NCBI GenBank assembly: GCA_017517965.1
Contig: JAFWXR010000058.1
Span: 1-64,000, forward strand
Length of the DNA: 64,000 bases
From: Clostridia bacterium
Lineage (GTDB): Bacteria > Bacillota > Clostridia > Oscillospirales > Feifaniaceae
Direction: 5' to 3'
Positions 1 through 64,000 of this stretch are shown piece by piece. Each line of letters begins with the position of its first letter. Positions within the stretch are counted from its first letter, which is position 1. Both the position numbers and the translations under genes were made by a program. The notes under the pieces are model-generated. The model searched no databases. It saw nothing but the letters and a program-made list of their open reading frames with translations, and was not told the origin of the DNA.

Positions 1-658
1 GATTAAGCAAAATCGTAAGTTCATCAGCCGTAAACGTTCTTCCTTCACCCATTCCCTGAATTTCAGCAAAACCGCCGTTAGAATCCATAATCACATTCAT
101 ATCGACGTCTGCACTACTGTCCTCTGTGTAGCATAGATCAAGCATAGGCTCATCATCCACTATACCGACGCTGATTGCCGCAAGATATCTCTTTATCGGA
201 AAATATTTAATTTTCTTTTCATCATACAATTTTTTCATTGCAAGAGCCATTGCAATGAAACCGCCTGTAATAGAAGCTGTTCTTGTACCGCCGTCTGCCT
301 GAAGAACGTCGCAGTCAACTGTTATGCACCGTTCACCAAGTGCTTCCATATCGACAACACTACGCAAACTTCTGCCTATAAGGCGCTGTATTTCAACGCT
401 CCTTGCCGCCTGCTTGAGTTTTGATATATCTCTCTTATTTCTCTGTGCTGTTGCTGAGGGCAGCATCGAATACTCTGCAGTTACCCATCCGCAATTCTTA
501 CCCTTAAGAAACGGAGGTACGCTTTCATCAATACTTGCCGTGCACAACACTTTTGTGTCACCCGTTTCAATAAGAACGCTTCCTGCAGCATATTTAGTAT
601 ATCCTGCGGTTATTTTGAGTGGCCTTTTTTCATCATTTTTTCTATTATCTGTTCTCAT
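1..658 (-). CDS. rph: RNase PH, 3' end cut by window edge
   Basis: This gene starts at the ATG at 658 and runs off the left edge, leaving 219 codons of a protein that is usually about 240-260 residues. RNase PH is a phosphorolytic 3'-5' exoribonuclease that trims tRNA 3' ends. The translated frame shows the family hallmarks: [14 protein letters not shown] followed by an Arg-rich stretch, then [20 protein letters not shown], and later [11 protein letters not shown] and [11 protein letters not shown]. It is the last gene of the smc-ftsY block, 9 bp after the ftsY stop. There is no break in the visible part. It misses the usual ORF criteria only because its stop codon is outside the window. Confidence 0.95.
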
Positions 659-667
659 TATCTTTTC

Positions 668-1576
668 CTATTCAAAAAGTGCATTTACAAAATCATTACT
701 GTTAAATTCCTGCAAATCATCCATCTTCTCGCCTACACCTACGAATCTTACAGGCACATGAAGTTCATTTTTGATTGCGACTATTATACCGCCTTTTGCC
801 GTACCGTCAAGTTTTGTAAGGACTACACCGTTTATCTGTGTAGCTTTCTGGAACTCAATAGCCTGAATAAGACCGTTCTGCCCTGTAGTTGCATCGCAAA
901 CAAGAAGCACTTGTTTGTCACAACCTTCAAGTTCTCTGTCAATAACACGGTTTATCTTCGCAAGTTCGTCCATAAGATTTTTTTTGTTATGAAGTCTGCC
1001 TGCAGTGTCACAAATGATAATATCAGCACCTCTGCTCTTGCCTGCTGCTATCGTGTCAAACACTACTGAAGCAGGGTCCGCACCTTCATGCTGTCTTACA
1101 ATGTCTACATCTGCACGGTTTGCCCAAATTTCAAGCTGATCGGCCGCAGCAGCTCTGAAAGTGTCAGCTGCTGCAAGAATTACCTTTTTACCGCTTTCTT
1201 TGTACATATGTGCAAGCTTGGCAATTGTCGTTGTCTTGCCAACACCGTTAACCCCGACAACTAAAATTATGGAGGGCTTAGTATCCAGAGTCATCGGTTC
1301 GACATCTTCATCCATTATCTCGCAAGTAATGTCTTTGAGCGCTTGTTTAACCTCAGACGGCTCTTTTAATCTTCCGTCACGTATTCTTTCTCTGAGCCCG
1401 TCCATTATCTTGTCTGTCGTTTCAAGTCCCACGTCAGCAAGAATGAGGATCTCTTCAAGTTCCTCAAGAAGATCTTCATCAATCTTGACAAAATTCTTGA
1501 GAAGACCGTCTATCTGACCGAATATACCGTCTTTTGTTTTTTTGAGTCCCTGTTTAATTTTTTCAAAAAAGCCCAA
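668..1576 (-). CDS. ftsY: Signal recognition particle receptor FtsY
   Basis: SRP receptor GTPase, 302 residues, which docks ribosome-SRP complexes at the membrane. An N-terminal NG-type four-helix region is followed by the GTPase motifs VGVNGVGKTTT (G1), DTFRAAAADQL, DTAGR (G3) and TKLDGTAKGG. The acidic A domain is very short, as in Gram-positive FtsY. The frame opens at a TTG at 1582, but AAGGAG at 1585-1590 is too close to it. The next TTG, at 1576, has correct spacing and gives the usual N-terminus MGFFEKIKQGLKKTKDG. It lies 26 bp after smc and 9 bp before rph. The smc-ftsY order is conserved in Firmicutes. Confidence 0.97.
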   Translation of the reverse strand: MGFFEKIKQGLKKTKDGIFGQIDGLLKNFVKIDEDLLEELEEILILADVGLETTDKIMDGLRERIRDGRLKEPSEVKQALKDITCEIMDEDVEPMTLDTKPSIILVVGVNGVGKTTTIAKLAHMYKESGKKVILAAADTFRAAAADQLEIWANRADVDIVRQHEGADPASVVFDTIAAGKSRGADIIICDTAGRLHNKKNLMDELAKINRVIDRELEGCDKQVLLVCDATTGQNGLIQAIEFQKATQINGVVLTKLDGTAKGGIIVAIKNELHVPVRFVGVGEKMDDLQEFNSNDFVNALFE

Positions 1577-1602
1577 TTCCAATTCTCCTTAAGCATTAGT
1601 TC

Positions 1603-4600
1603 TTAGCTGATTATCTTTGCAAATTTCTTTTCAACTTCCGAAACATTGATTGTCAAAAGTTTTGTAACACCACTTTCCTGCATCGTAACACCGTAAAGAA
1701 TATCTGCTTTTTCCATAGTGCCACGCTTATGCGTAATTGTGATGAACTGACTTGTTTTAGAAAGATTAACAAGATAGTTAGCAAGTCTTGCAACGTTTAC
1801 ATCGTCAAGCGGTGCATCAATTTCGTCGAGTATACAGAACGGTGCAGGTCGTACCGCCATTATCGCGAAATAAAGCGAAACGGCTGTGAATGCCTGCTCA
1901 CCACCTGAGAGTGCAGACAAGTTCTTTATTATCTTTCCGGGAGGGCTGACAATAATCTCAATGCCCGAACCGAGAATATCACTCGGATCAGTAAGTTCGA
2001 GTTTTGCACTGCCTCCACCAAAAAGTTCAGTAAATACCTTACTGAAATTCTCATTTATAACCTTAAACTGTTCTGAGAATATCTTTTTCATCTCAGCAGT
2101 AAGTTCACCGATAAGATTCTGAAGCTCGTCTTTCGATTTTTCAAGATCTTCAACCTGCTTACTCAGGAAGTCATATCTCTCTTTGACCTGAATATATTCA
2201 TCGATTGCACCGAGATTTACATCACCGAGAGCACGCATCTTCTGCTTGAGTTCTGTTATTCGCTTTGCAGCCGACTTAACATCATCGCACTCAGTACGTA
2301 TTTCATACGCTTCATTAAGTGTAAGCTCATATTCTTCCCAAAGGCTTGAGATAATATTATCATATTCCGTATCAATGGACTGCTTTCTTGCTTCAAAACG
2401 TTCAATCTCTTTAATGAGATTCTCTTTTTTGGAAATAAGGTCTTTTGAATTCTTACGAAGTTCGATAACCTTCTTTTCCGCTTCATTACGCGCATTTTCT
2501 GCTGTCTTTATAAGTGAATGTTTATCATTAACTTCATTCTTGTAAGCGTTACTTTGGGCATCCAGTTGTACAAGCATCGCTTCATATTCGGCAATTTTTG
2601 CTTCAACTGCCTTTATCTCATCACCATGTGAAGATAGTTCAGTCTCATAATCAAGTTTCGACTGTTTTATCTGCGCTATTGCAAGATCTGCAAGTTCAAT
2701 ATCCTTTTCAAGCGATGCTGCAAGATATTTCTTTTCAGATATATCCGAAGCAAGTTTTTCTCTGAGTTTAGACGTTTCACTCTGTCCGTCAGAAAGTTTT
2801 GCATACTCACTTTCCATAGCAGAAATTTCTGTCTCAAATGTCTCAATCTGCTTTTCAAGTTCTTTTATACGTAACTTAGCCTGTGAACTTTCTCTGTAAA
2901 TTCTGTCCTTCTCATCTGTAAGTTCATCAATAGACGCATTAAGTGCATTCAATAACGCCTTATACTGATTAAGAACACCTTCAGCACGAAGCATCTTTTC
3001 TTTTGCTGTGTCAAACTCTGCCTCAGCACCATCCATCACAGCAACTATCTCAGCACATTCTCCACTGACCGCTTCAAGTTTTTCTTCAAGTTCCTTTGAT
3101 TTCTTTTCAAGGTCAAGCAGTTCTTTTTCAAGCTGTTTTATCTCATTTTTTCTTGAAAGAACACCTGCTCCCTTAATCTGTGAACCTCCTGTAAAGGAGC
3201 CGCCCGCATTTACCTGCTGTCCGTCAAGAGTAACTATTCTGAAACGGTATCCGGTCTTCTTTGCCAATTCAATGGCGTTATCAATCGTTTCAACAACAAC
3301 CGTTCTTCCCAGAAGATTTCCGAATATAGCCTCATATCTCTTGTCAAACGAAACCAATTGATTGGCAATTCCGACATAGCCGTTTGCATTCTTTGCATCT
3401 TTCGCATCAAAGGGTGTGTATTTTACAGAAGTAAGCGGCAAAAACGTTGCTCTGCCCTTATTCTCGTTTTTGAGAAGCATTATCGCCGCTTTGGCATCAC
3501 TCTCATTTTCCACGACTATATTCTGTATATTTCCGCCCAGTGCAGTTTCAACAGCAAGAGCATACTTGTCTTCTATCTTGATAAGACTGCTTATCGGACC
3601 GACAATATTTTTAAGTATGCCTCTTGATGCTTCCTGCATAACGGTTCTTACGCTGTTTGCGAATCCGTCAAGCTGTGCTTCCATCTGTGACAGAAGATTC
3701 TTTTTATGTGTCTTTTCTATTATCGAGGAATTTATGGATGCAAGCTGTTTTTCAACCTCTTTTTTCTGTTCTTCCTTTGCCTGAAGCTTCCTGTTATATC
3801 CCTCTATGATATTCTTATTTGATGAAAGTGCATCTGACGCTCTCTCAAATTCATCATCAGCATCCTTCATATCATTGATGATTGCTTTCAATTCATCATT
3901 TTTCTTTTCTACAGATATGTCTATCTCTTCTGTTTTTTCGGCAACATCTGTTTTTGCAGAAAGCGAAGCAAGAAGAATTTTAGCATCCGTAAGTTCACCT
4001 GTTTTGACAGTCATCTTTGCACGAAGTGAATCAATGCTGTCATTCACACCGGTCTGTTCCTTTATCTGTTCTTCATTCTTTTTGATAAAAGATTCAAGTT
4101 CGTTATTTACAAATTCAAGACGGGCAATAAGCTCTTTCTTTTCAGCATTCTTTGATGCAATATCCTCTTCAAATTTCTTAAAACGTCCCTGTCCCTCGTT
4201 TACCTGCTCTTCAATTCTTTGAATAAGTTCTTTCGCGTGTTCAATATCGTTGACCGTAACTGCTCTCTGACTTGTGAGTTGTGAAGCAACTTCTTCAATC
4301 TCACGTATTTCTCTGTTCAGTAAGTCAATTTCTGCATTTTTTGAAGATGCAAGTTCGGTAAGCGAGTCTATTTCATTTTCATCCGACTCAAACGTTTTAT
4401 TTACAACTTCAAGATCAGTCTTTGCAATATGAAGTTTTGTGTCTATGTCATTTTTGACTTCATTTGTCTTATCAACACTGTCCAGCCAGACATTTATCTG
4501 AAGTTGCTTTCTTTCATCACGGAAAGCAAGATATTTTTTTGCCTTCTCGCTCTGTTTTTCAAGAGGACCTATTCTCTCCGTCAGTTCAGAAAGAATATCA

Positions 4601-5175
4601 TTGATTCTCAGAAGGTTGTCGTTTGTGGCTGCAAGTTTTCTCTCTGTTTCTATTTTTCTGTATCTGTATTTTGAAATACCGGCAGCCTCTTCAAATATTT
4701 GTCTTCTGTCTTCACTCTTTGATGAAAGGACATCAGCTATCTTACCCTGACCTATTACAGAATAGCCGTCTTTACCAACACCTGTATTCATAAAGAGTTC
4801 GACTATATCACGAAGTCGTGACGGTTTGCCGTTTACCGCATATTCACTTTCACCACTTCTGTAAAGCCTTCTTGTAACACTTACTTCGGTAAAGTCAATA
4901 TCAAGTGCCTTGTCAGCATTGTCCATTATAAGCGTAACTTCAGCAAAACCTGTAGGCTTTCTGGAAGATGTACCGTTAAAAATTACGTCTTCCATCTTGC
5001 TTCCGCGCAATGTCTTAGAGCTCTGCTCACCAAGAACCCATCTTATAGCATCGACAATATTGCTTTTTCCGCTTCCGTTAGGACCTACAATAGCTGTAAT
5101 GCCACTTGTAAAGTTAATTACAGTTCTGTCCGGGAAAGATTTAAAACCCTCAATTATAAGGCTGCGTAAATACAT
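1603..5175 (-). CDS. smc: Chromosome segregation protein SMC
   Basis: SMC ATPase of the prokaryotic condensin complex, which with ScpA/ScpB extrudes DNA loops and drives chromosome segregation. It has 1190 residues, a normal length. Walker A is GPNGSGKS at residues 31-38. Two long coiled coils (about 170-500 and 680-1010) flank a hinge with the Gly-rich GGSFTGGSQIKGAG region. The C-terminal head carries the signature LSGGEQAF and Walker B CILDEIDAPLDD. The start ATG has GAGGTGAAAT directly upstream. The 5' side is odd: a hairpin followed by seven Ts ends just before the ribosome site (separate entry). Confidence 0.98.
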   Translation of the reverse strand: MYLRSLIIEGFKSFPDRTVINFTSGITAIVGPNGSGKSNIVDAIRWVLGEQSSKTLRGSKMEDVIFNGTSSRKPTGFAEVTLIMDNADKALDIDFTEVSVTRRLYRSGESEYAVNGKPSRLRDIVELFMNTGVGKDGYSVIGQGKIADVLSSKSEDRRQIFEEAAGISKYRYRKIETERKLAATNDNLLRINDILSELTERIGPLEKQSEKAKKYLAFRDERKQLQINVWLDSVDKTNEVKNDIDTKLHIAKTDLEVVNKTFESDENEIDSLTELASSKNAEIDLLNREIREIEEVASQLTSQRAVTVNDIEHAKELIQRIEEQVNEGQGRFKKFEEDIASKNAEKKELIARLEFVNNELESFIKKNEEQIKEQTGVNDSIDSLRAKMTVKTGELTDAKILLASLSAKTDVAEKTEEIDISVEKKNDELKAIINDMKDADDEFERASDALSSNKNIIEGYNRKLQAKEEQKKEVEKQLASINSSIIEKTHKKNLLSQMEAQLDGFANSVRTVMQEASRGILKNIVGPISSLIKIEDKYALAVETALGGNIQNIVVENESDAKAAIMLLKNENKGRATFLPLTSVKYTPFDAKDAKNANGYVGIANQLVSFDKRYEAIFGNLLGRTVVVETIDNAIELAKKTGYRFRIVTLDGQQVNAGGSFTGGSQIKGAGVLSRKNEIKQLEKELLDLEKKSKELEEKLEAVSGECAEIVAVMDGAEAEFDTAKEKMLRAEGVLNQYKALLNALNASIDELTDEKDRIYRESSQAKLRIKELEKQIETFETEISAMESEYAKLSDGQSETSKLREKLASDISEKKYLAASLEKDIELADLAIAQIKQSKLDYETELSSHGDEIKAVEAKIAEYEAMLVQLDAQSNAYKNEVNDKHSLIKTAENARNEAEKKVIELRKNSKDLISKKENLIKEIERFEARKQSIDTEYDNIISSLWEEYELTLNEAYEIRTECDDVKSAAKRITELKQKMRALGDVNLGAIDEYIQVKERYDFLSKQVEDLEKSKDELQNLIGELTAEMKKIFSEQFKVINENFSKVFTELFGGGSAKLELTDPSDILGSGIEIIVSPPGKIIKNLSALSGGEQAFTAVSLYFAIMAVRPAPFCILDEIDAPLDDVNVARLANYLVNLSKTSQFITITHKRGTMEKADILYGVTMQESGVTKLLTINVSEVEKKFAKIIS

Positions 5176-5185
5176 ATTTCACCTC

Positions 5186-5228
5186 AAAAAAAGTTGCATA
5201 GATGATAATATTTTACCACCTATGCAAC
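5186..5228 (-). terminator. Hairpin plus T7 directly before smc
   Basis: Read on the minus strand, a perfect 9-bp stem (GTTGCATAG/CTATGCAAC, arms at 5220-5228 and 5193-5201) with an 18-nt loop is followed by seven Ts at 5186-5192. The smc Shine-Dalgarno GAGGT follows at once at 5181-5185. It would end transcripts coming from the radical SAM gene. The stem is AT-rich and the loop long, so efficiency may be moderate. Confidence 0.55.
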
Positions 5229-5238
5229 GACATTGTAA
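5210..5238 (-). promoter_or_regulatory. Candidate smc promoter inside the hairpin
   Basis: On the minus strand TTACAA (5233-5238), a 17-bp spacer and TAAAAT (5210-5215), preceded by an extended -10 TG at 5217-5218. The predicted transcription start would fall beyond the hairpin's 5' arm, so this transcript would not form the terminator. The -35 match is imperfect. Confidence 0.4.
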
Positions 5239-5262
5239 ATAGTATTTATTAAATTATATATA

Positions 5263-6261
5263 TTATTTAATTAAAATTTCACCCAAAGCAAGACTTTCAT
5301 CGCATTTAAATGAAACATTTCCGTTTCCGAACAATTCCAACAATTTTATTTTATTTGCCTTTTTGTGTCCGATAACTCTCGATGTATCTGCCTTAGAATA
5401 ACAAACAGTCCCGCAACCACCACGGTCATTAAGCATTTTTACAATTCTGTCAAAATACATTTCACCTTCAACAAGTTCCCTGAAAGCAGGATGATAAGGT
5501 CCTGCAACCATAGTATCATCAAAATCTTTTTCAGCATTAAGTCCAAGTTTTATTATGGATATATTTCTGCTTTCAAAGAAAACGCACAACTGTTTACAAA
5601 GTGTAACAGCCTCATCAAGACTCTGAGGTGTGTACTCACCCTTTTGATACGCATCGTTCATTTTTGTGTTTTTAAACACAATGGCAGGATAAATCCTCAC
5701 AGCCGTCGGATTAAGTGATGCGATCATTTCAGCTGACTTAATATCTTTATCGACAGTTGAACCGTGCAAACCCGTCATCATCTGCAAAACCAATTCTATC
5801 CCTTTTTCAGAGATGAGTTTTGCGGCTTCGTATGTATCTTGTACCGTGTGTCCTCTTTCACATATGTCAAGCACTTCCTCATCCATGGACTGTGCACCAA
5901 GTTCTATTGCTGTAACACTGTACCCTGAAACAATATCCATTATTCTCTTATCAATACCGTCAGGTCTTGTAGAAAAACGTATACCGTGAAGTTTATACCT
6001 GTCAACAAGTCTTTGAGCGCAATCAAGGTACTCTCTCATACTTTTTTCGCTTATACAGGTAAAACTGCCCCCAAAAAAAGCAATTTCAAGTTCATCCGAC
6101 GGACGTGACTTCAAAGCCTCATCAACTGCACGTTCAATATCTTCACCTGTAGGCATTTTCGAAGATGCCGCTATTGCATTCTGGTTGCAAAAAGTACACT
6201 TATGAGGACATCCCATATGCGGTATAAAAAGAGCAATACTTTTAACTCTTTTATCACACAT
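5263..6261 (-). CDS. Radical SAM protein, Elp3-like family
   Basis: Radical SAM enzyme of 332 residues with the cluster motif CPHKCTFC (CxxxCxxC) close to the N-terminus, followed by FFGGSFT and STRPDGID, as in the Elp3/COG1243 branch. It lacks the GNAT acetyltransferase domain of full Elp3, so it is not a complete Elp3. The substrate is unknown; a tRNA-modification role is a guess from family membership. The longest frame starts at 6312 inside rnc. The ATG at 6261 overlaps the rnc stop by 8 bp and begins MCDKRVKSIALF, just ahead of the cluster motif, so it is preferred. A similar gene often sits between rnc and smc in clostridia. Confidence 0.8.
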   Translation of the reverse strand: MCDKRVKSIALFIPHMGCPHKCTFCNQNAIAASSKMPTGEDIERAVDEALKSRPSDELEIAFFGGSFTCISEKSMREYLDCAQRLVDRYKLHGIRFSTRPDGIDKRIMDIVSGYSVTAIELGAQSMDEEVLDICERGHTVQDTYEAAKLISEKGIELVLQMMTGLHGSTVDKDIKSAEMIASLNPTAVRIYPAIVFKNTKMNDAYQKGEYTPQSLDEAVTLCKQLCVFFESRNISIIKLGLNAEKDFDDTMVAGPYHPAFRELVEGEMYFDRIVKMLNDRGGCGTVCYSKADTSRVIGHKKANKIKLLELFGNGNVSFKCDESLALGEILIK

Positions 6262-6943
6262 CGGTTTCACCCATAAGCGTGAGTGCAGCTTTTGCCGCAT
6301 GCTGTTCAGCATCCTTTTTACTGTGCCCTATGCCCCTTGCAATCGGGTTGGAGTCAAGAAGCACCTGTGCTTCAAACCTTTTGTCGTGATCAGGACCGCT
6401 TTCCCCGATAATTTCGTAGGCAAGCGTTACAGATCTGTTTTTCTGTACTATTTCCTGAAGTCTCGTCTTATAGTCATCGTTTGAACAATGTACTATTGCC
6501 TCATCAACCGCTTTGATTATTCTTTCTTCGTATACTTTTTTTACCGCTTCAAAGCCACCGTCAAGATATACTGCCGCCATAACCGCTTCATAGGCATCAG
6601 AAAGAATAGAATCACGGAAATTGCCGTGTTGTCCGAGTTCACCTTTTCCGCATTTAATATTGCTGCCCAGATCTATCTCTCTGGCAAATACAGCAAGTGA
6701 TTTTTCACACACGACCGATGCCCTGGTCTTTGTCAGAACTCCTTCAGGATACTGAACATATTTCTTATAAAGATACTCAGCCGTAATAAGTGAGAGTACC
6801 GAATCTCCGAGAAACTCAAGACGTTCATTACTCTGCACACCGCTTTTTTTACATTCATTCACATAAGAAGAATGTGACAAAGCCATATCAAGAAGTGCTT
6901 TATTATTAAATTTATACCCAAGTCTCTCTTCAAAAGACGTCAT
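6254..6943 (-). CDS. rnc: Ribonuclease III
   Basis: Double-strand-specific endoribonuclease of 229 residues that processes rRNA precursors and structured mRNAs. The catalytic signature NERLEFLGDSVLSL lies near residues 40-53 and the second acidic site SDAYEAVMAAVYLDGG near 113-128. A dsRNA-binding domain fills about 155-225 and ends KKDAEQHAAKAALTLM. AGGTGAAAAT precedes the ATG. It follows the acpP terminator by only a few bases, and no good promoter is visible in the 47-bp gap. Expression may depend on read-through from acpP. Confidence 0.97.
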   Translation of the reverse strand: MTSFEERLGYKFNNKALLDMALSHSSYVNECKKSGVQSNERLEFLGDSVLSLITAEYLYKKYVQYPEGVLTKTRASVVCEKSLAVFAREIDLGSNIKCGKGELGQHGNFRDSILSDAYEAVMAAVYLDGGFEAVKKVYEERIIKAVDEAIVHCSNDDYKTRLQEIVQKNRSVTLAYEIIGESGPDHDKRFEAQVLLDSNPIARGIGHSKKDAEQHAAKAALTLMGETDV

Positions 6944-6956
6944 ATTTTCACCTCAT

Positions 6957-6983
6957 TAAAAAACAAGACCGCTAAAAGCGGTC
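6957..6983 (-). terminator. acpP terminator
   Basis: Minus-strand stem GACCGCT/AGCGGTC (6967-6983, 3-nt loop) followed by TTGTTTTTT. It stands between acpP and the rnc ribosome site. Confidence 0.85.
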
Positions 6984-6990
6984 TCTGTTG

Positions 6991-7215
6991 TCAGTTTTTA
7001 TTGGAAATATATTCAGCAACATCACCGAGTGTAGTGAAGTTTTCAACATCCTCGTCATCTACCGTAATATCAAATTCATCTTCGATGCCCATAAGGAGTT
7101 CAACCATATCAAGTGAGTCGATATTCAATTCTTCAAATGTAGTATTTGCAGAAAGGTCCATCTTTTCTATGCCGAATCTTTCAGCAGCCATTGAAATAAG
7201 TTTTTCCAATACCAT
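6991..7215 (-). CDS. acpP: Acyl carrier protein
   Basis: Acyl carrier protein of 74 residues that carries growing fatty acyl chains on 4'-phosphopantetheine. The attachment site is the Ser of NIDSLDMVELLM. The protein is very acidic, as expected. GAGGTGAT precedes the ATG. It has its own strong promoter and its own terminator, so it can be made at a higher level than plsX upstream and rnc downstream, although the plsX-acpP-rnc order is the common Firmicutes one. Confidence 0.97.
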   Translation of the reverse strand: MVLEKLISMAAERFGIEKMDLSANTTFEELNIDSLDMVELLMGIEDEFDITVDDEDVENFTTLGDVAEYISNKN

Positions 7216-7249
7216 TTATATCACCTCATCTCTTTTAAACACTAAAATG

Positions 7250-7278
7250 ATAATATATACATTACATCATTATGTCAA
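7250..7278 (-). promoter_or_regulatory. acpP promoter
   Basis: Minus strand TTGACA (7273-7278), exact 17-bp spacer, TATTAT (7250-7255). The -35 box overlaps the plsX stop codon. Confidence 0.85.
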
Positions 7279-8279
7279 GAGTCAATTTCACTTTTAGGCA
7301 TACTTTTTTCAATTGTTTCAACAATTCCTGCATTGACAAAATTCATTGCCTGCCTTACAGCACTCTCAAATCCCTTGGCATCAGAGTTACCGTGAGCCTT
7401 TATAACAGGCTTACAAATGCCAAGCAACGGTGCTCCACCGTATTCAGAAGCGTCCATTTTCTTTTTGAGGTCATTGACGCTTCCTTTAACTACAAGTGCT
7501 GCAAGTTTATTTTTTAATGACGAAAGAAAAATTCCCTTTATTTCTTTCATTATCATCTTTGCGGTGCCTTCCATTGTCTTCAAGAAGATATTACCACTGA
7601 ATCCATCGGCAACAAGAACGTTGCATCCGCCCATAACATATTCTTTGCCTTCAATATTGCCGATATAGTTAATATGTTCTGTTGTTTTAAGAAGTTCATT
7701 TGCCTGCTTATGTACGTCTGTGCCCTTTGAATCTTCAGTACCGTTATTGAGAAGTCCCACCGTAGGATTATCAATACCAAGCATCGGTGCCGCATACACA
7801 CTTCCCATAACGGCAAACTGCTGCAAATACTCGGGTTTACATTCAACATTTGCACCGCAGTCAAGCAAAAGTGATACACCTTTACCCGTAGGTATTACCG
7901 TTGCAAGAGCAGGTCTTTTTATTCCCTTTATCCTTCCTACAATCAGAGTAGCCGCTGTAAGAAGTGCACCGGTACTGCCTGCCGAAACATAAGCATCGCC
8001 CATACCTTCTTTAAGAAGACGCGCACCAACAACAAGCGATGAATCTCTTTTGCTTCTTACTGCTTTCACAGGCTCATCATGCATTGAAATAAGTTCTGTT
8101 GTATTTACTATTTCCACCCTTTGATCGTTAAGCGAATACTCACTTATCACATCTTTAATTTTCTGTTCGTCACCCGTAAATAATATATCAAGATTATATT
8201 TTTCCGATGCTGAAATTGCACCTTTGATTATTTCTACAGGAGCATTGTCCCCTCCAAATGCATCTACAATGATTTTCAT
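7275..8279 (-). CDS. plsX: Phosphate acyltransferase PlsX
   Basis: Converts acyl-ACP to acyl-phosphate, the acyl donor for PlsY in phosphatidic acid synthesis; a peripheral membrane enzyme. It has 334 residues, full length. Family features are the N-terminal [23 protein letters not shown] and [15 protein letters not shown] precedes the ATG, and the start overlaps the trmFO stop by 4 bp (ATGA), indicating translational coupling. The pairing with acpP matches its biochemical role. Confidence 0.97.
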
Positions 8280-9595
8280 ATTGTTTCCTCCGATGCAGTA
8301 AGAACCTCACCAAGCTTTGCAAGTGCCCTTTCTGCAAGTTTAGTATTTTTATCTTTTTTGCCTTTGAACTTGAAATCAGGTGATTTCATTATGCCAAAAT
8401 TCACATTCATAGGTTGAAAATCACCAACCGAAGCACAGCTGATATAATGCGGTAATGCACCTATTGCCGTTTCATCAGTAAAATCAAGCATTTCCTTGCC
8501 TACGGCGTATCTGTACGCATTTATACCGCAAACAAGACCCGATGAAGCCGATTCAACATAGCCTTCAACACCCGTCATCTGTCCTGCAAAAAACAAGTTG
8601 GGGTATGCGTTTGCCTGATAAAATTCGTTCAGTTTCCCCGGTGAATTTATATACGTATTTCTGTGCATTACACCGTACCTTAAAAATTCTGCATTTTCAA
8701 GTCCGGGTATCATGGAAAACACTCTTTTTTGTTCACCGAACTTAAGGTGCGTCTGAAAACCGACGATATTGTACATAGTACCCTCACGGTTATCCTTTCT
8801 CAACTGGACAACCGCATAAGGATCATTGCCTGTTTTGGGATCAGGCAATCCGACAGGTTTGAGTGGACCGTATCTCATAGTGTCCTCACCGCGTTTTGCC
8901 ATAACTTCAATTGGCATACAGCCTTCAAAAACCTTGCTATTTTCAAATCCGTGAAGTTCTGCGGTTTCTGCAGAAATAAGCGCATTGTAGAAAGCAAGAT
9001 ACTGTTCTTTATTCATCGGGCAATTGATATAGTCAGGTGTTCCCTTACCGTAACGGGATGCAAAATATGTAATATCCGTATCGATGCTGTCAAAAGATAC
9101 TATGGGTGCTGCCGCATCATAAAAATGCATATTCTCCTGACCGAGCAGTTCGGATATTCTGTCAAAAAGTCCTCCCGAAGTAAGCGGTCCCGTTGCAACA
9201 ACGGTCAGTTCTTCAGGATTTAACGAAGATATTTCCCCGGAAATAAATTCTATATTAGGATCATTTTTTATTGTCTGTGTAACGTAATCAGAAAACGCCT
9301 GTCTGTCTACAGCAAGTGCACCGCCTGCCTCAACCTTCGTGGCATCTGCCGCCTTCATTATAAGAGAGTCAAGTCTGCGCATTTCTTCCTTAAGCAAACC
9401 GACTGCATTTTCGATATTACCGGCACGTAAGCTGTTAGAACATACGAGTTCCGCAAAACCTTCATAACTGTGTGCAGGTGTAAACTTAGAAGGTTTCATA
9501 TCATACAGTTTTACTTTCATTCCCCGTTTAGAGAGTTGATATGCCGCCTCACAGCCTGCAAGTCCAGCACCGATTACTTTAACTGTATCAGTCAT
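8276..9595 (-). CDS. trmFO: Folate/FAD-dependent tRNA U54 methyltransferase TrmFO
   Basis: Methylates U54 of tRNA using methylenetetrahydrofolate and FADH2, found in many Firmicutes in place of SAM-dependent TrmA. The N-terminal dinucleotide fold is [12 protein letters not shown], and [11 protein letters not shown] and the late [18 protein letters not shown] are family motifs. The open frame reaches up to 9709 inside topA. The ATG at 9595, with AGGAGGT ahead of it and an N-terminus running directly into the FAD fold, gives 439 residues, the normal size. It overlaps the topA stop by 8 bp. The topA-trmFO order is conserved in Firmicutes. Confidence 0.96.
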
Positions 9596-11666
9596 TTTTA
9601 CCTCCTGTGCAAGACTCATTTGAGCATACGAGAGTAAACTTCCCCTTAAAGCCCATCTTTTTAAGAAGAACACTTCCGCAAGCTTCGCATAACTTGTCAG
9701 TCGGCTCATGCCATGTCATAAAATCACATTTAGGCGCATCACTGCAGCCGTAATACTTGTTTCCGTTTTTCGAGAATTTAAGCAAAATCTCATTACCGCA
9801 TTTAGGGCATTTCGCACCTGTCGGATAGGTTATCGCTTTGGTGTTTTTGCAATTTGGGTAATTGGGACATGCAAGGAACTTTCCGAAACGACCTGTTTTT
9901 ACAACCATCTTTGCACCGCAAAGTTCACACTCAACGTCGCTTTCTTCATCGGGAATCTTAATTCTTCCCGATTCCTTGTCGTCTTCTATCTTCTTTTTGG
10001 AAGCCTCAAGGTCATCATTAAAGCCTCTAACAACTTTAATCCAGTCCTCACTGCCCTCTTCAACCTTATCGAGTGCAAGTTCCATATTTGCCGTAAATTC
10101 GGTATCCACTATATTGGCAAATTTATCACACATATATTCGGTGGTAATAGTACCAAGCTGTGTAGGTTTAAAGAGTTTACCGTCTTTGACAACATACTCT
10201 CTCTGCAAAATCGTGGATATGGTAGGCGCATATGTGCTCGGTCTGCCTATTCCGTTTTCTTCGAGTGTTTTAATGAGCGATGCTTCTGTGTATCTTGACG
10301 GCGGTTGAGTAAACTTCTGCTCATTTGAGATATTATTCAACGTAATTCTGTCATCATTTACCAGTTCAGGAAGATCAGTTACATGGTCATCTTCAGGCTT
10401 ATCAGGTCTCTCATATACTGCCGCATAGCCTTTAAAAATAACTCTCTTTCCGTTTGCCTTGAAAAGATACTTGTCGTCGGCAGTTATATCCACTGCAACT
10501 GTGTCAAAGACTTCCGATGCCATCTGACAAGCTATATATCTGTCCCATATAAGTTTATACAATCTGTACTGATCATGATTTAAATTTTTTCTCACGTTTT
10601 CAGGACTGTATTTTGCAGACGTAGGTCTTATCGCTTCATGTGCATCCTGAGCGCCGTTTTTAGTCTTATAACGCCTTGCAGTCTTAGGAAGATATTCATT
10701 ACCGTATTTCTGTACAATATAATCTCTGGCTTCATTTATGGCATCTTCAGAAAGACGCAAAGAGTCAGTTCTCATATAGGTGATAAGACCGGTCAGTCCC
10801 GCACCGGGAATATCTATACCTTCGTACAGTTGCTGCGCTATCTGCATAGTACGTTTTGATGACATATTAAGAAGTCTCGATGCATCCTGTTGCAAGGTTG
10901 ACGTTGTGAATGGCGGAGCAGGATTTTTTGATTTCTTCTCATTTTTAACCTTTGTAACTTTCCATTCAGCACCCTCAACGGCATCAGTAATCTCTTTTGC
11001 ACGTTCACCCTTTTTAACGGTTTCCTTCTTGCCACTCATACCGTGATATCTTGCAGTAAATTCGTTCTCGTCTTTACTGAGAAACGCCTCAATATGCCAG
11101 TATTCCTGAGGTACAAACGCATTTATTTCATTTTCCCTGTCAACGATAAGTTTTGTTGCAACAGACTGTACTCGTCCTGCCGAAAGACCTTTTCTTATCT
11201 TTCTCCACAGAATAGGGCTTATGCCGTAACCCACAAGTCTGTCAAGCACGCGTCTTGCCTGTTGTGCATTAACAAGATCCATATTTATTTTTCTCGGATT
11301 AGCAACACCTGCAACAACAGCGCTTTTCGTTATTTCATTGAATGTTACTCTGACCTTTTCATCAAGATCTATTCCAAGCAGGTTGGCAAGATGCCACGAA
11401 ATAGCCTCACCTTCGCGGTCAGGGTCAGTTGCGAGGTATATCTTTTTTGCAGATTTAGCCTCTTTTTTCAAGTCGCTTATAAGTGACGACTTTCCTCTGA
11501 TCGAAATATACTGAGGCTTGAAATCATTTTCAACATCAATGCCAAGTTTACTTTTCGGCAGATCTCTGATATGTCCCATAGATGCGACAACTTTATAATT
11601 GGAACCGAGATACTTTTTTATAGTTTTGGCTTTCGCCGGTGACTCAACAATCAAAAGATTTGACAT
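9588..11666 (-). CDS. topA: DNA topoisomerase I
   Basis: Type IA topoisomerase of 692 residues that relaxes negative supercoils. The N-terminal Toprim begins [13 protein letters not shown] and includes the acidic DPDREGE. The active-site Tyr lies in [10 protein letters not shown]. The C-terminus holds three zinc-ribbon modules: CELCGAKM...CPNYPNC, CPKCGNE...CSDAPKC and CEACGSV...CSNESC, all with four Cys. It follows dprA, a conserved Firmicutes arrangement. Confidence 0.97.
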
Positions 11667-11689
11667 TAGATAACTTCCTCTTCAACAAA

Positions 11690-12838
11690 TTATTTTATAC
11701 GGTAAATTCCGTTAATTCTTAATACGTAGCCCTTCATTTCAAGCAATGACAAAGCACTCATCAAAATATGTGCAGGATACCCAAGTTCTTTTGCAAGATT
11801 CTCAAATGATATTCCGTCACTTTTCTGTATTGCAGTATAGACGTTTTTTTCATTTTCAGTCATAACAAAATCACTGGCTTTAACAACGTTTTCGCGTTTT
11901 AACGTCTTTTTAATTTCAGGCTTTTCTATTATAGGTTTATCGATTTGCTGTACCTGTTTTATCATTTTATCAGGATATACACCCATATATTCTTCAATTA
12001 TATCAAGTGCGCAGGTTACAGGCTTCGCACCGTTCTTGATAAGATTATTTGAAAGTGTAAATAAATATACATCACCGGGCACCACAAAAATATCCTTATT
12101 TTGTGATATAGCATGTGTGACAGTCAGCGACGTACCGCTATGTTCAGCCGCCTGCACCACAATTACGCCGTCGGCAATACCGCTGATAAGCCTGTTTCTC
12201 GGATTGAAATTTTCTCTGTTTGCAGAAACACCGGGAGGATATTCGCTGATTATTCCGCCACTGCTCATTACAAAATCTGCAAGTTCAGTATGTTCAACCG
12301 GGTATATTTTATCAAGGCCTCTTGCTAAAAATCCCGTAGTTACGCCCTGCGACATAAGAGCGGCCTTGTGTGCAACAGAATCAATACCGTAAGCAAGACC
12401 GCTGACAATAATAAAACCGTTGTCAGCAAGACCACGAACAATCTCATCAGTTACACGACGTGACGAGTCTATCGGATCTCTTGCACCAACTACGGATATA
12501 ACGATATTATTGTCAAAATCAGGTAATTTTCCTTTTGTGTATAATACCACGGGAGGTTGATAAAGCTGTCTGAATTTATACGGATAATTATCATCCTCAA
12601 AAGTGATTATATCAATATTCAGATGCTTACATTCTTCAATTACTTTCTCAGCATTTTTGAGAGATTTATCCAAAAGAAATTTTTTATCGGTTCCTCTTAA
12701 ATACTGCAGGTCACTGTAGTCTTCTCTTTCATATACGTCTGCTATTGTACCGCAGTCTTCGACAAGTTTTACAAAGAATGGCATATTCTGTCTGTATTTG
12801 AGCGTGAGCCACAAATACAGAAGTGTGTTATCCGTCAT
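11690..12838 (-). CDS. dprA: DNA-processing protein DprA
   Basis: Loads RecA on incoming single-stranded DNA during natural transformation; it is also present in many bacteria not known to be competent. It has 382 residues: an N-terminal helical region, a Rossmann-fold core with SVVGARDP, SGLAYGIDSVAHKAAL and FNPRNRLISG, and a C-terminal winged-helix domain (about 315-380, TENEKNVYTAIQKSDG). The start overlaps the upstream methylase stop by 4 bp (ATGA). ComEC, also in this window, would supply the DNA, so part of the uptake machinery is present. Confidence 0.95.
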   Translation of the reverse strand: MTDNTLLYLWLTLKYRQNMPFFVKLVEDCGTIADVYEREDYSDLQYLRGTDKKFLLDKSLKNAEKVIEECKHLNIDIITFEDDNYPYKFRQLYQPPVVLYTKGKLPDFDNNIVISVVGARDPIDSSRRVTDEIVRGLADNGFIIVSGLAYGIDSVAHKAALMSQGVTTGFLARGLDKIYPVEHTELADFVMSSGGIISEYPPGVSANRENFNPRNRLISGIADGVIVVQAAEHSGTSLTVTHAISQNKDIFVVPGDVYLFTLSNNLIKNGAKPVTCALDIIEEYMGVYPDKMIKQVQQIDKPIIEKPEIKKTLKRENVVKASDFVMTENEKNVYTAIQKSDGISFENLAKELGYPAHILMSALSLLEMKGYVLRINGIYRIK

Positions 12839-13584
12839 TTACACATCTCCCAAATCAAAATCGAAGCTGCCGCAGAAGCATTCAGGGACTCCGTAACACC
12901 TTTCATGGGGATGTAAACCTTTTTATCGCATTTCAAAACAAAATTTCTGCTAAGCCCGTTACCTTCATTTCCGATAGCAACTGCAGATTTTTCATCAAAA
13001 GATACTTCATTTACAGGACACGCCGTATCATCAAGCACAGCCGCATATACGGATATTTTTTCACTATCAAAAAATTCAAACGCATCATCTGCATTTTTAA
13101 ACTTGATTACGGGCATACGAAGTGCAGCGCCCATTGCCGAACGCATAACCTTGCCCGAATATCTGTCAGGTGCACTGCCCACAACACATACAGCGTCAAT
13201 CCCCATTGCTTCGGCTGTTCTTATAACGGTTCCGAAATTACCGGGGTCCTGTATATTTTCAAGAACCACCAATTTATCAAATTTGTCTGCTTTAATCTCC
13301 AGAACCTCAAAAACCGCCACTATGCCCTGTGGATTTTCCGTTTCAGTAATCTTGCCAAACACCCGTTCATCAACCGTATGCGCCCCATTTTGAATGTATG
13401 ACATATATTCCGTGCTTTTACTTTCAAGAACAAAACAGTCCTTCATCTTATATCCGCATTTCAATGCTTCTTCTATGAGTTTTTTTCCTTCAAGTAAAAA
13501 AGCATTCTGCTTTTTTCTGCCCGACACGTTCTTAAGTGAAGAAGCAAATTTTACCCTTGAATTTTCAAGACTAGTGATTAACAT
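12835..13584 (-). CDS. TrmH/SpoU-family RNA 2'-O-methyltransferase
   Basis: SPOUT-class rRNA/tRNA ribose methyltransferase, 249 residues. An N-terminal substrate-binding domain (FLLEGKKLIEEAL) is followed by the knotted domain with LENIQDPGNFGTVIRTAEAMG (motif 1), IGNEGNGLS (motif 2) and VYIPMKGVTESLNASAAASI (motif 3). The exact target (23S G2251 as RlmB, or another site as in YsgA) cannot be fixed. The frame opens at a TTG at 13593, but AAAGG suits the ATG at 13584. Confidence 0.92.
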   Translation of the reverse strand: MLITSLENSRVKFASSLKNVSGRKKQNAFLLEGKKLIEEALKCGYKMKDCFVLESKSTEYMSYIQNGAHTVDERVFGKITETENPQGIVAVFEVLEIKADKFDKLVVLENIQDPGNFGTVIRTAEAMGIDAVCVVGSAPDRYSGKVMRSAMGAALRMPVIKFKNADDAFEFFDSEKISVYAAVLDDTACPVNEVSFDEKSAVAIGNEGNGLSRNFVLKCDKKVYIPMKGVTESLNASAAASILIWEMCK

Positions 13585-13596
13585 ATCACACAACCT

Positions 13597-14241
13597 TTAA
13601 CCGATAATTTTTTCTATATGTTCGTCATCTCCGACTATTGCAAGTATACAATCTTTATCAAGCGGCTTCTTTGGATCAACGTTGACCTGCGCATTATCAC
13701 CGTTAATTATTGCAATAACGTTCACGTTGTACTTTACTCTTACATTAAGTTCTGCGAGCGACTTGCCTGCCCACTTTTCAGGACATTTTATTTCTACCAC
13801 GGCGGCATTTCCCGAAAGTTCTATATAATCGTGAACTTTGTTCATTGAAAGAAGTTTTGCCATTCTTATTCCCATATCTTCTTCAGGAAAAACCACTTTG
13901 TCGGCACCTATCTGTTTTAAAAGTTTCGCGTGTGTCGCACTCTTCGCTTTAGCAATTATCTCTTTAACTCCAAGTTCCTTTAATGCCATCGTAATCATTG
14001 CACTGTCTTCCACGTTTGAAGCTGCCGCAACTATAACTACATCACAATCTGCAACACCCAGACTATTTAAAACTTCAACATTTTTAGCATCACAGCAATA
14101 TATTTTTTCAACGTATGAATCCAAAGGTTCAAGCACGTTTTTATCTCTGTCAATAAGTATAACACTTTTACCCATACTGCCGAGTGCTGTTGCAAGTGCA
14201 GTTCCGAATTTACCTGCACCTATTATTGCGAAATTATTCAT
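13597..14241 (-). CDS. ktrA: Potassium uptake regulator, KtrA/TrkA type
   Basis: Cytosolic regulatory ring subunit of a Ktr/Trk potassium transporter, 214 residues. The RCK-N Rossmann domain begins FAIIGAGKFGTALATAL (nucleotide-binding GxGxxG) and includes LIDRD and the acidic PEEDMG segment. RCK-C occupies about 130-214. An upstream GTG at 14250 is in frame, but AGGTGAT supports the ATG at 14241, 9 bp after the ktrB stop. It forms a two-gene transporter unit with ktrB. Confidence 0.93.
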   Translation of the reverse strand: MNNFAIIGAGKFGTALATALGSMGKSVILIDRDKNVLEPLDSYVEKIYCCDAKNVEVLNSLGVADCDVVIVAAASNVEDSAMITMALKELGVKEIIAKAKSATHAKLLKQIGADKVVFPEEDMGIRMAKLLSMNKVHDYIELSGNAAVVEIKCPEKWAGKSLAELNVRVKYNVNVIAIINGDNAQVNVDPKKPLDKDCILAIVGDDEHIEKIIG

Positions 14242-14250
14242 ATCAATCAC

Positions 14251-15597
14251 CTATCCTACCAACATTTTTGCATCAAGATACTCTACAAGATTTTCTTCAT
14301 TCTTAAGTTGACTTGCTATTGAACAACTCAGTGTCAATATACCAAGCCTTCCCATAAACATAAGCAAAATTAACAGTATCTTACCAATTGCCGAAAGCGC
14401 AGTCGTAATTCCCATTGTTACGCCGACCGTGCCGAAAGCCGAAACACATTCAAACAGAATACACGATAACGGTGCATCTTCCGTATACGAAAGAAGTGCA
14501 ACCGACAAAATGAGTATCAATATGCCGACCACCACAATGGTAAATGCCCTGTATATCGTGTTACGGTTTATTCTTCTGTTAAAAATAACAATTTCACTTC
14601 TACCCCTGAGTATATTCCTTACCGTCAACATAACGATTGCGAAAGTACCCGTCTTTATACCGCCTGCTGTCGAGCCGGACGAGCCGCCTATAAACATCAG
14701 CAGACATGACATAAGTACCGTAAGCCTGGTAATCGCCGAAAGGTCCACAGTATTGAAGCCGGCAGTCCTGAACGTAACCGACTGGAAAAACGAAGCTAAT
14801 ATTTTATCTCCAACCGTCATTTTTCCGATTGTTGCCGGATTATTCCATTCAAACAATGCAAACAGAAATGCACCGCCTACAAGAAGTACAGCTGAAGTTA
14901 TAAGCACCATTTTCGTATAAGGGGAAATCTTTTTATTTTTCTTGTGTTCAAGCAGTTCCATCCACACAAGGTATCCGAGACCGCCCATAGTAATGAGAGC
15001 CATTATGATAATATTCACATAAAGGTCGTCCGCATAGGAAGTTAGACTTGAAAAGTTTCCCATTACATCAAAGCCCGCATTACAAAAAGCTGATACAGCA
15101 TGAAATACCGATGCATACACCGCTTTACCCACACTCATCTGCGTTACAAATCTGAAAAACAGAAGTAATGCAGCAACACCTTCGCACCCAAAAGTAACTT
15201 TGGCAACAAAACGAAGCATATGTTTAATATCGCTTATGTAATCAATGTTAAGCCCCTGCAGAACCGCCTCTCTATCGGAAAATTTATTACCTTTAAAAAG
15301 CAGAATTCGCAGAAAACCGGCAACCGTCATAAATCCAAGACCGCCTATCTGAATCATAAGCAATATAACCGTCTGTCCAAACACCGACCATCCGGTACCC
15401 GTATCCCTGACAACAAGACCAGTTACGCAGGTCGCACTTGTCGCGGTAAAAAGGCTGTCCAAAAACGATACCGATTTTCCGTCAGCAGAAGAAACGGGTA
15501 ACGTCAGCAACAATGCACCCACTAATATCACAGCAACAAAGCCTAATATAATCATACGACCCGGCGTTGATTTATTAATCACTCTTTGTTTTGCCAT
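14251..15597 (-). CDS. ktrB: Potassium channel subunit, KtrB/TrkH type
   Basis: Integral membrane K+ translocating subunit of 448 residues, built from four M1-P-M2 repeats. The four pore filters can be seen: ATCVTGLVV, FCNAGFDVM, FRTAGFNTV and FGTVGVTM, each with the conserved Gly. Many hydrophobic segments surround them. GGAGG at 15603-15607 fixes the ATG at 15597; the longer frame uses a TTG without a site. It has its own promoter right after the rplT terminator and heads the operon reaching plsX. Confidence 0.94.
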   Translation of the reverse strand: MAKQRVINKSTPGRMIILGFVAVILVGALLLTLPVSSADGKSVSFLDSLFTATSATCVTGLVVRDTGTGWSVFGQTVILLMIQIGGLGFMTVAGFLRILLFKGNKFSDREAVLQGLNIDYISDIKHMLRFVAKVTFGCEGVAALLLFFRFVTQMSVGKAVYASVFHAVSAFCNAGFDVMGNFSSLTSYADDLYVNIIIMALITMGGLGYLVWMELLEHKKNKKISPYTKMVLITSAVLLVGGAFLFALFEWNNPATIGKMTVGDKILASFFQSVTFRTAGFNTVDLSAITRLTVLMSCLLMFIGGSSGSTAGGIKTGTFAIVMLTVRNILRGRSEIVIFNRRINRNTIYRAFTIVVVGILILILSVALLSYTEDAPLSCILFECVSAFGTVGVTMGITTALSAIGKILLILLMFMGRLGILTLSCSIASQLKNEENLVEYLDAKMLVG

Positions 15598-15627
15598 ACA
15601 CGCCTCCAAAATCTTACTATTATATAT

Positions 15628-15655
15628 ATTATAGGAAAAAATATTTTACTGTCAA
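15628..15655 (-). promoter_or_regulatory. ktrB operon promoter
   Basis: Minus strand TTGACA (15650-15655), 16-bp spacer, consensus TATAAT (15628-15633), about 30 bp ahead of the ktrB start. Confidence 0.85.
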
Positions 15656-15671
15656 CAAATTTTATCAGAGA

Positions 15672-15709
15672 GATAAAAAAATAGGAATGGTATATCCTAC
15701 CATTCCTAT
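15672..15709 (-). terminator. infC-rpmI-rplT terminator
   Basis: Minus-strand perfect 12-bp stem (ATAGGAATGGTA/TACCATTCCTAT, 5-nt loop, 15681-15709) followed by TTTTTTATC. Confidence 0.9.
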
Positions 15710-15722
15710 TGCTTTAATCAAA

Positions 15723-16076
15723 TTAAAGAGCTGCCTTTGCCTTTGCAACGAGTTCAGCAAATGCTTTTTCGTCTGTAATAGCAATTTCAGCGAGAACCTT
15801 TCTGTTGAGTTCGATTTCAGCCTTCTTAAGACCGTTGATAAACTGTGAATAGTTTATACCGTTGTTCTTGCAAGCTGCTGAAATTCTTGTAATCCAGAGA
15901 GCTCTGAAATCTCTTTTCTTAAGCTTTCTGCTGACGTAAGCGTACTGACCTGACTTGGTAACAGCCTGCTTAGCCATCTTAAAGTTTTTGCTCTTAGCGC
16001 CAAAATATCCCTTGGCAAGCTTTAAAACCTTTTTTCTTCTTTTGCGAGTCATCATCGCACCTTTAACACGTGCCAT
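15723..16076 (-). CDS. rplT: 50S ribosomal protein L20
   Basis: Primary 23S rRNA-binding assembly protein, 117 residues, highly basic; family features are [23 protein letters not shown] and [20 protein letters not shown]. In Firmicutes L20 represses its own infC-rpmI-rplT operon through the leader RNA. GGAGG precedes the ATG. It is the last gene of the operon, followed by a strong terminator. Confidence 0.98.
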
Positions 16077-16107
16077 ATATCATTAACCTCCGTAAATTTC
16101 TAATCAA

Positions 16108-16305
16108 TTAAAGATAAGGGATAAGCTTCTTAACATTTGCAACGTTTGTCTTGTCTGCATATGTTCCCTGACGAAGACCTCTTTTTCTCTTAGATGTCTT
16201 CTTGTTAAGAATGTGGCTCTTAAAAGCCTTTGCGCGCTTAATTTTGCCGTTCTTAGTAACGGAAAATCTTTTTTTAGCACCTGAATGTGTCTTGATCTTA
16301 GGCAT
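16108..16305 (-). CDS. rpmI: 50S ribosomal protein L35
   Basis: Small basic ribosomal protein, 65 residues, with the classic N-terminus [14 protein letters not shown] and a C-terminal KLIPYL. Two ATGs lie six bases apart. AGGAG is two bases from the first (16311) and seven from the second (16305), and the second gives the family N-terminus. It lies between infC and rplT. Confidence 0.97.
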
Positions 16306-16335
16306 TTTCATTCTCCTTTATTTAAAAATAATAAT

Positions 16336-16854
16336 TTACTTTGCAGGTTTCGCTGCCATAAATAAGAACAGATTTCTACCCTCTTGCTTTGCCGACTTTT
16401 CGACAATGCCGAATTCCTCACAAGCTTCTGCGAAATTAGCAAGCATTTCTCTTCCGTATTCCATATGCGCCATTTCTCTGCCGCGGAAACGAACGGAAAC
16501 CTTTACCTTGTCGCCGCCCTTAAGGAATTTCTGGGCTGCTTTAACCTTGGTATTAAAGTCATTAGTATCGATATTAACGGACAGTCTGATCTCTTTAACG
16601 TCGACAACATGCTGATTCTTTCTGGCTTCTTTTTCCTTCTTAGCCTGTTCATAGACATACTTGCCGTAGTCAAGGACCTTACATACGGGAGGATTTGCCG
16701 TAGGCGCTATTTTTGCAAGGTCAAGATTTGCATCATATGCAATCTTGAGTGCTGCTTCTGCAGACATAACACCAAGCTGTTCTCCGTTTGCTCCGATAAG
16801 ACGAACTTCTTTGTCTCTAATTTCCTCGTTAATTGAGAGTTCTTTTTTACTGAT
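16336..16854 (-). CDS. infC: Translation initiation factor IF-3 (ATC start)
   Basis: IF-3 binds the 30S subunit and proofreads the initiation codon. The C-domain is clear (VKVSVRFRGREMAHMEYG), and the N-domain reads SKKELSINEEIRDKEVRLIG, which extends 29 codons beyond the first ATG (16767). Upstream in the same frame a TAA stop is reached with no ATG, GTG or TTG on the way. The only plausible start is ATC at 16852-16854, which has GGAGGTG at proper spacing and yields 172 residues, the family length. Rare AUU/AUC starts are known for infC and let IF-3 repress its own translation. The start is inferred from these constraints. Confidence 0.93.
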   Translation of the reverse strand: MSKKELSINEEIRDKEVRLIGANGEQLGVMSAEAALKIAYDANLDLAKIAPTANPPVCKVLDYGKYVYEQAKKEKEARKNQHVVDVKEIRLSVNIDTNDFNTKVKAAQKFLKGGDKVKVSVRFRGREMAHMEYGREMLANFAEACEEFGIVEKSAKQEGRNLFLFMAAKPAK

Positions 16855-16861
16855 GACAGGA

Positions 16862-17010
16862 CACCTCCATAAATTTCCTTAACAAAAAAGCGGGCAGAAA
16901 ACTGCCCGCAACAATACCCAATTATGCTATACATATAGCGAGTATTGACCGTATAAGCTCAATTACCATACGGTGAGAAGGCAGAACCATCTACTTCTTT
17001 GTACTTTATT
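16862..17010 (-). promoter_or_regulatory. infC leader, probable L20 leader (attenuator)
   Basis: A leader of about 140 nt precedes infC. On the minus strand a two-part stem is seen: outer CAATACTC/GGGTATTG (16940-16947 with 16912-16919, one wobble) enclosing GCTATA/TATAGC (16926-16939). It is followed at once by a strong terminator hairpin. An upstream CTGCC could pair with the terminator's 5' arm as an antiterminator. This layout fits L20-controlled attenuation known for this operon in Bacillus; assignment to that RNA family is inference. Confidence 0.6.
16884..16909 (-). terminator. Attenuator hairpin in infC leader
   Basis: Minus-strand GCGGGCAG/CTGCCCGC stem with a 4-nt loop (16890-16909) followed by six Ts (16884-16889), about 30 nt before the infC start. 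Confidence 0.85.
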
Positions 17011-17038
17011 AGTATACCACGTTTTTTCTCCGTGTCAA
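17011..17038 (-). promoter_or_regulatory. infC operon promoter
   Basis: Minus strand TTGACA (17033-17038), 16-bp spacer, TATACT (17011-17016). It starts only a few bases after the obgE stop. Confidence 0.85.
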
Positions 17039-17041
17039 CTA

Positions 17042-18319
17042 TTATTTTAAATATTCAAAGCGAAGATTGTATATATCAATAGTATCGCCCTCTTTTACGC
17101 CGAACTCCTCGAGTTTATCGTAAACACCCGTCGTTTTGAGGACCTTATTCATATAACTGATATCTTCATAATCAGACGGATCAATATGGTGCAGTTTTTC
17201 AAAAATCCAATCTGCACGTACATAGTATATGCCGCTTTCAAATTTAATATCAATATCTCTGCTTGTTCTCTTTTCTGCTACGATATCATCGATATTTATT
17301 TCTTCTTCATACACCTTAAGGGGCGGAAGTTCACCAAGCGACGAATATACGTATCTTACAACTTCATCAAGTCCCTGCTTTGATGCCGCTGATATTCTGA
17401 AATATTTATACCCTTTTTCCTGAATATATTTTTCAAATTCTGCAGCTACGGCTTCATCAAAAATTATATCCGATTTATTTCCGCACACAACCTGAGGCAA
17501 TTTTGCAAGTTCAGGAGAAAAACGTTCAAGTTCAAGATTTATCTTTTCAAAATCACTTATCGGCTCTCTACCTTCGCTACCGCTTATATCAACGACGTGA
17601 ACAAGCATTCTGCATCTTTCAACGTGACGCAGAAACTCATGACCGAGACCTTCACCTTCACTTGCGCCTTCAATAAGACCGGGAATATCAGCCATAACGA
17701 AAGTTGCGCCGTCAAACGGTGCTACAACACCAAGTTGAGGTGTGAGCGTAGTAAAATGGTAATTTGCAATTTTGGGACGTGCGGCACTTACCATTGAAAG
17801 AAAAGTCGATTTTCCAACGTTAGGAAAACCTATAAGACCGACGTCAGCAAGAAGCTTAAGTTCAAGCACAACCATTCTCTCTCCGCCCTTTTCGCCGTTT
17901 TTGGCAAAACGGGGACACTGACGCGTCGGCGTTGCAAAATGGGTGTTTCCCCAGCCGCCTTTACCGCCTTTTATCATTTTAAAAGGCTTACCGTCAGACA
18001 TATCGTGTATAACTTTACCCGTTTCAAAATCTTTTATTATCGTGCCGACAGGTACTTTGATCTCAAGGTCCTTACCGCTTTTACCGAAGCACCTTGCACC
18101 CTTGCCGTTTTCACCGCTTTCAGCAACGTATTTTTTCTTATATTTGAAATCAAGAAGCGTATTCATATGATTATCAACCACAAAAACAACGCTTCCGCCA
18201 TTACCGCCGTCACCACCGTCGGGGCCGCCGTTTGCAACGTACTTTTCTCTGTGAAATGCAACCGCACCGTTGCCACCGTCGCCCGCCTTGACAAAAATCT
18301 TCGCTACATCTATAAACAT
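17042..18319 (-). CDS. obgE: GTPase Obg/CgtA
   Basis: Essential ribosome-associated GTPase, 425 residues. The Gly-rich OBG fold (about 1-158: KAGDGGNGAVAFHREKYV, GGPDGGDGGNGG) is followed by the G domain with GFPNVGKST, DIPGLIEGA and NKSD, then a C-terminal OCT domain (about 350-425) typical of Gram-positive Obg. It closes the rplU-prp-rpmA-obgE block. A terminator lies between rpmA and obgE, so its level may depend on read-through. Confidence 0.97.
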   Translation of the reverse strand: MFIDVAKIFVKAGDGGNGAVAFHREKYVANGGPDGGDGGNGGSVVFVVDNHMNTLLDFKYKKKYVAESGENGKGARCFGKSGKDLEIKVPVGTIIKDFETGKVIHDMSDGKPFKMIKGGKGGWGNTHFATPTRQCPRFAKNGEKGGERMVVLELKLLADVGLIGFPNVGKSTFLSMVSAARPKIANYHFTTLTPQLGVVAPFDGATFVMADIPGLIEGASEGEGLGHEFLRHVERCRMLVHVVDISGSEGREPISDFEKINLELERFSPELAKLPQVVCGNKSDIIFDEAVAAEFEKYIQEKGYKYFRISAASKQGLDEVVRYVYSSLGELPPLKVYEEEINIDDIVAEKRTSRDIDIKFESGIYYVRADWIFEKLHHIDPSDYEDISYMNKVLKTTGVYDKLEEFGVKEGDTIDIYNLRFEYLK

Positions 18320-18331
18320 CGGTTATCTCCC

Positions 18332-18365
18332 TAAAAATAACGGGAAAGGCGCATACCTTTCCCGT
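18332..18365 (-). terminator. rpmA terminator before obgE
   Basis: Minus-strand stem ACGGGAAAGG/CCTTTCCCGT (18340-18365, 6-nt loop) followed by TATTTTTA. It separates the ribosomal genes from obgE. Confidence 0.8.
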
Positions 18366-18381
18366 AATAAGTCAATCTGAA

Positions 18382-18666
18382 TTACTGTTCAACAGCATAA
18401 ACGCTGACTTTCTTTCTGTCCTTGCCGACTCTTTCGAAAGCTACCTTTCCGTCGATAAGTGCAAAAAGTGAGTCATCAGAACCTCTGCCGACATTGTTGC
18501 CGGGATGTATTTTAGTACCTCTCTGCTTTACGAGAATGTTGCCGGCAAGTACAAACTGACCGTCAGCTCTCTTTACACCGAGTCTCTTTGATTCTGAATC
18601 TCTACCGTTCTTGGTAGAACCCATACCTTTTTTATGTGCAAAAAACTGTATGCTTATTCTTAACAT
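18382..18666 (-). CDS. rpmA: 50S ribosomal protein L27, with cleavable N-terminus
   Basis: Ribosomal protein at the peptidyl transferase centre, 94 residues. The N-terminus [18 protein letters not shown] carries the Firmicutes extension; processing after the FF pair exposes AHKKG, the mature N-terminus. The rest ([33 protein letters not shown]) is standard. The processing protease gene prp lies immediately upstream in the operon. Confidence 0.97.
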
Positions 18667-18670
18667 AGTG

Positions 18671-18982
18671 TTACACCTCCGATTTTTTAATAGTCAGATA
18701 CTCCGGATAACTCTCAGCTATTCCCTCTATCTGCAGCTCAAATGCTTTTATAAACATTCTGCAAAGTTCAGCTTTATCATTGTTTTTAACTTCTACCGAC
18801 AAAAGCGGTTTATCTGCATCAACCTCAATATCGCACTGCACACCGACTATCTCTGTGAGAGCATTAGCCGTAAGTTCAGCTGCACTTGAGACCGCAGCAC
18901 AGACTACATCCTGTCCCGCATCTGCATATCCACTGTGTCCGGTTACCGTAAAACCTTTATCCGAAATATTTACGAAAATCAT
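18671..18982 (-). CDS. prp: Ribosomal-processing cysteine protease Prp
   Basis: Removes the N-terminal extension of L27 in Firmicutes and related phyla. It has 103 residues, with catalytic His in [13 protein letters not shown] and catalytic Cys in [11 protein letters not shown], correctly spaced. It lies between rplU and rpmA, the usual place (ysxB in Bacillus). Confidence 0.95.
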
Positions 18983-18983
18983 C

Positions 18984-19295
18984 TTACTTTGAAATCTTTT
19001 CGATCTGTACCTTAGTATAAGGCTGTCTGTGACCCTGAGTTCTTCTGTAGTTCTTCTTAGCCTTGAACTTAACTACACGGATCTTCTTACCCTTACCGTT
19101 CTTGATTACCTTACCGGTAACAACAGCACCTTCTACCATAGGTGAACCAACTGTGAAATTATCACCGTCAGCAACTGCGAGGACGTTAGTGAACTTAACT
19201 TCAGCTTCAGCTTCAACCTCGAGCTTTTCGATGTAAATTACATCGCCTTCCTGTACTTTGTACTGCTTACCGCCTGTTACGATTATTGCGTACAC
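18984..19295 (-). CDS. rplU: 50S ribosomal protein L21
   Basis: Ribosomal protein of 103 residues beginning (M)[17 protein letters not shown] and ending [19 protein letters not shown]. The frame opens at a GTG at 19304, but AGAGGT and the family N-terminus place the start at the GTG at 19295. It is the first gene of the rplU-prp-rpmA-obgE block, with its own promoter and a structured leader. Confidence 0.96.
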
Positions 19296-19304
19296 ACAAA
19301 GCAC

Positions 19305-19382
19305 CTCTCTTTCTCATAATAAGACTCGCTACTGTCAGGCCGACACAACGGTCAGTTAACGCCTGCAATATGCGGCTTAAAT
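19305..19382 (-). promoter_or_regulatory. rplU leader, probable L21 leader RNA
   Basis: About 75 nt of GC-richer sequence between the promoter and rplU, in contrast to the AT-rich flanks. It contains complementary segments such as GCAGGC and CGGCCTG. Its place before rplU fits the Firmicutes L21 leader family, but I cannot verify a covariance-model match. Confidence 0.5.
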
Positions 19383-19411
19383 AGTATAACAACTTTATTA
19401 TGCGTTGTCAA
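19383..19411 (-). promoter_or_regulatory. rplU operon promoter
   Basis: Minus strand TTGACA (19406-19411), 17-bp spacer, TATACT (19383-19388). Confidence 0.85.
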
Positions 19412-19444
19412 CATTTTTTTACATTGTCGACTTCAATTTATTAT

Positions 19445-19479
19445 ATAGAAGAAAACGGCACAGTTTCCCATGCCGTTTT
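19445..19479 (-). terminator. Aminotransferase terminator
   Basis: Minus-strand stem AAAACGGCA/TGCCGTTTT (19452-19479, 10-nt loop), continuing into TTTTCTTCTATA. It follows the aminotransferase stop. Confidence 0.6.
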
Positions 19480-19487
19480 GAATCAAA

Positions 19488-20768
19488 TTATGCCTCAATT
19501 AACTTCTCAAGAGTTGCCATTTTAGCACACAGACAGAAAATATCCATCGCCTGTGAAAGTTCCTCTGTCGTCGGGAAAGACGGAGCAAGCCTGATATTGC
19601 TGTCATCTGGGTCCTTACCGTACGGGAAAGTTGCACCTGCACCTGTGAGTACTATACCTGCCTCTTTGCAGAGAGCAACGATACGCTTTGCACAACCTTT
19701 ATACGCATTATAACTTATAAAATAGCCGCCTTTGGGATCTATCCAGTTACCGCAACCCGTTCCACCAAGCTGAGATTCAAGTTTATCTATTACCATTCTG
19801 AACTTCGGACGAAGCATATCTGCATGCTTTTTCATATGTTCAAGTATGCCCTCGGTATTCTTAAAGAAAGCAAGATGCCTTACCTGGTTAAGTTTATCGT
19901 ACGATATCGTCTGGAAGAAAAGAAGTTTCTTTATATAATCTACGTTTGCCTTACTTGATGCCACGACCGATACACCGCTTCCGGGGAACGTTACTTTTGA
20001 CGTGGATACGAAAGTATATACCATGTCCTGCGTACCGCACTTTTCAGCCTCTTCCATAAGATTGAGAAGTTCATCTTTATCTTCATACAAGTCGTGAATC
20101 ACGTATGCATTATCCCACATTATTGCAAAATCGGGTGCAGCAGGCTTAAGTGTTGCAAATCTTTTTACGGTTTCATCAGAATAAGTAATTCCATCGGGAT
20201 TAGAATACTTGGGAACGCACCAGATACCCTTAATATCGGGGTCTTTGCTTACAAGCTCTTCAACCATATCCATATCGGGACCCGTAGGTGTCATAGGTAT
20301 CGTTATAAGTTCAAAACCGAAAGTTTCAGTTATGGCAAAATGTCTGTCATATCCCGGTGCTGGACACAAAAACTTTCTGCCGGGTACCTGTGACCACGGA
20401 ACAGGACTGTCTTTAAGACCGTGTGTCATACCCTTGGCTATAAGGTCATACATAAGAGTAAGACTTGAGTTACCGCCGATTATAAGATTCTCCGCTGATG
20501 TACCCACTATCGGTGCAAACAGTTCTTTAACTGCAGGAATACCGTCAAGAACACCGTAATTTCTGCAATCAATACCGTTAACCACACAATCCTCTGTAGA
20601 CGAGAGTACGTCAAGCATTTTATTGCTTATATCAATCTGTAACGCAGCCGGCTTACCCCTTGACATATCAAGTTTAAGTCCACGAGCCTTGTATTCTTCA
20701 TATTCCTTACAGAGTCCGTCATAAAGACTCTTTGCTTCTTCTTTAGTAAGTTCCAAATAGTTTGCCAT
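19488..20768 (-). CDS. PLP-dependent aspartate aminotransferase, type Ic-like
   Basis: Fold-type I aminotransferase of 426 residues. Visible features are the N-terminal LDMSRGKPAALQIDIS, WDNAYVIHDLY and the PLP Schiff-base Lys in STSKVTFPGSGVSV. The MSRGKP start and overall layout match the aspartate aminotransferase branch found in actinobacteria and clostridia (Asp_aminotransf, PF12897-like) rather than classical AspC. The substrate is inferred. Its ATG shares one base with the stop of the upstream kinase gene (TAATG), so the two are translationally coupled; why they are paired is unclear. Confidence 0.85.
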   Translation of the reverse strand: MANYLELTKEEAKSLYDGLCKEYEEYKARGLKLDMSRGKPAALQIDISNKMLDVLSSTEDCVVNGIDCRNYGVLDGIPAVKELFAPIVGTSAENLIIGGNSSLTLMYDLIAKGMTHGLKDSPVPWSQVPGRKFLCPAPGYDRHFAITETFGFELITIPMTPTGPDMDMVEELVSKDPDIKGIWCVPKYSNPDGITYSDETVKRFATLKPAAPDFAIMWDNAYVIHDLYEDKDELLNLMEEAEKCGTQDMVYTFVSTSKVTFPGSGVSVVASSKANVDYIKKLLFFQTISYDKLNQVRHLAFFKNTEGILEHMKKHADMLRPKFRMVIDKLESQLGGTGCGNWIDPKGGYFISYNAYKGCAKRIVALCKEAGIVLTGAGATFPYGKDPDDSNIRLAPSFPTTEELSQAMDIFCLCAKMATLEKLIEA

Positions 20769-21601
20769 TAGTTAGTACCTGCCTTGTCTATATATGAAAT
20801 AGCTGCCCCGATCGCCGTGGCATATTCTGCCGTATCGGGTATGATAAATTCCGTTCCGTGAAGTTTTGTGATTGACGCAAAAATATCTTTTGCCTGCGGT
20901 ACGGTTGCAAGATAGCCCGTAACAACCGCCTTTGTATCCCCTGTAGTGCGTGCCGCAAATACGCCGAGCATACCTGCAGTTTGAAAAATCGCATTTATAA
21001 TTCCAAGTGCTATATCCGCTTTAGTTGCAAGGTCGTTTACCTTACCGAAATTCGAAGCGGTTATATCAGGAAGCAAGGTCGGACCCGATTCTGCCGTAAT
21101 ATCCGATATAAGAAGGTCAATCATTTTGAGATCGCCGTCTTTTGCAAGATCAACGATATCTTCCATATGAGAAATGCCAATAAGCTTCTTGGAAAGACCC
21201 GTAAGTGTGCCGCCGCCTACACCGCTACCACCGAGATGCCTGACTCTTCCTCCGTCAGCAGCAATAAAAGCAGTACCTGTTCCCATACTTATTATTACAG
21301 CCTTTGAGAGACCGGACAGAAAAAGACCGCCCAGACCGCAAGCAACAAATTCATCAACCTTAACGGTTTCAACACCGAAAATATCGTCTTTGATAAACGA
21401 CGAGCCTACACCCGTTATCATAACCTTTTCTATATCACTAAGTCCGATATTGTTGTCTGTCGTAAATTTACCGAATGCACCGTAAAGCGACGAAACCGGA
21501 TCGGTTGCCCTGACGTGAACAGGTGAAAAGACCTTACCGTCACGAAGACCAACGATTTTTGTATTTGTTCCGCCTATGTCAATACCAATAATAACTCCCA
21601 T
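20768..21601 (-). CDS. Type II pantothenate kinase-like protein
   Basis: Sugar-kinase/actin-fold protein of 277 residues resembling the eukaryotic-type pantothenate kinases (CoaW): N-terminal phosphate loop GIDIGGTNTKIVGL, then VDEFVACGLGGLFLSG, SMGTGTAFIAADGG and the glycine-rich LGGSGVGGGTLTGL. Pantothenate kinase makes 4'-phosphopantothenate, the first step of CoA synthesis. A clear promoter lies 32-60 bp upstream. The substrate is inferred from family only. Confidence 0.85.
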   Translation of the reverse strand: MGVIIGIDIGGTNTKIVGLRDGKVFSPVHVRATDPVSSLYGAFGKFTTDNNIGLSDIEKVMITGVGSSFIKDDIFGVETVKVDEFVACGLGGLFLSGLSKAVIISMGTGTAFIAADGGRVRHLGGSGVGGGTLTGLSKKLIGISHMEDIVDLAKDGDLKMIDLLISDITAESGPTLLPDITASNFGKVNDLATKADIALGIINAIFQTAGMLGVFAARTTGDTKAVVTGYLATVPQAKDIFASITKLHGTEFIIPDTAEYATAIGAAISYIDKAGTN

Positions 21602-21632
21602 AGCATTCTCCGAGCAATTTAATTATTTTAAC

Positions 21633-21661
21633 ATTATACACTAACATTTTTATTATTACAA
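21633..21661 (-). promoter_or_regulatory. Pantothenate kinase-aminotransferase promoter
   Basis: Minus strand TTGTAA (21656-21661), 17-bp spacer, TATAAT (21633-21638). Confidence 0.75.
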
Positions 21662-21681
21662 CCAATTTCCCCTAAACATTT

Positions 21682-21706
21682 TAAAAAAAGAGGGGTAGCC
21701 CCCTCT
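21682..21706 (-). terminator. Terminator after secreted protein gene
   Basis: Stem AGAGGGG/CCCCTCT (21689-21706); on the minus strand it is followed by seven Ts, on the plus strand by TTTTATT. It ends the ridA-to-secreted-protein block. Confidence 0.85.
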
Positions 21707-21713
21707 TTTTATT

Positions 21714-21758
21714 AAATTCGGTGCAGTATCTTAATTTACTACGGAATTGTCCGAATTT
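21714..21758. repeat. Inverted repeat AAATTCGG/CCGAATTT
   Basis: Perfect 8-bp arms (21714-21721 and 21751-21758) around 29 bases, between the secreted protein stop and its terminator. It could protect the mRNA 3' end; no function is shown. Confidence 0.5.
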
Positions 21759-21767
21759 TTCTAAGTT

Positions 21768-22256
21768 TTATGATATTTTATAGTCGCCTCTTACCATTAT
21801 CCAGCAATAATCCGCATCTGCAAGAATAGCTCTGCCATCAGGTCTTGCAATAACGTAAAGATTCTGCAGGGTAAGAGTCTGCCCTTCACCCGCTTCTGTT
21901 CCGTCCGTCATATTGATAAGGTGATCACCCAGCGGATCTACCGCTTTAAAAGTACCTCGTCTGAGAAGCACCTCAATTGAACCTGACACAGCCTCAACTT
22001 TCTGACCTTTGTTCATCTGTAATGGCACGTACGAAAGATCAGTGCTCTGAGTCTGAACTTCCTGAGTGGGTAAATCTTTGATTTTTTCATCGATTTTTTC
22101 ATCCACTTTACCGTAAATTTCAGGAAGGAGTGTATCCGTGATATAACTAAGCGACACAAGCGGATCGTCTGCCGAACCGTACTCAGCATTTACCGCTGCA
22201 CACATTGATATCACAAGTGTTGCTGATAATATAACGGACAATATTCTTTTTTTCAT
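21768..22256 (-). CDS. Secreted protein of unknown function
   Basis: A 162-residue protein with a clear signal peptide: KKR, a hydrophobic core about 5-22, and a likely cut near AVNAEYG. The mature part starts GSADDPLVSLSYITDTLLPEIYG, followed by a charged stretch and a beta-rich C-terminal half (SIEVLLRRGTFKAVDP, LQNLYVIARPDGRAILA). Proteins with a similar DDPLVxxSY start followed by a coil occur in clostridia, but I know no function. GGAGAA precedes the ATG. It is the last gene after mazF, 15 bp downstream. Confidence 0.75.
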   Translation of the reverse strand: MKKRILSVILSATLVISMCAAVNAEYGSADDPLVSLSYITDTLLPEIYGKVDEKIDEKIKDLPTQEVQTQSTDLSYVPLQMNKGQKVEAVSGSIEVLLRRGTFKAVDPLGDHLINMTDGTEAGEGQTLTLQNLYVIARPDGRAILADADYCWIMVRGDYKIS

Positions 22257-22271
22257 GGTTGTTTCTCCTTT

Positions 22272-22625
22272 TTACTGCTCTCCTCCAAGCCCGAAACTGA
22301 TAGAAATTGCTCTGTCTATTCTGTCCATCTGCTCATTGTCGAGATGACCCATCTTTTCTTTCAGCCTCTGCTTGTCAAGCGTCCTTATTTGTTCGAGAAG
22401 CACCACCGACTCTTTTTGCAGTCCGATTTCACCGGGACTGATTTCTATATGTGTCGGCAGTCTCGTCTTTCCGAGTCTGCTGGTTATTGCCGCCGCTATA
22501 ACCGTAGGACTGTATCTGTTACCCACGTCATTCTGTACTATGAGCACGGGTCTGATACCTCCCTGTTCACTTCCCACTACGGGGCTAAGATCAGCATAAT
22601 AAATGTCGCCTCTTTTTATTGTCAC
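22272..22625 (-). CDS. MazF/PemK-family endoribonuclease toxin
   Basis: Sequence-specific mRNA interferase fold, 117 residues: [44 protein letters not shown] and [12 protein letters not shown], all very close to NdoA (EndoA) of Bacillus. The frame opens at a GTG at 22634 that sits directly on GGAGA; the GTG at 22625 has better spacing. As in Bacillus it lies downstream of alr. The antitoxin gene ndoAI, which separates them there, is missing; the 129-bp gap holds no antitoxin-sized frame. Confidence 0.92.
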
Positions 22626-22640
22626 AGTATTCACTCTCCG

Positions 22641-22669
22641 ATGATTAGCAAAAAATATGTGTTAATCAT
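22641..22669. repeat. Inverted repeat before mazF
   Basis: Perfect 7-bp arms ATGATTA/TAATCAT (22641-22647, 22663-22669) with a 15-bp centre, just upstream of the mazF ribosome site. It could be an operator or an mRNA hairpin; AT-rich, so chance is possible. Confidence 0.4.
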
Positions 22670-22763
22670 ATTCTTGCCGAGTAAATACCCTTTTTAACCG
22701 TAATTTGCAAAAAAATTAAGTCAGATGTCTCCGCCAAGACCTCATAATATAATACGCAACAAC

Positions 22764-23885
22764 TTATCTTTTGTAGACACGGGGAACTCTGTGACCTACC
22801 TCGCAGATAACCTCGTAGTTTATCTTTCCTTCTTCTGTCGCAAGGTCTTCAGCAGTAAGAACACATTCTCCGTCCGCTCCCATAACCGTTGCAATATCAC
22901 CTTCGCTGACCCCTGGTATATCCGTAACGTCAACAATCATCTGATCCATACACACTCTGCCGACAACAGGGGCATAGCAACCGTTTATAATCACTCTGCC
23001 TTTGTTGGTATGAAGTGTTGAATATCCATCTGCATAACCTATGGCAAGTGAAGCGTACGTTCTCTGTGAAGAAGACTCTGCTTTTCTTCCGTAGGATATC
23101 GTTCCGCCATCAGTGCCTTTTTTCACGAGTGTGACCCTTGTTTTCAGAGACATAACAGGCTTCAAGCCGTTATCACACGGTATACCGTCAGGCTGAAGTC
23201 CGTACAAAACTATGCCAAGTCTTACCATATCAAAACTTGCTTCGGGATAACGAAGTGCCGCCGCACTGTTTGCACAGTGTTTTAATTCAAATTTGAGATT
23301 ACTGCTTTCAAGCATTTCGACAACCGTTTTGTAGTTCTCTATCTGCATACGGGTAAACTCTTCCTGACCTACCGTATCGCTCACGGCAAAATGAGTAAAT
23401 ATACCCTCAAGATACAGATTTTCCAGAGATGCAACCTTTTTAATTTCTTCAACGGAAGTCCTTTTTTCATCATCCGTCTGCACGGGAAAGCCGATTCTGC
23501 CCATACCCGTATCAAGTTTAATATGGCAACGTACAGTTCCCGAAACCGCAGAGTTTAATTTGGTTGCATACGACAACGACATAACCGTCTGTGTAAGTTT
23601 GTACTTAACAAGTAATTCGGCACAGTCGGGTGCCGTATAGCCGAGGATAAGAATAGGTTTGTCAATACCGCCCTCACGAAGTTCTATCGCTTCGCCAAGA
23701 GTTGCTGTCGCAAACCAGTCGGCATCCAGACATTTTGCAACTGCCAGCGCACCGTGACCGTATGCATTTGCTTTGACAACAGCACATGCCTTACAATTCT
23801 GCGGTACGTTCTGTTTTACAATATTAAAATTATCCGTAAGAGCAGATAAATCAACCTCTGCCCACGTTCTCGATGTATTCAGCAA
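22764..23885 (-). CDS. alr: Alanine racemase
   Basis: PLP enzyme of 373 residues that makes D-alanine for peptidoglycan. The PLP Lys is in VVKANAYGHGA and the second catalytic base Tyr in LAIGYADGYS. The start is a TTG with AGAGGT seven bases ahead; no ATG is available near the N-terminus. It sits between a DUF6106-like membrane protein gene and mazF, close to D-serine dehydratase, so two D-amino-acid enzymes share the block. Confidence 0.96.
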   Translation of the reverse strand: MLNTSRTWAEVDLSALTDNFNIVKQNVPQNCKACAVVKANAYGHGALAVAKCLDADWFATATLGEAIELREGGIDKPILILGYTAPDCAELLVKYKLTQTVMSLSYATKLNSAVSGTVRCHIKLDTGMGRIGFPVQTDDEKRTSVEEIKKVASLENLYLEGIFTHFAVSDTVGQEEFTRMQIENYKTVVEMLESSNLKFELKHCANSAAALRYPEASFDMVRLGIVLYGLQPDGIPCDNGLKPVMSLKTRVTLVKKGTDGGTISYGRKAESSSQRTYASLAIGYADGYSTLHTNKGRVIINGCYAPVVGRVCMDQMIVDVTDIPGVSEGDIATVMGADGECVLTAEDLATEEGKINYEVICEVGHRVPRVYKR

Positions 23886-23899
23886 AACAATTACCTCTG

Positions 23900-24454
23900 T
23901 TAAAATTCAAATTTTGCAAAAAGACTCGGCTTTATCTGACGCATAGCCTTCAGCATCTTTTTATTCGGGTCAAACATAATGCAGACTTTACCTTGCTTTG
24001 TTACAGCAATCAGATAACACGTAAATGCGGATGCATCGTTTGCCGTACAATCGTACTGGTCAGCATTTCCAAGCCTTTTCATATCTTCTGTAAAGCAAGA
24101 TGCATTTACAGGTGCTATCACTTCAACGTTTTCGAGATCGATTGACACAATTCTCTTTCTCGAACGTTTTGCGTATACTTTGTCGATATCAAGAACACCG
24201 TTTGTAAAAATATATTCGTATTCCCTGTGAAAACGCTTCCAGAACACAAATATGCAGACCCATATCGTCAGAACAATGTAACCGTAAAATCCCATCACGT
24301 ACATCTGATCGATAAAAAACAACGGCACGAGCACGGTAAATGCTACCGCAAAAAGTATTATTGCTATTTTAAGCAACGTAACTCCAATACCGTTTTTAAT
24401 TTTAACAAGTTGTTCGTTAAACACGTCCATCGTGTAATCGGAATTAAAATCCAT
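23900..24454 (-). CDS. Two-helix membrane protein, DUF6106-like
   Basis: A 184-residue protein with two adjacent transmembrane helices (about 26-48 and 53-72), then a cytosolic domain beginning WKRFHREYEYIFTNGVLDIDKVYAKRSRKR with later Cys residues. N-terminal MDVFNEQLVKIK and this layout resemble the DUF6106 family of clostridia; the assignment is from memory. Function unknown. GAGGTGATAAT precedes the ATG. Confidence 0.65.
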   Translation of the reverse strand: MDFNSDYTMDVFNEQLVKIKNGIGVTLLKIAIILFAVAFTVLVPLFFIDQMYVMGFYGYIVLTIWVCIFVFWKRFHREYEYIFTNGVLDIDKVYAKRSRKRIVSIDLENVEVIAPVNASCFTEDMKRLGNADQYDCTANDASAFTCYLIAVTKQGKVCIMFDPNKKMLKAMRQIKPSLFAKFEF

Positions 24455-24475
24455 ATTATCACCTCATATTTTAAA

Positions 24476-25708
24476 TCATTTATAAAGTCCTGTTCTTTCC
24501 CACTCGTCTTCGGGTACCAGACTTCCGCCTGTAAGCCACACGAGGTGCGTTGCATTTTCCGAATGCGAAAACTTACCTGCCCCGCCTAACGCGACGCAGG
24601 ACGACGGCTCAGTTTTTATGCCAGCGGTTCTGTATAACAGCCTTGATAAATTCAGGCTATGTTCATCTCTAATGGTAAAACAACCGTCAAGCATACCTTT
24701 CATAACTTCATATGCCAAAACGGAAGGACTTGAACACGCGAGCCCGTCTGCAACGGTTTTGCCCCCAAGACCGATATCGTATACACTGACGTCACCTCGT
24801 GACTGTGCCATTGCAAGTGACATACAAGGCATTTGTGTCGGTTCACCGAAATAGCAATATACGTTATCTCCAAAAACTTTTTTCAAACCGAAAGTTATAC
24901 CTCCCGGCCCGCCACCGACACCGCAGGGCAGATATACAACGAGAGGATGCGTTTCATCCACCGTTATACTATTTTCTTCCAGTTGCTTAAGCAAGGTTTT
25001 GTAAGCTGCCGAATATCCCAAAAACAACTCTTTGGAATCTTCATCGTCAATAAAGTAAGTATTGGTATCCTTCTTAGCTTCATTTCTTGCAAGCTTTAAC
25101 GCAGACGTATAATCGCCCTTGAACTCTATTACGTTCACGCCCGCTTTACGAAGCATATCCTTTTTCCAAGGTTTTGCTTCTTCCGACATATACACCGTTA
25201 CGTCAAAACCAAGTTTTTTGCCTGATAAACCTATGCTCATACCCAAATTTCCCGTTGAACCAACGGAAATTTTGTATTTTGAAAACAAATTTTTAAACTC
25301 TTCGTTATTCAATACCGAATAGTCATCGGTAATTTTAAGCATACCGCTTTTAAGTGCTATATCCTCGGCATACTTAAAAACGGTGTATATCCCACCTCTT
25401 GCCTTGAGCGAACCGCAGACGGCAAGCGAATCATCCCTTTTAACATACAAATCGCCGTTGATTTTAACGTTTTCCGCTTTTTCAAGTTCAGTTTTCGTTT
25501 CATTAATCAACTGTATGGGTGAATCGATGATTCCGTCTGTTTTTTCAGTTTCAGGAAAAGCAACTTTAACGTATTTCGAGAATCGCTTTAATCTCTGCCA
25601 TGCATCTTCAATATCCTGTTCGGTAAGAATTTCTTCTTCAACCTGTTTATCACAGAAAAAAAAGACTTCCTCCCCGTCACTCATTTCTCTTATAATCGTT
25701 TCATTCAT
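24476..25708 (-). CDS. dsdA: D-serine dehydratase
   Basis: PLP fold-type II enzyme of 410 residues converting D-serine to pyruvate and ammonia. The PLP Lys lies in CGSLKARGGIY, with GSTGNLGMSIGL and the glycine loop CGVGGGPGGITFGL. It is about 30 residues shorter than the E. coli enzyme. AGAGGT precedes the ATG, two bases after the ridA stop. RidA removes the 2-aminoacrylate that such dehydratases release, which explains the pairing. Confidence 0.93.
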   Translation of the reverse strand: MNETIIREMSDGEEVFFFCDKQVEEEILTEQDIEDAWQRLKRFSKYVKVAFPETEKTDGIIDSPIQLINETKTELEKAENVKINGDLYVKRDDSLAVCGSLKARGGIYTVFKYAEDIALKSGMLKITDDYSVLNNEEFKNLFSKYKISVGSTGNLGMSIGLSGKKLGFDVTVYMSEEAKPWKKDMLRKAGVNVIEFKGDYTSALKLARNEAKKDTNTYFIDDEDSKELFLGYSAAYKTLLKQLEENSITVDETHPLVVYLPCGVGGGPGGITFGLKKVFGDNVYCYFGEPTQMPCMSLAMAQSRGDVSVYDIGLGGKTVADGLACSSPSVLAYEVMKGMLDGCFTIRDEHSLNLSRLLYRTAGIKTEPSSCVALGGAGKFSHSENATHLVWLTGGSLVPEDEWERTGLYK

Positions 25709-25710
25709 AA

Positions 25711-26082
25711 TTATACCTCTGCAATCGCTTCAACCTCGATAAGTACACCCTTGGGAAGTTTTGCAACTTCAACGCAAGAACGTGCAGGATACGGTTCACT
25801 GAAATAGCTCTGATAAATTTCGTTAATAACTGAAAAATCACTCATATTCTGGATGAAAACCGTTGTTTTGACAACATTATCAATACTTGTTCCTGCTGCT
25901 TCAAGCAGATTTTTAACGTTTGTAAGTGCCTGATTGGTCTGTGCTTCTATGCCTTCGGGAATATCCCCCGTCGCAGGATCTACCGGAATCTGACCCGACG
26001 TGAAAACCATATTATTTATCACCATAGCCTGTGAATACGGACCTATTGCAGCGGGTGCTTTATCTGTAGAAATCTTTTTCAT
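25711..26082 (-). CDS. ridA: RidA family enamine/imine deaminase
   Basis: Hydrolyses reactive 2-aminoacrylate to pyruvate, protecting PLP enzymes. It has 123 residues with IGPYSQAMV, FTSGQIPVDP and the catalytic Arg in PARSCVEVAKLPKG. It is first in a block with dsdA and alr, both PLP enzymes, and has its own promoter divergent from the pheST leader. Confidence 0.94.
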   Translation of the reverse strand: MKKISTDKAPAAIGPYSQAMVINNMVFTSGQIPVDPATGDIPEGIEAQTNQALTNVKNLLEAAGTSIDNVVKTTVFIQNMSDFSVINEIYQSYFSEPYPARSCVEVAKLPKGVLIEVEAIAEV

Positions 26083-26121
26083 TTATCATTACCTTCTCTC
26101 ATTTATTTGTTTAACATTAGG

Positions 26122-26150
26122 ATTATAACATACTTCAGCAGTTCTTACAA
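26122..26150 (-). promoter_or_regulatory. ridA-dsdA promoter
   Basis: Minus strand TTGTAA (26145-26150), 17-bp spacer, consensus TATAAT (26122-26127). Confidence 0.8.
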
Positions 26151-26168
26151 TTACAAGTTTGTTAATAT

Positions 26169-26202
26169 TTGACTTGAAAAGGGAAAATATATATGTTAAT
26201 AT
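26169..26202 (+). promoter_or_regulatory. pheST promoter
   Basis: Two overlapping registers: TTGAAA (26174-26179)-17-TAATAT (26197-26202), or TTGACT (26169-26174)-17-TATGTT (26192-26197). The first fits better. It drives the T-box leader. Confidence 0.65.
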
Positions 26203-26211
26203 ATAAAAAGC

Positions 26212-26440
26212 GTTGATGAAGAGAGTAGCGGATCACCGTACCTTTAAGAGAGAGATTGCCTCAGGCTGTAAGCAGTCTTACCGTACGATTCGTGAAGTTC
26301 ACTTCGGAGCAGCGGGCTGAAAAGTTGCAGTAGGTTCGCCGTATGACTGCGTTAAGGTCGCTAAAGTGCCCGATACTAATCGGGAATCTGGGTGGTACCG
26401 CGAGGCTTTATGCCCCGTCCCTTTGTGGACGGGGTTTTTA
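26212..26440 (+). promoter_or_regulatory. T-box leader, Phe specific
   Basis: The T-box core GGGTGGTACCGCG spans 26390-26402. The Stem I region (26212-26310) holds AGAGAG elements and, in the specifier position (GAAG-TTC-ACTTCGGAGC), the codon TTC at 26298-26300, matching tRNA-Phe. A terminator hairpin CCCCGTCC/GGACGGGG (26413-26434) followed by TTTTTATTTTT completes the switch. Uncharged tRNA-Phe should favour the antiterminator and expression of pheS-pheT. Confidence 0.93.
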
Positions 26441-26445
26441 TTTTT
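26413..26445 (+). terminator. pheST T-box terminator
   Basis: 8-bp GC-rich stem (26413-26434) with a 6-nt loop and a T-rich tail; the regulated terminator of the T-box. Confidence 0.9.
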
Positions 26446-26475
26446 ATAAAAATATTTTAATTATAGAGGTGCACT

Positions 26476-27495
26476 ATGAAAGACAAGATTAAGGCTATAT
26501 CCGAACTTGTTGAGCAGAAGCTTTCCGAGGCAAACGACGCTGCCTCACTCGAAAACATCCGCATCAACTATCTCGGAAAAAAAGGTGAACTTACAAGCCT
26601 TCTCCGTGAACTGGGTAAACTTTCTCCCGAAGAAAGACCTGCTATGGGTCAGCTTGTAAACGAAGTTAAACAGCGTCTTGAAGCTGAACTCGACCAGAGA
26701 AAAGCTTCAATAGCAAAACTTGAACTCGAAAACAAACTGAAAAACGAAAAGATTGACGTTACACTTCCCGCAAAGGAAAAGAAACTCGGTCATATACATC
26801 CTATGAACATCGTTCTTCGTGAAATCGAAGATATATTCAAGGAAATGGGCTTTACTATTGCTGACGGTCCCGAAGTTGAACTTGACTATTACAACTTTGA
26901 AGCACTTAACGTGCCCAAAGACCATCCTGCACGTGACACTCAGGACACGTTCTATATCAGCGACAACGTCGTTTTAAGAACGCAGACCTCACCTATGCAG
27001 ATTCGTGTCATGGAAAACAACAAACCTCCCATTAAAATCATAGCACCCGGTACTGTTTACAGAAGTGATGCTATGGATGCAACACATTCACCCGTTTTCC
27101 ACCAGATAGAAGGTCTTGTAGTTGACAAGGGCGTTACGTTTGCTGACCTCAAGGGTACACTTGAAACTTTTGCACGTAAACTTTACGGTACAGATACAGG
27201 ATTCCGCTACCGCCCCCACCACTTCCCCTTCACAGAGCCGTCAGCCGAAATGGATATCACCTGCTTTAACTGTCACGGTGAAGGTTGCCGTCTTTGCAAG
27301 GGCGAGGGTTATATCGAAATCCTCGGTGCAGGTATGGTACACCCCAAGGTGCTTGAAACATGCGGCATAGACCCGAACGAATACAGCGGTTTCGCCTTCG
27401 GTCTCGGTCTCGAACGTGTGGTTATGCGCAGATACAATATTGACGACCTTCGTCTTTTCACAGAAAACGACGTTCGTTTCTTAAAACAGTTTTAA
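26476..27495 (+). CDS. pheS: Phenylalanyl-tRNA synthetase alpha subunit
   Basis: Class II catalytic subunit, 339 residues. An N-terminal coiled coil (about 1-90) is followed by the core with FTIADGPEVE, HPARDTQDTFY, TSPMQIRVM (motif 2 region), GTVYRSDAMDATHSPVFHQIEG and the final GLGLERVVMRRYNIDDLR (motif 3). The insert CFNCHGEGCRLCKGEG has four Cys, a feature of clostridial PheS. GAGGTG precedes the ATG, right after the T-box. Confidence 0.98.
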   Translation: MKDKIKAISELVEQKLSEANDAASLENIRINYLGKKGELTSLLRELGKLSPEERPAMGQLVNEVKQRLEAELDQRKASIAKLELENKLKNEKIDVTLPAKEKKLGHIHPMNIVLREIEDIFKEMGFTIADGPEVELDYYNFEALNVPKDHPARDTQDTFYISDNVVLRTQTSPMQIRVMENNKPPIKIIAPGTVYRSDAMDATHSPVFHQIEGLVVDKGVTFADLKGTLETFARKLYGTDTGFRYRPHHFPFTEPSAEMDITCFNCHGEGCRLCKGEGYIEILGAGMVHPKVLETCGIDPNEYSGFAFGLGLERVVMRRYNIDDLRLFTENDVRFLKQF

Positions 27496-27510
27496 TGGAG
27501 GTGTAAGAAT

Positions 27511-29892
27511 ATGAAATTACCAAAAACATGGCTTGACGAATATGTAGAACTTGACGTTTCACCTCGTCAGTTTGCCGCTGATATGACAATGTCAGGCTCA
27601 AAAGTTGAGGAATATTATAATGACGGCGATAAAATCAAAAACGTGGTTATCGGCCGTGTGGACAGCATAGAAGACCATCCTGATTCAGACCACCTCGTAG
27701 TATGTCAGATAGACGTTGCAGGAGAAAGAAAACTCCAGATAGTTACAGGTGCGTCAAATTTAAAAGTCGGTGACATCGTTCCCGTCTGTCTTGACGGTGC
27801 ACACCTTCCCGACGGCAAGGTAATAAAAAAAGGCAAGCTTCGCGGCGTTCTCTCCGAAGGTATGCTCTGTTCACTTTCCGAACTCGGTCTTACACTCGGT
27901 GACTTTCCCTATGCCATTGAAGACGGTATATTCGTTATCGAAGAACCCTGCAACCTCGGCGACGATGCTACGAAGGTGCTCGGCATAGACAACGTTGTTA
28001 CTGATTTTGAAATTACTTCAAACAGAACTGACTGTTATTCTATTATCGGTCTTGCAAGAGAAGCTGCGGCAACATACGATAAGAAGGCAAATATCAAAAC
28101 TCCCGTAGTAAAGGGATGCGGCGGCAATGCGGCAGACCACATAAGTGTTGCAGTAGAAGCACCCGACCTCTGTCCCAGATACATTGCACGCGTTGTAAAG
28201 AACGTTAAAATCGGTCCTTCTCCCAGATGGATGAGAGAAAGACTTCGTCTTTGCGGCGTACGTCCCATAAGCAACATCGTTGATATTACAAACTACGTAA
28301 TGCTCGAATACGGTCAGCCCCTTCACGCATTTGATGCAAGATTTTTGCCCGACCGCAAAATTCTCGTCCGCAGAGCAAACGAAGGCGAAAAGATTACAAC
28401 TCTCGACGGAACAGACAGAGTTCTTGACCCCTCTATTCTTGTTATTACCGACGGCAAACAGCCCGTTGCAGTTGCAGGTGTTATGGGCGGTCTTGACAGC
28501 GAGATAAAAGAAGATACGACGGAAGTTATTTTTGAAAGTGCTAACTTCAACGGTCCCTGTGTAAGAAAAGGTGCAAGAAAACTCGGTATGCGTACGGATG
28601 CGTCAAACCTCTACGAAAAAGGTCTTCCCGCATATCAGACTAAACTTGCAATTGACAGAGTATGTGAACTTGTTGAACTTCTCGGTTGCGGCGAAGTTGT
28701 TGACGGTTGTGTCGACGTTGATAATTCAACCGAAAAGAAGATAGACTTAAAACTCGACGTTGAACGTACAAACAAATTCCTTGCAACGTCACTTTCAAGG
28801 GATGAAATGGTTGCTATACTCCGCCGTCTTGAATTTGACGTTCTTGACGACGATACAATTATCGTTCCCGCATACAGACAGGATATCGAATGTTTTGCAG
28901 ACGTTGCTGAAGAAATCGTAAGAATATACGGTTATAATAAGGTAGAGCCTTCACTTTTCAAAGGCAGTGCAACGACAACCGTTACTGCAAAGTACCACGA
29001 CTTCAAGCAGAAGGTTTCAGATGCACTTGCATCACTTGGATTTTTCGAAATCAAAACATATACTTTCATTAGTCCCAAACTGTATGACAAGGCTCTCCTT
29101 GCAGACGACAGTTCACTGAGAAATTCAGTAACAATTCTCAATCCCCTTGGTGAAGATTCAAGCATTATGAGAACGCTTACAATGCCCTCAATGCTTTCTA
29201 TCCTTTCAAAGAACTACAACAACAGAAATACAGACGTTGCTCTCTTTGAAATCGGTAAAACGTTTACCCCCACGGGTGATGCAAACACGCTTCCCGATGA
29301 AAAAAGCGTTATTACTCTGGGTGCATACGGCAACCTTGATTTCTACGATATGAAGGGTTACGTTTGTGCACTTCTGGATAATTTAAAAATTAAAGACGTA
29401 TCATTTGAAAGCGGTACTGATTTACCCTACTATCATCCCGGTCGCTGTGCAACGCTTAAAGTCGGAGATACTGTTATCGGCAGAATGGGTCAGATACACC
29501 CCGTATGTGCTGATAATTTCGACATAGGTTCAGACGTATATGCTGCTGAACTCTCACTTGAAACGCTGTACGACCTCGTTGATACGGATATCACGTACAT
29601 TCCGCTTCCCAAGTTCCCTGCGGTTACGAGAGACCTTGCTCTTCTTTGTGATGATGAACTTGAGGCTGCAAAAATCGAAAACGTTATCAAGACAGAATCA
29701 AAGAAGCTCTTTGAGGACTGCAAACTTTTCGACATTTACAAGGGTTCACAGATACCCGAAGGTAAAAAGAGTATTGCCTTCACTATCACTCTGCGTGCCG
29801 CTGACAGAACACTCGTAGATGAGGATGTAGACAACGTTATGAAGCGCATCATCAAGAAGCTTGTAGCAGATTTTGGATGCGAACAACGATAA
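27511..29892 (+). CDS. pheT: Phenylalanyl-tRNA synthetase beta subunit
   Basis: Partner of PheS in the heterotetramer, 793 residues. Domains in order: N-terminal B1, a tRNA-binding OB fold (about 40-150, HPDSDHLVVCQIDVAGERKL), B3/B4 editing domain (about 210-380), B5 (about 405-470), a catalytic-like domain, and the C-terminal FDX-ACB anticodon-binding domain (about 700-793, PKFPAVTRDLALLCDDE). GGAGG precedes the ATG, 15 bp after pheS. Confidence 0.98.
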   Translation: MKLPKTWLDEYVELDVSPRQFAADMTMSGSKVEEYYNDGDKIKNVVIGRVDSIEDHPDSDHLVVCQIDVAGERKLQIVTGASNLKVGDIVPVCLDGAHLPDGKVIKKGKLRGVLSEGMLCSLSELGLTLGDFPYAIEDGIFVIEEPCNLGDDATKVLGIDNVVTDFEITSNRTDCYSIIGLAREAAATYDKKANIKTPVVKGCGGNAADHISVAVEAPDLCPRYIARVVKNVKIGPSPRWMRERLRLCGVRPISNIVDITNYVMLEYGQPLHAFDARFLPDRKILVRRANEGEKITTLDGTDRVLDPSILVITDGKQPVAVAGVMGGLDSEIKEDTTEVIFESANFNGPCVRKGARKLGMRTDASNLYEKGLPAYQTKLAIDRVCELVELLGCGEVVDGCVDVDNSTEKKIDLKLDVERTNKFLATSLSRDEMVAILRRLEFDVLDDDTIIVPAYRQDIECFADVAEEIVRIYGYNKVEPSLFKGSATTTVTAKYHDFKQKVSDALASLGFFEIKTYTFISPKLYDKALLADDSSLRNSVTILNPLGEDSSIMRTLTMPSMLSILSKNYNNRNTDVALFEIGKTFTPTGDANTLPDEKSVITLGAYGNLDFYDMKGYVCALLDNLKIKDVSFESGTDLPYYHPGRCATLKVGDTVIGRMGQIHPVCADNFDIGSDVYAAELSLETLYDLVDTDITYIPLPKFPAVTRDLALLCDDELEAAKIENVIKTESKKLFEDCKLFDIYKGSQIPEGKKSIAFTITLRAADRTLVDEDVDNVMKRIIKKLVADFGCEQR

Positions 29893-29896
29893 TTTA

Positions 29897-29925
29897 TTGA
29901 AATTTCTTAGCAAATGGTTTATAAT
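29897..29925 (+). promoter_or_regulatory. ireB promoter
   Basis: TTGAAA (29897-29902), 17-bp spacer, TATAAT (29920-29925), immediately after the pheT stop. Confidence 0.8.
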
Positions 29926-29956
29926 AATTAAAAGTCTTTTATAGGGAGGGCAAAAT

Positions 29957-30205
29957 ATGACTTCAAAAGATACAATCACATTTCCGATACAGGACGATCA
30001 TGAGGCTGAAATCAAGGCTACTCTTACCGCTGTCTATGATGCATTGAGAGAGAAAGGATACAATCCTATAAATCAGATCGTAGGATATATTCTGTCTGAA
30101 GACCCGACCTATATAACCAACCACAACGGTGCAAGAGCTCGCATTGCGAAAATTGACCGTGATGAGCTTTTGCAAACGCTGGTTAAATCATACCTTGACA
30201 ATTAG
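29957..30205 (+). CDS. ireB: IreB/ReoM family regulatory phosphoprotein
   Basis: Small Firmicutes protein (UPF0297/DUF965), 82 residues, with the highly conserved [22 protein letters not shown] and a C-terminal helix [13 protein letters not shown]. Homologues IreB (Enterococcus) and ReoM (Listeria) are phosphorylated by a PASTA kinase and influence cell-wall synthesis. The N-terminal segment SKDTITF has Thr at 6 and 8 where the phosphosite lies in relatives. The matching kinase and phosphatase (prkC, prpC) are in the same window. In Bacillus the gene is next to alaS; here it follows pheT with its own promoter. Confidence 0.94.
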
Positions 30206-30213
30206 GAGGATAT

Positions 30214-30495
30214 ATGGCAGACGGAATTTACAAAGACTTTCTCACGTATAAAGGCAGACCTCTCGTGAGAAACGGTAATCTTATGTATTACGGCAGCCTC
30301 GCCGATAAATACGTTGTATTTATGATGATTCACGACAGCAGAGAGGTTGACGGAAAAGAAGTTTCGGGAAAAATACAGATAGAACTTCAGTATACAGACC
30401 CTACCGTCAAGGACAGAGTAGTAAAGACAAGTACAAAAACTGGTCTTTACGCTGCACTTGACCTTGCAAGTGTCTGGCTTGATATGGCAAAGTAA
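30214..30495 (+). CDS. Small protein of unknown function, with ireB
   Basis: A 93-residue soluble protein lying 8 bp after ireB, with AGGAGG ahead of the ATG. The sequence (YKDFLTYKGRPLVRNGNLMYYGSLADKYVVFMMIH, then KVSGKIQIELQY-like strands and a C-terminal helix AALDLASVWLDMAK) looks like a small beta-sheet plus helix domain. It is not the YrzB/DUF1292 protein that often accompanies ireB, and I do not recognise it. Cotranscription with ireB is the only functional hint. No signal or membrane segment. Confidence 0.8.
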   Translation: MADGIYKDFLTYKGRPLVRNGNLMYYGSLADKYVVFMMIHDSREVDGKEVSGKIQIELQYTDPTVKDRVVKTSTKTGLYAALDLASVWLDMAK

Positions 30496-30501
30496 TAAAA
30501 A

Positions 30502-30530
30502 AAGAACTTATGAGCAACTCATAAGTTCTT
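30502..30530. terminator. Bidirectional terminator between convergent genes
   Basis: Perfect 13-bp stem AAGAACTTATGAG/CTCATAAGTTCTT with a 3-nt loop; T-rich on both exits (TTCTTTT on plus, TTTTTTTATT on minus). It serves the ireB unit and rnmV, and the rnmV stop codon lies inside the stem. Confidence 0.9.
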
Positions 30531-31139
30531 TTCTTTTATCATATTTTCAAGTTCTTCTTTCGTTATTCGGTAAGATAATGCCTTTAAGAGCAGTTTATTA
30601 TTCATTGCTTTAGGCAGTGATAACTGCTTTTTTATTTTATTTCTCTTTTCTTCGCTGTCGGGTGCACCGACGAGCCCGAGTTCGTATAAATCAGACGTTT
30701 CAAATTTATACAAAACTTCCCTTTTTTCTTCAAAAGCACCACATTCGTCAAGTGCTTTTTTTATTACAGAAACATCAACACCCTCAACACCGAGTGTGCC
30801 CTCTGCAGAGGGTTTATCTTTCCTTGCCTCTTTCCCGCGAATTTCAGGGATATAGCAGTTAATCACGTTCTCATCACCCGCTATATCTCTTATAAAATTT
30901 CTTATCTTAAAACCGGCATTATCGCTGTCTGTGACGATAAGTATACCCCGACTGTCTGCACAGTCTTTAATATACTTTCTTTTCTCTCTGTCCTTAAAAA
31001 GAGAAAAGCCGCCCGTTATAAGTATCTCTGCATCTATTACGGATTCGAGTTTTATTCTGTCATATTTGCCCTCAACTATAACAAGACGGTCTATTTTAAT
31101 CCGTTTATCTTTATGAGTGCAAGTTCTATCGCCTGCCAC
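30519..31139 (-). CDS. rnmV: Ribonuclease M5
   Basis: Toprim nuclease that matures 5S rRNA. Toprim motifs: DRLVIVEGKYD (catalytic Glu) and VTDSDNAGFKIRNFI (DxD), followed by a C-terminal region about 130-206. It has 206 residues. The only in-frame start is a GTG at 31139, which overlaps the end of holA by 49 bp and has no strong ribosome site; the N-terminus is about 12-15 residues longer than usual before the Toprim. Its stop is within the shared terminator. Confidence 0.88.
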   Translation of the reverse strand: MAGDRTCTHKDKRIKIDRLVIVEGKYDRIKLESVIDAEILITGGFSLFKDREKRKYIKDCADSRGILIVTDSDNAGFKIRNFIRDIAGDENVINCYIPEIRGKEARKDKPSAEGTLGVEGVDVSVIKKALDECGAFEEKREVLYKFETSDLYELGLVGAPDSEEKRNKIKKQLSLPKAMNNKLLLKALSYRITKEELENMIKEKNL

Positions 31140-32146
31140 TTATCGCACCCGCTTCCCTTAAGTAATTGCTCACACTGCGCAAGTTCGAGATTTGCCTTGA
31201 CAAAAAACGAAAGTGTACGTTTTGAACAAAGACGCTCATAATCCTTTATGAGCCACGACCTTGCGGGCGACAAATTCAGTGCCTTTAACGTATCAGCCTG
31301 AGAAAGCCTCTTATCCTTCGCTGCAGAAACAATAAGAAGTTCCCTGAAGGTATTACCTATAATGCTGATCAAAACGGTAGGCTGTTCTTTGACTGAACGG
31401 CACGTATCAACCGTTTTAAGTGCCGACGAAATTCTACCGCATACCACGTCTTCGGCAATTGAAAAAACGTTTCTCTCCAGACTCCGCGTTATAAGTCTGT
31501 CAAGCGTTTCCTTGGTTATTTCTTCACCCTTGGCATAAAGTGCAATTTTAGTTATCTCATTCTTGAGATTAAACATATCCGCACCGCACACTGATAAAAG
31601 ATATTTTGCAACATCATACGTCACAGACATTCCCTGCGAAGCAAAGCCTTTAGTTATCCAGTTTACAAGAACGTTTACGGAAAGTCTTTTAAACTCAACT
31701 GCAAAACCGTGCTTTGACAGAGTATCTATCATCTTTTTTCGACGTTTTATCTTATCGTATTCTCCGTCTGCAAGAAACATATTGTCATAATAAAACAGAA
31801 TACATATACCCTGAAAACTCTCGTCAAGAGCCGAAAAAAGTGCCTTTCTGTCACCCTCGGACATTACGTCGGTATCAAGATTGCGAAGAACGATAAATTT
31901 ATCTGAAGCACCAAACGAAATATTCTGTACTTCATCCAAAAATACGTCGATTTCAAAGTCGAGTGCATCAAAAGTAATCTCTGCAAAATCATCATCGGAA
32001 TTTGCAGTAACAGACTTTTTAAGCATTTCATAATAATGCTGTTTCAAGTATTCTTCTTCACCGAAAAATACGTATACCCCGTCTTTCTGACCGCTTTTTA
32101 TTAACTTTTTCAGTTCCTCTACTCTGTCCGGTTTATTTATGGGCAT
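31091..32146 (-). CDS. holA: DNA polymerase III delta subunit
   Basis: Clamp-loader subunit, 351 residues. N-terminal ATPase-like fold (GVYVFFGEEEYLKQHYYEML), LFYYDNM, then the helical lid (RLSVNVLVNWITKGF) and C-terminal collar (LIRSLERNVFSIAEDV-like and PARSWLIKDYERL). The frame opens at 32179, but AAAGGA supports the ATG at 32146, which overlaps the comEC stop by 14 bp. The comEC-holA order is conserved in Firmicutes. Confidence 0.93.
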   Translation of the reverse strand: MPINKPDRVEELKKLIKSGQKDGVYVFFGEEEYLKQHYYEMLKKSVTANSDDDFAEITFDALDFEIDVFLDEVQNISFGASDKFIVLRNLDTDVMSEGDRKALFSALDESFQGICILFYYDNMFLADGEYDKIKRRKKMIDTLSKHGFAVEFKRLSVNVLVNWITKGFASQGMSVTYDVAKYLLSVCGADMFNLKNEITKIALYAKGEEITKETLDRLITRSLERNVFSIAEDVVCGRISSALKTVDTCRSVKEQPTVLISIIGNTFRELLIVSAAKDKRLSQADTLKALNLSPARSWLIKDYERLCSKRTLSFFVKANLELAQCEQLLKGSGCDKWQAIELALIKINGLK

Positions 32147-34259
32147 AGTTGTTCCTTTCGGTTTTAATGTCATACTCACCGTTTCCGGTTGTTCTGACTT
32201 CTATTGTACCACACTCTTCAACAGTGTAAATATTGTTTTGAAAAAACCTTTCAAGAAAATTCATATATTTACGGTCGATGATCGTCTCTTTGATACGCCC
32301 CGATATTGCAAGTTTAATATTCCTATCTATCATAAAATCAACATCAGGACACTTATTTGCAAATATCAGAATGTCAGCATCAGCATCTTCATATGTATTC
32401 TTATTATCATATTTCCCCATTATCAAAAAGGAGCTTTCTCCCCTTTTTATATACGTCGCAACGTAATCTGTTGAAATTTTATTTTCACCGAATTCTATCG
32501 TACTTTTAGTATAATCTTCATTTATGTACCATTCTTTGATTTCTATATTTGCATCTAACAAATCCGTAAACTTTTTATCCGCACTGTTTATTACAACTTT
32601 ATCAAGTTCGAATATACCATAGTCGGAAAGAGCATCACACATTCTGTAAATTGTGTTTTCAGGTGCAAACGAAAACTCTCCGTCTAAAATTGCCATCGCT
32701 CTTTTATCTTCAATCAAAAGAACACAGTTTCCCGAGTAAGTTTCAGTTTGTATAAGAGTTACCCCGTCATAACGCTTTAAAATAAAAGACGTTACTGCCG
32801 CCACACATACGAGTATACAGACCGAAAGAATTGCTTTATTTACAAATTGTCTGCCTTCAATTATACACATAACAAACAACACAAATATAGCAACATATAA
32901 TATCAAAATCACACTCTGTGTCAGAAAGTTTCCCAAAACATCGTATTTCAGTATCAACGATACCACTTTATCTATGTATCTTATAAGGAGTGTCAATATA
33001 ATTGCAATCGGTTTTATAGGCAAAATAAGCAGAAGTATGGTCAGTATAAGAATAGGTGCAATCGCCCACAAAACAAGCAAATTCGTAAGTGGTGAAAGAA
33101 TCGTACTTGCACCAAAGCATATTACTATTATCGGCAATGTAAAAAACATTACTGATATCGATAGTCCTAAAATATCAGATATTTTTTCTGTAACAGTATT
33201 TTTTAGTTTCACAACCGCAAAACACCTTAAGAAAAACGAGCAGAAATACTTTGAAACAGTAATAATTGCAAGAACAGAAGAAAATGACAGTAAGAATCCG
33301 CAGTCAGCTGCAGCATAAGGAGATGTCATACAAATAATTGCACCTGCAAAGCAAAGTGATGTCAGTGAATCCGTTCTTCTGTTCGTGACATAGGAAAAGC
33401 AAAGCACAATCACCATAATTCCTGCACGCTGCACGGATGCGGTAAAACCTACCAGCCATACAAAAAATACTACTGCTCCCGCAAGAATAAAAGCCATCGG
33501 CTTCCTTTTTACATAAAAGAACCTAAGCAACACAATAAGTATTCCAACCAGAGCAGTAAGATGCAGTCCCGAAACTGCGAATATGTGAGATATCCCTGCC
33601 GCTGAATATTTATTATTCTGTGCTATGGCTATGCCGCTTTTATCACCTAAAAATATACCTGTTATTTTTCGAGCAGTATCTCCATCAAGCACCGAAGCTA
33701 AACGGTTTTTTATTGCATTCCGGAGATATTCCGATGATGCTATAAATATATCTTTTTCATTCAGTACCGTCATTTCGGGAGATGACATTTGCAAATATAT
33801 ATTATCCGACATCGAGTACAATGCATTGTCATAAAGTTCATTTGTTCTTTCGAGTACTTTTGCTTTACCGATTAACAAAAGTTTTTCACCGACATCAACT
33901 TTATTATCAAAATAAACTTTCATCTTGAACGGTATAACTATTTCATCATCAACTTTTGACACTTTCACGGTATTTTTATCTGTAACCGAAACATAAAAGC
34001 TGTGCCTATGATTATCTGCATAAACGATTGCTTTTTCATAGCGTAATGTATATCCCAGATAGAAGATAACAAATGCTATCATAACCGCAATACTTATAAC
34101 CAAAAATCTTTTTGACTTTTTAAACCTTACAATACCCGCAACAAGCGATACAGCAAAAAGAGACAGACACAACGTGGCTGCCTCTTTGATTTGAATTAAC
34201 GAACATATAAGCGACACAACTATAAACGTGCCGCAAAACAGCGCAAGCGGTCTTTTCAT
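32133..34259 (-). CDS. comEC: ComEC/Rec2 DNA-uptake channel protein
   Basis: Polytopic membrane protein of 708 residues that in competent bacteria moves single-stranded DNA inward. Two or three N-terminal helices and an OB-like external domain (about 70-190) lead to the competence domain with HIFAVSGLHLTALVG and many helices (about 220-480). The C-terminal domain (about 500-700) has the position and strand pattern of the usual metallo-beta-lactamase-like region, but its HxHxDH metal motif is absent. Whether the protein works in transformation is unknown. Confidence 0.9.
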   Translation of the reverse strand: MKRPLALFCGTFIVVSLICSLIQIKEAATLCLSLFAVSLVAGIVRFKKSKRFLVISIAVMIAFVIFYLGYTLRYEKAIVYADNHRHSFYVSVTDKNTVKVSKVDDEIVIPFKMKVYFDNKVDVGEKLLLIGKAKVLERTNELYDNALYSMSDNIYLQMSSPEMTVLNEKDIFIASSEYLRNAIKNRLASVLDGDTARKITGIFLGDKSGIAIAQNNKYSAAGISHIFAVSGLHLTALVGILIVLLRFFYVKRKPMAFILAGAVVFFVWLVGFTASVQRAGIMVIVLCFSYVTNRRTDSLTSLCFAGAIICMTSPYAAADCGFLLSFSSVLAIITVSKYFCSFFLRCFAVVKLKNTVTEKISDILGLSISVMFFTLPIIVICFGASTILSPLTNLLVLWAIAPILILTILLLILPIKPIAIILTLLIRYIDKVVSLILKYDVLGNFLTQSVILILYVAIFVLFVMCIIEGRQFVNKAILSVCILVCVAAVTSFILKRYDGVTLIQTETYSGNCVLLIEDKRAMAILDGEFSFAPENTIYRMCDALSDYGIFELDKVVINSADKKFTDLLDANIEIKEWYINEDYTKSTIEFGENKISTDYVATYIKRGESSFLIMGKYDNKNTYEDADADILIFANKCPDVDFMIDRNIKLAISGRIKETIIDRKYMNFLERFFQNNIYTVEECGTIEVRTTGNGEYDIKTERNNYAHK

Positions 34260-34954
34260 TAAACTTTTCTGATGAGACCAAAAGGCGTCTGCTGTCCAGA
34301 CTGACCGAGCGGATTGTCCTTAAGTATTCTTGCTATCTTTTCTCTGTCCATATCGCTATGAGAAATACCGAGCACCTGACCCTTTAAGTCGTTAACGTCA
34401 ACAATCGCCGTCTTCTGACCTACTGCTTCTGCAACTTTTTTTGCAACCTCATCGGGCTTATCGGGACCGAGAACAACATACTTATTGTAAGGCGGAAGTG
34501 TATTGGGACACGGGCCGTCTATCGACTCAGCCTTATAGCCTGCAATCTTATAAAACCAGCCTCTTTTACCGAGAAGTTTGCCTATTGCAGATATAAATGC
34601 CGCAAACAAAATTCTGAGTCTACCGCACTCCTGAAGTGCCATTTCCATAGTTTCGGGGATACCGAGACCTATACCGTAAGGTGACTTGTAAACAAACTTT
34701 ACAAGTATTTTTGCAAGCCTGCCGGGACGAATGTCAGCCATAGGTACAGCCCTGCCCTGTGAGCAGGCAACACTCTTTTCACTCATAAAGAGTATGTCCC
34801 CGTCCTGAAGATAAGGAAGTGCAAATTCCTTTGCTACTTCAACTATATCGTCAGTATTGTCGATAACCTTGGTTTTTATTGGAAGACGAAGATATTTTTC
34901 ACCGTCAACCTCAATTATTTCATTTTTTCCTTCGTTTACTGTTAATTCACTCAT
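34259..34954 (-). CDS. CofE-like (F420-0:glutamate ligase family) protein
   Basis: A 231-residue protein with the CofE fold signatures DILFMSEKSVACSQGRAVPM, a GLGIPETMEMAL segment, and VDVNDLKGQVLG near the C-terminus. In methanogens and mycobacteria CofE adds glutamates to coenzyme F420; no F420 gene is seen here and clostridia are not known to make it, so the substrate is open. Two ATGs are possible; AGGAG suits 34954, two bases after the PRTase stop, hence coupled translation. Confidence 0.8.
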   Translation of the reverse strand: MSELTVNEGKNEIIEVDGEKYLRLPIKTKVIDNTDDIVEVAKEFALPYLQDGDILFMSEKSVACSQGRAVPMADIRPGRLAKILVKFVYKSPYGIGLGIPETMEMALQECGRLRILFAAFISAIGKLLGKRGWFYKIAGYKAESIDGPCPNTLPPYNKYVVLGPDKPDEVAKKVAEAVGQKTAIVDVNDLKGQVLGISHSDMDREKIARILKDNPLGQSGQQTPFGLIRKV

Positions 34955-34956
34955 TT

Positions 34957-35502
34957 TCATTCTCCTTTAAAGAAAAGCGGTAATTCTTCGAGATATGTAA
35001 TATCTTCTCTTCCTATTGCATCACCTTCGGCAAGTATTGCCATTTTCGCAACGATATTTCCGCCTGCCTCTTCTACAAGTTTTTCAAGTGCTGCAAGTGA
35101 TTCGCCCGTACTGATGACATCGTCAACAATGACTACACGCTTACCTTTCATGGCACTTACGTCTTTTTCGTCGATATAAAGTGTCTGCACTTTTGCAGTT
35201 GTTATTGATTTAACCTCCACTTTAAGAGGGTTTACCATATACGCTTTTATAGCTTTTCTGGCAAGCACGTACTTATTCTCACCCGTCTGTCTCGCCATTT
35301 CGTGAATAAGCGGTATACCCTTTGACTCTGCCGTTATCATTATGTCGTGAGGCGGCATTTTCTTTATAAGTTCTGCCGCACACGCACAGGTAAGTTCAAC
35401 GTCACCGAAAATAACAAATCCGGCAATGTCGAGTTTTTCATTTATCGGGCAGATGGGTAAATCCCTTTCAAGACCTGCTACTTTAATTCTGTAGTACTCC
35501 AT
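34957..35502 (-). CDS. Phosphoribosyltransferase family protein
   Basis: Type I PRTase fold, 181 residues, with the PRPP loop RVVIVDDVISTGESL near residues 120-134 and an upstream TAESKGIPLIHEMA segment. The layout resembles adenine PRTase and PurR-like proteins; the substrate cannot be assigned. The start overlaps the HIT gene by 25 bp, and AGGAGG lies ten bases ahead. It is coupled to a HIT nucleotide hydrolase and a CofE-like gene. Confidence 0.85.
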   Translation of the reverse strand: MEYYRIKVAGLERDLPICPINEKLDIAGFVIFGDVELTCACAAELIKKMPPHDIMITAESKGIPLIHEMARQTGENKYVLARKAIKAYMVNPLKVEVKSITTAKVQTLYIDEKDVSAMKGKRVVIVDDVISTGESLAALEKLVEEAGGNIVAKMAILAEGDAIGREDITYLEELPLFFKGE

Positions 35503-35834
35503 AATACCCTGCCCTCCTTGTTGGACAAAATATGGAAATGAATATGCATTACACTCTGTCCTGCATTTTCACCGCAGTTATTTAAAACCTGGAAGTTGTT
35601 TTCTATGCCAAGTTTTTTTGTAACCTTTGAAACAGCCTCAAAAACGTGTGCAATAACGTCGCTGTTGCTTTCATTTATTTCGTCTGCACAGCTGATATGC
35701 TTCTTGGGTATTACAAGCAGATGTGTATCTGCCAGAGGATTAAGATCGTGTATTACAATGACGTTTTCATCCTCGTATTCCTTATTTGAAGGAATATCAC
35801 CGTTAATTATTTTGCAAAAAATACAGTCGTTCAT
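35478..35834 (-). CDS. HIT family nucleotide-binding hydrolase
   Basis: Histidine-triad protein, 118 residues, with N-terminal CIFCKIINGDIPS and the triad QSVMHIHFHIL. Family members hydrolyse aminoacyl-AMP or adenosine phosphoramidates, which fits a position directly after alaS. A role in clearing AMP-lysine-like adducts is inference. Confidence 0.94.
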   Translation of the reverse strand: MNDCIFCKIINGDIPSNKEYEDENVIVIHDLNPLADTHLLVIPKKHISCADEINESNSDVIAHVFEAVSKVTKKLGIENNFQVLNNCGENAGQSVMHIHFHILSNKEGRVLWSTTELK

Positions 35835-35847
35835 ACTTTTTTACCTC

Positions 35848-38478
35848 TTAAAGCATAGCTTTAACTATTTCAGGCAGAGCTTCAAAAGCTTCGGGCACTT
35901 TAGCAACGTCTTTACAGCTACCCATTGCGCTGTCGGGCTTACCGCCACCGCCGCCGCCTGTAATCTCGGCAACTTTTGCAATAACCTTACCTGCTGCAAC
36001 GCCTGCTGCAACAGCTTTTTTACCGCAAGCAACAAGAACTGTCGCTTTTCCGCCTGCTTCACCTACGAGAACTGCAACTGCAGTTTCTTCCTTGTCACGA
36101 ATAGTATCACCCATCGTACGAAGTTCGGGTGCCGCACCTTTAATCTTCGCAGTAACTATCTTAAGACCGCCGACTTCGATTGCTGACTTGAGTATATCGT
36201 CAGATGCACTTCCCGCAAGCTTTGAATTGAGTGATTCAATTTCTTTCTGTGCTTCCTTAAGTTCCTTATCGAGCTGTTTAGCCTTTGCCTCAACCTCGTG
36301 TGAGCCTGCCTTGAAGGTCTTTGCAACGTTGTCAATAACATTCTGCTTTTCATTGAGAAGTGAAATGACGTTAAGACCCGTTGTACCCTCTATTCTGCGA
36401 ACGCCTGCCGCAACTGACGTTTCAGAAATTATTTTGAAAAGACCAATCTTACCGGAATTTGAAACGTGTGTACCTCCACAGAATTCTGTTGAAATATCAC
36501 CCATTTTTACAACTCGTACAACGTCACCGTACTTTTCACCGAAAAGTGCCATTGCGCCAAGTTTCTTGGCTTCTTCAATCGGCATTTCCTTCATCTCGTT
36601 AGTGATGTTTTCGAGAATTGCATTGTTAACGAAATCTTCAACTGCTTTAAGTTCATCAGCCGTAACAGAAGCAAAATGTGTAAAGTCAAAACGCACTCTG
36701 CTTTCGTCAACGTATGAACCTGCCTGTTCAACGTGTGTACCGAGTGTATTTCTCAGTGCAGCCTGAAGAAGATGTGCTGCAGAGTGATTTCTCATTATAG
36801 ATTTGCGTCTGTCCGTGTCAATAGCAAGTGTTACCGTGTCACCAACTGCAACCTGACCTTTCGTAACCTTTGCAATGTGCAGGAACTTCTTGTCATGCGT
36901 CTTCTTACAATCAGTTACTTCAGCGGCAAAACCGTCATTTGTAATAACACCGCTGTCGCCGACCTGACCGCCGCTTTCACCGTAGAAAGGGGTCTTATCC
37001 GTAATGATAGTAACGCTGTCACCCTCTGATGCCGCCGTAACTATTTCATCACCGTTTATGATTGCAAGCACCTTACCTTCAGCCGTATTTTCGGTATAGC
37101 CGACAAATACAGTTTCGGGGGTGTTTACCTTGCCGAGTATATCCTCCGCCCATGCTGACTCATTTTTAGCGTTATGAGCATCTCTTGCACGCTTCTTCTG
37201 TGCATCCATCATAACTGCAAAGTCTTCTTCATTGACAGATATACCCTTTTCTTCAGCTATATCCTTTGTAAGATCAAGCGGGAAACCGTACGTGTCATAC
37301 AGTTTAAATGCCTGCTCACCCGAAAGTTCACTGCCACCGTTTGCCTTGACCTCATCAATATAGGAAGCAAGAATGGAAAGACCCTGGTCAATAGTCTGAT
37401 TGAAGGAAAGTTCCTCATTGTAGATAAGTTTTCTGATGTAATCCTGCTTTTCTCTGAGTTCGGGATAAGCACCGCCACTCTGCTCGATAACCTTGTTGCA
37501 AAGTTCATATAAGAAAGGCTCTTTAAGACCGAGAAGTCTGCCGTGTCTTGCAGCACGTCTGATAAGTCTTCTGAGAACGTATCCTCTGCCTTCGTTAGAC
37601 GGAATAACACCGTCTGCAATCATCATCGTCGTGCCTCTGATATGGTCGGTTATAACACGGACAGAAACGTCTTTATCATTATCCTTGCCGTATTCTACAC
37701 CTGTAATCTTTGCGATTTCCTTGATGATGTCAGCAATGGTATCAACCTCAAACATATTGTCAACACCCTGCATCACGCAAGCGAGACGTTCAAGACCCAT
37801 ACCCGTATCTATGTTGGGATGCTCAAGTCTGTTATAGTTGCCTGCTTCATCTCTGTCAAACTGTGTGAAAACGTTGTTCCACACTTCAACGTATCTGTCA
37901 CAGTCACAACCTACTGCACAACCGGGCTTGCCGCAGCCTTTTTCGGGACCTCTGTCAATATAAATTTCAGAACAGGGACCGCAGGGACCTGTACCATGCT
38001 CCCAGAAGTTATCCTCCTTGCCGAGACGCACGATTCGCTCAGGTGAAACACCTACATTTTTAGTCCAGATTTCAAAAGCCTCGTCATCCTCTTCGTAGAT
38101 GGATACCCATATCTTATCAACGGGAATTTCCATAACCTTTGTTAAAAATTCCCATGACCACGCAGTAGCCTCTTTCTTAAAATAGTCACCGAAAGAGAAG
38201 TTTCCGAGCATTTCAAAAAAAGTACCGTGTCTTGCGGTCTTACCTACTCTTTCAATGTCGGGTGTTCTTATGCATTTCTGGCAGGTCGTAACCCTTTTTC
38301 TCGGAGGAACTTCCTGACCTGTAAAATAACGCTTAAGGGGCGCCATACCCGAGTTGATAAGAAGCAAACTCGGATCGTTTTTGGGAACGAGCGAGAATGA
38401 GGGCATTCTCAGATGTCCTTTACTCTCGAAAAATGAAAGATACTTCTCACGTATCTCATTCAAACCCATGTACTCCAT
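35848..38478 (-). CDS. alaS: Alanyl-tRNA synthetase
   Basis: Class II synthetase of 876 residues. Aminoacylation core with RMPSFSLVPKNDPSLLLINSGMAP and RHGTFFEMLGNFSFGDYFK, a CGPCSEIYIDRG loop, the editing domain with HSAAHLL (metal His pair) and CGGTHVSNSG (third/fourth ligands), and the C-terminal Gly-rich DHHA1-type GGGGGGKPDSAMG. All key residues are present. AGGAG precedes the ATG. It is controlled by an Ala T-box. Confidence 0.98.
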   Translation of the reverse strand: MEYMGLNEIREKYLSFFESKGHLRMPSFSLVPKNDPSLLLINSGMAPLKRYFTGQEVPPRKRVTTCQKCIRTPDIERVGKTARHGTFFEMLGNFSFGDYFKKEATAWSWEFLTKVMEIPVDKIWVSIYEEDDEAFEIWTKNVGVSPERIVRLGKEDNFWEHGTGPCGPCSEIYIDRGPEKGCGKPGCAVGCDCDRYVEVWNNVFTQFDRDEAGNYNRLEHPNIDTGMGLERLACVMQGVDNMFEVDTIADIIKEIAKITGVEYGKDNDKDVSVRVITDHIRGTTMMIADGVIPSNEGRGYVLRRLIRRAARHGRLLGLKEPFLYELCNKVIEQSGGAYPELREKQDYIRKLIYNEELSFNQTIDQGLSILASYIDEVKANGGSELSGEQAFKLYDTYGFPLDLTKDIAEEKGISVNEEDFAVMMDAQKKRARDAHNAKNESAWAEDILGKVNTPETVFVGYTENTAEGKVLAIINGDEIVTAASEGDSVTIITDKTPFYGESGGQVGDSGVITNDGFAAEVTDCKKTHDKKFLHIAKVTKGQVAVGDTVTLAIDTDRRKSIMRNHSAAHLLQAALRNTLGTHVEQAGSYVDESRVRFDFTHFASVTADELKAVEDFVNNAILENITNEMKEMPIEEAKKLGAMALFGEKYGDVVRVVKMGDISTEFCGGTHVSNSGKIGLFKIISETSVAAGVRRIEGTTGLNVISLLNEKQNVIDNVAKTFKAGSHEVEAKAKQLDKELKEAQKEIESLNSKLAGSASDDILKSAIEVGGLKIVTAKIKGAAPELRTMGDTIRDKEETAVAVLVGEAGGKATVLVACGKKAVAAGVAAGKVIAKVAEITGGGGGGKPDSAMGSCKDVAKVPEAFEALPEIVKAML

Positions 38479-38509
38479 ACTATTTCTCCTCTATGTTAAA
38501 AATTTTTCA

Positions 38510-38550
38510 CAAAAATAAATGCTCTCATCCCATACGACAGGGACGAGAGC
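38510..38550 (-). terminator. alaS T-box terminator
   Basis: Minus-strand stem GCTCTCGTCCC with GGGATGAGAGC (arms 38540-38550 and 38521-38531, one wobble) followed by ATTTATTTTT. Confidence 0.85.
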
Positions 38551-38745
38551 ATAAAACTCACGCGGTACCACCCTTATTCCTGCATAATGCAGACACTTTA
38601 GGTCGGGCTTTAACGCACCCGTTGCGGCCTTTCGGGCAGACTCAGAAAACAGCTTTCACATAAAACGACCTAAAGGGGCTCACAGCCACGGCACCCTATC
38701 TCTCTGTAGATCCTAAATATGCTACTCTTTTTCGTCACAGTCTTA
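38521..38745 (-). promoter_or_regulatory. T-box leader, Ala specific
   Basis: On the minus strand the T-box core GGGTGGTACCGCG spans 38561-38573. The Stem I region begins near 38740 with AGAGTAGC and AGAGAGA elements. In the specifier position (GTGAAA-GCT-GTTTTCTGAG) the codon is GCT at 38651-38653, Ala. The terminator above is the regulated element. Confidence 0.92.
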
Positions 38746-38759
38746 TTATATATAGATAT

Positions 38760-38788
38760 ATATTACTACTTACTTTTTAAATTGTCAA
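38760..38788 (-). promoter_or_regulatory. alaS promoter
   Basis: Minus strand TTGACA (38783-38788), 17-bp spacer, TAATAT (38760-38765). The -35 and spacer lie in the last codons of the PBP gene. Confidence 0.75.
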
Positions 38789-40346
38789 TATCATTTACTA
38801 TACGTGCAAAACAGGGTGCTGCAGAAGCACTTCCGCTTCTGCCGTTTTCAACGATTACACTGATTACGTACTTCGGCTCATCGGCAGGAAAAAAGCCTGC
38901 AAACCAGCCGTGTACCTCTTTGTTCTTCCAACCCGTTTCAGCGCTTGCAGTTTTGCCGCCCGCAGTAGTATTTTCGGGTTTTGCACTCGTACCCGTACCC
39001 TCGTTAACCGTATCCGTCATCATCTGTTTTAAAATATCTGCCGTTTCTTTTTTAATACTCCGATACTTTTCTTCTCCGCTGACGTATTCCGTGATACTTC
39101 CGTCGGAATTTTTCAGTCCTTCAATCAGTCGCATAGGTGTGTATTCGCCACCGTTTACAACGGTAAGAACTATTGATGCGGCATCGAGCGGAGAAACGGT
39201 TATATCCCCCTGACCGATAGATACGTTTGCCGTGAGTCCGTCTGTAACTCTGCTCTTTTCTAAAACTGCAGCAGACCCTTTTATCTTGTTGCATAGTACC
39301 TTTTCTTTGCCGAGACCAAAACGTTTTGCCATATCTATCAAGTTGACATAACCAGTTTTTAAACCAGTGGCGATAAAATACGGATTACACGAATTTATAA
39401 ATGCGTTTCTCATATCAACCTCACCGTGTCCTTCTTCCTTATGACACGAAAACCTCCTATCGCCAACCTTGATACTGCCGTCACACACGAGACTCTCGCT
39501 GTACGTACCGTTTTCTATTGCTGCGGCTGCAGTAATTATTTTGAATACCGAACCGAGATTATAATTTCTCAGCGTTCTGTTTATCAGTTCACCTTCACCG
39601 CTGTCAAGATAATCGCTGACACTGTCCGTATCGTAGTCAGGCCTGCTTACAAGCGCTTTTATATCGCCTTTTGTATCACAGACTACTACCGCCCCTTTTT
39701 CAACGTATTCATCTGCCGCTTTGTTTGCAATTTTCTGTATTTCTTTATCAATAGTAAGAATAACGCCTGCCTCATTTTCATAGCTTTCCGAAAATATGGA
39801 GACGCCCGTTCCGCCAAATTGTTTAGACAGCGCAGTAAGGGTAGTATGTGCTTCTACTTTACCTCCGTTACTTCTGAGAAACTCGTTGAAATTTTCTTCA
39901 ATACCCGTAACCCCGTCACCATCCGAGTTTACATAACCCGTTATGTGATTTAACAATTCACTTGAATCCATCGGCACTTTTACCACCGTTATTCCATCCG
40001 CCTTAAATGACTCGTCCACCCTGATGCAAAACGGTTTCTTAGTTTTTAATTTTTCCTCTACTTCATCAAGTCCAGCACCATGCAGTGTTAAAGCATATTT
40101 ACTTTTAAGTTCCGACGGCGAAACGATTGCAATATATCCGTCTGTATCATAAGTCAATCTTTCGCCGTTACAATCATAGATATACCCTCTTCTTGATACC
40201 ACATCAAGAGAATATGTCTGCTGTCTGACCGCCGCAGAAGAATATCTTCCGTCATTATCAAGAGCAATCCCCATAATGCGCAACAGTAAAACCGACAAAC
40301 ACAATATAAAAATATAAAACACCGTGAATAATTTCTTTTCCTGCAT
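38766..40346 (-). CDS. Class B penicillin-binding protein
   Basis: Peptidoglycan transpeptidase, 526 residues: one N-terminal membrane helix (about 5-26), a dimerisation region starting SRRGYIYDCNGERLT, then the transpeptidase domain. The catalytic SxxK is GSVFK (Ser about 266), the second motif SCN (about 319-321), and the third is KTA (about 465-467) instead of KTG. GGAGG fixes the ATG at 40346; the longer frame uses a GTG without a site. It follows mltG and U32 genes, as PbpI (YrrR) does in Bacillus, where it is a sporulation PBP; equivalence is inferred. Confidence 0.9.
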   Translation of the reverse strand: MQEKKLFTVFYIFILCLSVLLLRIMGIALDNDGRYSSAAVRQQTYSLDVVSRRGYIYDCNGERLTYDTDGYIAIVSPSELKSKYALTLHGAGLDEVEEKLKTKKPFCIRVDESFKADGITVVKVPMDSSELLNHITGYVNSDGDGVTGIEENFNEFLRSNGGKVEAHTTLTALSKQFGGTGVSIFSESYENEAGVILTIDKEIQKIANKAADEYVEKGAVVVCDTKGDIKALVSRPDYDTDSVSDYLDSGEGELINRTLRNYNLGSVFKIITAAAAIENGTYSESLVCDGSIKVGDRRFSCHKEEGHGEVDMRNAFINSCNPYFIATGLKTGYVNLIDMAKRFGLGKEKVLCNKIKGSAAVLEKSRVTDGLTANVSIGQGDITVSPLDAASIVLTVVNGGEYTPMRLIEGLKNSDGSITEYVSGEEKYRSIKKETADILKQMMTDTVNEGTGTSAKPENTTAGGKTASAETGWKNKEVHGWFAGFFPADEPKYVISVIVENGRSGSASAAPCFARIVNDIDNLKSK

Positions 40347-40383
40347 TATGTGCCTCCAAAAAAATATGTACACGGTGTTTTCT

Positions 40384-41604
40384 TTATTTGATTTTCTTTC
40401 TAATCATTGAATGCATAGGTACGGGCACGTCGCACGGAATATAAAGTTTCTGCTCCGAATGTGGTGCATCAGCTATTTCATTCATATTTTCATCAAAAAT
40501 TTTGACATTTTCTATGACTATGTTGTCACCTACGGGGACGAGTATATCTATCTCATCACCTGCATAAAACTTATTTCTCTGCGATGCAATTATAAGTTTA
40601 TTCTCCTCATCATACCCTTCGGTATATGCAATAAACTCATAATCCCTTTCGTAACTGTTGGTAGAAGTAACCTGTCCGTCAGACGGTCTGCCACCAAAAA
40701 AGCCTTCAAAATATGCCCTGTGACTTACCTTACATACTTCTTCATAAGCTTTTTCGTCAAAAACATAGTTTTCGGGGTCTGAGAGATATCTGTCAATCTC
40801 TTTTCTGTATGCCGACACGATTGTGGCAACGTAAAACTCACTTTTCACCCTGCCCTCTATCTTAAAACTGTATACGCCGGCTTCAACAAGTTCAGGTATA
40901 CGTTTTATAAGACACAGATCCTTCGAGTTAAAGATAAAGGTGCCGTTTTCATCTTCAGTAACGGGAAAATACTCTCCCGGTCTTTTTTCTTCCACAACTG
41001 AGTATTTCCACCTGCAAGGCTGAGCACAGTCACCCTTATTCGAATCCCTGCCCGTCATATAGTTGGAAAGAAGACATCTTCCCGAATATGATACGCACAT
41101 TGCCCCGTGTACAAATGCTTCAAGCTCTGCCCCGCTTTTTTCGCCTATCTCAGCAATTTCTCTGCAGGATAACTCACGTGCAAGCACAACCCTTTTTGCA
41201 CCAAGCTCGGTCCATTTTTTAGCCGTCAGCCAGTTTACGTTGTTTGCCTGGGTGGAGATGTGTATTTCCATATCAGGTGCAATTTCACGCACAAGCGTAA
41301 GCATACCCAAATCGCTTACGATAACGGCATCCACGCCGAGTTTATCAAGTTCTGCAATATAACTTTTTAGTTCCTCAAAATCATCGTTTCTCGGATAGAC
41401 GTTGAGTGTTACGTAAACCTTAACACCTCTTGTATGTGCATACTCTAAGCCTTCCTCGAAATCCTCATACGAGAAATTTTCACTTGCAGTACGCAGACCG
41501 AAACGTTTTCCCGCACAGTATACTGCATCCGCACCGTAGTCGATTGCCACTTTGAGTTTCAAAAGCGAGCCCGCAGGTGCAAGAAGTTCAACTTTTTTAT
41601 TCAT
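40384..41604 (-). CDS. Peptidase U32 family protein (probable RNA hydroxylation)
   Basis: A 406-residue U32 protein: TIM-barrel start ELLAPAGSLLKLKVAIDYGADAVY and the signature EAFVHGAMCVSYSGRCLLSNYMTGR followed by DCAQPCRWKY, whose Cys residues are cluster ligands in relatives. Members such as TrhP (YrrO in Bacillus) and RlhA hydroxylate tRNA or rRNA; a tRNA U34 role is likely from the mltG-proximal position. Proteolysis is doubtful. C-terminal beta-barrel domain about 320-406. Confidence 0.88.
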   Translation of the reverse strand: MNKKVELLAPAGSLLKLKVAIDYGADAVYCAGKRFGLRTASENFSYEDFEEGLEYAHTRGVKVYVTLNVYPRNDDFEELKSYIAELDKLGVDAVIVSDLGMLTLVREIAPDMEIHISTQANNVNWLTAKKWTELGAKRVVLARELSCREIAEIGEKSGAELEAFVHGAMCVSYSGRCLLSNYMTGRDSNKGDCAQPCRWKYSVVEEKRPGEYFPVTEDENGTFIFNSKDLCLIKRIPELVEAGVYSFKIEGRVKSEFYVATIVSAYRKEIDRYLSDPENYVFDEKAYEEVCKVSHRAYFEGFFGGRPSDGQVTSTNSYERDYEFIAYTEGYDEENKLIIASQRNKFYAGDEIDILVPVGDNIVIENVKIFDENMNEIADAPHSEQKLYIPCDVPVPMHSMIRKKIK

Positions 41605-41605
41605 A

Positions 41606-42763
41606 TTAACCTACCGTTCCCGTTCCCCACGTTGCTGAAGCAGAATTAACCGCCGCATTGTGTTCTGCAAGCGTCTTGGAGAAATGATGTACTCCGCTTC
41701 CGTCAACAACGAAATAATAATAGTCCGTATCAGCAGGATAAAGCACCGCTTTTATAGATGCAAGTCCTGGTGATGCAATAGGTCCTACGGGAAGACCCGG
41801 ATTCAAATAAGTGTTGTACGGACTGTCAATCTTTGTATCTGCAATGGAGAGAACACTTTTTCTTTCTTCCAGAACGTACTGAATGGTCGCACACGACTGC
41901 AGATAACCGTACGCATCACTGTTAAGTCTGTTAGAGAATACCGATGCTACCGTCGGCCTGTCATCGTCATTAGCCGCTTCTCTTTCTACAACCGACGCAA
42001 ATGTAACCACCTCATCCATTGTGTAACCGAGTTCGTGTGTTCTTGCAATGAGGTCACCGTCATACTTCGATGCAAAATTGCTTAAAAATTTCTTTAATAC
42101 ACTCTTAGGATTATCATCTTTAAAGAAATTGTAGGTGTCAGGGAAAAGATATCCCTCAAACTTATTGTCTCTTTCAGGAATCTCTTTTAAAAACTCATAT
42201 CCGAAATCATCATGCTCCATTGAATAATACAAATCCTTTGCTGAGCAGACGCCTGCTTCTTCAAGTTTTGCAAATATTTCACGGAGTTCATATCCTTCGG
42301 GTATGGTTACGGTTATTTCATCTCTCGGAACCGTCTGTTTGAGTTTTACACAAAGCTGCAGATAGTCCATATCCGTATTAAGCTCGTATCTGCCATACTG
42401 CATCTGACTTGCGTATCCCGTAACCCTTGAAAAGAGTTTGAACACGCCCTTGTGATTTATCACGCCTGCTTCTTCAAGCATATCTGCAATCTGATTGGTC
42501 GACGAACCTTTCGGAACAACGATTTCAACAGTTCCTTCAGGCTTCATCAGCCCGAGCATATCGTTTGCAACGTTAATTGCCCATACTGCCAGCAATATCG
42601 ACGCAATTGCCACAAAGCAGATGTAGTAAACCCTGTGTCTTAATTTGCGTTGTTTTGCCGCACGACGTCTTTTTTCTTCTTTTTTCATCTTTATAGCCTT
42701 ATGTCTCTCAATATCTTCTCTGTTATAGCTGTGAGTTTCGCCATTATTATTTTTGTAGTCCAT
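41606..42763 (-). CDS. mltG: Endolytic murein transglycosylase MltG
   Basis: Membrane-anchored enzyme of 385 residues that cuts nascent glycan strands. A long basic cytosolic tail (RHKAIKMKKEEKRRRAAKQRK) precedes one membrane helix (about 47-67), a LysM-like region (VEIVVPKGSSTNQIADMLEE) and the YceG domain. The catalytic Glu lies in ASVVEREA. Later motifs DSPYNTYLNPGLPVGPIASPG are typical. GGAGGG precedes the ATG. It starts a block with a U32 protein and a PBP. Confidence 0.96.
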   Translation of the reverse strand: MDYKNNNGETHSYNREDIERHKAIKMKKEEKRRRAAKQRKLRHRVYYICFVAIASILLAVWAINVANDMLGLMKPEGTVEIVVPKGSSTNQIADMLEEAGVINHKGVFKLFSRVTGYASQMQYGRYELNTDMDYLQLCVKLKQTVPRDEITVTIPEGYELREIFAKLEEAGVCSAKDLYYSMEHDDFGYEFLKEIPERDNKFEGYLFPDTYNFFKDDNPKSVLKKFLSNFASKYDGDLIARTHELGYTMDEVVTFASVVEREAANDDDRPTVASVFSNRLNSDAYGYLQSCATIQYVLEERKSVLSIADTKIDSPYNTYLNPGLPVGPIASPGLASIKAVLYPADTDYYYFVVDGSGVHHFSKTLAEHNAAVNSASATWGTGTVG

Positions 42764-42829
42764 AGTCCCTCCGCAGTAACAATTCTCACGTATATGACAT
42801 AGTATGAGTCAGTAAGTGAGGTGAAATAT

Positions 42830-42931
42830 ATGTGCTTCTGTAACGACAATAATAACAACAGCTGTCTTTGGATCATCATCGCTATCATTGTGATCTTCGT
42901 TATCAGCAACACCTGCTGCTGCAACGACTAA
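42830..42931 (+). CDS. Tiny Cys/Asn-rich membrane peptide
   Basis: A 33-codon gene with an ideal ribosome site (GAGGTGAAATAT before ATG). The peptide starts MCFCNDNNNNSC, has a hydrophobic helix LWIIIAIIVIFVIS, and ends NTCCCND. It has six Cys, with Cys/Asn clusters at both ends of a single membrane segment. It is divergent from mltG and convergent with the DJ-1 gene. Small Asn/Cys/Gly-rich single-helix peptides of this type occur in clostridia, some related to spores (YjcZ-like). I do not know its function. Too short for routine gene finders. Confidence 0.7.
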   Translation: MCFCNDNNNNSCLWIIIAIIVIFVISNTCCCND

Positions 42932-42952
42932 AGCACTGTTTCCGAAAGACAA

Positions 42953-42975
42953 GGGGTGGAGTGAAAACTCTGCCC
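42953..42975 (+). terminator. Weak hairpin after the tiny gene
   Basis: GGGTGGAGT pairs with ACTCTGCCC (two wobbles, 4-nt loop), followed by TTTATCTTATTT. It may serve the tiny plus-strand gene. Confidence 0.4.
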
Positions 42976-42981
42976 TTTATC

Positions 42982-43518
42982 TTATTTGTAAAGCATATTG
43001 CTTTTCATATTTTCTGCCGCATCTTCACCATACAAAGCAGCACCAAGCATATACCCGAATTCAAGGGCAGTTCCGGCACCTCTTGAAGTGATTATATTAC
43101 CGTCACGTACCGCTTTTTCATTTTTGTATATCATACCGGTACAGTATTTATCATAACCCGTAAAACATGTACCGCACTTTCCTTCTAGCATACCTCTTTT
43201 TCCGAGTATTGACGGTGCTGCACAAATTGCACCGATATAAATACCCTTATCATAAGCATACTTTAAAAACTTATCGGCATTCTCATCACTGTCAAGTATC
43301 TCATAACCTGGTCCGCCGGGAAGAACAAGCATTTCACACTTTTCCATATCAACAGCATCTGCCGTTACATCTGCCTCTACCCTGACACCTCTTGCGCTTA
43401 TGACTGCTTTATCTTTTACACCGACCGTCTTAACGTCAGCACCCATTCTGCGCAGAATGTCAAGCGGTGCAAGTGCCTCAATATCCTCAAAGCCGTCTGC
43501 CAAAAGAATGTAAACCAT
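42982..43518 (-). CDS. DJ-1/PfpI family protein
   Basis: A 178-residue DJ-1 fold protein starting VYILLADGFEDIEALAPLDILRR, with the nucleophile-elbow Cys in GAICAAPSIL and LPGGPGYEIL. Members act as deglycase, chaperone or stress protein; YajL/ThiJ-like. Target unknown. It is last in the thyX block. Confidence 0.92.
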   Translation of the reverse strand: MVYILLADGFEDIEALAPLDILRRMGADVKTVGVKDKAVISARGVRVEADVTADAVDMEKCEMLVLPGGPGYEILDSDENADKFLKYAYDKGIYIGAICAAPSILGKRGMLEGKCGTCFTGYDKYCTGMIYKNEKAVRDGNIITSRGAGTALEFGYMLGAALYGEDAAENMKSNMLYK

Positions 43519-43528
43519 AATAAACCTC

Positions 43529-44212
43529 CTATTCCATTAAAAGACCGACGTGGGCATCATTTCCCCACTTAAAACCGCCAAAGCATTTTGACATTGCAAA
43601 ACGGTCTCTCTTTACGTTTTTCGTACAAGCCATATCAATAACAACTTGTCCCTCTTTTATATGGTATGCAATAAAATCATCATCGTTGCATACTGTATGT
43701 CCACCGTTTTGAATATGTGTTCTTACAGCAAATTCAAATAGGTCATAATCACGTTTTAACGGGTATTCCAGACGTTCATATTCTTCCCTGCTCAAAACCT
43801 TATCTTTCGTACCCTCGGGCATATCGAAGACCGTGACCGTATCTGTAGGCAGATTTTTTTCAAAACCGCATACGGCATAATAGTCATACAGTTTTTCATT
43901 TGCCGGCAGTAGAAAGACCCCTGAAAAGCCCTTTTCTTCAAGAGTTTCGCAAACCTCGTCAAGAAGTTTTTTCATAAGACCACAATTTCTAAACTTTTCA
44001 ACTGTCATTGCGCCGTATATATAACCTATCTTATGTCCATTATATATCATTTCAATAACAAGTAAACTCGATGATATCTCGCCGTCTGTTTTTAAGGCAA
44101 ACACCATCGGAGATAACGAAAACAACTCATCAACAAAACTTTCTCCATCTCCGAAAATTCGTACCCAATTATGTTTAATTATTTGTATATCTTTTGTATC
44201 TGTAATAATCAT
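43529..44212 (-). CDS. GNAT family N-acetyltransferase
   Basis: A 227-residue protein with an N-terminal GNAT domain: IGYIYGAMTVEKFRNCGLMKKLLDEVCETL (acetyl-CoA loop region) and LLPANEKLYDYYAVCGFEK. The C-terminal 80 residues are less conserved. The substrate is unknown. The start overlaps the DUF2156 gene by 4 bp, so the two are coupled. Confidence 0.85.
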   Translation of the reverse strand: MIITDTKDIQIIKHNWVRIFGDGESFVDELFSLSPMVFALKTDGEISSSLLVIEMIYNGHKIGYIYGAMTVEKFRNCGLMKKLLDEVCETLEEKGFSGVFLLPANEKLYDYYAVCGFEKNLPTDTVTVFDMPEGTKDKVLSREEYERLEYPLKRDYDLFEFAVRTHIQNGGHTVCNDDDFIAYHIKEGQVVIDMACTKNVKRDRFAMSKCFGGFKWGNDAHVGLLME

Positions 44213-45105
44213 TTTATTATCACGTTATATTTTTCAAGAAGTATGTCCGGATAATAGGACAGTTTTGCTTTGCGCAGCCCTTCCGATCCCATATCGTCTT
44301 CACGGTTTATATATTTATATTTACCTTCCAGGCTTTTAACAAACAAATTATTTATTGCAACGTATGCACCGTGATGCTCGGTAGCAATCTTTTCAAAATG
44401 TACCACGAAAGTGTCTGACCCCTGATGTACGGGTGAACCCATCGTATATCCGATCGGCTTTCCGTCAACGTAAAGAATTATACCCCTTACCGACATTTTT
44501 TCAAAATTATCGGCTACCGCACGGAATGCACAGAATTCATTTTCTTCTGATTTTTCGGTGCATGCACCTGATTTTTCACACCAGAGATAGTTTAACTTTC
44601 GTGCTACATCAATATTGTCAGGTGTAATTTCCTCTACAGCATAGTTATACATTTTTTTAAAGCGACTCAAATGATTTCTCTTGCCGTGAAGCTTCTTCCC
44701 CGAAAGAGTTGAAAGCTTTTCAGCAAGATAAATGTAGTCAAACCTGTCACGCATAAGAGTTGCTTCGTATTTTACGCCACCTTTATTCAGCAGTTCAATA
44801 CATTCATCCGTAGCCGACCATATTTCCATTCGTCTGCCGTCACAGTACGATTTAAGTTTTCCAATGAGTGACTTAACGTCGCCTGCACCCATAGGTGCCG
44901 AAAAAGCAACCGATTCCTCTGTTTCATTGTACTTAATTACGTAGAAACCGCCAATTTCAGCATATGACGTATGATATACCTTACCCCAACCTATCTGGTC
45001 TGCATAGCAGGATTCACAGGAACGGTAATTACTCTTTGCAAGATACTCCTGTGCACGTGCATAAAAATCTCCGTCAAACTCTCTAAATTCAATATTCAAT
45101 GACAT
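44209..45105 (-). CDS. DUF2156 protein (MprF C-terminal-like acyltransferase fold)
   Basis: A 298-residue protein with two GNAT-like halves as in the C-terminal domain of lysyl-phosphatidylglycerol synthetase. Typical segments are KKLHGKRNHLSRFKK, KPIGYTMG and the C-terminal YINREDDMGSEGLRKAKLSYYP. It has no membrane part. The activity is unknown; tRNA-dependent aminoacyl transfer is known only for the full-length relatives. It starts inside tmk (17-bp overlap) with AAAGGA ahead. Confidence 0.87.
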   Translation of the reverse strand: MSLNIEFREFDGDFYARAQEYLAKSNYRSCESCYADQIGWGKVYHTSYAEIGGFYVIKYNETEESVAFSAPMGAGDVKSLIGKLKSYCDGRRMEIWSATDECIELLNKGGVKYEATLMRDRFDYIYLAEKLSTLSGKKLHGKRNHLSRFKKMYNYAVEEITPDNIDVARKLNYLWCEKSGACTEKSEENEFCAFRAVADNFEKMSVRGIILYVDGKPIGYTMGSPVHQGSDTFVVHFEKIATEHHGAYVAINNLFVKSLEGKYKYINREDDMGSEGLRKAKLSYYPDILLEKYNVIIK

Positions 45106-45748
45106 CTAAAATTTCCTTTGTAATCTCATCTATCGCTTTTATTCTGTCACCGTCTACACAGTCAATTCGGTGCCAGCCAAGTCTTTCACTTATATCGACA
45201 GCGTTATCATAACATTTTTTCTGATATGCGATATCTCTTTCATGTACATCTTTTTTGCTCTCTACATTGCCGTAACGTTTAGAAAGCAATTCCTGTCCTT
45301 TTTCAATAGGCATATCAAGAAAGATGATTTCATCGGGTCTGGGCAGTCCCATAAGTCCGTATTCGTAATCTTCAAGCCATGAAAGATATCTTTCTCTTTC
45401 TTCGCCTTCAAGTTTTACGCTCTGATGAATGGCATTTGACGTGGTATATCTCGCTGTTATCACAAGAGCCCCCTCGTCATAATCATTTTTCCAATCAGAC
45501 ATATATGATGCATATCTGTCAACCGCATAAAACGTCGATGCCGCATATGCATTTACATCATCGGCACTCTGACCGAATTCACCTGCAAGATACATTTCTA
45601 TAAGTGCAGATGATTTCGTGTAGGTCGGAAACGATATCTGTTTTACCTTTTTTCCTTTTGCCTTCAGTGCTTCACACACGAGCGATACCTGTGTTGATTT
45701 ACCGCTTCCGTCAACGCCCTCTATAACAATAAGTTTACCCTTACTCAA
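45089..45748 (-). CDS. tmk: Thymidylate kinase
   Basis: Phosphorylates dTMP to dTDP; 219 residues with the P-loop EGVDGSGKST, a DRYASYMSDW segment where the family DR motif lies, and a LID-like region. The start is a TTG seven bases after GGGAGAG. It lies 4 bp after thyX, so the enzymes making and phosphorylating dTMP are coupled. Motif spacing differs from the short E. coli type (219 versus about 210 residues). Confidence 0.94.
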   Translation of the reverse strand: MSKGKLIVIEGVDGSGKSTQVSLVCEALKAKGKKVKQISFPTYTKSSALIEMYLAGEFGQSADDVNAYAASTFYAVDRYASYMSDWKNDYDEGALVITARYTTSNAIHQSVKLEGEERERYLSWLEDYEYGLMGLPRPDEIIFLDMPIEKGQELLSKRYGNVESKKDVHERDIAYQKKCYDNAVDISERLGWHRIDCVDGDRIKAIDEITKEILDVIEY

Positions 45749-45752
45749 CAGT

Positions 45753-46511
45753 TTACTCTCCCAAATATAACTTTTTCATTTCCTTCATCTTGCCGCAGGT
45801 CATACTTCCCTCAGGACATGCCCCGTGTATACACTTAGGTCCCGCATACTTAAAGAGTGAAGGTGCAACTTCTTTTACAAGTTCAGTCATCTGATAAGCA
45901 AGTTCCCTTATTTCCCACTGTGCTCTGTTACAGCAACGGTGATGGAAGAAATTCATAAGACTTCTTGCATTCATCGTCATTATCATCTTAGTATCGCAGG
46001 AATTGGGAAGTACGAATCTCGCATCCTCAATCGCCTTTTTCTCGGCAACTCTTGTTGCAGCCTTTTCGTCCATACCCTCTGCCATAAGATTTTTAATATG
46101 TTCTTCCTTAAGTATTGACGCAATTTCGTCATAACTCTTCTGTGCATCTTCCATAGCCTTGACAAAAAGTTCTTTTGCCTTTGGTATTTTTTCGATTTCA
46201 GGAGGCGTTACATACTCAAAAAGACCCTCTCTTACGTAACGCTGACTCTGCACACTGAATGATGCTATTCTGTGTCTTGTTATCTGTGCAAGAAGTGCCC
46301 TTGACACACCTTCGATACCAAACGTGAAGGTCACGTGCTCGATCGGACTTTCGTGTCCGTAACTTGCAAGCATATTTACAAATCTTGACGCCTCTTCATT
46401 ATCAACTTTTGCCATAACGTCGTCAATGCTTGCAGCACTGTAACAAAGTTTTGCGGCAGATGCGATTATTTTTTCCGGTTCCGGAGTATGTGCCAAAAGT
46501 GTGACTTTCAT
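45753..46511 (-). CDS. thyX: FAD-dependent thymidylate synthase ThyX
   Basis: Flavin-dependent conversion of dUMP to dTMP, 252 residues. The ThyX motif [14 protein letters not shown] (RHRxxSxxxxSxRY) is exact, with [12 protein letters not shown] and a C-terminal [19 protein letters not shown]. No thyA is in the window. The start overlaps the upstream glycosyltransferase stop by 4 bp (ATGA). Confidence 0.97.
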
Positions 46512-47248
46512 TTTCTTCCCCCAAATCCTATGCGTATAGCAAGTATTTTTAATATATATTTAGGCAACTTCATCATTCTGCCGATTCTTTTAGGTTCTTT
46601 CATAAGTCTGTAAAGCCATTCAAGGTTGTGTTTTACGTAAAACTCAGGTGCCCTTTTCACATTTCCCGATATAACGTCAAGCGAACCGCCGAGTCCCATA
46701 AGCACCTTACAGTTGAATTTATCTTTATTACCCAGCATAAAAAGTTCCTGTTTCGGCGCACCCAAACAACAGATTACAACATCCGCCTGTGCTTCGTTTA
46801 TCGTTGGCAGAGCATCATCGGGATTTTTGTAGGTATAACCGTCTAAAATACCGCAGATTTCAAGTTCACCATACTTTTCTTTCATTATTCGTGCTGCCTC
46901 TGCGGCAACGCCGGGTTTTGAACCAAACAGAAATACTCTGTTTTTATTTTTAGCAAATTCGGGTAACAGATTCTGGAAAAGTTCTATGCCTGCCACTTTC
47001 TCTTTAAGCGGTTTGCCGAGTATCTTTGATGCAAGTACAACGCCTGCACCGTCTGCAACGATAACCTCTGCTTTTTTTATAAGTTCACCAAACTCTTTAT
47101 TATCGAGTGCATCCTTTGCAATTTCAGCATTCGGTGTCACGACAACGTTACCGCATTTTTCACCACAAGCAAGTCCACTTACGTAAGCGACTGCCTCCTG
47201 CATTGTAAAATTACATACCGGAAGTCCGGCAACATCTATTCTCTCCAT
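46508..47248 (-). CDS. WecG/TagA/CpsF family glycosyltransferase
   Basis: GT26 family transferase, 246 residues, which in relatives adds ManNAc to undecaprenyl-linked GlcNAc for wall teichoic acid or common antigen. Conserved [21 protein letters not shown] (catalytic Asp), [21 protein letters not shown] and [13 protein letters not shown] are present. The C-terminal amphipathic tail ([15 protein letters not shown]) is the membrane-association element. The exact glycan is unknown. It heads the thyX block. Confidence 0.92.
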
Positions 47249-47283
47249 ATAAATCCACCAGTTCTACATAATATAACAGATTT

Positions 47284-47311
47284 ATCATACCATATTTTAT
47301 ATAAAAGTAAA
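47284..47311 (-). promoter_or_regulatory. wecG-thyX block promoter
   Basis: Minus strand TTTACT (47306-47311), 16-bp spacer, TATGAT (47284-47289), just beyond the lysC terminator. The -35 match is partial. Confidence 0.6.
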
Positions 47312-47323
47312 ATATCTTTTTAA

Positions 47324-47355
47324 TATAAAAAGCGGTCAATCTTTCGATTGACCGC
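47324..47355 (-). terminator. lysC terminator
   Basis: Minus-strand perfect 10-bp stem GCGGTCAATC/GATTGACCGC with a 4-nt loop (47332-47355), followed by TTTTTATATT. Confidence 0.9.
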
Positions 47356-47362
47356 ATAAAAT

Positions 47363-48571
47363 TTAGTTTTTGATGAACATATCGTGAATAGCACGTACTG
47401 CCCTGTCTGCTTCTTCTTCCGCAATAAGAACGGATACCTTGATTTCACTTGTTGAAATCATCTGAATGTTGATCTCTCTTTCAGCAAGTGCTTCAAACAT
47501 CTGTGCCGCAACACCAGGGTTGCTTACCATACCTGCACCGACGATAGAAACCTTTGCAACGTCTTCACTGTATGAAATCTTATCAAAAGTGATTCTGTCG
47601 GCAAGGCCTTCAACTGCAGCCTTCGCTATTTCCTTTTCACTCTGTTTAACTGTAAAGCTGATGTCATTCTTGCCTGACTGAGCAAGACACTGAATGATTA
47701 TGTCTACGTTTACACCCTTTGCTGCAAGTGTTGAGAATATTTTGAATGCAATACCCGGTTCATCCACAACACCGAGAATTGTAACACGCATTACGTCTGT
47801 ATCTTTAGCAACGCCACGAACGAGCATTTTTTCCACTTTAACTACCTCCTTGACCTTTGTGCCGGGTACATCATTGAAGCTCGACACAACTTCCATATTA
47901 ACGTCATATTTCTTTGCAAGTTCCACGCTTCTGTTGTGGAGTACCTGAGCACCCATTGAAGCAAGTTCAAGCATTTCATCAAATGTTATTTCATCGAGTT
48001 TTACCGCTGTCGGAACCTTTCTCGGATCAGCAGTATAAACACCGTCAACGTCTGTATAAATCTGACAAAGTTGAGCCTTCATAACCGCTGCAATTGCAAC
48101 GGCTGTCGTATCACTTCCGCCTCTGCCGAGAGTTGTTATATCGTCATACTTGTTGATGCCCTGGAAACCTGCAACGATTATTATCTTTCTCTTGTCAAGT
48201 TCACTCTGCAGACGTTCTGTATCACAAAGCCTTATTCTTGCATTTGAATACTTAGAATTAGTCTTCATACCTATCTGCCATCCTGTAAGTGAAATTACGG
48301 GATAGCCGAGTTTTTCTATTGCCATAGCAAGCAGAGATATACTTATCTGCTCACCCGTCGAGAGAAGCATATCCATCTCTCTTTTTGAAGGATTAGGATT
48401 GATTTCCTTTGCCTTCTCTATAAGGTCATCCGTCGTGTCGCCCTGTGCGGATACGACAACAATAACGTCATTCCCCTGATCATATGTCCTTGTGACTATC
48501 TCAGCCACATGTCTTACTCTTTCAGCATCGGCAACTGAAGAACCGCCGAATTTCTGAACAATAAGCGCCAT
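47363..48571 (-). CDS. lysC: Aspartokinase
   Basis: Phosphorylates aspartate, first step to Lys, Met and Thr; 402 residues. Kinase domain with VQKFGGSSVADAERV, GRGGSDTTAVAIAA and YTDVDGVYTADPRKVP; two C-terminal ACT domains (about 255-330 and 335-402), typical of feedback-inhibited enzymes (VRVTILGVVDEPGIA, VSIVGAGMVSNPGVA). GGAGGG precedes the ATG. No lysine riboswitch is present: the leader is only about 35 nt. Confidence 0.97.
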   Translation of the reverse strand: MALIVQKFGGSSVADAERVRHVAEIVTRTYDQGNDVIVVVSAQGDTTDDLIEKAKEINPNPSKREMDMLLSTGEQISISLLAMAIEKLGYPVISLTGWQIGMKTNSKYSNARIRLCDTERLQSELDKRKIIIVAGFQGINKYDDITTLGRGGSDTTAVAIAAVMKAQLCQIYTDVDGVYTADPRKVPTAVKLDEITFDEMLELASMGAQVLHNRSVELAKKYDVNMEVVSSFNDVPGTKVKEVVKVEKMLVRGVAKDTDVMRVTILGVVDEPGIAFKIFSTLAAKGVNVDIIIQCLAQSGKNDISFTVKQSEKEIAKAAVEGLADRITFDKISYSEDVAKVSIVGAGMVSNPGVAAQMFEALAEREINIQMISTSEIKVSVLIAEEEADRAVRAIHDMFIKN

Positions 48572-48610
48572 ATTCCTGTCCCTCCAATATTACTTCTTAA
48601 ACAATTTATA

Positions 48611-48639
48611 ATAATAGCATTTTTTTACACATATATCAA
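48611..48639 (-). promoter_or_regulatory. lysC promoter
   Basis: Minus strand TTGATA (48634-48639), 17-bp spacer, TATTAT (48611-48616). Confidence 0.75.
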
Positions 48640-48685
48640 CAAATTTTTATAAATCCTTTCAATATCATATTATGAAAGACGTGAT

Positions 48686-49912
48686 TTATTTGAGTATACG
48701 GTAGTATTTAATATTTTTGCCCGTTTCCTTTTCAAGCGACTCTTTTGCCAGGACGAAATCTTTTTCAACGGCAGGGCCTACCTTATATCCGCTTGTGCCT
48801 TTTGCCTTCTTTACACCGCATTCGCCGAAGGCTGTATAAACGTTTGCTTCGTCAATACCTTCAGCCCGTACAAGATAAGAAAATTCACAGTTTTCGTGCT
48901 GTTCGATAATAACCTCCATATCAGAAGGCTCTGTCTCCTCCCAGCACAAATACTTTCTTGCATGCATATGCTTCATTCCGTCAATTATGTCGGCAACCGC
49001 TGCACTTGCAGTAGGCAGTTTACCTGCACCCTTGCCATAGAACATCGCGTCGCCAAGAGCATCGCCCCTTACAAGAATTCCGTTGAACACGTCATTCACA
49101 CTGTATAAGGGAGATGATTTTTTTATAACAAATGGTGCAACCATTACGGCAATTTTACCGTTCTTTTCCAGTGAAGCTTTTCCTATAAGTTTTATAATAG
49201 AACCGTTTGCTTCTGCAAGAGCAACATCATCATTGTCAATATTTCGTATACCTTCAGTATAGACCGTTTTGGGATAAATGTGTTTTCCAAAACAGAGCGA
49301 AGCAAGAATACATATCTTTCTGCAGGCATCAAGGCCGTCAACGTCAGCAGAGGGATTTGCTTCTGCATAACCTTTGTTCTGCGCCTCTTTGAGTGCAGCT
49401 TCAAAGGTTTTTCCGTTCGTAAACATTTCGGTAAGTATATAATTTGTAGTACCGTTTAAAATACCCGCAACACTGTCAATATTATTAGCGGCAAGACACT
49501 GATTGATAGGTCTTATTATAGGAATACCACCGCCGACACTTGCCTCGAAAAGATAATTAAGATTCTTCTTTTTTGCTAAATTTAAAAGTTCTCCGCCTTT
49601 TTCTGCAACAACCTCTTTGTTGGAGGTAACAACACTTTTTCCGTTTTCGAGCGCTGCCTTGGCAAAATCATATGCAGGATGCAGACCACCCATTGCTTCA
49701 ACAACGATAGCAACTTCAGGATCTTTGAGTATAACGTCAAAATCCTTCACAAAAAGATGCTTATGCGGAACGTCAAAATCACGAAGGTCAAGAATGTATT
49801 TTACCTCTATCTCCTCATGTGTTCTGTCCTTAATTTCATCAAGATGACCCATTATTACTTCATATATACCGGAGCCGACTACGCCGTATCCGAGAATTGC
49901 TATTTTTATCAT
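48686..49912 (-). CDS. hom: Homoserine dehydrogenase
   Basis: Reduces aspartate semialdehyde to homoserine; 408 residues. N-terminal NAD(P) fold ILGYGVVGSGIYEVI, substrate-domain SVGGGIPIIRPINQCL, GILNGTTNYILTEM and ADVDGLDACRKICILASL. The C-terminal about 90 residues include the weakly conserved ACT-like region (MEVIIEQHENCEFSYLVRAEG). It follows an ACT regulator gene and precedes lysC, which has its own promoter. Confidence 0.97.
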   Translation of the reverse strand: MIKIAILGYGVVGSGIYEVIMGHLDEIKDRTHEEIEVKYILDLRDFDVPHKHLFVKDFDVILKDPEVAIVVEAMGGLHPAYDFAKAALENGKSVVTSNKEVVAEKGGELLNLAKKKNLNYLFEASVGGGIPIIRPINQCLAANNIDSVAGILNGTTNYILTEMFTNGKTFEAALKEAQNKGYAEANPSADVDGLDACRKICILASLCFGKHIYPKTVYTEGIRNIDNDDVALAEANGSIIKLIGKASLEKNGKIAVMVAPFVIKKSSPLYSVNDVFNGILVRGDALGDAMFYGKGAGKLPTASAAVADIIDGMKHMHARKYLCWEETEPSDMEVIIEQHENCEFSYLVRAEGIDEANVYTAFGECGVKKAKGTSGYKVGPAVEKDFVLAKESLEKETGKNIKYYRILK

Positions 49913-49923
49913 TTTTATCTCCT

Positions 49924-50370
49924 TTATATTTCCGTACCTGCCACAGTAACACTCTTTACACCTTTAATTGTTTCAAGCCTTGCTACAAGAGCATCAAGCC
50001 CGCACTGCATTTCAGCTGTTTCAAAAGAAATCGTTACAAGTGACATACCATTTGAAGGGATATTCTGATTTATAGTCACAATATTGCAGCCGCTTTCTGC
50101 AAGACAGGATAACAAAAGTGACAGTGTCCCGACCTTATCATTTATCATAAATGAAAATGTAAGCACCCTGTCTTTTGTCCTTTCAGAAAACGGGAATACA
50201 AAATCCTTGTATTTATAGAAAGCACTTCTTGATATTCCTGCTTTGTCTACCGCATCAAGAATCGTCTTCGCCTCACCGGTTGCAAGCATTTTCTTTACTT
50301 CAACAACCTTGATATAGACGTCGGGAAGTGCCGAACTGTCGATTATCAGATACTCTTTTTTCTTGTCCAT
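49924..50370 (-). CDS. ACT domain protein, PheB-like (UPF0735)
   Basis: A 148-residue protein: an N-terminal helix-turn-helix-like region (LPDVYIKVVEVKKMLATGEAKTILDAVDKAGISRSAFYKYKD) and a C-terminal ACT domain (about 70-148, TFSFMINDKVGTLSLLLSCLAESG). In Bacillus the homologue pheB precedes pheA; here it precedes hom, suggesting an amino-acid-responsive regulator of the aspartate pathway. The frame opens at 50421, but AAGGGA supports the ATG at 50370. Confidence 0.88.
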   Translation of the reverse strand: MDKKKEYLIIDSSALPDVYIKVVEVKKMLATGEAKTILDAVDKAGISRSAFYKYKDFVFPFSERTKDRVLTFSFMINDKVGTLSLLLSCLAESGCNIVTINQNIPSNGMSLVTISFETAEMQCGLDALVARLETIKGVKSVTVAGTEI

Positions 50371-50411
50371 TTTTGTTTTCCCTTCACGTACATTTGTCCT
50401 TAATATTAGGA

Positions 50412-50440
50412 ATGATACCACATATAAAATAATAAATCAA
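50412..50440 (-). promoter_or_regulatory. ACT protein-hom promoter
   Basis: Minus strand TTGATT (50435-50440), 17-bp spacer, TATCAT (50412-50417). Confidence 0.7.
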
Positions 50441-50470
50441 CTACTTTTTTATAAATAAGGAGAATATATT

Positions 50471-51505
50471 TTGAAGAACAAAAAAATCGATTTTATCATT
50501 AACATAATGTATTTTACGCTGATAACGCTGATAGTTTTCGGATTTGTACGTTTTATCAAACTTTTCTCACCGTTTCTTATAGGCTTTTTCATATCCGTAT
50601 TGATATATCCTGCTGTGAAATACCTTAAAGAAAAAATAAAAGTACCTGCCCCGTTTTCGGCAGGTATTCTTGTCACGCTTATTCTTTCTGTCGTTGCAAG
50701 CATAATTTTTTTACTGTCTTCTCTGCTGTACAAACAAATTCTTTCACTTTCTCAAAAACTACCGCACATAATCAACGACATCAGTACGATACTGACGGAT
50801 TTTTTGCATTCAAACCGCATTGATATTTCAGTCGATATGATAACCAACGTAAAGCAGAGTATTTCCTCTTCTGCAGTAAATTTTTCAGTATCCGCACTCA
50901 GCAATCTCACCGACGGTCTGTCATCAATACCATCGCTGTTTATATTCTTTGCCGCCGCAGTTATATCCTGCGTCCTCTTTTGCGGCGATATGCCGAGAAT
51001 ACGGATATTCCTTCGGGAATTTCTGCCACGACGCTTCAGGGTGATAGCGCTTGAAATAAAACGTTTTTCAAGTGCAACATTACTGCGTATGCTAAAAGCA
51101 TACGCAGTAATAATGCTTATTACTTTTTTCGAACTTGCGTTGGGTCTGTATTTGTTCGGGATTGAAAATCCCCTTACGAAAGCAATTCTCATTGCATTCG
51201 TTGACATTCTACCCGTTCTCGGTTGCGGCACCGTTCTGTTACCCTGGGCTCTGCTATCCTCAATCGGAGGCAATATCGCACTTGGCATAAAACTTGCCGT
51301 TTTATACCTCATAATAGCCTGTGTACGTCAGTTTGCCGAGCCGAAAATAGTCGGTTCAAATATCGGTATGAACCCCCTGCTCACGCTCGTTTCGGTCTAT
51401 GTCGGTTTTCGCATTTCAGGCCTTGCGGGTATGTTTATTTTCCCGATTCTCGTAATAACCGTTCTTCACCTTTTTAAAACGGGATATATCAAATTTCCAA
51501 AATAA
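50471..51505 (+). CDS. AI-2E family membrane protein, YtvI-like
   Basis: Polytopic membrane protein of 344 residues with about seven to eight helices, the AI-2E/PerM layout: N-terminal helix pair, a long amphipathic region (about 95-150) and C-terminal PLTKAILIAFVDILPVLGCG, FAEPKIVGSNIGMNPLLTLVSVYVGFRISG. The LPVLGCGTVLLPWAL motif matches the sporulation-associated YtvI branch. The transported substrate is unknown. It starts at a TTG with AAGGAGA seven bases ahead; a weak TTAATA-17-TATAAA promoter (50400-50428) is possible. Confidence 0.85.
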   Translation: MKNKKIDFIINIMYFTLITLIVFGFVRFIKLFSPFLIGFFISVLIYPAVKYLKEKIKVPAPFSAGILVTLILSVVASIIFLLSSLLYKQILSLSQKLPHIINDISTILTDFLHSNRIDISVDMITNVKQSISSSAVNFSVSALSNLTDGLSSIPSLFIFFAAAVISCVLFCGDMPRIRIFLREFLPRRFRVIALEIKRFSSATLLRMLKAYAVIMLITFFELALGLYLFGIENPLTKAILIAFVDILPVLGCGTVLLPWALLSSIGGNIALGIKLAVLYLIIACVRQFAEPKIVGSNIGMNPLLTLVSVYVGFRISGLAGMFIFPILVITVLHLFKTGYIKFPK

Positions 51506-51508
51506 ACT

Positions 51509-52360
51509 TTATCTTACGGAGTCCTTTGCCGCAGTAAGAGTATTCTTTAAAAGCATTGTAATTGTCATAGGACCTACCCCGCCCGGTACGGGGGTTATGT
51601 AGGACACCTTATCAAATACGGCATCATAATCAACGTCACCGCAGAGTTTTCCATCTTCACCTCTGTTAATGCCGACATCTATAACAACCGCACCCTCTTT
51701 TACCATATCTGCAGTTACGAACTTACTTCTGCCTACTGCAGCCACAAGAATATCTGCTTTTGACGTAACTTCTGCAAGGTTTTTGGTTCTTGAATGGCAT
51801 ATTGTGACAGTTGCATTCTTTTGAAGCATCAGCATTGCCTGAGGTTTGCCGACAATATTACTTCTTCCTATTATGACGCAGTTTTTACCTTCAATTTCAA
51901 TATCATAAGCATCGAGAAGTTCCATAACACCTGCAGGTGTGCAGGGTACAAACGACTGATTGCCTATCATTATCCTTCCTACGTTGGCAGGGTGAAATGC
52001 ATCTACGTCTTTTTCAGGAGGAATTGCCTTTATTACTTCCTCTTCATCAATATGTGCAGGAAGCGGAAGCTGAACAAGTATACCGTGAATCGCGTTATCC
52101 TTTGCGAGTTCATCCACTTTTTCAAGAAGCTGTTCCTGCGTTGTATTCTCAGGCATTTCTATTACAACAGAATGCATACCAACATCCTGACACGCCTTAT
52201 GCTTATTCCTTACGTAGACCTGTGAGGCAGGATTCTCTCCCACAATTATTACGGCAAGCCCCGGTATTACACCCGTTTCTTTTGCAAATTCTGCCGTTTC
52301 TTTTGCTATCCTCTCTCTTACAGAAGCGGATACCGCTTTACCGTCAATTATCTGTGCCAT
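51509..52360 (-). CDS. folD: Bifunctional methylene-THF dehydrogenase/cyclohydrolase
   Basis: Interconverts methylene-, methenyl- and 10-formyl-THF; 283 residues. Conserved segments [18 protein letters not shown] (catalytic Lys), [31 protein letters not shown] and [11 protein letters not shown] are present. AAGGTG supports the ATG at 52360, overlapping lgt by 17 bp. 10-formyl-THF feeds fmt at the other end of the same gene block. It ends three bases from the convergent YtvI-like gene. Confidence 0.96.
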
Positions 52361-53168
52361 TATTTTCACCTTTTTTCTTTCTTATAATAAGTATCACCAA
52401 AACAATTCCCGCAAGTACCGCAACAGCCGATACAAGAACCGAAACAGGCACGGAAAACACTTTAAGTTGGTCTGTTCTGAGTTGTTCTATAAAAAATCTT
52501 CCTATACCGTACCATATAAGATATCCGCTGAAAATAATCCCGCTGTACTTCTTACTGTATTTAAATAAGGTAAGCAGAATTATAAGTCCTGCAAGATTCC
52601 AAAGGGATTCATACAAAAAGGTAGGATGCACTATCGTTTCCTTACCGTTTATTATAAGTTGCATTCCCCACGGAAGTGTGGTTTCTCCGCCAAACGCCTC
52701 CTGATTGACAAAATTGCCCCACCTTCCGACAATCTGACCGACAAGAAAACACGGTGCAACCATATCTGCCGCATCGGATATCTTGATTTTTTTAATCTTA
52801 CAGTGTATCACGGCACAGATAAACGCACCGATAACAGCACCGTATATTGCCATACCGCCATCTCTTATGGCAAAAACTTCTTTTATGCTGTTATACGACC
52901 CATTAGGGTCAAATATCACGTAGTAAAGCCTTGCACAAATAACAGATACCGGCGTTATCCAGATAATACCGTCAAGCACGTCGTCCTGTTTTATGCCTTT
53001 TTTCTTTGCAAGAGCAAGCCCCAAAAGCACCGCAAGCACAAAACCCGTCGCAATAAGAACGGCATACCAGTATATCTCAAATCCGCCGATACTGAATGCA
53101 ACATTGTCAATATTAAACTTTCCTATACCAAGGCCCGGAAATGAAATCGGGCCGTTTCCTTTATTCAT
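52344..53168 (-). CDS. lgt: Prolipoprotein diacylglyceryl transferase
   Basis: Membrane enzyme, 274 residues, that attaches diacylglycerol to the lipobox Cys. Several helices; the family signature is [17 protein letters not shown], and [12 protein letters not shown] and [14 protein letters not shown] are also typical. The C-terminus is a basic tail. Overlaps folD and the upstream M16 gene by a few bases, so tightly coupled. Confidence 0.95.
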
Positions 53169-54457
53169 ACCTGGTCCTCCATAACATCGACAACAGACAG
53201 CGAAATATATTCATCACTGAATATATCAAGCATATCAAGCACGTCCTTCTTTGTCACAGTATAATACGGCTTGAAACTGTCGAAGAAATCGATTCCCGAA
53301 AAATAAGTTGAAAGCATTGCATATACCGTGTCATCCGTTTTATCAAACACGTCAATCGCACCGCCGAGCAAAGCTTTTTTATTTATTTCAAATTCAGCAT
53401 CGTCGATTCCGTTCTTTTTTATTTTTTCAATTTCTTCCCTGATTATCGCATATGCTTCATCGGGATTGTTGCTTTCACCCGAAATTATGACAATAGAATA
53501 GTTATCGGAAATATTGTATTCGCTGTCAAAAGACTCGTTAATATAACCGCTTTCATAAAGGCGTTTGTAAAGCGGCGAGCTTTTGCCGAAAAGAATGCTC
53601 AAAAGAAGCGTCATCGCTATCTCTCTGCGGGACTTGTCCGCAGGAGAAAGAGTGTGTCCGAAATCCTTGATACCTATGCAAAAATACGGTATTGATATCG
53701 GCATTGCTATTCTTACTTCTTTTTGTTTTACCGTTTCGGGCTCTTTTTCCGTAACAACGCTGACATGTGTCGGCTTTACCGATTTCAACGTTTTCTCACA
53801 TACTTCAAACACGGTTTCGGGATCCGCCGGTCCGCATACGCAGAGTACCATATTTGCAGGATTATAGAAGTTATTATACGTTTTATAAAGTATTTCAGGC
53901 GTTATCTCTGCAATACTTTCAACAGTACCCGCAATATCATTCTTTACTGCATTATGTTCATATACTGCACTCATCAAATTCATAAGTACGCGCCACGAAG
54001 GTGAATCATCATACATTTTAATTTCCTGTCCGATAATTCCCTGCTCTTTAGCCACCGTTTCTTTAGTAAAATAAGGTGCTTGTACAAATTTTATAAGTGT
54101 TTCCAGATTCTTTTCAAAATTGTCGGTACACGAAAACTCGTACACCGTTTTGTCAAAGCTTGTAAAGGCATTTGCGGATGCCCCATACTCACCGAAAAGA
54201 CTGAAAACATCAACTCCGTCTTCATTTTCAAACATCTTGTGTTCAAGAAAATGGGCTGTACCATCAGGAATTGACGTAACTTCACTTTCCCCGTCTGCAA
54301 TATATCTGTCGACCGACGAACCGTATTTCGTGCCAAACATAACGTAGTTCTCGGTAAAAAGCGGTTTGGGACAGACAAGTATATGCACACCGCTTTCATG
54401 CACCGCCGAATATATTTTTTCTCCAAATTGAGCGTCTTCTCTGATTTCAAACTTCAT
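53165..54457 (-). CDS. M16 zinc peptidase, active type (YmfH-like)
   Basis: Inverzincin peptidase of 430 residues with the catalytic motif HFLEH (HxxEH) at about 89-93 and the downstream Glu in EQGIIGQEIKMYDD. The second half (about 230-430) is the usual inactive M16 C domain. It overlaps the upstream M16 gene by 11 bp. YmfF/YmfH pairs in Firmicutes have the same active/inactive split; the substrate is unknown. Confidence 0.92.
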   Translation of the reverse strand: MKFEIREDAQFGEKIYSAVHESGVHILVCPKPLFTENYVMFGTKYGSSVDRYIADGESEVTSIPDGTAHFLEHKMFENEDGVDVFSLFGEYGASANAFTSFDKTVYEFSCTDNFEKNLETLIKFVQAPYFTKETVAKEQGIIGQEIKMYDDSPSWRVLMNLMSAVYEHNAVKNDIAGTVESIAEITPEILYKTYNNFYNPANMVLCVCGPADPETVFEVCEKTLKSVKPTHVSVVTEKEPETVKQKEVRIAMPISIPYFCIGIKDFGHTLSPADKSRREIAMTLLLSILFGKSSPLYKRLYESGYINESFDSEYNISDNYSIVIISGESNNPDEAYAIIREEIEKIKKNGIDDAEFEINKKALLGGAIDVFDKTDDTVYAMLSTYFSGIDFFDSFKPYYTVTKKDVLDMLDIFSDEYISLSVVDVMEDQV

Positions 54458-55733
54458 CGGTATGTGTGTTTCCTTTCAAATAGTAAACAGTATCAAGTTT
54501 TATTTTATTTGCAACCCTTACCACATCTTCTTTGGTGACATTCATAATATCCCTGATAAAGTCATCCTGTTCTCTGTCCGTACCGTCATAACTCTCAGCA
54601 GCAGTCCATGCCACCATAGCGCCTGCACTGTCAAAACTGCTTTTGAGCATATTCACATAGAATTTTTTTGCCGTGACAATTTCATCGTCACTTACATTTC
54701 CATTCTTAATTTCTTCAAGTTGCTGCAGAATACCTGCCTCTGCCTTTTCTTTATTTTCACATTCAATACCGGAAGAAACAAGAAGTATACCCTTAGTTTC
54801 TATGAGTTGTGAACGGCAGTAATAGCAGAGCGACATTTTTTCTCTTACAACAGTAAAAAGTTTACTTGTCGGTGCAAGACCGTATATAACGTTGAATATT
54901 GAAAGTGCAGCATAATCTTTGTCATTTCTTACAGTGCCTGTCCTGAATCCAAGCGACAATTTTCCCTGAGTAACAGGCATCTCTTCAGTAATCCTTTTTA
55001 CATCATCAACATCATACACGGCAGGATACTTTTTGTAAGAAATCGGAGCAATTTCTATCTTTTCAAATGTACTACGTACCGCATTTACAACCTCATCTTC
55101 ACTTTGTGCACCAACGTAGTAGATATCAAGGCTTGTTTTTGAGACGAATTCTTTGTAAAAGTCATAAAGTTTTTTCTCGTCTATGGTTTCTACAACAGCC
55201 TCTTCACCCTCGGAGCTGATTCCGTAGACCTCATTCTCACACATAAGTGAAATGCACTTTTTTCTTGCATAAACGGTTTTATTATTGATATCTGCTCTTA
55301 TAGAATCTATCAAATTCTTTTTTTCTATGCTAACTATCTTCTCGTCGAAAGCACCGTCTTTTACAAGCGGATCGAATAAAACATCAGTAACGGTCTCCAG
55401 AGCGGCTGACAGCATAGATTTCTTATCGGGAGTAAATGCACCGTTTAAAAATTTGATGGTTGCACCCGTCTGCTGAATATCTCCCCTTTTTGTGTTAAGA
55501 GAAGCAAAATCTGCACCGTAAAGTTCGTAAAGTCTGTCATTTATTGCCTTGATATCGGGCAATTTGCGACAACCTGTCATAAGAACGTTTATAAGCAACG
55601 TTCTGTACGAAGTGTAGACCTTATCAAGTCCCGCAGAAAACAGCATGGTTATCTTATCCGTCTTGAACTTGTCCGTCTTAATGTAATGCAGCGTCACACC
55701 GCTGCATATATGTATGTGTTTTGCTTTATACAA
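54447..55733 (-). CDS. M16 peptidase-like protein, inactive type (YmfF-like)
   Basis: A 428-residue M16-fold protein that lacks HxxEH; the corresponding region reads TLLINVLMTGCRKLPD. The pattern GYLDKVYTS-like/RLYELYGADFASLNTKRGD and MPVTQGKLSLGFRTG is M16 type. Probably a non-catalytic partner of the next gene's active peptidase. The frame opens at a GTG at 55742 that lies within the ribosome site; the TTG at 55733 has AGGTG six bases ahead and is preferred. Confidence 0.87.
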   Translation of the reverse strand: MYKAKHIHICSGVTLHYIKTDKFKTDKITMLFSAGLDKVYTSYRTLLINVLMTGCRKLPDIKAINDRLYELYGADFASLNTKRGDIQQTGATIKFLNGAFTPDKKSMLSAALETVTDVLFDPLVKDGAFDEKIVSIEKKNLIDSIRADINNKTVYARKKCISLMCENEVYGISSEGEEAVVETIDEKKLYDFYKEFVSKTSLDIYYVGAQSEDEVVNAVRSTFEKIEIAPISYKKYPAVYDVDDVKRITEEMPVTQGKLSLGFRTGTVRNDKDYAALSIFNVIYGLAPTSKLFTVVREKMSLCYYCRSQLIETKGILLVSSGIECENKEKAEAGILQQLEEIKNGNVSDDEIVTAKKFYVNMLKSSFDSAGAMVAWTAAESYDGTDREQDDFIRDIMNVTKEDVVRVANKIKLDTVYYLKGNTHTDEV

Positions 55734-55755
55734 TATTTTCACCTCTTAATTGGTA

Positions 55756-55812
55756 CTACTGTTTAAAGAATATCCGAAAAAACGAAGGCAATTTGTAGCA
55801 GCTTACTTTCAT
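55756..55812 (-). CDS. spoVM: SpoVM-like peptide
   Basis: An 18-codon gene, MKVSCYKLPSFFRIFFKQ, with AGGAG eight bases before its ATG. It shares MK at 1-2, KLP at 7-9 and F11 with SpoVM of Bacillus, the 26-residue amphipathic peptide that binds the curved forespore membrane and anchors the spore coat; Pro9, important there, is kept. It also lies downstream of prpC-prkC-rsgA, the region where spoVM is found in Bacillus. It is shorter than known SpoVM by about eight C-terminal residues. Identity is inferred from pattern and gene order. Confidence 0.6.
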   Translation of the reverse strand: MKVSCYKLPSFFRIFFKQ

Positions 55813-55823
55813 AAATACATCTC

Positions 55824-55976
55824 CTAACAAAAAAGATAAAGAATGCCGACAGCAACTACAATGACGGCAAGCAAAATCGCAAGTATCCATGACGGTAAGA
55901 TAAGAGAAAGCGCTATTCCGCCGCCGACACAAACTGCCGCTATACCAAGTAATCTTTTATGATTGCATCCGAACAT
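55824..55976 (-). CDS. Small membrane protein, 50 residues
   Basis: A 50-codon gene with AGGAGG nine bases before its ATG. The peptide begins MFGCNHKRLLGIAAVC and has two hydrophobic stretches (about 9-27 and 30-49) separated by PSW, ending YLFC. Its TAG stop is part of the ribosome site of the SpoVM-like peptide, 11 bp further on, so the two are coupled. A short two-helix hairpin. Function unknown; the pairing hints at a spore-related role, which is inference. Confidence 0.65.
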   Translation of the reverse strand: MFGCNHKRLLGIAAVCVGGGIALSLILPSWILAILLAVIVVAVGILYLFC

Positions 55977-56042
55977 AACACACAGCCTCCTGCTGCCGAC
56001 TATTTATACCTTATACTATGCAGCAGTGCCTGTACTTGTTTC

Positions 56043-56900
56043 TCAATAATTCTTTCTTTTCAAACTTTCCTCGTATATTTCTTTATAACTTTCATATCTT
56101 GAGAGCGCTATCTCACCGTTTTCCACCGCAGTCTTAATTGCACAATCAGGCTCATTTATATGCGCACAGTCATCAAAACGGCAACCCTCATACTTTGAAA
56201 ATTCCCTGAAAAGAGACGCAACTTCCGATTTCGTTGCCCTCAGACATTCCTCATAACTGATATCACCAAAGCCCGGTGTATCCGCAATATAACCCCCGAA
56301 CGCCTCAAAAAGTTCTACTCTTTTGGTCGTATGCTTACCTCTGGAAATCTTGCTGATTTCACCGATCTCAGCATCATCACAAATCCCCAGTGCCTTAAGT
56401 ATACTCGACTTTCCGACACCCGAATTTCCGCCGAAAGCGCATATATTTGAACCTATGAGTTCCTTTATCTTTTCGCACCCTTCACCGCTGTGAGCACATA
56501 CGGTTAACGTCTCTATCTCCGCTTTGTTATATATGTCCTCAAGTTCTTTGGGAGACTTTATGTCTGTTTTATTTATAACTATTATCGGTCTTATGTCATT
56601 TTCTTCACAGACTGCAATAAGTTTATCCGTCACATTCAGACTGGGATCGGGGTCTGCCGTAGCCACAACGATAAACATTATGTCTATGTTGGCAATAGGC
56701 GGACGTATGAGTGCATTTTTTCGCGGTAATATTTCATCTATAACACCGTCATCGCCCGTAAGCGATATTTTCACAGTATCTCCTGGTAATGGGGATATTT
56801 TGTTTTTTCGAAATATCCCCCTTGCCTTACAGAGAATTATCGTGCTGTCAGTCTTTACATAATAATTACCCGACAGCGATTTTATAATTATTCCGTTCAT
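56043..56900 (-). CDS. rsgA: Ribosome small subunit GTPase RsgA
   Basis: Circularly permuted GTPase involved in 30S maturation, 285 residues. OB fold about 1-65, then VINKTD (G4) ahead of GNSGVGKSSIL (G1) and DTPGFGD (G3), and a C-terminal zinc site CRFDDCAHINEPDC. The ATG at 56900 follows the prkC stop by one base (TGATATG), with no strong ribosome site, so translation is probably coupled. The prpC-prkC-rsgA order is the Firmicutes standard. Confidence 0.96.
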   Translation of the reverse strand: MNGIIIKSLSGNYYVKTDSTIILCKARGIFRKNKISPLPGDTVKISLTGDDGVIDEILPRKNALIRPPIANIDIMFIVVATADPDPSLNVTDKLIAVCEENDIRPIIVINKTDIKSPKELEDIYNKAEIETLTVCAHSGEGCEKIKELIGSNICAFGGNSGVGKSSILKALGICDDAEIGEISKISRGKHTTKRVELFEAFGGYIADTPGFGDISYEECLRATKSEVASLFREFSKYEGCRFDDCAHINEPDCAIKTAVENGEIALSRYESYKEIYEESLKRKNY

Positions 56901-56901
56901 A

Positions 56902-58800
56902 TCAGTCAAAACTTACCGTTCCTGTAAATATCATCAGATTGAGTTCAGCTATCTTTACCTGCACTTCCTGAGTGCCTTTGCCTGTAAGTGAAATTTCGAC
57001 AGATTCTTCACTCGGCGAGTGAACTTTACTGTAAACCTGTGTGCCGTTCAAATATGCCACTACGGTATACGAACTCTCATAATCAGGAAGTGAGACAGTT
57101 ATCGTCTTTGTCTTTTCGGCTTCCTCTACGGGAGGCTTTGGCTCGACGGTCTCCGTCGTTCCTTTTGATACGGAAAGCGTAACGGTAGTACCCTCTTCAA
57201 CTTCCGTTCCCTCAGCAATACTCTGTGCAACTACCGTTTCTGCAGGTGAAGTGGATTCAACTTCCGTAAACGTCGCTACAAGTCCGTTTTCGCCAAGTAT
57301 TACAGACGCTTCATTCTTCGTTTTGCCTATGAGTGAAGGCATCATAACAGTTTTCACCTCAACACCACTGCTGACGTAGATGGTTATTCTTGTATCCTTA
57401 GTTATCTTTGAGCCTGCTTCAGGCGAGGTTCTTATAACGTATCCTTCGGGAACGGTTTCGCTTTCCTCTTCCTCTTTCATTCCCGAAAGTCCCATATTGC
57501 TGAGTTCTATAAGAGCTGCCCTGTATTCTTTATTAGAAAGATCCGGCACTCTCAAATCCTTAACACCAAGGCTGATATATACTCTCAGATCGCTGCCTTT
57601 TTTAACAGTCTTTCCGTCATCGGGATCCTGTCTGACGATAACCCCCTCGTCATACTCATCGCTGTATACTCTGCCCTCTTCTATAATGTTGAAATCGGCA
57701 TATTCTTCGTTTTCGACAACATCTTCATAATAAAGTCCCACAAGTTTCGGAACTTTAACATCAACAACTTCTTCGTTACTGTTTCCAACATTAAGCGCAA
57801 GAAGCGTTATGCAGAATACGATAAATGCAGTAAGCACCGCAGCAATCGCAACCATTCCCGGTACGGAAACTCTTTTTTTCTTTTTTCTGCCTGTATTTTT
57901 CATACCTGTCTCCTCCCGCTTTGCAGTAGTTGTATCTGCAGCAGCCATATACTTCTGATAAAAGCGGATAGACGGATTACGTTTGAGTTTTTCTATGTCA
58001 TCAAGGAATTCGTCAACACTCTGAAACCTGTTAACTGCTTCTTTCGATATTGCTTTCATTACAATCTCATCAAGTCCCTGGGGAATCTCAGGCACGATAT
58101 TTTTAGGACTTACCGCATTATTCTGAAGTTGCATAACCGCCACCGATACAGGATTATCGTTATCAAACGGCACCCTGCCCGTGAGCATTTCATACATCAT
58201 TATTCCGACAGAATAAATATCGCTTCTCTCATCAACAACTCCGCCCGACACCTGCTCAGGACTGATATAATGTACGGAGCCGATGGCTTTTTCTGTCATA
58301 GTATGAGTCTGAACATTAGTGAGTTTAGCTATACCGAAATCAGTAACTTTTATAGAACCGTCAGCTAAAAGCATTATATTTTGCGGTTTAATGTCTCTGT
58401 GAACAACACCTCTGCTGTGTGCATGCTGTAAAGCCTTGAGCACCTGGGATATAAACATCGTTGTGTTTTCCCAGCTGAGTTTACCCTCCTGCTCAATATA
58501 CTCTTTAAGAGAAATTCCGTTTATATATTCCATAACGATATAGTAAAGATCATCATTGAATCCGACGTTATGTATCGTTACTATATTTTCGTGATTAAGC
58601 ATCGAAATTATTTTCGATTCTGTTTCAAATCTGCGACGGAACTGCGGATCTTCAAGAAATTCTTCTTTGAGTACTTTAACCGCAACCGTAATATTTTCAG
58701 CAAGGTCATATGCCCTGTATACTACCGACATACCGCCAACGCCGACTATACTCTCAATTTTATATCTTCCGTTAATTATCTTCCCTCTGAGATCCGTCAT
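56902..58800 (-). CDS. prkC: Ser/Thr protein kinase with PASTA domains
   Basis: Membrane kinase of 632 residues. Kinase domain about 6-265 with GVGGMSVVYRA (P-loop), AVKVLK (Lys), HRDIKPQNI (catalytic) and DFGIA; a basic juxtamembrane region, one helix (about 319-340), three PASTA repeats (about 350-550), and a C-terminal beta domain (about 570-632) of unknown role. PASTA domains bind muropeptides or lipid II. GGAGGG with the ATG at 58800, one base after the prpC stop. IreB, a known target family, is encoded in this window. Confidence 0.96.
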   Translation of the reverse strand: MTDLRGKIINGRYKIESIVGVGGMSVVYRAYDLAENITVAVKVLKEEFLEDPQFRRRFETESKIISMLNHENIVTIHNVGFNDDLYYIVMEYINGISLKEYIEQEGKLSWENTTMFISQVLKALQHAHSRGVVHRDIKPQNIMLLADGSIKVTDFGIAKLTNVQTHTMTEKAIGSVHYISPEQVSGGVVDERSDIYSVGIMMYEMLTGRVPFDNDNPVSVAVMQLQNNAVSPKNIVPEIPQGLDEIVMKAISKEAVNRFQSVDEFLDDIEKLKRNPSIRFYQKYMAAADTTTAKREETGMKNTGRKKKKRVSVPGMVAIAAVLTAFIVFCITLLALNVGNSNEEVVDVKVPKLVGLYYEDVVENEEYADFNIIEEGRVYSDEYDEGVIVRQDPDDGKTVKKGSDLRVYISLGVKDLRVPDLSNKEYRAALIELSNMGLSGMKEEEESETVPEGYVIRTSPEAGSKITKDTRITIYVSSGVEVKTVMMPSLIGKTKNEASVILGENGLVATFTEVESTSPAETVVAQSIAEGTEVEEGTTVTLSVSKGTTETVEPKPPVEEAEKTKTITVSLPDYESSYTVVAYLNGTQVYSKVHSPSEESVEISLTGKGTQEVQVKIAELNLMIFTGTVSFD

Positions 58801-58801
58801 A

Positions 58802-59539
58802 TTAACCCTCCTCACTCATAGAGATAAGCAGAACTGTAATATTGTCACTTCCGCCTCTTTGTTTTGCCATTTCAACAAGTGTTCTCGAACACTCACCCAC
58901 ATCTGTAGTGACGTCAAGTTCAAAAAGTATCTCGCTATCATCAAGCATATTGGTAAGCCCGTCCGAACAGAGCATAACAATGCCGTCATCGCTTAAATCA
59001 AATTCAAAGAATTCAGCATTAACGCTGTCATATGCCCCGACAGCCCTTGTAATTATGTTTCTGTTTGGATGATTTTTAGCATCCTCGGCAGTAATTTTAC
59101 CCTCATCAACCAATTCCTGTACCATCGAATGGTCATGGCTGATCTGCACCATTTTGTCTTGTGAAAAATAGTAAGCACGCGAGTCGCCAACGTTTGCAAC
59201 AACACATTTACGCCCGACAACAAACGCCGCTACAGCAGTCGTGCCCATTCCTATATATGTTTCATCTTCCTTTGCTGCTTTAAGTATCATTTCATTTGCC
59301 TTTATAACAGCTGCCGAAAAGACTTCTTTAAACTTTTCACAGTCCATATCGTCAATTTTTTCAGAAACAAGAGAAAAAATGATGTCTGCAGCGTAATTGC
59401 TTGCTACTTTGCCTCCTCTGGGGCCACCCATACCGTCACAGACAATCCCGAAACCTTTATTTCCTTTGACCGTATTCCTGAACGTGTCCTGATTTTCAGT
59501 ACGCACACATCCTATATCGGTAATACCGCATATTCTCAC
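58802..59539 (-). CDS. prpC: PP2C-type protein phosphatase
   Basis: Stp-type metal-dependent phosphatase, 245 residues, which reverses PrkC phosphorylation. Motifs: TDIGCVRTENQDTF, FGIVCDGMGG, GTTAVAAFVV, VGDSRAYYF, ITRAVG, MLCSDGLTNML and GGSDNITVLLI. The frame opens at 59584, but the GTG at 59539, overlapping the rlmN stop by 4 bp (GTGA), gives the correct N-terminus. Confidence 0.95.
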   Translation of the reverse strand: MRICGITDIGCVRTENQDTFRNTVKGNKGFGIVCDGMGGPRGGKVASNYAADIIFSLVSEKIDDMDCEKFKEVFSAAVIKANEMILKAAKEDETYIGMGTTAVAAFVVGRKCVVANVGDSRAYYFSQDKMVQISHDHSMVQELVDEGKITAEDAKNHPNRNIITRAVGAYDSVNAEFFEFDLSDDGIVMLCSDGLTNMLDDSEILFELDVTTDVGECSRTLVEMAKQRGGSDNITVLLISMSEEG

Positions 59540-60578
59540 TCTATCACTTCCTTCTTTAAGCTTTGCCTTCTGAGCTGACCGCACGAAGCATTTATATCTC
59601 CACCAAGTTTTCTTCGCACGGTTGCGGATATTCCTTGATTATTTATATAGTTTACAAATTCATCTATTCTCTTTCTGTCGGGTTTTACAAACCCTCTCTC
59701 CTTGACCTCATTTACCGGAATGACATTGACATGTGCAAGCATACCCTTTAAAAGTTTACACAGTTTTGCCGCATCGGATACGCTGTCATTCACACCCGAT
59801 ATAACGGCATATTCAAACGATATTCTTCTGCCCGTTGTCTTTATGTAATCCTTACACGCCAAAATCAGTTCTTCTATAGGGTATTTGTGATTTATCGGCA
59901 TTATCTCGTCACGCTTTTTATCATCTGTAGCATGAAGCGAAATTGATAAGGTTATCGGCAGATTAAGCTCTGCAAGTTCGTAAATCTTCGGCACAACACC
60001 GCAAGTAGAGAGTGATATGTGCCTCATACCGATATTTAAACTGTTTTTGTCATTGATATTTTTCAAAAATGTAACCACGTTATCAAAATTGTCAAGCGGT
60101 TCACCTATTCCCATAAGAACAATGCTGTCTATTCTTTTTCCCAGATCTTTCTGTGAAAAAATTATCTGATCGGCGATTTCTCCTGCCGAAAGCCTTCTAA
60201 CCAAACCGCCTATCGTAGATGCGCAGAATGCGCAACCCATCTTACAGCCAACTTCAGTTGAAACGCAAATTGACGTACCGTGATTATATTCCATAACCAC
60301 AGTTTCAAACATTCTCCGTCAAGCATTTCATAGAGATACTTAACCGTTCCGTCTATTTGGGATACAAGTTTATTCTTAATTCTCGGATATGAGATGTATG
60401 AAACTTGTTTAAGTTTCTCTCTCGTTGCTTTTGACAAGTTTGTCATTTCATCAAAAGACGTAACACCCCGATAAAGCCACTCAAAGATTTGTTTTGCCCT
60501 AAATGACGGCTCACCAAGTTCTTTGATATAGTTTCCGAGTTCTTCAATTGTCATTGATTTAATATCGACTTTTTCCAA
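59536..60578 (-). pseudogene. rlmN: rlmN, split by a single-base frameshift
   Basis: Radical SAM methyltransferase for 23S A2503 and tRNA A37. The N-terminal part (60578 down to about 60314) ends YLYEMLDGE, and the frame then fails. From 60312 another frame continues MFETVVMEYNHGTSICVST, with the cluster motif CKMGCAFC and the catalytic C-terminal Cys in NASCGQLRRQ. One missing A in the run at 60312-60314 (GGAGAATG, expected GGAGAAATG) would rejoin the two to a normal 348-residue RlmN. All catalytic residues remain. It may be a real loss-of-function indel, a phase change or an assembly error; no slippery site is visible. Confidence 0.88.
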
Positions 60579-60580
60579 AA

Positions 60581-61810
60581 CTATATCCTTTCAATTATTG
60601 CGGCATAAAAGCCGTCATTATCATCTGTCGGCAGATACAGTTTTTCATTTACCAGCCTGTATCCGCTGTTATTTTCAAGAAATGCTTTTACACATTCTTC
60701 GTTTTCTTTTTTATTTATCGTACAAGTGGAATACAAAAGTTTTCCGCCTTTTTTAAGATACGTCGATGCATTTTTCAGAATTTTGCCTTGAACGGCATAC
60801 AAGCCTTCAAAATCTGATGTCTTCTTGTAGCGTATTTCGGGCTTTCTTGCAATGACGCCAAGCCCCGAACAAGGAACATCGCAGATAACCTTATCAAACT
60901 TGTCTGCAAGATCCGGATTACACACCGTCCCATCGCCCTGAGCAGTTTTTATTATGTCTATTCCCAGTCGTTCTGCGCTTTTATTCAGTAGCGAAAGCTT
61001 ATTTGCATGAAGATCAAAGGAAGCTATACTTCCCTTATTTTTCATCATAATTGCCGCCTTGAGACTCTTTCCGCCCGGTGCGGCACATATATCCGCAAGT
61101 GTATCATTTTCCTCAGGAGAGAGCATTTCAACCGCTTTTGATGAAGTGATATCCTGCACAAAAAACTCATTACTGTCATTTATCTTATCGATAACAGAAC
61201 TCTTAATTTCAACCGTAGCTTCATCAACTATCACTGCATCGTGTTTTTTTGCAAACTCCTGCACAGATATCGCAAGCGTATTGACCGTTGCGTATATCTT
61301 TCTCGGCGTAAAGAAGGAATCAAGTACATTCTTTGCTACTTCTTCACCGTACTGTGAAATAAGCATTTCGCAAATACTTTCATCGCAGGAGTACATGACA
61401 TCAGGTGTGTTTTCAACGTCTGCCCCGTTTCTTACAAACGAGCGCAAAATTCCGTTGACAAGGCCTGCTGCACCCCTGTTTACAAATTTCTTGCAGAGTT
61501 CAACACTTTCGTACACAGCAGCATTTTCAGGGACTTTATCCATATATTCGAGTTGATAAAGACCCATTCGCAGTATGACAAGAACACTTTTATCAAGTTT
61601 TGAAATGTTTTTGTTGTATAGTTTTGATATTATCGCATCAAGTGTGATAAGACGTGACAATACTCCGTATGTGAGATTTGTCACAAACGCCTTATCTCTG
61701 TCATCAAGATTTGCCTTCGACAAACTGCCTGACAGTTCAATATTTGAATAAGCCCCGCTCTTTTCACATTTGAGCAATACGTTATATGCCGTTATTCTGC
61801 TTTCAGTCAT
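60581..61810 (-). CDS. rsmB: 16S rRNA m5C967 methyltransferase RsmB
   Basis: A 409-residue enzyme: NusB-like N-terminal domain (about 1-140) and Rossmann methyltransferase domain with DICAAPGGKSLKAA (SAM), DVPCSGLGVIARKPEIR (motif IV Cys) and YSTCTINKKENEECV (catalytic Cys). It ends two bases before the rlmN start. Confidence 0.95.
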   Translation of the reverse strand: MTESRITAYNVLLKCEKSGAYSNIELSGSLSKANLDDRDKAFVTNLTYGVLSRLITLDAIISKLYNKNISKLDKSVLVILRMGLYQLEYMDKVPENAAVYESVELCKKFVNRGAAGLVNGILRSFVRNGADVENTPDVMYSCDESICEMLISQYGEEVAKNVLDSFFTPRKIYATVNTLAISVQEFAKKHDAVIVDEATVEIKSSVIDKINDSNEFFVQDITSSKAVEMLSPEENDTLADICAAPGGKSLKAAIMMKNKGSIASFDLHANKLSLLNKSAERLGIDIIKTAQGDGTVCNPDLADKFDKVICDVPCSGLGVIARKPEIRYKKTSDFEGLYAVQGKILKNASTYLKKGGKLLYSTCTINKKENEECVKAFLENNSGYRLVNEKLYLPTDDNDGFYAAIIERI

Positions 61811-61811
61811 A

Positions 61812-62546
61812 TCAGTCTCTTCTTCTGCTGCCGTTTACCAAAAGTATCATTCTTAAAAGATTCACAACTGCAGCGGCAAGCGCCGCAACATACGTGAGTG
61901 CCGCCGCAGTAAGAACTTTCTTAACACCCTTTACTTCATCATCATCCATAGTGCCCGACTCTGCAAGTGCAGTCACAGCACGTCTGCTTGCATTGAATTC
62001 AACAGGAAGCGTTACAAGCTGGAAAAATGCAATTGCAGAAAACGCAACAACGCCGATGTTTGCAATGGTAAGACCCAACGTTCCGTCTGAAAATGCCATA
62101 AGAAGTATTCCTATCAGTATAAGAGGAACTGATATATTGGAAGCAATATTAGTCGTCTTAACTATCGCATGTCTGAGCCTGAGAGGACCATACGCCTTTG
62201 CATCCTGCACGGCGTGTCCCGCCTCATGTGCAGCAACACCGAGTGCCGCAACGGACGATTTATCATATACGGGTTCAGAAAGATTTATTGTCTTTGTTTT
62301 CGGATCATAATGGTCGGTAAGTGAGCCTGCAGTTTTTCCGAATGCAACACCCCTTACATCATTTGATGCAAGAACCATTTCCGCTGCCTGTTTGCCTGTT
62401 TTACCGTTGCGTGCAATGACGTTACTGTACTTTTTGAAGGTGGAATTCACTTTATACTGAGCCCATACCGAAAAAATTGCTACTGCAAAAAACAGAATGT
62501 AAAATAACGTCCAATTTGAACCGTAACCGTAATAAAAATATGGCAT
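61812..62546 (-). CDS. Zinc metallopeptidase, YugP-like
   Basis: Membrane-bound M48-like peptidase (Zn_peptidase_2), 244 residues. N-terminal helix (about 10-30), HEAGH motif at about 115-119 (AAHEAGHAVQDAKAYG), and three C-terminal helices. Function unknown. Its place between fmt and rsmB is usual in clostridia. Confidence 0.93.
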   Translation of the reverse strand: MPYFYYGYGSNWTLFYILFFAVAIFSVWAQYKVNSTFKKYSNVIARNGKTGKQAAEMVLASNDVRGVAFGKTAGSLTDHYDPKTKTINLSEPVYDKSSVAALGVAAHEAGHAVQDAKAYGPLRLRHAIVKTTNIASNISVPLILIGILLMAFSDGTLGLTIANIGVVAFSAIAFFQLVTLPVEFNASRRAVTALAESGTMDDDEVKGVKKVLTAAALTYVAALAAAVVNLLRMILLVNGSRRRD

Positions 62547-62548
62547 AT

Positions 62549-63493
62549 TTATTCCTCCGTTAATATCGTAGTTTCATTTACGGGATTTCCCATAAGATAG
62601 AGTTTTGCCTCCATCTTCTTTGCACCCTCACCCTGCACTACAGTTGCTATTACAGTTTTTCCGTCACCGCAGGCTATTTCGAGCCCGTCCTTCTTATCAG
62701 TCATCCATGCTGTGCCGGGAGATTTTTGTGTGTTATTTCCTTTTATCGCATTAAATATTTTTAACTTTTTACCCTCACGGTATGCAAAAGCAACCGGCCA
62801 CGGATTAAGTCCGTGTATTAAATGCAATACATCATCGGCACTCTTGTTAAAATCAATTACTGCAATTTCCTTATTTAACATCGGTGCATATGTCGCTTCA
62901 TCATCATTCTGTTTTTCAGGCGTAATATCTCCTGCAACAAGCGCTTCAAGCGTTTTAACGGTGAGTTCTGCCCCGATAGGTGCTAATCTCTCCATAAGCT
63001 CGCCGTATGTTTCGTATTCGCCGATTTTGACTTCTGCTTTTAACAGCATATCGCCCTTATCCATTTCGGCACCCATAAGCATTGTTGTTACACCTGTAAC
63101 CCCATCACCGTTTATGACCGACCACTGAACAGGACCTGCACCTCTGTATTTCGGCAAAAGTGAGCCGTGGACATTGACACAGCCGTATTTGGGATATGAA
63201 AGTACGTAATCAGGAAGCAGTTTGCCGTATGCGGCCACTACTATAACGTCGGGTTTATGATTATCAAGTGCTTCTTTAAGTTCACCGTTTTTAAGTGTTT
63301 CAAACTGATATACGGGTATGCCAAGTTCCGTCGCCGTAACCTTCACAGGAGGTGCTGTAAGCACCCTTTTTCTACCCACAGGCTTATCCGTCTGTGTAAC
63401 AACTGCCGACACATCGTATTCCGCCGCAAGTTTCCTTAATATCACTTCGGCAAAATCGGGCGTGCCCATATACATTACGTTAAGTTTACTCAT
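62549..63493 (-). CDS. fmt: Methionyl-tRNA formyltransferase
   Basis: Formylates initiator Met-tRNA using 10-formyl-THF; 314 residues. N-domain with MYMGTPDFAEVILR, catalytic VNVHGSLLPKYRGAGPVQWSVINGD with Asn, His and downstream Asp, and an OB-fold C-domain with HGLNPWPVAF. Two ATGs are adjacent; GGAG suits 63493, overlapping the def stop by 8 bp. Confidence 0.97.
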   Translation of the reverse strand: MSKLNVMYMGTPDFAEVILRKLAAEYDVSAVVTQTDKPVGRKRVLTAPPVKVTATELGIPVYQFETLKNGELKEALDNHKPDVIVVAAYGKLLPDYVLSYPKYGCVNVHGSLLPKYRGAGPVQWSVINGDGVTGVTTMLMGAEMDKGDMLLKAEVKIGEYETYGELMERLAPIGAELTVKTLEALVAGDITPEKQNDDEATYAPMLNKEIAVIDFNKSADDVLHLIHGLNPWPVAFAYREGKKLKIFNAIKGNNTQKSPGTAWMTDKKDGLEIACGDGKTVIATVVQGEGAKKMEAKLYLMGNPVNETTILTEE

Positions 63494-63977
63494 CATCTTC
63501 TCCGTCAGACATCATTTCTCTAATTTCTTCATCGGACAAAACTCTTCCTCTTTCAAGCATCAAATGACCGTCAAGATGGTCAAGTTCATGACATATTGCT
63601 CGTGCCATAAAGTCCTCTGCTTCTATCTCAAAAGGATTTCCGTTTCTGTCAAGCGCAGTAGCTTTGACTTTAAAAGGACGCTTGGTCATAACATATACTC
63701 CGGGAACCGAAAGGCAACCCTCAAGCTCCTCCTGCAAGCCGTCACTTTCCACGATTTTCGGATTTATCATTTCAACGAGTCCGTCACCTATGTCAATAAC
63801 AACAATTCTTTTAAGTATGCCTATCTGCGGTGCAGCAAGTCCCACACCGTCGGCATTATACATTGTGTCAGCCATATCATCCAAAAGCATATGAAGTCTG
63901 TCATCAAACTTATCAACTGTTCTGCACACCTTAGTAAGTGCTTCGTCACCTTTTTTTACTATTAATCTGATTGCCAT
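63486..63977 (-). CDS. def: Peptide deformylase
   Basis: Removes the N-formyl group from nascent proteins; 163 residues. Motifs I-III are GVGLAAPQIG, EGCLSVPGV and HELDHLDG, all metal ligands present. AGAGGT precedes the ATG. It is the first visible gene of the def-fmt-rsmB block; its promoter is beyond the right edge. Confidence 0.97.
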   Translation of the reverse strand: MAIRLIVKKGDEALTKVCRTVDKFDDRLHMLLDDMADTMYNADGVGLAAPQIGILKRIVVIDIGDGLVEMINPKIVESDGLQEELEGCLSVPGVYVMTKRPFKVKATALDRNGNPFEIEAEDFMARAICHELDHLDGHLMLERGRVLSDEEIREMMSDGEDDE

Positions 63978-64000
63978 AATTACCTCTCATATAATCATCT

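Follow-up and report, generated by a model that had tools for sequence, protein, structure and literature searches.

SpoVM serves as a model of how a very small peptide detects membrane curvature on the micrometre scale, and a natural SpoVM of 18 residues would place a lower bound on what curvature sensing requires. An unannotated 18-codon open reading frame (ORF) downstream of rsgA in a Clostridia bacterium contig raises the questions of whether it is the spoVM gene of the organism, and whether 18 residues is its real length. The stretch analysed, 64,000 nucleotides in full, is referred to as the window.

The 18-codon ORF and its gene neighbourhood

The ORF is on the minus strand and reads from 55812 down to 55756, with the codons ATG AAA GTA AGC TGC TAC AAA TTG CCT TCG TTT TTT CGG ATA TTC TTT AAA CAG TAG, encoding MKVSCYKLPSFFRIFFKQ and a stop. 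The leader on the same strand is TAGGAG-ATGTATTT-ATG, confirming the arrangement of AGGAG, eight bases, MKVSCYKLPSFFRIFFKQ and a stop that the initial annotation had described. K2, K7, Pro9 and F11 are all present in the 18-mer, and it has each of the three best conserved residues in an alignment of 18 sequences (M1 and P9, which are invariant, and K7, which is nearly so). Positions 6 and 15 are bulky hydrophobic or aromatic residues (Y and F, respectively), both of which occur in other Clostridia SpoVM peptides. The features of the locus are as follows.

54447 to 55742, minus strand: M16 peptidase-like gene (Pfam Peptidase_M16_C, E=2.4e-25), beginning 13 bases past the 18-mer stop
55756 to 55812, minus strand: 18-codon ORF, very likely orthologous to spoVM, judging from its position and its N-terminal motif
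55821 to 55825, minus strand: Shine-Dalgarno sequence AGGAG, 8 bases 5′ of the 18-mer ATG and overlapping the 50-codon ORF at its stop codon
55824 to 55976, minus strand: unannotated 50-codon hydrophobic ORF (MFGCNHKRLLGIAAVCVGGGIALSLILPSWILAILLAVIVVAVGILYLFC), the partner gene, of a family whose genes immediately precede spoVM across Clostridia
56013 to 56042, minus strand: promoter-like GAAACA-N16-CATAGTAT of mother-cell sigma E/K type, following directly on the rsgA stop codon and preceding the partner gene
56043 to 56909, minus strand: rsgA, ribosome small-subunit GTPase (Pfam RsgA_GTPase, E=1.4e-43)
56902 to 58815, minus strand: prkC-type Ser/Thr kinase, named by sequence and position, with the same order in the relative G003
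58802 to 59584, minus strand: prpC-type PP2C phosphatase (Pfam PP2C, E=1.2e-15)

The order of transcription on the minus strand between 51.5 and 60.6 kb is rlmN (split), prpC, prkC, rsgA, the 50-codon ORF, the 18-codon ORF, two M16 peptidase-like genes, an lgt-type gene and a folD-type gene (lgt, folD, prkC and rlmN were named from sequence). The peptide had been placed downstream of rsgA, which is correct as to order; it is not directly downstream, however, because the 50-codon ORF (55976 to 55824), overlooked in the first reading, lies between rsgA (which ends at 56043) and the peptide. The locus shows the spoVM gene neighbourhood, with the rsgA operon and the partner gene directly upstream. 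In 29 relatives the M16 homologues had no SpoVM-like ORF ahead of them, so the link to M16 is local to this species. The split rlmN (59536 to 60578, minus strand) comprises overlapping ORFs of 122 and 258 aa, apparently due to one base missing in a T run; no other frameshift is evident in the roughly 60 genes of the window.

The form of the promoter-like site (AC, 16-17 bases, CATA) is one that we take to resemble mother-cell sigma E/K promoters. Many loci have GTAACA-N16-CATATAAT, or a sequence near it, ahead of the partner gene, and the strict form was found upstream of the partner in 18/60 loci relative to 0.04 expected, although these counts are post hoc as the motif was chosen after inspecting the same regions. 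The window as a whole contains the strict form twice, once at 56013 to 56042. The other match, GTAACA-N16-CATAGTAT at 42776 on the plus strand, has no long plus-strand gene behind it. The classical sigma E pattern (ATA-N14-18-[CG]ATA[CT]A) was present in 1/44 upstream regions, no more than by chance.

The partner gene and its linkage to spoVM

The partner profile has 49 positions and gives E values down to 1e-17. When built without the window's family it matched the window copy at E=4.4e-12, with the next best of 1126 ORFs at 0.65, and the profile matches 167/291 genomes of the class at E ≤ 0.1. For the linkage count, the 102 best partner matches (one each) were checked against the SpoVM list, and 48 were located in genomes with a listed SpoVM. 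SpoVM is directly downstream of the partner, on the same strand, in 48/48 class genomes with both listed, and with the training genomes set aside the adjacency was found in 41/41. A SpoVM-like ORF follows the partner in 28 of the best 30 partner loci (window included), and a scan with three sequences showed SpoVM behind the partner in 15/15 named genomes of Clostridium and relatives, including C. ljungdahlii, C. tyrobutyricum and C. magnum. The order in C. ljungdahlii is rsgA-rpe-thiN-partner-spoVM (rpe and thiN named from sequence). The linkage of the partner ORF is the strongest evidence that the 18-mer is spoVM, and the partner profile is a stronger handle than the SpoVM sequence, allowing spoVM to be located by its neighbour.

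Several partner loci have a different arrangement. Two loci in genomes of the window's own family, L114 (G002) and L116 (G006), keep a 49-residue partner downstream of rsgA with no recognisable SpoVM behind it, and the slot in G006 is occupied by a Pro-rich ORF (MRFHIPFPHRKRK...). L193 (G111) and L195 (G310), which belong to one family, have strong partner matches with no SpoVM-like ORF directly behind.

In a search of 59 genomes of the order with RsgA and the NCBIfam SpoVM model, many had SpoVM downstream of rsgA, the distance being about 95-400 bases or, where other genes intervene, about 0.9-1.3 kb. In one genome (L139, G037:C1:114403-114474) SpoVM is just behind rsgA on the opposite strand, pointing towards rsgA. 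The closest relative, G003, has an RsgA 54% identical to that of the window and the order rlmN-prpC-prkC-rsgA-48-residue hydrophobic ORF-MKIYCFKMPRFISWLFFRKKDKD, the last being a peptide of 23 residues (C37:16994; E=0.0014 to NF033436) that is 44% identical to the window 18-mer in alignment and shares Cys5. Similar hydrophobic ORFs precede the peptides of G004 (MKIYTVKPPKLLSRVLKLFCRK) and G031 (MKIVVLKPPAFIRSILIKMFKVNK). The G003 and G004 peptides score E=0.0014 and 3.4e-5, respectively, on SpoVM models and 8e-5 and 6e-9 on a locally built profile. Of the two checks named beforehand, the first asked whether relatives keep the frame, and G003 and G004 do, each carrying its peptide in the corresponding slot after the partner gene. 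The second was a search of the 76% complete assembly for a canonical spoVM at another site, and none turned up; the NCBIfam SpoVM model gave only two chance matches (E=0.23 and 0.68) and did not match the 18-mer in its own genome. The 18-codon ORF is very likely this organism's spoVM gene, encoding an unusually short peptide, an identity that rests on position.

Length and integrity of the peptide

SpoVM peptides collected for comparison are 22-31 residues long, which puts the 18-mer four residues below their minimum (22). As assembled, it falls short of the 22-30 or so residues typical of SpoVM, in which a long helix follows Pro9. That length is typical of SpoVM members, and we know of no definition that requires it. 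The peptide had been described as a minimal form, which holds for its 18 residues as assembled; a functional minimal form is putative.

A spoVM of ordinary length may have been truncated by a one-base deletion near the 3′ end, in the organism or in the assembly, an explanation that is improbable and still carries some weight. The site would be the AAA run near the 3′ end, in the TTTAAACAG stretch, and a one-base shift after Lys17 gives 24 residues (...FFKTVVPIKR), with the end of the frame falling within the Shine-Dalgarno region that serves the M16 gene. The shifted frame has ordinary SpoVM length and a basic C-terminus and scores slightly better on the profile (8.1 bits vs 6.6), but the gain is small and a different shift scores higher still. 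The neighbouring rlmN has likewise been split, apparently through the loss of one base; however, about one such frameshift in some 60 window genes corresponds to a prior of only about 0.1% for a 57-base gene. In addition, the in-frame IFFK of the 18-mer resembles LFFR of the G003 peptide. On balance, 18 residues is probably the real length.

Spo0A (E=1.2e-45), SigK (E=3.4e-87) and a SigF/SigG-type factor (E=2e-54, cut by a contig end) are present in the genome, indicating that the lineage is a spore former, or recently was. The assembly is 75.7% complete (1.4 Mb); SpoIVA, which is present in 6/7 family members and 52/59 genomes searched, was not found in it, and no sigA was recognised in it. 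The failure to find SpoIVA, the small assembly, the weak profile score of the 18-mer and the family members without a recognisable SpoVM behind the partner gene would all fit a decayed, non-functional spoVM, with sporulation being lost from the lineage. This explanation is considered quite unlikely, as Spo0A, SigK and the SigF-like gene are present, the Shine-Dalgarno sequence, promoter-like site and partner gene are intact, and the absent genes fit a completeness of 76%.

As a sequence alone the 18-mer scores poorly, with 6.6 bits on the locally built SpoVM profile (E about 1, not significant) and 8.0 bits on an N-terminal matrix (SpoVM positions 2-12), below all of 24 known sequences (20-33 bits). 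There was no match to the curated Pfam and NCBIfam SpoVM models when the query was the 18-mer extended to 24 letters by six out-of-frame residues, and the 18-mer does not reach the curated model cut-off. Many evident Clostridia SpoVMs miss 31 bits too, so the 31-bit cut-off does not define the family here; no relative exceeds the cut-off of Pfam PF08183, a model that is too narrow. Among the 62 short ORFs with a Shine-Dalgarno sequence in the window, the 18-mer is by a wide margin the top scorer on the matrix, and ORFs with a start, a Shine-Dalgarno sequence and an equal matrix score are expected at 0.017 per 64 kb (both strands). As this amounts to about 0.4 equally good ORFs genome-wide (1.4 Mb), position and not sequence carries the case for spoVM. 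Only 1/120,000 simulated slots behind the partner ORF, of the same composition, reached the 18-mer score (0 with a Shine-Dalgarno sequence), and no simulated slot (n=120,000) equalled its similarity to the G003 peptide. A chance ORF, with its start, Shine-Dalgarno sequence and K-L-P motif behind the partner gene by coincidence, would fit the non-significant profile score and the number of equally good ORFs expected genome-wide, but is strongly disfavoured by these simulated slots and by the peptide occupying the one place where spoVM is expected, and can be regarded as extremely improbable.

We are confident that this ORF is the spoVM gene of a clostridial spore former; it is probably co-transcribed with its partner late in the mother cell, and its peptide is most likely SpoVM-like in action. 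What is observed directly is the sequence with its Shine-Dalgarno site, the conserved pairing and order of the genes, the homologous G003 peptide, the shared promoter-like site and the sporulation regulators of the genome; that the 18-mer is transcribed, translated and localised, binds SpoIVA and functions in its short form is inferred.

Comparison with known SpoVM proteins and a possible role

Similarly to B. subtilis SpoVM (26 residues; NF011327/NF033436, PF08183), the 18-mer has M1, K2, K7-L8-P9 and F11, is short, basic and of amphipathic type, and is encoded downstream of prpC-prkC-rsgA. It differs in having 18 residues, without the C-terminal part of the helix, in falling below all family cut-offs, and in having Y6 for I6 and F15 for I15. 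Pro9 is the sole SpoVM residue to be fully conserved in PMC5607322. In B. subtilis it introduces a kink in the helix and is required for recognition of the positively curved membrane; SpoIVA binding depends on residue 6, and residues 2 and 15 play a part in cortex production and in the CmpA checkpoint (PMC5607322). Sequence searches have detected SpoVM in some clostridia and not in several others (PMC3533761). Relative to the SpoVM peptides of Clostridia, of which that of G003 is nearest, the 18-mer has the same slot behind the same partner and K2, K7, P9 and F11, but is shorter by at least four residues (18 vs 22-31) and has unusual residues at positions 4-6, 10 and 12.

The C. difficile protein CD25622, of 50 residues and unknown function, is cotranscribed with spoVM under sigma E, was stated to be, by appearance, "unique to the Peptostreptococcaceae", and insertions in either gene reduced heat-resistant spores only 3- to 5-fold (PMC5607322). 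No mention of CD25622 was found in the literature searched beyond that study. The window likewise has a gene for a hydrophobic protein of 50 residues directly upstream of spoVM. In contrast to the distribution reported for CD25622, the gene in the partner position spans the class, and it appears to be common to much of the Clostridia rather than restricted to the Peptostreptococcaceae; its homology to CD25622 is suggested by size and position.

It is probable that spoVM and the gene for the 50-residue membrane protein are transcribed together late in the mother cell. By analogy with B. subtilis, the amphipathic helix of the 18-mer, kinked at Pro9, would rest on the outer forespore membrane and sense its positive curvature, and the peptide would hold SpoIVA at this membrane, allowing the base layer of the coat to form. 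The helix would extend only about nine residues past Pro9, about half the usual length, making the 18-mer a short variant. A functional 18-mer that is the shortest known SpoVM and localises to the forespore by acting with the 50-residue partner, the two forming a two-peptide coat anchor in Clostridia, is a tentative and rather doubtful proposal. The partner gene, apparently widespread in Clostridia and without a known function, is a testable candidate for coat attachment. Partner-like ORFs are doubled in tandem before spoVM, or lie near each other, at L064 (G189), G209:C7, G231:C301, G211:C144, G167:C38 and G328:C298.
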